DNA from: an uncultured Pelagibacteraceae bacterium
GTDB taxonomy: Bacteria > Pseudomonadota > Alphaproteobacteria > Pelagibacterales > Pelagibacteraceae
DNA: 34,607 bases
Assembly (NCBI GenBank): GCA_902602655.1
Contig: CACKRM010000008.1
Span: 1-34,607 of the forward strand
Reading direction: 5' to 3'
Made by a program: the position numbers and the translations under genes. Below the pieces are notes generated by a model that made no database searches, had not been told where the DNA came from, and saw nothing but the letters and a program-made list of their open reading frames with translations. This document shows, piece after piece, positions 1-34,607 of the stretch; position 1 is the first letter of the stretch, and every line of letters starts with the position of its first letter.

Positions 1-1
1 T

Positions 2-682
2 ACTCTATATCCTAATTTTTTTCCTGGGCCTTTAAATGAAGGGTTGTACGGAAAGGCTAAGGAAAAAAATATTTGGAAATTGAAAGTTATAGACATTAGG
101 AACTCTGCTGAGGACAGACATAAGACTGTTGATGATAAACCTTTTGGAGGAGGTAGTGGTATGCTTTTGAGACCAGACGTATTAGCTAAATCTATTGATG
201 CAAATGTTAAAAAAGGTGAAAAAATTTATTACCTTTCACCTGCAGGAAAAAAATTAGACCAGCATTTAGCAAAAAAACTTTCTAGAGAAAAAAAGATTAA
301 TTTAATTTGTGGTCATTTTGAGGGTGTTGATGAAAGAATTTTGGAGACAAGAGGAATAGAAAAATTAAGTATAGGGGACTATATTTTATCCGGTGGTGAG
401 TCTGCTGCGTATGTTGTAATTGACTGTATCATTAGACTTTTACCAGGTGTTATTGGAAATAGGGATTCGATGATGGATGAAAGTTTTGAAAATGGACTTT
501 TAGAGTATCCGCAATATACAAAACCACAAATTTGGGAACAAAAAAGTGTACCTGATGTACTATTATCAGGGAACCATGATAAAATAAAGAGCTGGCGTTT
601 ATCTCAATCAGAGGCTATAACACGTCGTCAGAGGCCAGACTTGTGGAAAAAATATCATAGTAAAAAAAATGAAAAACATTGA
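2..682 (+). CDS. trmD: tRNA (guanine-N1)-methyltransferase TrmD, 5' partial
   Basis: TrmD uses S-adenosylmethionine to make m1G37 in tRNAs that read CNN and related codons, which prevents +1 frameshifting. The frame is open from base 2, and its first residues ([14 protein letters not shown]) match the usual TrmD N-terminus, so the true start lies left of the window; the TTG at 44 is internal. Family motifs are visible: the [11 protein letters not shown] segment, the knot-fold loop [10 protein letters not shown], and [13 protein letters not shown] near the C-terminus, all typical of the SPOUT-class TrmD knot and its tRNA-binding tail. The 3' end overlaps rplS by 14 bases, the classical rpsP-rimM-trmD-rplS arrangement; rimM and rpsP would be expected just outside the left edge. 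Identity is secure and only the start is missing. Confidence 0.96.
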
Positions 683-1178
683 AGACATAAACAAAGCAGC
701 AATAAAAAAGATTGTTTCAGGTAAAAAAATTACTAATTTTGCTCCGGGAGACACAATTAGAGTTGGTGTTAAGATAGTAGAAGGAAAAAGAGAGAGAGTC
801 CAATTTTTTGAAGGGGTCTGCATTGCAAAAAAAAACAGAGATATTAATTCGTCTTTTACTGTAAGAAAAATATCATTCGGAGAAGGCGTGGAAAGAACTT
901 TTGCTTTATACAGCCCAGTTGTTGATTCAATAAAAGTCATTAGATCCGGAGATGTCCGAAGAGCTAAACTTTATTATTTAAGAGACAGAAAAGGAAAATC
1001 TGCTAGGATAGCTGAAAAAATTAAAAAAAGAATTGGTGTTGATGTTTCAGTTAAACCAGAGGAAACAAAAGTAAAACCGGCAGGATCCGTGAAAGAAGAA
1101 GCAAAAACTGAGGAAGTTAAAAAAGAAATTCCAAAAGTCGAAGCTAAAGCTGAGAAGCCAACTAGCGAAAAAAAATAA
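669..1178 (+). CDS. rplS: 50S ribosomal protein L19 with charged C-terminal tail
   Basis: L19 sits at the 30S-50S interface of the ribosome. Residues 1-118 are a standard L19: [13 protein letters not shown], the [13 protein letters not shown] strand, the [16 protein letters not shown] block and the [13 protein letters not shown] end. Usual bacterial L19 stops close to there (about 115-130 residues). This protein continues to 169 with a low-complexity Lys/Glu/Ala/Pro tail (residues about 119-169). The ATG at 669 lies inside the end of trmD (14-base overlap) with no Shine-Dalgarno-like sequence in front, so translation is probably coupled to trmD. leuC follows 7 bases after the stop. The tail is probably disordered; its role is unknown. 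Confidence 0.96.
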
Positions 1179-1185
1179 AATTTTA

Positions 1186-2583
1186 ATGTCTAAAACTCTA
1201 TACGATAAGATATGGGAAAACCATCTTGTACATGAACAGGATGATGGAACTTCTCTAATTTATGTTGACCGTCATTTAGTACATGAGGTTACTAGCCCCC
1301 AGGCATTTGAAGGTTTAAGATTACAAAAAAGAAAAGTAAGAAGGCCAGAGTTTACTCTTGCAGTTCCTGATCACAATGTCCCAACTACAGATAGATCTAA
1401 AGGAATTGATGACGAAGAGTCCCGAATACAAGTAGAAACACTAAGAAGTAATTGTAAGGAATTTGGGGTAAAACTTTTTGATGTAAACGATAAACGACAG
1501 GGAATAGTTCATATAATCGGTCCTGAACAGGGTTTTACACAACCAGGAACAGTCATTGTATGTGGTGATAGTCATACAGCAACCCATGGAGCATTCGGTG
1601 CTTTAGCTTTTGGTATTGGAACATCAGAGGTAGAACATGTTCTTGCTACTCAGACATTAATTCAAAAAAAATCAAAAAACTTGAGAATTAATGTTAATGG
1701 CGATTTGCCAAAAGGTGTAACAGCAAAAGATGTGATCTTAAAAATTATTGGCACCATAGGAACTGCCGGAGGGACTGGTTACGTAATAGAATTTGCTGGC
1801 GATGTTATCAAAAGTTTAAGCATGGAAGAAAGAATGACAGTTTGTAACATGACTATTGAAGCTGGCGCAAGGGCGGGCTTGATTGCTCCAGATGAAAAAA
1901 CTTTTAATTATTTAAAAGGCAAAGCAATGTCACCCAAAGGTGAGAATTGGTCAAAGGCAGTAGAATTTTGGAAAACTTTATATTCAGATAAAAAATGCAG
2001 ATTTGATAAAGAGATAAATATTAATGGAAAAGACATTGAGCCATTAGTGACTTGGGGCACATCTCCTCAAGACGTATCCCCAGTAACTGGTGTAGTGCCA
2101 GATCCTGAGAAAGAAAAGAATGAAGATAGAAAAATGGCTATGAAACGATCTCTTGAATATATGGGATTAAAAGCTAATACAAAAATTTCAGATATTAAGA
2201 TTGATAAAATTTTTATAGGCAGCTGTACAAATGGAAGAATAGAAGATCTAAGGTTAGCAGCAAATCTTTTAAAGGGTAAAAAAATTGCTAATAACGTAAG
2301 CGCAATGGTAGTGCCGGGATCTGGATTAGTTAAAGAACAAGCTGAAAAAGAGGGCTTAGATAAAATTTTTAAAAAAGCAGGCTTTGAATGGAGAGAACCA
2401 GGCTGTTCAATGTGTCTAGGCATGAACCCCGATCAACTTAAACCAAAAGAGAGATGTGCATCAACATCTAATAGAAATTTTGAAGGTAGACAAGGTCGAG
2501 GAGGCAGAACTCATTTAGTTAGCCCAGGTATGGCAATTGCAGCCGCTATCAAAGGACATCTAACTGATGTAAGAGAAATATAA
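1186..2583 (+). CDS. leuC: 3-isopropylmalate dehydratase large subunit
   Basis: LeuC forms isopropylmalate isomerase with LeuD and converts 2-isopropylmalate to 3-isopropylmalate in leucine synthesis in the cytoplasm. It belongs to the aconitase superfamily with a [4Fe-4S] cluster; the three cluster cysteines are visible as C347 ([11 protein letters not shown]) and C407/C410 ([11 protein letters not shown]). Other signature stretches are [12 protein letters not shown] near residue 60, [18 protein letters not shown] near residues 126-143 and the C-terminal [19 protein letters not shown]. At 465 residues it has the full bacterial length. The gene starts 7 bases after rplS and is followed after 1 base by leuD, so it is transcribed with a ribosomal-protein gene. 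No leader peptide or attenuator can fit in front of it, so classical leucine attenuation is absent here. Confidence 0.97.
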
Positions 2584-2584
2584 T

Positions 2585-3202
2585 ATGGAAAAATTCACTA
2601 ATTTAAAATCAATACCATCATATTTATCTTTACAAAATATCGACACAGATATGATAATTCCAAAGCAATTTTTAAAGACAATTAAAAGAACAGGTCTTGG
2701 AAAAAGTTTATTTTATGAGATGCGATATGATGAAAATGGAAAGATAAACAGTGGATTTGTTTTAAATAAAGAACCGTATAATAAATCAAAAATTTTATTA
2801 GCAGGAAAAAATTTTGGATGTGGTTCTTCAAGAGAGCATGCTCCTTGGGCTTTATCTGACTTTGGAATTAAATGTGTGATTAGCTCAAGTTTTGCAGATA
2901 TATTTTATAATAATTGTTTTAAAAATGGAATCTTGCCAATAAAGATTAACGACCAAGTTGTAGTTGAATTAGCAGATTATTCAAAAAGAAAAGAAGAAAT
3001 TGAAATTAGTTTAGAGAAGCAGGAAATTAAATATGGAAATAAAATTACAAAATTCGAAGTCGATGCGTTCAAAAAGAAGTGCTTAATGGAAGGTTTGGAT
3101 GATATCGCATTATCCATGGAAAAAATAGGCAGAATAGATGAATATGAAAAAAAATTACAATCTTCAAAACCTTGGATATTAAACGATGACAAAAAAAACT
3201 AG
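2585..3202 (+). CDS. leuD: 3-isopropylmalate dehydratase small subunit
   Basis: LeuD is the swivel-domain subunit of isopropylmalate isomerase and pairs with LeuC encoded immediately upstream. The signature is clear: [17 protein letters not shown] near the N-terminus and the substrate-loop motif [17 protein letters not shown] around residues 78-95, followed by [19 protein letters not shown]. Length (205 residues) is normal for the proteobacterial form. The C-terminus (TKKTR-frame region) overlaps the start of leuB by 17 bases, so LeuC, LeuD and LeuB are probably made from one transcript by translational coupling. Confidence 0.97.
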
Positions 3203-4289
3203 AAAAATTTTATTGCTGCCAGGTGACGGCATAGGACCCGAAGTGGTTGCTGAGGTAAAAAAGATAATCAATTGGTTCAATAAAAATAGATCTTTAGATT
3301 TTAAAATGGAAGAGGATCTTGTCGGTGGAGCATCAATAGATGTTAATAAAGTGCCAATAACTGATGAAGTTTTTTATAAATCCTTAGAGAGTGATGCAGT
3401 TATACTAGGAGCTTGTGGTGGACCAAAATGGGACAATTTAGAATTTTCTAAAAGACCTGAAAGAGCTTTATTAAAATTAAGAAAGGAATTAAAACTTTTT
3501 GCTAACCTAAGACCAGCAATATGCTTTAAACAATTAGTAGACGCGTCTACTTTAAAGCCAGAAATAGTATCTGGATTGGATATAATGATAGTAAGAGAAT
3601 TAACCGGTGGTATTTATTTTGGAGAACCTCGTGGAATTGAACCTATTGAGAATAATGAAAGAAGAGGAGTAAATACACACACTTATACTTCGAGTGAAAT
3701 TCATAGAATAGCAAAAGTCGCTTTTGATTTAGCTAAAAAAAGAAAAAATAAAGTTACATCTTGCGAAAAATCAAATGTAATGGAGGCCGGAATATTATGG
3801 AGAGAAGAAGTTCAAAAAGTTAAGGATAAAGATTACAAAAATGTCGAACTCAATCATATGTTAGCTGACAATTGTGCTATGCAACTTTTAAGAAACCCAA
3901 AACAATTTGATATTATTTTAGCAGATAATTTATTCGGAGATATGCTTTCAGATGAAGCTGCAATGTTAACTGGATCTTTGGGCTTGCTGCCTTCAGCCTC
4001 ACTAGGAGCAAAAGACAAAAATGGAAAAATAAGATCTTTATACGAGCCTGTTCATGGCTCTGCACCAGATATTGCAGGTAAAAATATAGCAAATCCTATT
4101 GCAACTATTATGAGCTTGTCTATGGCGCTAAAGTATTCTCTAGATTTACCAAAGGAGTCTGATCTTTTAGAGTCGGCAGTTCAAAATGTCTTAAATGAAG
4201 GGTTTAGAACGAAAGATATCATGTCTGTAGGAAAAAAAGAACTTTCTACATCCCAAATGGGTGATGCAATTATTTCAAAATTAAAATAA
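3186..4289 (+). CDS. leuB: 3-isopropylmalate dehydrogenase
   Basis: LeuB oxidises and decarboxylates 3-isopropylmalate with NAD+ to 4-methyl-2-oxopentanoate (2-ketoisocaproate), the third leucine-specific step. It is a beta-decarboxylating dehydrogenase: [12 protein letters not shown] at the N-terminus, substrate-binding arginines in [29 protein letters not shown] in the middle, the metal-binding [14 protein letters not shown] and the NAD-binding [18 protein letters not shown]. The Glu/Leu pattern of the ERALLKLR stretch is that of IPMDH rather than isocitrate dehydrogenase. Length 367 is normal. The ATG lies inside the end of leuD (17-base overlap). leuA is not in this window. Confidence 0.97.
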
Positions 4290-4300
4290 AGTAAAAGTTT

Positions 4301-5305
4301 ATGAACTTAGCAATTATTGGCGCAACCGGAAACGTCGGAAGAAAAACTATCGAAATTTTAGAAAAATCTAAAATTAATATAAATAATTTGTTTCTTGTTG
4401 CATCCGAAAAAAGTGCTGGTAAAAAAATTAAATTTAAAAATAAAAATATATCGGTACAAAATCTTAAAGATTATAATTTTTCAAACGCTGAAATCACCTT
4501 TTTTGCAGCAGGCAGTCAAATAGCAGAACAATGGATTCCAGAAGCTTCAAAAAAAACTATAGTTATTGATAATTCAAAATTTTTTAGAATGGAAAGTTCC
4601 GTACCACTTGTTGTAGCTGAAGTTAACCCAGATGATCTTAAAAATCATAAAAATATTATTTCAAATCCTAATTGCTCAACAATTCAGTTAGCATTGGTTT
4701 TACAACCACTGCATGAAAATTTTAAAGTTAAAAGAGTTGTTGTGTCAACTTACCAAGCTGTTTCAGGCGCGGGTAAAGCGGCAGTTGATGAATTAATTTT
4801 TCAAACTAAAGAACATTTAGAAGGAAAAAAAATTAAATCAAAAAATTTTACCAAACAAATAGCCTTTAATCTTATTCCTCATATAGACAATTTTGTCGAA
4901 GATGGATACACAAAAGAAGAATGGAAAATGGAAAATGAAACTAAAAAAATTTTAGATAAAAATGTTAATGTTACTGCAACATGTGTGAGAGTACCGGTAA
5001 TAACATCACATTCAGAGTCTGTAAATATTGAATTTGAAAAAGACTATGATCTAAAAAAAATTAAAGGTATTTTAAATAACGCCTCAGGGTGCAAGGTAGT
5101 AGATGATCAAAGAGACGGCGGTTACATTACGCCAATAGAAGCAGAAGGTGATTATGCTACTTATATATCTAGGATCAGAGCAGATAGATCAAACAAAAAG
5201 GCCATTAACTTATGGATTGTCTCAGATAACTTATTAAAGGGTGCAGCTTTAAACACAGTGCAAATTGCTGAAAAATTAGTAAGCTATAAGCTAATTAATC
5301 AATAA
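4301..5305 (+). CDS. asd: aspartate-semialdehyde dehydrogenase
   Basis: Asd reduces aspartyl-4-phosphate to aspartate semialdehyde with NADPH and is the branch point to lysine/diaminopimelate, threonine and methionine. Visible signs are the N-terminal nucleotide loop IIGATGNVGR (residues 5-14), the catalytic cysteine C125 in SNPNCSTIQL, the YQAVSGAGKAAVDEL stretch, the HSESVNIEF catalytic-histidine region and the C-terminal LWIVSDNLLKGAALNTVQIAE. Length (334) fits. It sits 11 bases after leuB and 4 bases before sdhC, so it links an amino-acid biosynthetic cluster to the succinate dehydrogenase operon. The start is the first ATG, directly before the Rossmann strand. Confidence 0.97.
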   Translation: MNLAIIGATGNVGRKTIEILEKSKININNLFLVASEKSAGKKIKFKNKNISVQNLKDYNFSNAEITFFAAGSQIAEQWIPEASKKTIVIDNSKFFRMESSVPLVVAEVNPDDLKNHKNIISNPNCSTIQLALVLQPLHENFKVKRVVVSTYQAVSGAGKAAVDELIFQTKEHLEGKKIKSKNFTKQIAFNLIPHIDNFVEDGYTKEEWKMENETKKILDKNVNVTATCVRVPVITSHSESVNIEFEKDYDLKKIKGILNNASGCKVVDDQRDGGYITPIEAEGDYATYISRIRADRSNKKAINLWIVSDNLLKGAALNTVQIAEKLVSYKLINQ

Positions 5306-5309
5306 TAAA

Positions 5310-5696
5310 ATGCAGTACGAAAAAAACCCATTAACACCTCATTTACAAATCTATAGATGGCAAATTTCTTCTCTTCTTTCTATCGCCCATAGAATAATCG
5401 GAGTGATAAATATTTTGGCTATAATTCTAATTTGTACTTGGGTTATTTCTCTAACTTTCCTAGAGAACAATTATGGAATAATTGAATCTTTTTTTAATTC
5501 TTCAGTAGGAAAATTTTTTGTGATTACAATTAGCTGGACATTTAGTTTTCATATATTAAATGAAATTAGACATTTAGTATGGGATTTAGGATACGGTTTT
5601 AGTTTAAGGATATCAAAAATCACAGGAGTGCTAACAGTTATCTTTTCTTTTGTTTTAGCAGTTGTCATTTATTTATTTGGAAAGGGACTTAATTAA
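5310..5696 (+). CDS. sdhC: succinate dehydrogenase cytochrome b556 subunit
   Basis: SdhC is one of the two membrane anchors of complex II and helps bind haem b and ubiquinone. The protein (128 residues) starts with PLTPHLQIYRWQ and has three membrane segments at roughly 25-48, 68-90 and 103-123. The quinone-site motif SIAHRIIG (S24, R28) and the haem-ligand region SFHILNEIRHLVWDLGYG (H81 and H88) match the SdhC family; H81 aligns with the E. coli axial ligand SdhC-H84. The stop codon abuts the sdhD start with no spacer. Gene order sdhCDAB is that of proteobacteria. Confidence 0.95.
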   Translation: MQYEKNPLTPHLQIYRWQISSLLSIAHRIIGVINILAIILICTWVISLTFLENNYGIIESFFNSSVGKFFVITISWTFSFHILNEIRHLVWDLGYGFSLRISKITGVLTVIFSFVLAVVIYLFGKGLN

Positions 5697-6020
5697 ATGC
5701 ACACGTCAACAAAAAAATGGTTATTTATTAAAGTAAGCTCATTTATTCTTATACCTTTTATATTATGGTTTATAATAAACTTTGTTTCAATTATTGATAA
5801 TAATTATTATGAAGTAGTAAATTTTTTTAAATCACAGCCTTCTAAGGTACTTTTTTCAGTTTTTTTAGTTTTTTCTTTCTTTTTTTACTCTCTTACAATA
5901 AGCGAAATTTTTGAGGATTATATTAATAGTGAAAAAATCAAAAATGTCGCAAACAGAATCCTTTATATGTTTGCTATAATAATCCCAATGATTACAATAA
6001 TTTCTATATACAAAATATAA
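5697..6020 (+). CDS. sdhD: succinate dehydrogenase membrane anchor subunit SdhD-like
   Basis: The position between sdhC and sdhA and a 107-residue protein with three hydrophobic spans (about 10-31, 50-70, 86-105) identify this as the SdhD anchor of complex II. The quinone-site Asp-Tyr pair is present as EDY (D74, Y75). The usual haem b ligand, a histidine ten residues before the E/T of that motif (H71 in E. coli), is absent: the aligned position is F63 in [17 protein letters not shown]. The only histidine in the whole protein is residue 2. The family glycine in that helix is missing too. Divergence is high, so the assignment rests on context plus EDY. sdhA starts 1 base after the stop. Confidence 0.85.
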
Positions 6021-6021
6021 A

Positions 6022-7800
6022 ATGAAAAAAGCTTATAAGATTATAGACCACGAATATGATGTAATTGTTTTAGGTGCTGGAGGCTCAGGCTTAAGGGCAG
6101 CAGTAGGTTTATCTGAAGCAGGTCTCAAGACAGCTTGCATATCTAAAGTATTTCCAACAAGAAGCCACACATCGGCTGCTCAAGGAGGAATCTCCGCTGC
6201 CCTAGGTAATATGGGTGAGGACGATTGGAGATGGCACATGTACGATACAGTAAAAGGATCAGATTGGTTAGGTGATCAAGATGCAATAGAATATTTGTGT
6301 AAGGAAGCACCGAGAGCTGTTATTGAACTTGAAAAATACGGAGTACCTTTTAGCAGAACAAAAGAAGGCAAAATTTATCAAAGACCATTTGGAGGCATGA
6401 CAAAAAATTATGGAAATGGAACAGTTCAAAGAACCTGCGCAGCAGCAGATAGAACTGGCCACGCAATTCTTCACACTTTATACGGTCAAGCTTTAAAACA
6501 TAACACAGAATTTTTTATAGAATATTTTGCTTTAGATTTGATAATGAAAAATGGCGCTTGTAAAGGATTGATAGCGTGGAATCTTAATGATGGTACTATT
6601 CATAGATTTAGATCTCACATTACAATAATAGCAACTGGCGGGTATGGTAAAATATATTATTCAGCAACATCGGCACATACCTGTACTGGGGATGGTAATG
6701 GAATGGTTTTAAGAGCCGGTTTACCTTTACAAGATATGGAGTTCGTACAATTTCACCCTACAGGCATATATGGAGTTGGATGTTTAATATCCGAAGGTGT
6801 TAGAGGAGAGGGCGGTTTTCTTTTAAATTCAAAAAATGAGAGATTTATGGAAAGATATGCTCCTAGTGCAAAAGATCTAGCATCAAGAGACGTTGTAAGC
6901 AGATCAATAGCGATTGAGATAAATGAGGGAAGAGGTGTTGGAAAAGAAAAAGATCATGTTCATCTTCATTTAGATCATCTTGATCCAAAAGTAATAGAAG
7001 AGAAACTTCCCGGAATAGCAGAATCTGCAAAAACTTTTTCTGGCGTTGACGTTACAAAAGATCCTATACCAGTAGTTCCTACAGTACATTACAATATGGG
7101 AGGAATTCCAACTAACTTTAAAGCAGAAGTATTAACTTTAAATGGATCTGAAAAAACCGTTGAAGGCCTCATGGCCATCGGCGAAGCAGCTTGTGTTTCC
7201 GTTCATGGAGCTAATAGATTGGGGTCTAATTCTTTAATTGATTTAGTAGTTTTTGGAAGAGCAGCAGCAAAAAGAGCAGCAGAATTAGTTACTCCTGGAA
7301 AGCCACATGAAGAAATTTCTGAGAGCGAAACCGAAAAATGTTTAAATCGTTTTGACCAAATTAGAATGTCAAAAGGATCTTCCAAAACTTCTGAACTTAG
7401 ACTGTCTATGCAGAAAACTATGCAAAGTAAGTGCGCTGTTTTTAGAACTGAGAAGACACTTAGAGAAGGAAAAAATGATATTAGAAAACCTTTTGATGGT
7501 TTAAGCGATATAAATATTTCAGATAAATCACTACTTTTTAACACTGACTTGGTTGAATCTTTAGAATTTGATAACTTAATCCGACAAGCAATAACAACTA
7601 TTGATTCTGCTTACAGCAGAAAAGAAAGTAGAGGAGCTCATGCTAGGGAAGATTTTTCTAAGAGGGATGATAAAAATTTTATGAAACATACTTTAGCATG
7701 GCAAAAAGGCAAGGAAACTGAAATTAAATACAGAGATGTTCATTCAAGAACTTTAACAAACGATGTCCAATACTTTCCTCCAAAAGAAAGAGTATATTAA
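6022..7800 (+). CDS. sdhA: succinate dehydrogenase flavoprotein subunit
   Basis: SdhA oxidises succinate to fumarate on a covalently bound FAD and passes electrons to SdhB. The N-terminal FAD fold [14 protein letters not shown] (about 14-27) is followed by [13 protein letters not shown], where H49 is the expected attachment point of FAD. Substrate and active-site stretches include [23 protein letters not shown], the [13 protein letters not shown] capping region and [20 protein letters not shown]. The C-terminal [14 protein letters not shown] matches the family. Length 592 is normal. The stop shares one base with the sdhB start (TAATG). Confidence 0.98.
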
Positions 7801-8576
7801 TGGTACAGTTTAGTTTACCTGAAAATTCAAAAATTTTAAGAGGTGAATATTTTAAAGATAAAACTGGATCTAAAAATATAAAAAAAGTTAAAGTATATAG
7901 ATGGAATCCTGAAGAGAATAAAAATCCGAGAGTAGATACTTTTGAGGTAGACATGAATAATTGTGGACCAAAAGTTTTAGATATTTTATTCAAAATAAAA
8001 AATGAAATAGATTCTTCGCTTACATTTAGAAGATCCTGCGCACATGGAGTATGTGGATCATGTGCTATGAATGTTGATGGCGTAAACACTTTGTCATGTA
8101 TTAAGTCTCACACAGATATTAAAGGAGACTTAAATATTTATCCTCTACCTCATTTAAAAGTTATAAAAGATTTAGTTGGAGATTTAAGTACTTTATATAA
8201 GCAATATGAATCAATTCAACCGTGGTTAAAAACATCACAAACTCAGACTGAAAAAAAAGAAATTTTACAATCGCAAAAAGATAGATCAAAACTTGACGGG
8301 TATTATGAATGTATTTTATGTGCTTGTTGCTCAACTTCATGTCCAAGTTATTGGTGGAATGGAGATAAGTACTTAGGTCCAGCAGTTCTTCTTCAAGCTT
8401 ATAGATGGATTTGTGACAGTAGAGACGAAGAACGAAAGGAGCGATTGAAAAAGGTTGCAGACGAATTTAAGCTTTATAGATGTCACACAATAATGAACTG
8501 CGCAAACTCATGTCCTAAAGGGCTAAATCCAGCAAAAGCAATTGGTTTAATTAAAAAAATGCTTGCAACGAGTTAA
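7800..8576 (+). CDS. sdhB: succinate dehydrogenase iron-sulfur subunit
   Basis: SdhB carries electrons from SdhA to the membrane quinone site through three Fe-S clusters. All ligands are visible: [2Fe-2S] by C80, C85, C88 and C100 ([14 protein letters not shown]...LSC); [4Fe-4S] by C171, C174, C177 and C238; and the 3Fe-4S cluster by C181, C228 and C234 ([17 protein letters not shown] and [14 protein letters not shown]). The conserved PSYWWN follows the second cysteine group. Length 258 is normal. It overlaps sdhA by one base. The 23 bases to mmsA (8577-8599) are AT-only apart from a few positions and show no convincing terminator. Confidence 0.98.
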
Positions 8577-8599
8577 AAGCTTAATTAATTATTTACCAA

Positions 8600-10093
8600 A
8601 TGAATTTAATCGAACATTTCGTTAACGGTAAATTAAACAAAGGGACCTCCAAAAGAACAGGCAAAGTATTTAATCCAGCTACTGGATCTCAAAACTCAGA
8701 AGTTAAATTAGCAAATAAACATGACGTTGATAATGCAGTGAGTGTAGCTAAAAAAGCATTTATAACTTGGTCACAAAAAACACCTTTGTATAGGGCCAGA
8801 GTTCTTTTTAAATTTAAAGAACTCATTGAAAAAAATTCTGATTTGTTGACTAAAATTATTGTTTCGGAACATGGAAAAGTTTATGAGGATGCAAAAGGTT
8901 CTCTAACAAGAGGTTTGGAAGTTGTAGAATTTGCTTGTGGTATTCCGCAACTATTAAAGGGAGAGTTTACGGAAAATGTTGGAACAGATGTTGACAGTTG
9001 GTCCATGAGACAGCCTTTAGGCGTCTGTGCAGGCATAACACCTTTTAATTTCCCTGCAATGGTACCCATGTGGATGTTTCCCGTTGCCATTGCATGTGGT
9101 AACACATTTGTATTAAAACCTTCAGAAAAAGATCCAAGTTGTTCAATAAAGTTAGCAGAATTATTTACCGAAGCAGGTTTACCCGAGGGCGTATTTAATG
9201 TTGTGAATGGAGACAAAGAGTCGGTTGATGCAATTATTAGTAATAAGGATATATCTGCTGTTAGTTTTGTCGGATCAACTCCAATAGCAAAATATATTTA
9301 TGAAAATTGTTCCAAAAATGAAAAAAGAGTACAAGCGCTCGGAGGAGCTAAAAATCATTGTGTTATAATGCCCGATTGTGATTTAGATCAGGCAGTAAAT
9401 GGTTTAATCGGAGCAGCATATGGATCAGCAGGAGAAAGATGTATGGCCCAATCAGTTGCTGTAGCAGTTGGCAACATAGCAGAACCATTAGTAAAAAAAT
9501 TATCTGAGAAGGTAAAATCTTTAAAGATTGGACCTGGTTTAGACAAAGATTCTGAGATGGGACCGTTAGTTACAAAAGAACACTTAGAGAAAGTATTAAA
9601 TTATGTTGAAATAGGTATTAAAGAGGGTGCAAAATTAGTTGTTGATGGGAGAAAAGTAAATATATCAAAAAATCAAAAAGGTTTTTTTATGGGAGGCTGC
9701 TTGTTTGATAAAGTAGAAAAAAATATGAGAATTTATAAAGAAGAAATATTTGGACCAGTTCTTTCAATAGTCCGAGTAAAAGATTATAACGAGGCTTTAG
9801 CTTTGGTAAATGATCATGAGTTTGGAAATGGAGCAAGTATTTTTACAAGGGATGGAGACACTGGTAGATCTTTTGCTAGTAATGCCAAAATAGGAATGAT
9901 AGGTATTAATATACCGATACCTGTTCCAATGGCTTTTCATAGTTTTGGAGGATGGAAAAGATCGTTATTTGGTGACCAACATATACATGGTCCTGAAGGA
10001 GTAAGATTTTATACTAAATTGAAGACCATAACCTCAAGGTGGCCATCGGGTATTAAATCAGATGCAGAATTTGTTATGCCTACAATGAAATAA
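8600..10093 (+). CDS. mmsA: CoA-acylating methylmalonate-semialdehyde dehydrogenase
   Basis: This aldehyde dehydrogenase superfamily member matches the MmsA/IolA branch, which oxidises methylmalonate semialdehyde or malonate semialdehyde with NAD+ and CoA to propionyl- or acetyl-CoA plus CO2 (valine, thymine, myo-inositol or beta-alanine catabolism). Signs are WSMRQPLGVCAGITPFNFPAM (about 134-154), VLKPSEKDPSC, FVGSTPIAKYIY, QALGGAKNHCVIMPDCD and the catalytic C281 in GSAGERCMAQS. The GERCMAQ context and lack of a classical ALDH Glu in the ALGGAKNH stretch are typical of MmsA. Length 497 is normal. It sits between sdhB and mdh, 4 bases before mdh, so it is expressed with TCA enzymes. The exact physiological substrate cannot be read from the sequence. 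Confidence 0.92.
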   Translation: MNLIEHFVNGKLNKGTSKRTGKVFNPATGSQNSEVKLANKHDVDNAVSVAKKAFITWSQKTPLYRARVLFKFKELIEKNSDLLTKIIVSEHGKVYEDAKGSLTRGLEVVEFACGIPQLLKGEFTENVGTDVDSWSMRQPLGVCAGITPFNFPAMVPMWMFPVAIACGNTFVLKPSEKDPSCSIKLAELFTEAGLPEGVFNVVNGDKESVDAIISNKDISAVSFVGSTPIAKYIYENCSKNEKRVQALGGAKNHCVIMPDCDLDQAVNGLIGAAYGSAGERCMAQSVAVAVGNIAEPLVKKLSEKVKSLKIGPGLDKDSEMGPLVTKEHLEKVLNYVEIGIKEGAKLVVDGRKVNISKNQKGFFMGGCLFDKVEKNMRIYKEEIFGPVLSIVRVKDYNEALALVNDHEFGNGASIFTRDGDTGRSFASNAKIGMIGINIPIPVPMAFHSFGGWKRSLFGDQHIHGPEGVRFYTKLKTITSRWPSGIKSDAEFVMPTMK

Positions 10094-10097
10094 AGAT

Positions 10098-11057
10098 ATG
10101 AAAAAAAAAATTACTTTAATAGGAGCAGGACAGATTGGCGGGACATTAGCCCATCTTATTGCAATAAAAAAATTAGGTGACATAGTTCTTTTTGATGTAG
10201 CGGAGGGAATAGCTAAAGGTAAAGCATTAGATATAGCGCAATCATCACCAATTGATAATTTTGATGTAAACCTTAGTGGAACAAATAATTATGAAGATAC
10301 TAAAAACTCCGATGCAATCATAATCACTGCTGGTGTACCTCGTAAACCTGGAATGACAAGAGATGATCTTCTTGGAATAAATTTAAAAATTATAAAACAA
10401 GTATCTGAGGGAATAAAAAGCACATCTCCTAATGCTTTTGTGATTTGTATCACAAACCCCCTAGACGTAATAGTTATGGCCCTTCAAAGGTATTCAAAAT
10501 TTCCAAAAAACAAAGTTGTGGGTATGGCGGGTATACTTGATTCTTCTAGATTTAAATATTTTTTATCTAAAGAATTAAAGGTTCCAATTGGAGATGTTGA
10601 AACCTTAGTTTTAGGTGGCCATGGAGATACAATGGTTCCAATGTTAAACCATACTAAAATTAGAGGAGAGCCAATCGAAAATTTTATTAAGTCAGGAAAA
10701 ATTACTAAAGATAATATCGAAAAAATTGTTGATCGAACTAGAAAAGGTGGAGCTGAAATTGTTAAATATTTAGAAAAAGGGTCAGCCTATTATGCTCCAG
10801 CCGCCTCCGGAGTTCAGATGCTGGAGAGTTATTTGAAAGATTTAAAAAAAGAACTACCTTGTGCAGCTTTTCTAGAAAACGAATATGGCGCAAAAGATAT
10901 TTATGCGGGTGTTCCAGTTATTATTGGGAAGAATGGTGTTGAAAAAGTTGTGCAAATAAATTTATCAGAAAATGAGAAAAATCAGTTTGATAAATCTATT
11001 AACGCAGTAAAAGAACTTTTTGATGCTGCTAAAAAAATTGACCCAGAGTTAGAATAA
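10098..11057 (+). CDS. mdh: malate dehydrogenase
   Basis: Mdh interconverts malate and oxaloacetate with NAD+. It is of the LDH-like alphaproteobacterial type (319 residues): NAD-binding ITLIGAGQIGGTLAHL at the N-terminus, mobile-loop VPRKPGMTRDDLL with R82 and R88 for the dicarboxylate, ITNPLDVIVM (N120), and the proton-relay H175 in GGHGDTMVP. Arg rather than Gln in the specificity loop supports malate over lactate. It closes the + strand TCA segment on the left. The accessory block begins just 1 base after its stop codon, and sucC, with which it would be expected to be co-transcribed, is 7.6 kb away. Confidence 0.97.
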   Translation: MKKKITLIGAGQIGGTLAHLIAIKKLGDIVLFDVAEGIAKGKALDIAQSSPIDNFDVNLSGTNNYEDTKNSDAIIITAGVPRKPGMTRDDLLGINLKIIKQVSEGIKSTSPNAFVICITNPLDVIVMALQRYSKFPKNKVVGMAGILDSSRFKYFLSKELKVPIGDVETLVLGGHGDTMVPMLNHTKIRGEPIENFIKSGKITKDNIEKIVDRTRKGGAEIVKYLEKGSAYYAPAASGVQMLESYLKDLKKELPCAAFLENEYGAKDIYAGVPVIIGKNGVEKVVQINLSENEKNQFDKSINAVKELFDAAKKIDPELE

Positions 11058-11058
11058 A

Positions 11059-12606
11059 TTGAAAATTTTTTACCATAATCAAAATAAAATCTATTTTATT
11101 TTACTACTTATAAGTTCTTTATTTTTCAATTTTTATTATGGTTACAGGGGTATACTGCCTATCGATAGTTTTTTAATATTTGATGCTGGTTTTAATGTTC
11201 TAAACGGTTATCACCCTTTTAAAGATTACTGGTCAATAACAGGTCCTTTACTAGATTATTTACAATCCTCCTTATTTTTTTTATTTGATGTGAGTTGGTT
11301 TAGTTATGTTTTACACGGAACATTGATAAATGTTTTGATAACTTTATTTTGTTTTTATTTCTTTAAAAAAATTGGACTTAATTATTTTTTCTCTTTTATA
11401 TATTCACTTGGAATATCAATATTAGCTTACCCCAACATTGGAACTCCGTTTGTTGACCACCATGCTGTCATTTTTACACTTATATCAGTATGTTTTTTGT
11501 CATTAGGGATTTTATATGAAAAAAATTTTTATTATCTTTTAAGCTCAGTTTTTTTGGTTTTATCTTTTTTTTCTAAACAAATACCTTCGGCATATTTTTT
11601 TATTCTAATTATATTTTTTTTATTTACTGATTTTTATTATCTTAAAGAAAAAAGACTTAGTTATCTTACATATTTTTTTACAGGCCTGATTTTATGTGTG
11701 TGTTTTGTTTATCTTTTTTTTCTTTTTAATGGAATATCCATAGATGATTTTTTAATTCAATATTTAATGTATCCTTTCAGCCTTGGTAAAGATCGTGTTT
11801 TTAATATTGGTTTTGATTTTAAAAATATAATAGGCCAATTCAAGTTTTTATATTTATCAATACTCCCTTTGTTATTTATTACAATATTTAGTTTAAAAAA
11901 AGGAATAATTAAGAAAAAATTTTTTTTATTTGCTGTTTTAAATTTAAGTGCCACATTTATTTTCATCTACTCTCAATTGACAACTAAGAATCAGATTTTT
12001 ATCTTTTTTTTGATCCCTTTTTTTTCAGCACTTTCTCATATTTTTTTAATTAAGTTTTATAATAAAAATTACTTAATTTATCTCCTAGTCGGAGCATTTA
12101 TTTTTTCTACAACAAAGTACCATGTAAGATTTAATCATCTTAAAAAATTTATTGAACTTGAAACAACAGATTTCAACAAGGCTGTTAATGGCAATATGTT
12201 GGATGAAAGTTTTAGTGGATTAAAATGGTTAAACTCAGAATTTAATGATCCAAAAAAAGAAATGGCAATTTTGATTGAAATGAAAAATTTAATTATTAAT
12301 GATAGTAAAAGAAAGTTCGTAATAACTGATTATCAATTTTTTAATAGCCTGACTGGTAACTTATATTTGTCTCCTAGTAAGTGGTATGACGTTAGAAGTG
12401 TCCCACCTCAGAACAGTGATTACTTTGAAGATTACAAAAAGTTTTTTTTAAAACGCATAAAAAAAGATCGAATTGAAATAGTTTATATTATAGGAAGTGG
12501 AAAAAAAGAATATATCACTAATATAATCGATGACAAAAATTGTATAAAGTTTCAGAAAATCAATAAAATTTCTTTTAAGATTAATCTAACAGATTGTAAA
12601 ATTTAA
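11059..12606 (+). CDS. multi-pass membrane protein, probable GT-C fold glycosyltransferase
   Basis: The product (515 residues) is a polytopic membrane protein: an N-terminal span (about 11-28), a short periplasmic loop rich in acidic and aromatic residues (GILPIDSFLIFDAGFNVLNG, D36 and D42; then HPFKDYWSITG), about nine further hydrophobic spans to residue ~355, and a soluble C-terminal part. This is the layout of GT39/GT83-like enzymes (PMT, ArnT) that use polyprenyl-phosphate sugars as donors, with catalytic acids in the first loop. I do not recognise a named family member. The TTG at 11059 is chosen because no in-frame ATG occurs until well inside the membrane domain; it lies 1 base after the mdh stop, so translation may be coupled to mdh. 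Its stop TAA overlaps, on the opposite strand, the stop of the GT2 gene. Base composition is visibly more AT-rich than mdh, suggesting acquisition. Confidence 0.75.
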   Translation: MKIFYHNQNKIYFILLLISSLFFNFYYGYRGILPIDSFLIFDAGFNVLNGYHPFKDYWSITGPLLDYLQSSLFFLFDVSWFSYVLHGTLINVLITLFCFYFFKKIGLNYFFSFIYSLGISILAYPNIGTPFVDHHAVIFTLISVCFLSLGILYEKNFYYLLSSVFLVLSFFSKQIPSAYFFILIIFFLFTDFYYLKEKRLSYLTYFFTGLILCVCFVYLFFLFNGISIDDFLIQYLMYPFSLGKDRVFNIGFDFKNIIGQFKFLYLSILPLLFITIFSLKKGIIKKKFFLFAVLNLSATFIFIYSQLTTKNQIFIFFLIPFFSALSHIFLIKFYNKNYLIYLLVGAFIFSTTKYHVRFNHLKKFIELETTDFNKAVNGNMLDESFSGLKWLNSEFNDPKKEMAILIEMKNLIINDSKRKFVITDYQFFNSLTGNLYLSPSKWYDVRSVPPQNSDYFEDYKKFFLKRIKKDRIEIVYIIGSGKKEYITNIIDDKNCIKFQKINKISFKINLTDCKI

Positions 12607-13466
12607 GTTTTAAAGTTTAATACGTTTTTTACAATTTTTGATTTTTTAAAAAGAAAATTATTATTTAAATTAATAATTAAAAGACTAAGATTTAAAAATA
12701 TTAGTAATAAAGATAAAATTATGTTTATTTGTATATTTAGACCTATGCCAAAAATTAAAATTATAAATAAAATTGATCTAAGAAAAACCTGTGGTAAAAA
12801 AACTGAGATAATATTTAAAGAATGTTTAATTAAAAAAAACAAACTCACTTTTGAGTCTCCATAATACCTCTTTCTTTTTCTAAGATAACATTTTTTAATA
12901 CCCTTATAATTTTTAAGTATACCAGCTGAATAAGCGAGACCTAGATTTCTATTAATTAAAATTTTATTTAATAATTTACCATTAAAACTACTAAAATTTC
13001 CAAAATCGATATATTTTCCCGTTAAAATAAATGTGAAGATTAACCTACAATAATTTAGAATTTTATAAAAAAAAATTTCAGTTCTTTTTAATCTATTTGC
13101 AGTAATAATTAAATTTGGATTTGCTAAAGAAAGTTTTATCATTTTTGTTATCTTAGTTGGATCATCTTCCCCGTCAGAGTCTATGATAGTAATTATTGAT
13201 TTGTCTATTTTATTCTTTAAATGAACTAGAGCCGTATAGATGGCTTTTTGGCTTCCTAAATTTCTTGATAGATTTAATATTTTTATTTTTTTTATATTTT
13301 TTAATTTTTTAAAACTTAAATTAGGCTTAATGGTTGAACAGTCATTAATTACAAAAATTGAAAAATGTCCTTTTAAGTTTTTAAGGTTCTTATCAATTTC
13401 AAAAATTAATTTATTTAAAGATTTCCAGTCATTAAAAGTCGGAGTGATAATTGTAAAATTTTTCAT
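12603..13466 (-). CDS. GT2 family glycosyltransferase, polyprenyl-phosphate type
   Basis: The N-terminal catalytic domain has the GT-A layout of DPM1/GtrB/ArnC-like enzymes: FTIITPTFNDWKSLN (4-18), a VINDCST nucleotide-binding strand (39-45), NLSRNLGSQKAIYTAL (65-80) and the metal-binding acidic motif DSDGEDDP (96-103). The C-terminus (about 215-272) has two hydrophobic spans, as in GtrB-like transferases that load a sugar onto undecaprenyl phosphate at the inner face of the membrane. Family knowledge therefore predicts formation of a polyprenyl-P-sugar donor; the sugar is unknown. It is the second gene of a two-gene operon with the methyltransferase, whose stop is directly adjacent to this ATG. 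The 3' end meets the preceding + strand gene with overlapping stop codons. The two GT-C-like proteins of the block are natural users of its product. Confidence 0.82.
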   Translation of the reverse strand: MKNFTIITPTFNDWKSLNKLIFEIDKNLKNLKGHFSIFVINDCSTIKPNLSFKKLKNIKKIKILNLSRNLGSQKAIYTALVHLKNKIDKSIITIIDSDGEDDPTKITKMIKLSLANPNLIITANRLKRTEIFFYKILNYCRLIFTFILTGKYIDFGNFSSFNGKLLNKILINRNLGLAYSAGILKNYKGIKKCYLRKRKRYYGDSKVSLFFLIKHSLNIISVFLPQVFLRSILFIILIFGIGLNIQINIILSLLLIFLNLSLLIINLNNNFLFKKSKIVKNVLNFKT

Positions 13467-13994
13467 TCAAAACTTTGTATAATATATATCTGTCATAAAG
13501 AAAATATTTGATTTTTTTTTCAAGAAAGTTGTTTTTTTTAGTAAAATATTTATCTGTTCTTTATACGTTGACATTGTATTTTCATGTGCTTTACGATTCC
13601 CAGTTAAAAATTTTCCAATCTTACTTAAAATGTTTTGTTTGCCTAAACCAACTATGATTTTTGAATTAGGATTCATCTCTCTCAATTCATCCAATAAATT
13701 GCTAATCTCCTCTGGTCTCATATACATAAGCACATGATTAAAAACAATTATATCAAATTTAAGATTTTTGTAGCTTTTTAAGTCAGAAAACTCTTCTTTT
13801 ATATCATAGTTAAGCACCTTCACATTCTTCAGAGTTTTACTTAAAATTTTTTGACCACATCCAAAATCTAATATTGTTTTTTTTGTATCATCTAAATCTG
13901 CAATCTTTATAATGTTTTTTATTATTGAAATAAAATAAACTTTTTGAAAAAAATCATTATAATCTGTAGTTGGTATTTTGTTTAAGTTATACAT
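13467..13994 (-). CDS. small class I SAM-dependent methyltransferase
   Basis: The protein is 175 residues and shows the class I methyltransferase order: motif I TILDFGCGQKILSK (GxGxG-like, residues 40-53, DFGCG at 43-47), an acidic residue after strand 2 (VLNYDIKEEF, D64), and motif IV FDIIVFNHVLMYM (about 80-92) preceding a helix and VGLGKQN. These residues bind S-adenosylmethionine. The acceptor cannot be read from the sequence; sugar or lipid methylation is plausible from the neighbours. The ATG at 13994 is the first and is preceded by a consensus-like -10 element 9 bases upstream. It is followed with no spacer by the GT2 gene. The divergent flavoprotein gene starts 51 bases away. Confidence 0.8.
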   Translation of the reverse strand: MYNLNKIPTTDYNDFFQKVYFISIIKNIIKIADLDDTKKTILDFGCGQKILSKTLKNVKVLNYDIKEEFSDLKSYKNLKFDIIVFNHVLMYMRPEEISNLLDELREMNPNSKIIVGLGKQNILSKIGKFLTGNRKAHENTMSTYKEQINILLKKTTFLKKKSNIFFMTDIYYTKF

Positions 13995-14003
13995 TGTTTT
14001 AAG

Positions 14004-14032
14004 ATTATAGTGCAGAAATCATGGTTTAGAAA
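14004..14032 (-). promoter_or_regulatory. candidate promoter for the methyltransferase-GT2 operon
   Basis: Reading the minus strand there is a perfect TATAAT at 14009-14004 with a weak -35-like TTTCTA at 14032-14027 (17-base spacer). The -10 ends 9 bases before the ATG, so initiation at the usual distance would leave only a 2-3 base leader. In DNA this AT-rich a TATAAT arises often by chance, so this is only a candidate. The same 51-base gap must also hold the promoter of the divergent flavoprotein gene. Confidence 0.3.
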
Positions 14033-14045
14033 TAATAATTTATTT

Positions 14046-15416
14046 ATGAATTTAAAAACTGTTGTTATAGGAAGTGGATTATCAAGTTTATCTTTTGTAG
14101 ATAAATTTTTGGAAAAAAACGATTCTATTGATTTAATATCTCCAGATTTTGAATTTTTAAATAAAGAAGAATTTTTTCCAAACAAACATATATACAATGA
14201 TTTGCCACATCAAATTTATAGTTACATGGATAAAATTAATCATTATTTCCATTTTAACAAAATTTCAGTAGATAAAAATGCAAAAGTCTTAGGCTCTTTA
14301 GAATTTGGTGGGTTATCAAATTATTGGGGCTGTCAAATGGATCAAAATTTTATAGATGATCTTATCGGTTATAATAAAAAAAGCAAAAATGAGATAATAA
14401 ATTCATTTTTTGAAATTTTAAAAAAATTTAAATTACTAGGAAGTTTTTCACACAAAAAAAGAAAATATGAAAACGATTACAAAGTGGACTCTTTTTTTGA
14501 AAAGCTTTTAAAGAAAAAATTTAAAGATTTGGTCACTATAAAACCCATGTTGGCTTATTCAAACAATACAAAACTCATTCCAAAAAATTACTATGAAAAA
14601 TTTCTTAAAAAAAGAAAAATTAAAATTCACAATTATTTTGTAGAAAGAATAATTTACGAAAATAATGGTGTCATTTTAAAATGTAGAAATCAAAGTGAAT
14701 TAAAAACTTTTTATGCAAAAAAGGTAATTCTCGGCTGTGGCACGCTGGCTACTACAAAATTATTAATGGAATTTCTTAAAATTAAAGAAGAAGTGCGTAT
14801 AAAACATCATCCAAGATTGGTTTCTGTTTTTTTTTCAAAATTTAAAATAAAAAATATTTTTACATCTGCAAGCTCACAACTACATCTAAGAAGTAAAAAA
14901 AAAAGTAATTCTTTTGTTGTTGATTTTAGATCTGGAAATAAAACAATCATTGAGTCCGCAACAAAATTAAAAAAATATTTAATTCCATTTAAAATAATAC
15001 TTAGCCTTTTTAAAAATTTTATTATATTTTCAAATATTTTGTTAGACTCAAACCATAGTAATTTATTTATGAAAATGCAGACTAATGGTAAGATTAACAT
15101 TTATTCGAAACCTAAAAATACAACAGATGTTTTAAAAAAAATACATAAAAAAATTTTTAACATCTTGCGTAATGAAAAAATGATTTTACCACTCTCTAAA
15201 AACTTTTTCCCTGGGTATGGAAATGATTTTCATTATTTTGGCACTTTAACGAATAATAAAAAAAAGAAACTTTCTATAAACCAAAATTGCCAACTAAAAG
15301 GATATAAAAATATTTATGTTATTGACGGCTCAGTTTTTGATTTTAAAGTCAATAAATATCCATTAGGTGTGATTATGGCCAATGCGAGAAGAATAGCCAA
15401 GAAAATTAATAAATGA
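14046..15416 (+). CDS. GMC-like FAD-dependent oxidoreductase
   Basis: A dinucleotide-binding motif opens the protein (LKTVVIGSGLSSLSFVDKF, residues 3-21). The FGGLSNYWGC stretch (87-96) corresponds to the GMC GGxSxxWGG region, VILGCGTLATTKLL to the GMC AGAxxTxxLL signature, and the C-terminal NIYVIDGSVF...PLGVIMANARRIA to the GMC C-terminal domain. It should oxidise an alcohol to a carbonyl. The active-site His is probably H396 (FHYFGTL), but the second catalytic residue, usually Asn just before Pro, appears to be Y438. A hydrophobic, lysine-punctuated segment (about 311-333) suggests membrane contact. I choose ATG 14046 over GTG 14010 because it lies two residues before the Rossmann strand and leaves 51 bases to the divergent gene. 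The ATGA overlap with the aminotransferase gene argues for a shared pathway. Confidence 0.78.
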   Translation: MNLKTVVIGSGLSSLSFVDKFLEKNDSIDLISPDFEFLNKEEFFPNKHIYNDLPHQIYSYMDKINHYFHFNKISVDKNAKVLGSLEFGGLSNYWGCQMDQNFIDDLIGYNKKSKNEIINSFFEILKKFKLLGSFSHKKRKYENDYKVDSFFEKLLKKKFKDLVTIKPMLAYSNNTKLIPKNYYEKFLKKRKIKIHNYFVERIIYENNGVILKCRNQSELKTFYAKKVILGCGTLATTKLLMEFLKIKEEVRIKHHPRLVSVFFSKFKIKNIFTSASSQLHLRSKKKSNSFVVDFRSGNKTIIESATKLKKYLIPFKIILSLFKNFIIFSNILLDSNHSNLFMKMQTNGKINIYSKPKNTTDVLKKIHKKIFNILRNEKMILPLSKNFFPGYGNDFHYFGTLTNNKKKKLSINQNCQLKGYKNIYVIDGSVFDFKVNKYPLGVIMANARRIAKKINK

Positions 15417-16663
15417 AAATTTTTAGAATAAATCTTTATTTATCGATAACAAATTTTTTTAAAACTTTTTTTCACCAAAATAGTTTTAAGAATGAAAAAA
15501 TCATAAAAAGAATACTTAAAAAAACAAATAATAAAAAACTTATTTTATTAACGAGTCAGTGTAGAGTTTCGTTCTTATTAATATTAGATTATTTAAAGAA
15601 ATTTTATAGGAAAAAGAATGAAATTATTGTATGTGCATACAATCTACCAGAAATGGTTAACATTGCTATTAACTTAAATTTTAAAGTAATTTACTGCGAC
15701 CTGAACTATGAAAATGGTTTCTTTGACATAAATGAATTAAAAAAAAAAATTACATCCAAAACATCTTCGATACTTTTAACAAATATGTTCAACAATTACG
15801 ATCAAGGTCTACAAGTAAAAAAACTATGTGAGAAAAAAAAAATTTTTTTAATAGAGGATAACGCCATTTATTTTGATAATTTTTCGAAAAAAAAAGGTAA
15901 AAAGAAATATAGTGGAAGTCTAGGTGATTTTTCAATTTATAGTTTTAATATTATGAAAAATATATCAGCTCTCTATGGAGGTGCAGTAGCAACGAATAAT
16001 AAAAATTTTTATAATTTTGCATCAAATGAAATAAACCAATATAATAATTTTCCTAGATATCTTTTGTTAAAACAATCCTTTATATTTTTTATATTAAAAT
16101 TATTATCCGTAAAGTTTTTGTATAAAAATATTTTTTTTTATATAATTAGAGCTGCACATTTATCTCGTATTAATTTTCTTTTAATGCTTTTTTATCCTTC
16201 ACTAAAATTTAAAAAGATTAAATTTCCTAATTTTTACTTCACTAAATTAACAAATTTTTCAAGATCGTTAATTTATTTACAACTAATAAATCTTAAAAAA
16301 CGTTTAGAAAACCAAAAGCTTCGAAAACAAAATAACATTTATTATTATAAAAAATTTTCAAGTCTAGACTCAAAGAATATAAGGGTTATTAAAATCAAAG
16401 ATTTTGATTTTCAAAACTTCATCGATTTCCCTGTTTTAGTTAATAGAAGAGCTGATCTAAACAAATACCTGCTTGAAAATGGAATAGAAGCTAGAGTTTA
16501 TTATTACAAAAATTGTGAAAAAATATTTTCAAAAAAAAATATTAAATGTAGAAATGCGAATCGTTACGATCAAGAATTGATTTGTTTTCCAAATCATAAA
16601 AAAATTGGTAAAAAGTATATTGATTATTTAATAAATAAAATTTTAGTTTTTTATAAAATTTAG
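15413..16663 (+). CDS. DegT/DnrJ/EryC1/StrS-family PLP aminotransferase-like protein
   Basis: The fold order is that of sugar aminotransferases: a TSQCRVSFLLIL stretch (48-59) in place of SGTxAL, the PLP-stacking region, IEDNA with D149 at the pyridine-nitrogen position, and GDFSIYSFNIMKNISALYGGAVATN (171-195), where K182 is the expected Schiff-base lysine. Such enzymes transfer an amino group from glutamate or glutamine to a keto sugar. Odd is a long hydrophobic insertion at about 218-262 with scattered Lys/Arg, and a lysine-rich N-terminus; both suggest a membrane-associated version. The start overlaps the flavoprotein stop (ATGA), so oxidation followed by transamination of one substrate is a reasonable inference. 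Length 416. Its stop overlaps the stop of the small gene on the other strand by 4 bases. Confidence 0.8.
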   Translation: MKIFRINLYLSITNFFKTFFHQNSFKNEKIIKRILKKTNNKKLILLTSQCRVSFLLILDYLKKFYRKKNEIIVCAYNLPEMVNIAINLNFKVIYCDLNYENGFFDINELKKKITSKTSSILLTNMFNNYDQGLQVKKLCEKKKIFLIEDNAIYFDNFSKKKGKKKYSGSLGDFSIYSFNIMKNISALYGGAVATNNKNFYNFASNEINQYNNFPRYLLLKQSFIFFILKLLSVKFLYKNIFFYIIRAAHLSRINFLLMLFYPSLKFKKIKFPNFYFTKLTNFSRSLIYLQLINLKKRLENQKLRKQNNIYYYKKFSSLDSKNIRVIKIKDFDFQNFIDFPVLVNRRADLNKYLLENGIEARVYYYKNCEKIFSKKNIKCRNANRYDQELICFPNHKKIGKKYIDYLINKILVFYKI

Positions 16664-16917
16664 TTTTTAATTTCTTTTTGTATCTTATTTATGAAAGATC
16701 TAATAAGAGCCGCATCTTCTTGAGTTAGATATCGATCTTTTTTTATAGCAACATTCATTTCAGATCTAATTTTGTTTTTTATATGTTCTATATTTTCTTT
16801 AGAACTAAGTTTATTAATTTCGCTTTCTAACCTATTAATTTGCATCCCGATAGTAATTTGGAAAAGTACAAATAAACATACACAAATAATAATTGTTTTA
16901 TAAAAAAATAATTTCAT
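16660..16917 (-). CDS. small single-span membrane protein, unknown function
   Basis: The 85-residue product has one N-terminal hydrophobic span (about 5-25) followed by a charged helical region with heptad-like spacing (QINRLESEINKLSSKENI) and a lysine-rich end, so it is probably anchored in the inner membrane with a coiled-coil tail. I do not recognise a family. The ATG overlaps the stop of the upstream GT-C-like gene by 4 bases, a strong sign of translational coupling and of a possible subunit role. Being short, it deserves caution, but the coupling, a membrane segment at the right place and the tight packing on both sides support a real gene. Confidence 0.65.
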   Translation of the reverse strand: MKLFFYKTIIICVCLFVLFQITIGMQINRLESEINKLSSKENIEHIKNKIRSEMNVAIKKDRYLTQEDAALIRSFINKIQKEIKN

Positions 16918-18563
16918 TTAAACTCGCTTTTTTTATATATTTCATAAATATTATAAGAATGTAATTCAAAACTCTCTATTTTTTTAAAATTACTGGGAAT
17001 ATCATATTTATTGTTGAAATTTTTATCAACCTCACTTATGAAGTTTGTGAAAAGATAATCAGATTCCTGGTAATTTTGGCCTACAAAAAGTAATTTTTCT
17101 CTATCATTTTTGCTTAACAGAGCCGAACTTCTTTCCAAAGGGTACCACGCAGCGACACTAATTTTAATATTTTTTTTACTCTTTTCCTCTTTTTTAATAA
17201 TCTCATCCAAAGCTTTTTTCCCAGTTAATCCCCAATAATCAGCTTCAAATTTATTACTAAATATTTTGTTACCTATAGTATTGAAATATGTGTTTTGATA
17301 AGGATGGTAATATGAAATTTGGTAAATAATAAAAAAAAGATAGGTGCTTATAAGTAAGTAAAAAAATTTTTTTTTATCTTTTTTTATTTTAATAAGTATC
17401 AAATAAGAACCATAAACTGCAAAGTATATTATAAAAATATTTAAAAAAAAAGTTTGCCTCCAACCGGTATAAAGTAAAACACCTGAAAATGTTAGATAAA
17501 ATAAGAATCCAGTCAAATTAAAAAAAACAAAAAAATCTTTTTTTTCACTTATACTAGACCATAAATCATTTCTATTTGAATTTTTTTCAATTTTGAAAAA
17601 TTTAAGTAAGGTCCTTTTAAACTTTGTGGTGTAACCAAATAAAAATAAAATTAAATATAAAACTGGTGTTGTGATAATAATCCATGTTAACGTGTAGTGC
17701 ATTGGTAGAAATTTAACACTCAGGTATTCTCCATTAAAAAAAGTTTTTATTCCTAGTGGTGCATCTGAAAAATACTTAAAAGCTAACACTAAATTATTAA
17801 GAGTATCTTCCCAAATTGCAGGCCACAAAAGAAATGTAAACAAACAATATAGTATTACAAAAATTACTAAAGGTTTTATGACTTCAATTTTTTTCTGATT
17901 AGAATCAAGAAGAATCAACATTATAAATGAAATGGGAAAAAAAATTCCTAAAATCCTACTAGCGGTTGATAATGCAGAAAAAAAAGCGAATATTATTAAA
18001 TTTTTGTAATTAGATTTATCTATTGCAACAAAGCAATAATATAAAGCTATAGAACAAATTGAGAGAAAAATTATATCTTTATTGTTAAAAAAACTATGTC
18101 CATAAATTCTTGGAGATAAAACATAAAATAAAGTTCCTATTAATGCTAAGTCATAATTTTTGAATCGATTTAATATTAATTTAAAAAAATAAATAGAACT
18201 TATAAAGAAAATCAAAAAATTTAGTATATGTCTGAGATAAAAGTAGTCTCTTGGGTCTTTTATTTCAAAAATAACTTCTGTTAATGCTAAAGGTAAATCA
18301 AAAACAATACCATAATATGGGTGGTTCTCAGGATGAGGTACTGTAAAACCTGAATAACCCGTTTTAAGATTTACTGCTTCTTTAAATTCTTCAAAACCAA
18401 AAGTTTTTAAAACATATTCTAACCAGTAAAATCCACTCAGTCTGTGGAATTCCTCATCGATTGATATGCCATAATCTTTAAATGTAAAAATTCCAAAAAA
18501 AAGAAATAAGGAAAATAGAGCAAAAGCTATTATAAAAGTTATATTTTTAATATATTTAGGCAA
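16914..18563 (-). CDS. GT39/PMT-like membrane glycosyltransferase
   Basis: This 549-residue polytopic protein has the hallmarks of GT-C enzymes of the PMT/ArnT type: an N-terminal span (7-27), a first periplasmic loop with an acidic motif (DYGISIDEEFHR, 30-41), roughly ten more spans, a second loop with HSFFNNKDIIFL (about 155-166, the family NKD motif) and a soluble C-terminal domain beginning around residue 425. Such proteins move a sugar from a polyprenyl-phosphate carrier to a lipid, glycan or protein on the outer face of the inner membrane. The start is TTG at 18563, since no in-frame ATG lies near the first membrane span. It is followed by the 85-residue gene with a 4-base overlap. The acceptor is unknown. 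Confidence 0.82.
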   Translation of the reverse strand: MPKYIKNITFIIAFALFSLFLFFGIFTFKDYGISIDEEFHRLSGFYWLEYVLKTFGFEEFKEAVNLKTGYSGFTVPHPENHPYYGIVFDLPLALTEVIFEIKDPRDYFYLRHILNFLIFFISSIYFFKLILNRFKNYDLALIGTLFYVLSPRIYGHSFFNNKDIIFLSICSIALYYCFVAIDKSNYKNLIIFAFFSALSTASRILGIFFPISFIMLILLDSNQKKIEVIKPLVIFVILYCLFTFLLWPAIWEDTLNNLVLAFKYFSDAPLGIKTFFNGEYLSVKFLPMHYTLTWIIITTPVLYLILFLFGYTTKFKRTLLKFFKIEKNSNRNDLWSSISEKKDFFVFFNLTGFLFYLTFSGVLLYTGWRQTFFLNIFIIYFAVYGSYLILIKIKKDKKKFFYLLISTYLFFIIYQISYYHPYQNTYFNTIGNKIFSNKFEADYWGLTGKKALDEIIKKEEKSKKNIKISVAAWYPLERSSALLSKNDREKLLFVGQNYQESDYLFTNFISEVDKNFNNKYDIPSNFKKIESFELHSYNIYEIYKKSEFK

Positions 18564-18676
18564 AATAAGATTATATTACTAATATTCAAAATTACTATTA
18601 TTTTTAAAACACATATTCAATTAAATTAATAATGCGAGATTGTATAAAAAACTATATAAAATTTGATAAATAAATA
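18564..18676. promoter_or_regulatory. divergent intergenic region between membrane glycosyltransferase and sucC
   Basis: At 113 bases this is the longest gene-free stretch of the window and must hold a promoter in each direction. On the minus strand a perfect TATAAT lies at 18575-18570, 6 bases before the TTG start, without a good -35. On the plus strand two TATAAA boxes lie at 18643-18648 and 18655-18660, each with only a half-matching -35. No Shine-Dalgarno sequence precedes sucC. No tRNA, riboswitch-like structure or inverted repeat was found. Confidence 0.35.
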
Positions 18677-19837
18677 ATGAATATTCACGAACACCAGGCA
18701 AAAGAGATTTTAAAAGAATATGGCGCGCCAGTTCCAAGGGGAATAGCTGTAACAGATTTAAACAACCTAGAAGATAAGCTTAGAAAAATTGATGCAAAAA
18801 CACTAGTTTTAAAAGCCCAGATACATGCTGGAGGTAGAGGCAAAGCTGGTGGAGTTAAATTAATTGAAAATAGAAAAAATTTGTTAAACGAAGCTAAATT
18901 GATGTTAAATAAGAAACTAGTAACACACCAGACAGGTCCCGAAGGCCGTCAAGTAAAAAGATTATATATTGAGGAAGCATCGGAGATTAAAGAAGAGTTT
19001 TATCTTTCATGTTTAGTAGATAGAGCAAGTTCAAAAATTGCATTTATAAGTAGTACTGAAGGAGGCACAGATATAGAAGCAATTGCTATAAAATATCCAA
19101 AAAAAATTTCCACTTCTTTAGTTGAACTAAATAATGAAATAAATGAAAAAGATATTTTAAAAATTACAAAGAACTTTAATTTTACGATTGATCAGGAAAA
19201 AGAAGCAAAAAAAATTATTCAAGCACTATATAAAATTTTAATTGAAAAAGATGCAACGTTAATTGAGATCAATCCACTTATTATAAATAAAAAAAATAAC
19301 TTAATTTGTTTAGATGCAAAAATGAATTTTGATGATAATGCAGTTTTTAGAAGACCTGAAATCTCAAAATTGAGAGATTTAAATGAAGAAGATCCAACAG
19401 AAATTGAAGCTAGCAAATTTGATTTATCCTATATTAAGCTTGATGGATCTATTGGTTGTATGGTTAATGGCGCTGGCTTAGCTATGGCAACTATGGATAT
19501 AATAAAACTTTATGGCGAAGAACCTGCAAACTTTTTAGACGTTGGAGGAGGCGCATCAAAAGAAAAAGTATCTGCAGCCTTTAAATTAATTTTATCAGAT
19601 AAAAATATAAAAGGAATATTAATAAATATTTTTGGTGGAATAATGAGATGTGATGTTTTAGCTCAAGGTCTAGTGGAAGCAGCGAAGGAAACAAATTTAA
19701 CAGTGCCACTAGTAGTAAGGTTAGCTGGAACAAACTTTGAAGAAGGAAATAAAATTTTAAAAGAGTCAGGATTAAAAATTGTACCTGCTAACGATTTAAA
19801 TGATGCAGCACAAAAAATTGTTAAAGCTATAAAATAA
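18677..19837 (+). CDS. sucC: succinyl-CoA synthetase beta subunit (ADP-forming)
   Basis: SucC is the ATP-grasp and succinate-binding subunit of succinyl-CoA synthetase, which makes ATP (or GTP) from succinyl-CoA. Evidence: MNIHEHQAKEILKEYGAPVP at the N-terminus, the ATP-grasp stretch KAQIHAGGRGKAGGVKL, EINPLIINKK with the metal-binding Glu/Asn, and the C-terminal flavodoxin-like part with GGIMRCDVLAQGLVEAA and RLAGTNFEEGNKIL. Length 386 is standard. The ATG is followed by sucD with no spacer (stop TAA directly before the sucD ATG). It is the first gene after the accessory block and so needs its own promoter in the 113-base gap. Confidence 0.98.
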   Translation: MNIHEHQAKEILKEYGAPVPRGIAVTDLNNLEDKLRKIDAKTLVLKAQIHAGGRGKAGGVKLIENRKNLLNEAKLMLNKKLVTHQTGPEGRQVKRLYIEEASEIKEEFYLSCLVDRASSKIAFISSTEGGTDIEAIAIKYPKKISTSLVELNNEINEKDILKITKNFNFTIDQEKEAKKIIQALYKILIEKDATLIEINPLIINKKNNLICLDAKMNFDDNAVFRRPEISKLRDLNEEDPTEIEASKFDLSYIKLDGSIGCMVNGAGLAMATMDIIKLYGEEPANFLDVGGGASKEKVSAAFKLILSDKNIKGILINIFGGIMRCDVLAQGLVEAAKETNLTVPLVVRLAGTNFEEGNKILKESGLKIVPANDLNDAAQKIVKAIK

Positions 19838-20713
19838 ATGTCTATTTTGGTTAATAAAAATACGAAAGTTATTTGTCAGGGTTTTACTGGAGCACACGGA
19901 ACCTTTCACTCTGAACAAGCTATAAAATACAAAACTAAAATTGTGGGAGGAGTTACTCCAAAAAAAGGAGGTCAAACGCACCTAAATCTGCCAGTATTTA
20001 ATACTGTTATGGAAGCAAAACAAAAAACGGAAGCGCAAGCAACAATGATTTATGTTCCAGCTAAATTTGCCGCGGAAGCTATAATTGAAGCAATTGATGC
20101 TAAAATGGAGTTAATAGTTTGTATAACCGAAGGGATACCAATTATAGACATGCTAAAAGTTAAAAAAAAACTTTTAAATAGCAAAAGTAGATTGATAGGA
20201 CCTAATTGTCCTGGAATTATAACTCCTGAAGAATGCAAAATTGGAATTATGCCAGGAAATATTCACAAAAAGGGCTCAGTTGGAATAATATCTAGATCTG
20301 GAACTCTTACATATGAAGCTGTAGCTCAAACAACAAATAATGGAATGGGTCAATCTACATGTGTAGGTATAGGAGGTGACCCAATTAATGGAACAAATTT
20401 CATTGATTGTTTAGAATTATTTCTAAATGACAAAGATACTGAATCTATAATAATGATCGGTGAAATAGGTGGTTCAGCAGAAGAAGAAGCGTGTGAGTTT
20501 ATTAAAAGATCAAAAATAAAAAAACCTATTGTAGGATTTATTGCAGGCTTGACTGCTCCTAAAGGAAGGAGAATGGGGCATGCGGGCGCCATAATATCAG
20601 GAGGTAAAGGAGGCGCAGAAGACAAGATAGAAATGATGAAATCCGTTGGTATAACGATTTCAAAATCACCCGGTGATATAGGTAAAACACTTTTTGAAAA
20701 ACTAAATGGTTGA
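19838..20713 (+). CDS. sucD: succinyl-CoA synthetase alpha subunit
   Basis: SucD binds CoA and carries the phosphohistidine intermediate. Visible signs are the CoA-binding N-terminal part ([27 protein letters not shown]), [20 protein letters not shown], the Gly-rich [11 protein letters not shown], and the phosphorylated histidine H248 in [18 protein letters not shown]. Length 291 is normal. It directly follows sucC and is 31 bases before sucA. Adjacent sucC-sucD-sucA-sucB order is common in alphaproteobacteria. Confidence 0.98.
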
Positions 20714-20744
20714 TTTTCTAAAATTTGTGTTAAAATAAATTAAA

Positions 20745-23639
20745 ATGTCGTCTTTTAAAGATAATAACACCTACAAAAAAACTTCATTTCTACAAGGTAG
20801 CAATACTTCATTTATTGAAGAATTTTATTTAGATTATTTATCAAATCCTAGCAAACTACCCGAGGATTGGAGACTTTTTTTTGATGGATTAAATGAAAAT
20901 AAAGAAATTATATCAAAGGACCTAACTGGTCCTAGTTGGTCCCCAAACAAAAAAAAAAAGATTGAAATAGAAAATATTATAAAAAGTCCTCAAGAAGAAA
21001 AAGATTTGGATAATGACACAGATCTAGCTGACAGAAATGCTAAAGACTCGATTAGAGCAATCATGTTAGTAAGAGCTTTTCGTATTAGAGGTCATTTGAT
21101 TGCAAATCTTGATCCTCTAGGAATTCAAAAAAAGAATGAACATCCAGAATTAAAACCTGAAACTTACGGATTTAAAACCCAAGACTACGACAGAAAAATA
21201 TCTTTAGATGGTGTCCTTGGTTATCAAAAAGCCACCCTAAGAGAAATTTTAAATTTATTAAAAAAAACATATTGTTCAACTATAGGTTATGAGTATATGC
21301 ACATGAGCGATCCGGACGAAAAAGCATGGATCAGAGATAGGGTTGAAGGCGAGGAAAAAGGCGTAAAATTTACGGAAAACGGGAAAAGAGCAATATTAAA
21401 TAAGATTATCGAGGCTGAAGGCTTTGAAAAATTTTTGCACATCAAATTTATTGGTACCAAAAGATTTGGTTTGGACGGAGGTGAGTCTTTAATTCCCGCT
21501 TTAGAACAAATTATTAAAAGAGGAGGTAATTTAGGTGCTAAAGAAATTAAAATTGGTATGCCACACAGGGGTAGGCTAAATGTTTTAGCAAATGTTTTAA
21601 GAAAACCATTCAAAGCTATATTTAGTGAATTTTTTGGAAAAAGTGTTTTGTCAAAAAAAGATTTCGAAGGAGATGTTAAATATCACCTAGGAGCTTCATC
21701 TAACAGAGAATTTGATAAAAATTTAGTTCATATAAGCTTAACAGATAACCCTTCGCATCTAGAAGCAGTAAACCCTGTTGTTTTGGGTCAAGCTAGAGCA
21801 AAACAGTTTTTTCATAATGATCGTCAGAGAAAAAAAGTTATTCCCGTTCTTCTTCACGGAGACGCAGCTTTTGCCGGACAAGGCGTTGTGGCTGAATGTT
21901 TTGCAATGTCGGGTCTACCAGGACACAATATAGGAGGCACCATTCACATCATTGTCAACAACCAAATAGGTTTTACTACTGCACCAAGATTTGCACGCTC
22001 TTCGCCCTACCCGTCAGATGTGGCTAAACTAGCTCAAGCTCCAATATTTCATGTTAATGGTGATGATCCAGAGGCAGTTGTTCATTGTGCAAAAATTGCT
22101 ACTGAGTTTAGACAAAAATTTAATAGAGACGTTGTTATAGACATGGTTTGCTATAGAAGATTTGGTCATAACGAAGGTGATGAACCATCTTTTACTCAAC
22201 CTTTAATGTACAAAAAAATAAAAAAACAACCAACTACTCTTGATATTTATGGAAAAAAAATAGTCAGTGAAAGTCTTCACTCTAGTAATGAAATTACACA
22301 AAAAAAAAATGATTTTAAAAAGTTTTTAGAGAAGGAGTTCGAATTATCTAAAAACTACAAATCTGATCTTACTTGGTATGAAGGAGTTTGGTCTAGATTT
22401 AAACCTGAGCCAGGTAAGGATAAAAGAGGAGTGAGCGGGGTTGATAAAAAAGACATAATTCAAATTGGTAAAAAAATAACTTCAATACCAAATAATTTTA
22501 ACATTCACAAAACTTTAAGAAAAATATTCGATAACAAATATAAAATGTTTTCTGAAAATGCACCTTTGGATTGGTCTACTGCTGAAACTTTAGCTTTTGC
22601 CACTCTTCTTGAAGAAGGATTTCCGGTTCGTCTTTCAGGACAAGACTCAGGTAGAGGAACTTTTAGTCAAAGACATTCTGTTTTGAGAAATCAAGATGAT
22701 CATAAAAGATATATACCGTTAAATAATATTTCAAAAAAACAAAAAAAATTTGAAATAATTGATAGTCTTTTATCAGAATTAGCTGTTTTAGGTTTTGAGT
22801 ATGGTTATTCATTGTCTGAACCAAAAGCCCTAGTTCTTTGGGAGGCTCAATTTGGAGATTTTGCTAATGGCGCCCAGGTAATAATAGATCAGTTTATAAC
22901 TTCAAGTGAATTTAAATGGGGAAGAGCAAGTGGACTTGTAATGTTATTACCACACGGATACGAAGGCCAAGGACCCGAGCACTCATCCGCAAGGTTGGAA
23001 AGATTTTTACAAATGTGTGCCGGTGAAAATATTCAAGTTGTTAACTGTACTACCCCAGCTAACTATTTCCATGTATTAAGAAGACAAATGCACCGAGATT
23101 TTAGGAAACCACTAATAGTAATGACTCCAAAGTCTCTTTTACGTCATAAAAAATGTATTTCATACTTAGATGATTTTACCAAAAAGAACACATTTCATAG
23201 AATTTTAGAAGATCATTCGTACGAAAAAAATAGCAGCTTAATTAAATTAAAAAAAGAGACAAAAATTGAAAAGGTAGTTATTTGCTCTGGAAAAATCTAT
23301 TTTGATTTACTTGAGGCAAGAGAAAAAGCAAAAAATGATAAGGTTGTGTTTGTAAGAATTGAACAACTTTATCCATTTCCAGCTAAAACTTTAGCCAAAG
23401 CTATAAAAAAATACAAAAATGCAAGTTTCATTTGGTGTCAAGAAGAGCCGAAAAATATGGGCGCATGGAATACAATGAGAAATTATATAGACAGAACCCT
23501 CGAAATTATTAAAAGAAGAGATGAAAAAGTGAATTATATAGGCAGAAAACCGTCTTCTTCAACTGCGACTGGAAATTTAAATAAACATCTTGCACAACAA
23601 AAAGAAATATTAGAAAAGGTAGTTGGTAAGCTAGATTAA
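20745..23639 (+). CDS. sucA: 2-oxoglutarate dehydrogenase E1 component
   Basis: SucA is the thiamine-diphosphate-dependent decarboxylase of the 2-oxoglutarate dehydrogenase complex. It begins with the short E1o N-terminal helix ([20 protein letters not shown], about 22-41) that contacts E2. The core shows [13 protein letters not shown], the TPP/Mg site [14 protein letters not shown] (H371, D373), [32 protein letters not shown] and, in the C-terminal half, [18 protein letters not shown] and [22 protein letters not shown]. Length 964 is close to the usual 930-1000. Two long A-tracts (A11 at 20949-20959, A10 at 22300-22309) are within the coding sequence. The stop shares one base with the sucB start. 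Confidence 0.98.
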
Positions 23640-24988
23640 TGTCAGATAAAATATTAGTTCCAACTTTAGGCGAATCAGTAACAGAAGCTACTGTTTCTAA
23701 ATGGTTAAAAAACCAAGGAGACAAAGTTGTATCTGATGAACCATTAGTTGAATTAGAGACAGATAAAGTAAACGTTGAAGTTCCTTCACCCTCCAACGGA
23801 GTATTAGAAAATATTTCAGTGAAAGAAGGTGAAACGGTTAATGTTGGTGCAATTTTAGGATCAGTTGGCTCATCTAAAAAAAATGAAAATATTAATTTAA
23901 AAGAAGAAAAAACTTATTCACCCCCTCCTAAGAAAGAAAATATTAAAGAAAAAAATATTAAAGCAAAAGCAGAACCGTTTGTACTAAAGGATGAAAAAGT
24001 TTCTAGAAATTTAGAATATAGTCAGCCTCTAGTTTTAGAAGAGATGGAGGATAACATTAGTGAGAAAGGAATTGCTGAGGAACCTCTTGTTCTTAATAAT
24101 GTTCACAATGAATTAAAAAAACCTGACAACAAAAAAATTTTATCTCCTGCTGCAAGAAAAATGGCAGAAGAGTCTAAAATAGATTTAGAACAGGTTTCAG
24201 GCACAGGGAAGAATGGTGTTATTTTAAAAGAAGATCTTATGAGTTTAATGGGCGCAAAACCAAAAGCCTCAGAGCGCAAGTCCACTCATGGACCTGAAGA
24301 AAGAGTAAAAATGACTAGATTGCGAATGACTATAGCCAAAAGATTAAAAGAAGCTCAAGATAATGCTGCTATGTTAACTACTTTTAATGAAGTGGATATG
24401 CAAGAAGTAGTGAACATGAAAAATAATTACAAGGAAGACTTTCAGAGTAAATATGGTGTGAAATTAGGATTTATGTCTTTTTTTGTAAAGTCTTGCGTAA
24501 TAGGACTAAAAAATTTTCCAGCAGTTAACGCTGAAATTCAGCAGGATGAAATAGTATACAAAAACTATTATAACATTAGCATAGCAGTGGGCACAGATAG
24601 AGGATTAGTTGTTCCAGTTTTAAGAAATAGTGATGAGATGTCATTTGCGGAAATTGAAAAAAATATTTCAAACTTAAGTCAAAAGGCTAGGGAAGGAAAA
24701 ATTACAATTGAAGATCTTCAAGGTGGAACTTTTACAATTACCAATGGCGGAATATACGGATCAATGTTATCTACACCAATATTGAATCCACCTCAATCAG
24801 CAGTTTTAGGTATGCATAATATTATAGAGAGACCAGTCGTTATAAATGGAAATATAAGTATTAGACCTATGATGTATTTGGCTTTATCTTATGATCACCG
24901 AATTATTGATGGAAAAGAAGCAGTATCATTTTTAAAAACGATTAAAGATTGCTTAGAACAGCCTAAGAGACTTTTTCTTAACTTATAA
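23639..24988 (+). CDS. sucB: 2-oxoglutarate dehydrogenase E2 (dihydrolipoamide succinyltransferase)
   Basis: SucB forms the core of the 2-oxoglutarate dehydrogenase complex. Domain order: one lipoyl domain (1-75) with lipoyl-lysine K43 in [12 protein letters not shown]; a linker (about 78-165) rich in Lys/Glu/Pro; the peripheral-subunit-binding domain (about 168-203, [11 protein letters not shown]...[13 protein letters not shown]); a second short linker; and the acyltransferase domain (about 222-449) with catalytic H420 and D424 in [16 protein letters not shown]. The linker contains three similar pentapeptides, EPFVL (112-116), QPLVL (129-133) and EPLVL (148-152). Length 449 is somewhat longer than the E. 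coli protein (405), mostly in the linker. It overlaps sucA by one base (TAATG); lpd follows 5 bases after. Confidence 0.98.
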
Positions 24989-24993
24989 ACTAA

Positions 24994-26400
24994 ATGGAAA
25001 ATAATTTTGATGTTATAGTTGTTGGAGGTGGACCCGGAGGTTACGTTTGTGCCATTCGAGCTGCTCAGTTGGGATTAAAAACAGCTTGCGTTGAGTCAAG
25101 AGGTTCTCTCGGTGGGACTTGTCTGAATGTAGGATGTATACCATCAAAAAGCTTATTAAATTTATCTAAGAATTACAGTATGGCAAGCAAGGAATTTGAT
25201 AATCTTGGGATTGAAACTGGAGGCATAAAGTTAAATCTTAAAAAGATGATGCTAAGTAAAGAGAAATCCATACAAGTTCTCACAAAAGGAGTAGAATTTT
25301 TATTCAAAAAAAATAAAGTAACATATATCAGAGGCAAAGGGGTATTATTTTCTAAAAACAATGTTGTAGTTTACGACGATAAAAATGTTAAAAAAAACTA
25401 TAATGCTAAAAATATAGTTATAGCTACGGGATCAACCCCAACATCAATACCTGGTATAAAAATAGATGAAAAAAATATTATTTCATCAACCGGCGCATTA
25501 TCGCTAAGTAAAGTTCCAAAAAGCTTATTGATAGTAGGAGGGGGCTATATCGGATTAGAAATGGGATCAGTATGGTCGAGACTTGGTACAGAAGTTACTG
25601 TTGTTGAATACTTGGATCATATAACTCCAGGAATGGATAAAGAAATTTCTAATGAGTTTAAAAAAATTCTTATGAAACAAGGATTTAAATTTAGATTAAA
25701 TTCAAAAGTTACTTCAACAAAATCTAAAAGCAATAGTGTTCTAGTTGAAATAGTAGATAATTCTAATTCAAAAAAAGAAACTATTGAAAGCGAAAAAGTT
25801 TTAGTGTCAGTTGGAAGAAAAGCTTACACGGAGGGACTTAATTTATCTAAAATAGGTATCAAGAGGGATACCAAAGGTAGAATAGAAGTAGATAAAAAAT
25901 TTCAAACTTCTACAGAAAATATTTATGCAATTGGAGATGTTATAAAAGGCCCAATGTTAGCGCATAAAGCCGAAGAAGAAGGGATTGCTGTAGCAGAGAT
26001 TTTAGCTGGTCAGGCTGGGCACGTTAATTATGACACTATTCCTGGGGTAATTTACACTTCACCCGAAGTTGCATATGTAGGAAAAACAGAAGAAGAATTA
26101 AAGAAAAATAAAATTGATTATAAGGTTGGAAAATTTCCTTTTATAGCCAATTCAAGAGCGAAAGTTAATAATGAAACTGACGGATTTGTAAAAATTTTAG
26201 CAGAGTCGAAAACAGACAAAGTCCTTGGAGTACATATAATTGGACCTCATAGTGGAGACATGATTGCAGAAATGACAATAGCAATGGAATTTGGAGCTAG
26301 CGCAGAGGATATTGCTAGAACTTGTCATGCTCACCCCACTTATACTGAAGCGATTAAAGAAGCAGCCTTATCTGTTGATAAAAGACCAATTCATTTTTAA
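24994..26400 (+). CDS. lpd: dihydrolipoyl dehydrogenase (E3)
   Basis: Lpd reoxidises the dihydrolipoyl groups of E2 with NAD+. It shows the FAD motif VIVVGGGPGGYVCAIRAAQLG (first part at 8-20), the redox disulfide C43/C48 in GGTCLNVGCIPSK, the NAD motif LLIVGGGYIGLEMGSVWSRLG, the second FAD stretch YAIGDVIKGPMLAHKAEEEG and the C-terminal HAHPTYTEAIKEAAL with active-site H447 and E452. Length 468 is standard. Its place directly after sucB dedicates it, at least by expression, to the 2-oxoglutarate complex; it may also serve other lipoyl complexes. It ends 29 bases before priA. Confidence 0.98.
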   Translation: MENNFDVIVVGGGPGGYVCAIRAAQLGLKTACVESRGSLGGTCLNVGCIPSKSLLNLSKNYSMASKEFDNLGIETGGIKLNLKKMMLSKEKSIQVLTKGVEFLFKKNKVTYIRGKGVLFSKNNVVVYDDKNVKKNYNAKNIVIATGSTPTSIPGIKIDEKNIISSTGALSLSKVPKSLLIVGGGYIGLEMGSVWSRLGTEVTVVEYLDHITPGMDKEISNEFKKILMKQGFKFRLNSKVTSTKSKSNSVLVEIVDNSNSKKETIESEKVLVSVGRKAYTEGLNLSKIGIKRDTKGRIEVDKKFQTSTENIYAIGDVIKGPMLAHKAEEEGIAVAEILAGQAGHVNYDTIPGVIYTSPEVAYVGKTEEELKKNKIDYKVGKFPFIANSRAKVNNETDGFVKILAESKTDKVLGVHIIGPHSGDMIAEMTIAMEFGASAEDIARTCHAHPTYTEAIKEAALSVDKRPIHF

Positions 26401-26429
26401 TTAATTTTTTTTTAATTACAATTGAACTT

Positions 26430-28385
26430 ATGAAAGTTCCAGTTCTAATACCTAAAATTTTTAACCACCCTTTTACTTATGAGTCAGGTGCAATTCAAAG
26501 ATTAGAAACTGGAGAAATTGTAACCGTACCATTCGGTAAGAAAACAGAAATAGGAGTTGTTTGGGATAAATTACAAACTACGTCAAAAAAAATAGCCTTA
26601 AAGAAAATAGAAAATAAAATCGGAAACTATTCAATAAATCTTAAACTCATCAAATTTATCAATTGGTTTTCATTATATAATTTAGCCCCAAGAGGAATGG
26701 TATTAAAAATGTGTCTTGGAAATAAGAAAAACATATTAAACAAGCAAGACGAAAAAACTAAAAATATTTTTCAAGCTAAAAGAAATTTTTATTTAAATCC
26801 TGAACAAAAAAAATCCCTTTTGGAACTAAAAAAATTTGATAAAAAATTTAAAGTTTCTGTTTTACAAGGGGTAACTGGTTCAGGTAAAACTATAGTTTAC
26901 TTTGAAAAAATTAAAGAAATTATTAATAAAAAAGAGCAGGCACTAATATTATTACCAGAAATTTTTTTAACAAAACAGTTTGAAGCAAGATTTAAAGAAT
27001 TTTTTGGATTTAATCCAGCAATATGGCATTCAAAAATATCACAAAAACAAAAAAGTATAATTTGGCAAAATGTAATTAAAAATAAAATTAGTTTGGTAAT
27101 TGGCGCTAGATCTTCATTATTTTTGCCTTTTAAAAAACTCGGTTTAATAATAGTAGATGAAGAAAATGACACTTCATACAAACAAGATGAGGGTCTTATT
27201 TATAACGCAAGAGACATGGCAATATCTCGTGCTTCGTTTGAAAACGTTCCTATTTATTTAGTTTCATCCATTCCATCTTTAGAGACATTTAATCATATTA
27301 ATAATAAAAAATATAATCATACTCAAATTAAGACAAGATTTAAAAACTTTCCTCTACCAAAAACAAAAGTTGTGAATATCAATTTATCTAATAAAAAAAA
27401 GAATATATTTATTGCTGACGAAACAATAGAGTTAGTTAAAAAATTTTTAGATAAAAAAGAACAAGTTTTATTTTTTTTAAACAGAAGAGGATATGCACCT
27501 TTTCTAATTTGTAGAAAATGTGGATATAAACACTCTTGTCATAGATGCTCAATTTATCTGACTTACCACAAGAGTATTAATAAACTTATTTGCCATTATT
27601 GCGGCCTTAAAACAAATGTAGAAAAAAAATGTAAAGAAAAAAATTCGTGTGATTTTTATATGTACGGTCCTGGTGTAGAGAAAATTTTCGATGAATTAAA
27701 AAAAATATTTCCGAAAAAAGTTATAAAAATATTTTCTAGTGATTTTTTAAAAAAAACAGATGAAACAAAAGATATTTTAAAACAAATAGAAAATAATGAG
27801 ATCAATATAATTGTTGGAACTCAAATGATTTCTAAAGGTTTTAATTTCCCAAAATTAAATTGCGTAGTAGTAGTTGATGCTGATTTTTCAGGAAAAGGTT
27901 ATGATTTAAGGACAACAGAAAAAAATATTCAACTATACAATCAACTTAGCGGTAGAGCTGGTAGATTTTCAAATGAGTCATTAATAATCTATCAAACCGA
28001 AAATCCTTCAGACTCAACTTTAGAGAATTTAATAAAAAATAATCAAGAGAAATTTTTTAAAAAAGAACTCGCAATAAGACGTAAAAATAAACTTCCTCCT
28101 TTTAATCGACTCATTGCTTTGATAGTTTCTTCGGATTCAGATACGGATAGTTTTAGAGCAGCTCAAGAAATTAAAAAAAAAATTATTTCCCAATGTGATT
28201 TTGATGTTATGGGTCCGGTAAACTCACCTATATTTAAAATTAAGAAAAAGTACAGAACTAGATTGTTGCTTAGATCTAAAAATGAAGACCTTATTCAGAA
28301 CAAACTTAGTAAAGTTTTGCAAAATCTGTGCATATCTAAAAAAATTAAACTTACAGTTGATGTTGATCCAATTAATTTCAGTTAA
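26430..28385 (+). CDS. priA: primosomal replication restart helicase PriA
   Basis: PriA recognises stalled forks and loads the replicative helicase; it is a 3'-5' SF2 helicase. Seen in order: the N-terminal 3'-DNA-binding domain (VPVLIPKIFNHPFTYE onward), a shortened winged-helix region, Walker A GVTGSGKT (147-154), Walker B variant VDEENDTSYKQ (243-246 DEEN where the family has DEEH), zinc-binding cysteines in CRKC, CHRC, CHYC and CKEKNSC (361-407), the RecA-2 motif GTQMISKGFNFP and QLSGRAGR, and the C-terminal domain. Length 651 is shorter than E. coli PriA (732). Motif III also deviates, with SSIPSLE where SATPSLE is usual. The ATG follows lpd by 29 AT-rich bases; no recognisable terminator lies between. 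Confidence 0.94.
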   Translation: MKVPVLIPKIFNHPFTYESGAIQRLETGEIVTVPFGKKTEIGVVWDKLQTTSKKIALKKIENKIGNYSINLKLIKFINWFSLYNLAPRGMVLKMCLGNKKNILNKQDEKTKNIFQAKRNFYLNPEQKKSLLELKKFDKKFKVSVLQGVTGSGKTIVYFEKIKEIINKKEQALILLPEIFLTKQFEARFKEFFGFNPAIWHSKISQKQKSIIWQNVIKNKISLVIGARSSLFLPFKKLGLIIVDEENDTSYKQDEGLIYNARDMAISRASFENVPIYLVSSIPSLETFNHINNKKYNHTQIKTRFKNFPLPKTKVVNINLSNKKKNIFIADETIELVKKFLDKKEQVLFFLNRRGYAPFLICRKCGYKHSCHRCSIYLTYHKSINKLICHYCGLKTNVEKKCKEKNSCDFYMYGPGVEKIFDELKKIFPKKVIKIFSSDFLKKTDETKDILKQIENNEINIIVGTQMISKGFNFPKLNCVVVVDADFSGKGYDLRTTEKNIQLYNQLSGRAGRFSNESLIIYQTENPSDSTLENLIKNNQEKFFKKELAIRRKNKLPPFNRLIALIVSSDSDTDSFRAAQEIKKKIISQCDFDVMGPVNSPIFKIKKKYRTRLLLRSKNEDLIQNKLSKVLQNLCISKKIKLTVDVDPINFS

Positions 28386-28461
28386 AGGGGACAAACAAAG
28401 CATCTTGAACAGAATATTTTCTTATGATACGAAACTTCATTAATTCTTAAAACTAATACCT

Positions 28462-28467
28462 AAAGGA
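28462..28467 (+). promoter_or_regulatory. ribosome binding site for atpH
   Basis: AAAGGA lies 6 bases before the TTG at 28474. It is one of the few Shine-Dalgarno-like sequences in the window and supports the TTG as the true atpH start, since the next in-frame ATG is about 70 codons inside the protein. Confidence 0.6.
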
Positions 28468-28473
28468 TAAAAC

Positions 28474-29031
28474 TTGAGTTCAAATAAATCTTTTTCATCA
28501 GAAACTTCGGATAGGTATGCCCTGGCTCTTTTTGGATTGGCTAAAGAGAACTCGGAGTTAGAAACAGTAGAGAAAAATGTGAAAGATCTTAGCGAGGTTT
28601 ATCAAAAAAATAAAGACCTAGGTAACTTTGTGACTAATCCTACGAGAAGTTTTGAAGAACATTTTCAAGTTATAAATAAGTTAAATGAACTAATGGATTT
28701 TTCACCTACTTTTGTAAAATTTTTATCCATTTTAGTTGTAAAGAGAAGAATTTTCTTTTTAAATAAAATATTAACAAGTTATCTCAAACTTAACTTAAAA
28801 AACAAAGGTGAATTGAATGCGACTCTTATTTCATCAAAAAAATTAAGTCCTGAAGAATTAAAAAATTTAAGTGATGATTTATCAAAAACCCTTAATTCAA
28901 ATATAAGCTTGAACTACTCAGTAGATGAAAATCTTATCGGTGGTTTAAAAATACAAATTGGAAGTTTGATGATTGATACTTCAATCAAGAATTCACTTAA
29001 AAAATATGAAAATTTAATGCTGGAAATCTAA
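28474..29031 (+). CDS. atpH: ATP synthase F1 delta subunit
   Basis: The delta subunit connects F1 to the peripheral stalk (b subunits) of F0. The 185-residue protein shows the OSCP/delta pattern: [14 protein letters not shown] near the N-terminus (helix 1), the [16 protein letters not shown] region, [20 protein letters not shown] in the middle, and the C-terminal [29 protein letters not shown]. The start is TTG at 28474, supported by an AAAGGA six bases upstream. It begins the atpHAGDC operon, typical of alphaproteobacteria, whose F0 genes lie elsewhere. The 88-base gap after priA contains a -10-like TATGAT (28423-28428) but no matching -35. Confidence 0.95.
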
Positions 29032-29033
29032 AA

Positions 29034-30564
29034 ATGTCAATTAATCCCTCAGAAGTTACAAAGTTATTAAAAGAACAGATTAAAAATTTCGGAAAAAAAG
29101 CTGAAATATCTGAAGTTGGAAAAATTCTTTCAGTTGGTGATGGTATAGCTAGAGTTTATGGGCTTGACAATGTGCAAGCAGGAGAAATGGTAGAATTTGA
29201 TGATGGCTCAAAAGGAATGGCGTTAAATTTAGAAAGTGATAACGTGGGTGTTGTTATTTTTGGAGATGATAGAAAAATTAAAGAGGGTGATACCGTAAAA
29301 AGAACAGGATCAATTGTTGATGTCCCTGTAGGTAAAGAACTTTTAGGACGAGTAGTAGATGGCTTGGGTAATCCTATTGATGGTAAATCAAAATTAAGTG
29401 ACAAGGTTAAAAGAAAAAGAGTTGAAGTAAAAGCTCCAGGTATAATACCAAGACAGTCCGTAAGTGAGCCTATGCAAACTGGTTTAAAGGCAATTGATAG
29501 TTTGATACCTGTAGGAAGAGGACAAAGAGAGCTAATTATTGGTGACAGGCAAACAGGAAAAACAGCTGTTGCTGTTGATACAATAATTAATCAAAAACAA
29601 ATCAACGAGTCAGACGATGAAAAGAAAAAACTTTATTGTGTTTACGTAGCAATTGGACAAAAAAGATCAACGGTTGCCCAAATTGTTAAAACTTTAGAAG
29701 ACGCAGGTGCTATGAAATATACTACAGTGGTAGCTGCTACTGCCTCAGATTCTGCACCGTTGCAATTTTTAGCTCCTTATACTGGCTGTACAATAGGAGA
29801 ATATTTTCGTGACAACGGTATGCACGCGCTGATTATTTATGACGATTTATCAAAACAAGCTGTAGCCTATAGACAAATGTCACTTTTATTAAGAAGACCT
29901 CCTGGCAGGGAAGCATATCCCGGAGACGTTTTTTACTTGCACAGCAGACTATTAGAGAGAGCAGCAAAACTAAGTGATGCAAATGGAGGAGGATCTCTCA
30001 CAGCGTTGCCTATAATTGAGACACAAGCAGGAGATGTTTCTGCTTATATTCCGACAAATGTAATATCAATTACTGATGGTCAAATATTTTTAGAAACTGA
30101 ACTTTTTAACCAAGGAGTTAGACCAGCTGTAAATGTAGGCCTATCAGTCTCTAGAGTTGGATCAGCCGCCCAAACAAAAGCTATGAAAAAAGTAGCTGGT
30201 TCAATCAAACTTGAATTAGCACAATATAGAGAAATGGCCGCTTTTGCACAATTTGGGTCTGATCTTGACGCAGCAACACAAAAACTTTTGAACAGAGGAT
30301 CAAGACTAACTGAAATTTTGAAACAGAATCAATACTCCCCTTTAACAATGGCTGAACAAGTTATTTCTGTTTTTTCTGGGGTCAAAGGTTTTTTAGATAA
30401 TCTCTCATTAGAGAAAATTAAAGATTTTGAAAAGGGATTAATTGAAAAAATAAAATCAGAGAAATCTGAAATACTTGAGACAATTCAGTCAACTGGAAAA
30501 TTAGAAGATGATGTAGAACAAAAACTTATCGAAATTATCAAAGAATATAAGGAGAGCATGAACA

Positions 30565-30572
<8 letters not shown>
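29034..30572 (+). CDS. atpA: ATP synthase F1 alpha subunit
   Basis: The alpha subunit forms the non-catalytic nucleotide sites of the F1 hexamer. Evidence includes the Walker A GDRQTGKT (170-177), [18 protein letters not shown], the [20 protein letters not shown] block with Walker B, the signature [21 protein letters not shown] and the arginine-finger region [18 protein letters not shown]. Length 512 is standard. It starts 2 bases after atpH and its end overlaps atpG by 8 bases, so the stoichiometric subunits are probably translationally coupled. Confidence 0.98.
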
Positions 30573-32874
<2,302 letters not shown>

Positions 32875-32875
<1 letters not shown>

Positions 32876-33267
32876 TGTCAGAAGTTTTTAATTTAGAAAT
32901 AATTAGTCCAGAAAAAACAATAATGAAATCTGAGGTTTTACAGGTTTCTTTACCAGGTTTTGAGGGAGAAATGACAATTTTAAAGGACCATATCTCTTTA
33001 ATAACTTTTCTTCGTCCTGGCATAATTGAGGTAGAAGGTAATCAAACAAAGGAAAAATTTTTTGCTGAAGGTGGAACTGTTGAGTTTAAAAATAATAATC
33101 TTTTAATACTATCTTCTTTAATTTTAAATCTAAAGGATTTAAGACAAGATTATACGCAAAAAATGATTGAGCAAGCTAAGGAAGATCTCTCTAAAAGTAC
33201 CTTTAATGATAAAGAAAAATATTTACTAGCTTATAAAATCGACACTCTTGAAAAACTTAAGGTATAG
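32875..33267 (+). CDS. atpC: ATP synthase F1 epsilon subunit
   Basis: The epsilon subunit is part of the rotor and inhibits ATP hydrolysis. The N-terminal beta-sandwich shows FNLEIISPEKTIMKSEVLQV and LPGFEGEMTILKDHISLIT (about 3-45), and a C-terminal helical part is present (about 90-130), including KMIEQAKEDL. Length 130 is usual. It overlaps atpD by one base and overlaps the 3' end of rppH, on the opposite strand, by 11 bases. Confidence 0.95.
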
Positions 33268-33275
33268 TTTTTTTT
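33251..33275. terminator. weak bidirectional terminator-like hairpin at the atpC/rppH junction
   Basis: AAAAACT (33251-33257) pairs with AGTTTTT (33266-33272) around an 8-base loop, and T residues continue to 33275. It covers the two opposing stop codons. The A-tract 5' and T-tract 3' could serve both strands. The stem is nearly all A-T, so it is weak and could be chance in such AT-rich DNA. Confidence 0.3.
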
Positions 33276-33727
33276 AACTCAAATAAAATCTTTTCGTAAA
33301 CGTTTTTTTTAAAATCAACAATAACATTTGGCAGTTCGTCAATTTCTATCCATTTCCATTCAAAAAACTCTGGCTTTCCTGCTTTAAGGTTTATTTCATT
33401 ATCTTCACCTAGAAATCTTACAATAAACCATTTTTGCTTTTGTCCCTTAAATTTTCCTTTCCAAATTATTCCAATTAAATTTTTTGGCAAATTGTATGTT
33501 AACCAGTAATCTAACTCTTTTTCTATTTTTATGTTTTTAATACCTGTTTCTTCAAATAATTCTCTCTTCATTGCTTTAACAAGAGATTCATTTTTGTTAA
33601 CACCGCCCTGTGGCATTTGCCATTTATTATTTGGATTATCTATCCTTTTACCAACAAAAACTTTATTATTTTTATTTAAGACTACTATTCCTACTCCAAT
33701 TCTTAGAGGTAAATCTTTATTTTGCAT
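33257..33727 (-). CDS. rppH: RNA pyrophosphohydrolase, Nudix family
   Basis: RppH removes pyrophosphate from the 5' end of mRNA and starts RNase E-dependent decay; older names for alphaproteobacterial members are IalA/NudH. The Nudix box is complete at residues 41-63 (GGVNKNESLVKAMKRELFEETGI, matching Gx5Ex7REUxEExGU), preceded by KRIDNPNNKWQMPQ. The WQMPQGG context and the following YWLTYNLP are typical of RppH. Length 156 fits. It begins 3 bases after the upstream protease stop, so it is the second gene of a ctpA-rppH unit. Its 3' end overlaps atpC by 11 bases in convergent orientation. Confidence 0.92.
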   Translation of the reverse strand: MQNKDLPLRIGVGIVVLNKNNKVFVGKRIDNPNNKWQMPQGGVNKNESLVKAMKRELFEETGIKNIKIEKELDYWLTYNLPKNLIGIIWKGKFKGQKQKWFIVRFLGEDNEINLKAGKPEFFEWKWIEIDELPNVIVDFKKNVYEKILFELKKTIP

Positions 33728-33730
33728 TAT

Positions 33731-34606
33731 CTAAGAATTGAATAAATTTATCGCGTAGTTTAATTGATTATCAGTTTCAGAATCAATTTTAAAATTTTCG
33801 CCACTTTCTTCTACCAAGATATCAGGTGTAACACCTACTTCTGAAATTGATTTACCTGAGGGTAAATAATATTTTGAAATTGTTAATCTCATACCACCTC
33901 CATTTCGTAAGGGGATAATTGATTGCACTGAACCTTTTCCATAAGTGGCTTCTCCCAAAATGATTGCTCTTTTATGATCTTTTAGAGCGCCAGCTAAAAT
34001 TTCTGATGCTGAAGCCGAACCATTATTTGTTATTACAATAATAGGCTTACCATTAATTTCATCTCCTGTTCTTGCAAAAAATTTTCTTGTTTCAATTATT
34101 TTTCTTCCTTTTGTAGATACAATCTCACCATCATCTAAGAAAAAATCTGTTATGCTAATAGCTGTAGTTAATAAACCACCAGGATTATTTCTTACATCAA
34201 TAATATATCCAACTGGTTTTTCCTTTTTTTCAAACACCTTTATCTCTTTTGATAATTGTTTATCACTATTTTCATTAAAAGATTTTAATCTTAGGTATGC
34301 AATTTTTTTTTGTTTTTTTATAATTTTAGCCTCGACTGATTTAACTTCAATAATTTGTCTCTTAATATTAAATTCTAGTGGTTTTTTTTTACCTTTTCTT
34401 CTAACAGTTAATTTAATACTAGTACCAACTGGTCCTCGCATCAACTTCACAGCTTCTAACAATGTTTTCCCCTGAACTTGATGATTATCAATTTTTACAA
34501 TGTAATCACCTGACTTTATTCCTGCATTTGCAGCTGGCGTGTCCGCAATTGGTGAAATAACTTTTACAACTCCAGCTTCCATACCTATTTCAATACCCAG
34601 TCCTCC
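33731..34606 (-). CDS. ctpA: C-terminal processing peptidase (S41 family), 5' partial
   Basis: This is a carboxyl-terminal processing protease of the S41 family, usually exported to the periplasm. The visible part contains the PDZ domain (GGLGIEIGME at the edge, then SPIADTPAANAGIKSGDYIVKID) and the protease domain with DVRNNPGGLL and the Ser-Lys dyad. Numbering from the internal Met at 34582, these are S191 (NNGSASASEILAGAL) and K216 (TYGKGSVQ), 25 apart as in plant D1 protease (S372/K397). The reading frame is open to base 34606 and encodes family-typical GGLGIEIG, so the real start and signal peptide lie beyond the right edge. The C-terminus is complete. rppH follows after 3 bases. Confidence 0.93.
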   Translation of the reverse strand, partial: GGLGIEIGMEAGVVKVISPIADTPAANAGIKSGDYIVKIDNHQVQGKTLLEAVKLMRGPVGTSIKLTVRRKGKKKPLEFNIKRQIIEVKSVEAKIIKKQKKIAYLRLKSFNENSDKQLSKEIKVFEKKEKPVGYIIDVRNNPGGLLTTAISITDFFLDDGEIVSTKGRKIIETRKFFARTGDEINGKPIIVITNNGSASASEILAGALKDHKRAIILGEATYGKGSVQSIIPLRNGGGMRLTISKYYLPSGKSISEVGVTPDILVEESGENFKIDSETDNQLNYAINLFNS

Positions 34607-34607
34607 A

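Follow-up and report, generated by a model that had tools for sequence, protein, structure and literature searches.

On the usual view, bacteria make their amino sugars mainly on soluble nucleotide carriers. In pathways of the ArnB, PseC, QdtB and WbpE type, which use DegT sugar aminotransferases, the keto sugar comes from dehydratases or NAD-dependent enzymes, and in several of them the product is N-acylated. Sugars are also attached to polyprenyl phosphates, by enzymes such as ArnC, dolichol-phosphate mannose synthase and sll0501, also called GtrB. Polyprenyl-phosphate-linked sugars are edited by DprE1/DprE2 (decaprenyl-phosphoryl-ribose epimerase), and this setting of DprE1 is known; in that system the sugar is oxidised by a flavoprotein and the resulting keto sugar passes to a second enzyme for processing.

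Flavin-linked oxidation of a sugar hydroxyl, combined with PLP-dependent amination of the carbonyl, is known from aminoglycosides. In the gentamicin system the oxidation is carried out by the flavin-linked dehydrogenase GenQ and the amination by GenB1, and genQ is complemented by neo11 (PMC4039129); the neomycin-type analogy that the first-pass annotation of the present DNA had drawn is therefore a fair one. The comparison is one of logic: in the part of that paper available to us, the substrates of GenQ, GenB1 and Neo11 are soluble antibiotics and no membrane segments are reported for these enzymes.

Here we analyze two genes, for a flavoprotein and a DegT-type enzyme, in a stretch of 34,607 nucleotides (the window) from a SAR11-type bacterium (Pelagibacteraceae), one of a group of abundant marine bacteria. 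By analogy, the pair looks like a variant of what is already known, with the logic of the aminoglycoside enzymes (GenQ/GenB1) and the setting of DprE1. That it is part of an amine-making module is well supported by gene association. We propose that it forms the centre of an oxidise-aminate(-acylate) module for an amino sugar of a SAR11 surface glycan, the two enzymes docking at the membrane and working on a polyprenyl-phosphate-linked sugar, a proposal to which we give close to, but not quite, an even chance.

Results and Discussion

The pair lies in a variable island between mdh and sucC

The window has a G+C content of 30% and its source genome is 62% complete. Named by Pfam match, the genes are leuCD, leuB, asd, sdhCDAB, aldehyde dehydrogenase, mdh, the island, sucCD, sucA, sucB, lpd, priA and ATP synthase. 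The flavoprotein and aminotransferase genes sit inside the mdh-sucC island (Table 1). An in-frame GTG at 14010 is a possible start of the flavoprotein; its relatives begin near 14046.

Table 1. Features of the mdh-sucC island in the window.
Feature	Position	Strand	Remarks
Variable island between mdh and sucC	11058..18676	.	flanks: mdh 10098-11057, sucC 18677-19837
GTC1 membrane protein	11059..12606	+	candidate GT-C glycosyltransferase; in 54/55 non-empty mdh-sucC islands
GT2 glycosyltransferase, polyprenyl-phosphate type	12603..13466	-	relatives ArnC, sll0501
Methyltransferase	13467..13994	-	adjoins pair; Methyltransf_23, 32.5 bits, cut-off 27
GMC-fold flavoprotein, 456 aa	14046..15416	+	proposed sugar hydroxyl oxidase
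Flavoprotein hydrophobic basic segment	14970..15050	+	residues 309-335
DegT-fold PLP aminotransferase, 416 aa	15413..16663	+	proposed sugar aminotransferase; invariant K182, D149
Aminotransferase hydrophobic basic helical insertion	16049..16207	+	residues 213-265
85-aa protein	16660..16917	-	one predicted membrane segment; neighbour of PMT_2 protein
PMT_2-family membrane glycosyltransferase	16914..18563	-	40.9 bits, cut-off 26.1

The two genes are kept together

As the first-pass annotation had read them, the GMC-like and DegT-type genes overlap by ATGA, both frames running on the plus strand. Flavoprotein loci were collected by a scan of genome_contigs, which together with the window gave 29 (28 plus 1). 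Adjacency could be judged in 25; L060, L066, L070 and L071, in which the flavoprotein is cut by the contig end, were left out. The DegT gene is directly next on the same strand in 21 loci and is a neighbour on the opposite strand in three (L061, L063, L068), so that the alternative that the two genes are never neighbours does not hold. Only L065 has no DegT gene beside the flavoprotein; the isolate that carries it has a complete pair at L058. The spacing, measured in the 20 same-strand loci with a sufficiently long flavoprotein, ranges from -11 to +3 bases and is -4 in half of them (10/20). The pair is also adjacent away from mdh, e.g. in L045, L053, L054, L055, L062 and L067, and the DegT beside the flavoprotein of L055 is only 29% identical to that of the window.

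In the genus sample the flavoprotein was found in 13 of 101 genomes. A close DegT (44-61% identity) occurs in 12 of the 101, all within those 13; the one exception is G095, whose flavoprotein gene is interrupted by a contig end. The divergence of flavoprotein and DegT is correlated over 19 loci (r 0.54; 0.80 without L055). This co-divergence is not specific to the pair because GTC1 correlates with the flavoprotein about as well (r 0.78).

The flavoprotein has a GMC fold

The family calls of the first-pass annotation hold, GMC by structure match and DegT by PF01041. Pfam analysis of the flavoprotein gave only GMC_oxred_C, below the cut-off (19.1 versus 24.6 bits). The predicted structure (mean pLDDT 84.3) matched fructose dehydrogenase, pyranose 2-oxidase and FAD glucose dehydrogenase with Z scores of 26.2-26.5; the alignment with fructose dehydrogenase (Z 26.5, rmsd 3.7) covers 422 residues, almost the whole length. 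The flavoprotein thus resembles these GMC sugar oxidoreductases in fold over nearly its entire length, but it is only 10-14% identical to them, is shorter and differs at the second active-site position.

An FAD-binding motif GxGxxS (GSGLSS) is read at the N-terminus. GMC enzymes usually have an Asn or a His as the second active-site residue. The flavoprotein has a Tyr there instead: Y438, invariant in 12/12 members, is aligned opposite Asn485 of cholesterol oxidase, and for this reason we claim the GMC fold alone and not a canonical GMC oxidase. H396, also invariant (12/12), is a likely candidate for the GMC active-site His; it faces His447 of cholesterol oxidase only if a two-residue gap is shifted, the printed alignment putting F398 at this place. 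The GMC fold is shared with sugar-acting enzymes, and a common fold by itself shows no function. From the fold together with the conserved residues we infer the chemistry, oxidation of a sugar hydroxyl to a carbonyl.

The partner is a DegT aminotransferase

The aminotransferase passes PF01041 with 102.8 bits (cut-off 19.8). K182, invariant in 11/11 members, is aligned with the PLP lysine of solved sugar aminotransferases; the presence of this lysine identifies the protein as an aminotransferase and not a dehydratase. The structure model (pLDDT 78.5, falling below 50 in residues 169-191 around K182) matched ArnB with a Z score of 28.0, among many tied sugar aminotransferases. ArnB and many of the other matches act on soluble nucleotide sugars. 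The window aminotransferase has the fold and the PLP lysine in common with the ArnB, PseC, QdtB and WbpE type, but it carries about 49 extra hydrophobic, basic residues as measured against the Pfam model. Fold and conserved residues suggest that it aminates a carbonyl by PLP transamination.

Hydrophobic, lysine-studded segments are conserved in both proteins

The first-pass annotation had claimed a hydrophobic, lysine-bearing insertion in each protein. Both segments are present and conserved; in the aminotransferase the segment is a true insertion, while for the flavoprotein this part of the claim is not established. The extra residues of the aminotransferase come from residues 201-276, which the Pfam alignment places between model positions 192 and 220, and the insertion is predicted to be mainly helical. 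The stretch 213-265 contains 7-12 K/R and 0-1 D/E in 11/11 aligned members. Residues 309-335 of the flavoprotein contain 2-5 K/R and 0-2 D/E in 12/12 aligned members; a strand is predicted at 326-333, and with its 456 aa the protein is smaller than the solved GMC enzymes listed as its matches.

These values are to be read with the whole-protein charge, since both proteins of the pair are strongly basic throughout (77 K/R versus 27 D/E and 84 versus 37). As a control we used a DegT protein from the same genome (L001). The most hydrophobic 18-residue windows of this control and of the window aminotransferase score 0.52 and 0.55, respectively; the control has no 213-265 stretch in the alignment and its equally hydrophobic window lies elsewhere. 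The window aminotransferase is set apart from the control by the length of the stretch and by its lack of acidic residues.

Two subfamilies of putative N-acylating enzymes were found solely in genomes with the flavoprotein

The genus genomes were searched for GNAT acetyltransferase and WlaRD-like formyltransferase subfamilies at E <= 1e-10, a threshold chosen to stay within the subfamilies. The GNAT subfamily was found in 8/101 genomes (in G017 as a 53-residue fragment at a contig edge) and the formyltransferase subfamily in 3/101. The two genome sets are disjoint and all 11 genomes are among the 13 with the flavoprotein; one or other subfamily is therefore present in 11/13 flavoprotein genomes versus 0/88 others. 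The hypergeometric probability of this association is 5e-13, a value which treats genomes as independent, which they are not. The two flavoprotein genomes with neither enzyme, G000 and G095, are 62-63% complete. Neither a GNAT nor a formyltransferase was found in the 62%-complete genome of the window, where a methyltransferase gene adjoins the pair.

Two scanned GNAT proteins pass the Pfam cut-offs. Pfam gave no match for the one formyltransferase-like member scanned; by profile this family matches solved sugar N-formyltransferases (2e-4 and 6e-4), and WlaRD is among its relatives. In G062 and G084 the formyltransferase is at mdh-sucC (L099, L100) and the pair elsewhere (L034, L033); because the genes lie at separate sites, the link between acylating enzyme and pair is not mere adjacency in these genomes. 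However, G062 and G084 agree in gene order and their flavoproteins are closely similar, so the two may represent a single event. Of the 11 pair-bearing mdh-sucC islands that are seen end to end, 9 contain a GNAT or formyltransferase gene, 11 GTC1, 7 GT2 and 8 PMT_2.

The finding of the acylating subfamilies solely in flavoprotein genomes of the sample supports the order oxidise, aminate, N-acylate. Functional coupling of flavoprotein and aminotransferase, as proposed from the first reading, is well supported by three observations: adjacency in 24/25 loci, the presence of a divergent DegT next to the L055 flavoprotein and the distribution of the acylating enzymes.

The mdh-sucC site exchanges genes for probable sugar-customising enzymes

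The genes mdh and sucC are on one contig and in the same direction in 58/101 genomes, with 0 to 8,477 bases between them. In matching the two genes 7 of 75 sucC rows were left out (partial, contig-edge genes and others), none of which is on a contig with an mdh row. Three of the 58 sites are empty, 7 contain the pair and 48, all of which were examined, contain other genes; in three of the genomes with such other genes (G021, G062 and G084) the pair lies at a different place. GTC1 is present in 47/48 other-gene sites and in 7/7 pair sites, that is in 54 of the 55 non-empty ones. A profile search with GTC1 gave no useful match in the PDB. Its membrane segments, together with a PMT_2 match below the cut-off in one relative (L099), suggest that GTC1 may be a GT-C glycosyltransferase. 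The remaining cargo is mixed and includes PMT_2 with the 85-aa protein, FkbM and other methyltransferases and a GSDH-like protein (L113). The mdh-sucC locus is a site where genes, probably for sugar-customising enzymes, are exchanged around GTC1. Neither this exchange site nor the acylation step figured in the earlier reading made from sequence only.

A second subfamily of DegT proteins, likewise with a hydrophobic stretch of this kind, is found at L086-L089. The gene order is second DegT, formyltransferase or a 188-aa protein, then a 306-aa protein; PMT_2 and the 85-aa protein adjoin. The formyltransferase of L087 matches PF00551 (4.5e-14), and the scanned 188-aa protein of L088 has no confident family. 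The 306-aa protein matched nothing in NCBIfam and, in Pfam, a single viral family by chance; its profile likeness to the flavoprotein family is weak (39 columns only, probability 88, E 3.4e-6), so that the label flavoprotein-like rests mainly on the motif.

The neighbourhood suggests a possible lipid-linked substrate

The GT2 protein of the island has profile matches to the glycosyltransferase sll0501 (2e-17), ArnC (9e-17) and dolichol-phosphate mannose synthase (6e-6). GT2 is not tied to the pair because it is missing from 4 of the 11 completely seen pair islands (L047, L052, L058, L064) and present in 13/48 mdh-sucC sites without the pair.

Genes of the DprE type occupy the same slot in relatives. 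L108 has a DprE1-like oxidase (PDB DprE1 8e-31; NCBIfam 1e-56, 193 of 500 bits) and a DprE2-like reductase (4e-25, below the cut-off, a generic SDR model scoring higher). L116 combines a DprE1-like oxidase (NCBIfam 1e-30; PDB 5e-14) with a class III aminotransferase (PF00202), and L117 has the same gene order, with an FAD_binding_4 oxidase and an aminotransferase assigned by likeness. Outside this slot, L146 contains a UbiA-like gene, probable by eye, with DprE1-like and DprE2-like genes; in L147 a DprE1-like gene in two pieces and a DprE2-like gene are accompanied by a GT2 and a membrane transferase, each probable by eye. A search with the DprE1 model at 1e-12 found 5/101 genus genomes, 0/5 above the curated cut-off; 3/5 of the genes are at mdh-sucC. 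The same search matches 8/14 control genomes, so the E-value alone is not specific. The systems differ in type: DprE1 is an FAD_binding_4 protein, a domain which the L108, L116 and L117 proteins have and the window flavoprotein, of GMC type, has not, and DprE2 is a reductase whereas the partner in the window is an aminotransferase. Guilt by association suggests that gene pairs for oxidising and then processing a lipid-linked sugar recur in the mdh-sucC slot, and the presence of DprE1/DprE2-like genes in this slot lends contextual support to a lipid-linked substrate.

In the mechanism that we propose, the substrate would be a polyprenyl-phosphate-bound sugar of the inner membrane, to which both enzymes would dock via their basic hydrophobic segments. 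The GMC flavoprotein would convert a sugar hydroxyl to a carbonyl, the DegT enzyme would convert the carbonyl to an amine by PLP transamination and, in most relatives, a GNAT acetyltransferase or a formyltransferase would cap the amine. The membrane glycosyltransferases of the island (GTC1, PMT_2) could then use the edited lipid-linked sugar. A membrane-bound substrate has indirect support: the segments are conserved, an ArnC-like GT2 is in the island and DprE1/DprE2-like genes are in the same slot elsewhere. Judged from this context, a lipid-linked substrate is the likeliest single reading, with a probability of a little under one half.

The substrate could instead be a soluble nucleotide sugar, the flavoprotein replacing an NAD-dependent oxidase or dehydratase upstream of DegT, GNAT or formyltransferase and an ordinary glycosyltransferase. 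The closest solved relatives of the aminotransferase (ArnB, PseC, QdtB) are indeed nucleotide-sugar enzymes, the formyltransferase is related to WlaRD, GT2 is missing from several complete islands, and a hydrophobic patch on both partners could be a mutual contact, the segments then serving for dimer or partner contacts. However, the DegT insertion lies outside the Pfam model, the nearby glycosyltransferases are membrane or polyprenyl-phosphate types and another genome has DprE1/DprE2-like genes in the same slot; we consider a nucleotide sugar unlikely.

It is less probable still that transfer comes first and the pair then edits a sugar or lipid head group, for instance on a glycolipid, on lipid A or on some other completed membrane glycan, and not on the polyprenyl carrier. 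The same hydrophobic segments and membrane-protein neighbours would suit this equally, and no chemistry separates the carrier from the final lipid. Against it, neither the flavoprotein nor the DegT enzyme has an export signal evident by eye, so that only inner-leaflet lipids would be reachable, and the DprE1/DprE2 precedent concerns a carrier-linked sugar. Finally, it is very improbable that the two genes are mere neighbours, with no sequential action on one substrate, at a site that gathers unrelated surface-sugar genes: the mdh-sucC site does mix many enzymes, one locus has an unaccompanied flavoprotein and three have the genes on opposite strands, but the pair is adjacent in nearly all loci, also away from mdh, a divergent DegT is retained in L055, and L086-L089 repeat the pattern with a second DegT, a gene for either an acyltransferase or the 188-aa protein, and a short gene whose product has weak likeness to the flavoprotein.

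Implications for SAR11 surface glycans

Extending the lipid-linked proposal, SAR11 bacteria may aminate polyprenyl-phosphate sugars by a GMC flavoprotein and a docked DegT enzyme with exchangeable acyl caps. Different lineages would swap editors of lipid-linked sugars (the pair, DprE1/DprE2-like genes, or a DprE1-like gene with a class III aminotransferase) at one slot beside a common membrane glycosyltransferase, and so diversify the surface. We hold this wider idea somewhat more tentatively than the core proposal. If true, a flavoprotein-aminotransferase pair on lipid-linked sugars would be another route to amino sugars and would account for some of the exchangeable surface genes in the SAR11 pool. 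The idea is testable at the mdh-sucC slot because there one membrane protein is naturally paired with different, predictable sugar-editing modules.

A limited literature search found no paper joining GMC oxidoreductase, DegT and polyprenyl sugars, none joining DprE1, aminotransferase and polyprenyl oxidation in proteobacteria, no SAR11 paper on decaprenylphosphoryl sugars or on an mdh-linked glycosyltransferase island, and no Pelagibacter paper on a hypervariable region with aminotransferase and glycosyltransferase. Attack by phages may depend in part on the surface glycans of SAR11, which has been put forward as a possibility for SAR11 phages (PMC7029224); the accessible part of that paper does not describe the mdh-sucC site.

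Distribution of the flavoprotein subfamily

A phage origin was considered and rejected, as a single-sequence pattern search of viral_contigs gave no relative of the flavoprotein. In our searches, which covered samples of one phylum and the genome_contigs scan, the subfamily was found only in Pelagibacteraceae. The class-level sample contained it in 1/385 genomes, the window's own (E <= 1e-12). The phylum-level sample gave 4/398 genomes at E <= 1e-5; one is the source of the window, and the other three match only over a short C-terminal part. The 28 relatives from genome_contigs, which was scanned with family-derived patterns, are all Pelagibacteraceae (28/28), and in the family-level draw the flavoprotein is present in 10/147 genomes and 2/14 genera.

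Gene content of the mdh-sucC interval and of related loci

The interval between mdh and sucC is an exchange site within the genus. Its length ranged from 0 to 8,477 bases among 58 genomes, and GTC1, a membrane protein that is possibly a GT-C glycosyltransferase, was present in 54 of the 55 non-empty sites. GTC1 is adjoined in L113 by a glucose/sorbosone dehydrogenase-like protein (PF07995), and in L133 by a gene that matches the L113 dehydrogenase-like gene in length and order.

The same slot holds a second, unrelated oxidise-aminate pair, a DprE1-like oxidase adjoined by a class III aminotransferase (L116 and L117). In L069 the flavoprotein gene is seemingly in two pieces, with DegT still downstream of it; this appears to be a frameshift or assembly error. 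L086-L089 share a recurring gene group in which a DegT of another, second subfamily occurs together with an acyltransferase-like gene and a short flavoprotein-like gene (306 aa); the group adjoins the PMT_2 membrane glycosyltransferase and the 85-aa protein, and a gapA-looking gene lies downstream. The 85-aa protein, which has one membrane segment, adjoins PMT_2 in many relatives and may be its small partner.

DprE1-like and DprE2-like genes are also paired in SAR11 genomes, in the order expected for a decaprenyl-phosphoryl-arabinose-type pathway; a probable UbiA-like gene precedes the pair in L146.

Coordinates of the features in the window and in related Pelagibacteraceae loci (L-numbers)
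Feature	Locus	Position
mdh-sucC interval	window	11058-18676
85-aa protein with PMT_2	window	16660-18563
Two-piece flavoprotein gene	L069	near 10001-11348
Second DegT group (example)	L088	8705-11398
DprE1-like/DprE2-like	L108	1661-3688
DprE1-like/DprE2-like	L146	5374-8278
DprE1-like/DprE2-like	L147	5798-7864
PF07995 protein	L113	1636-2874
DprE1-like/class III	L116	2325-5072
DprE1-like/class III	L117	2375-5121
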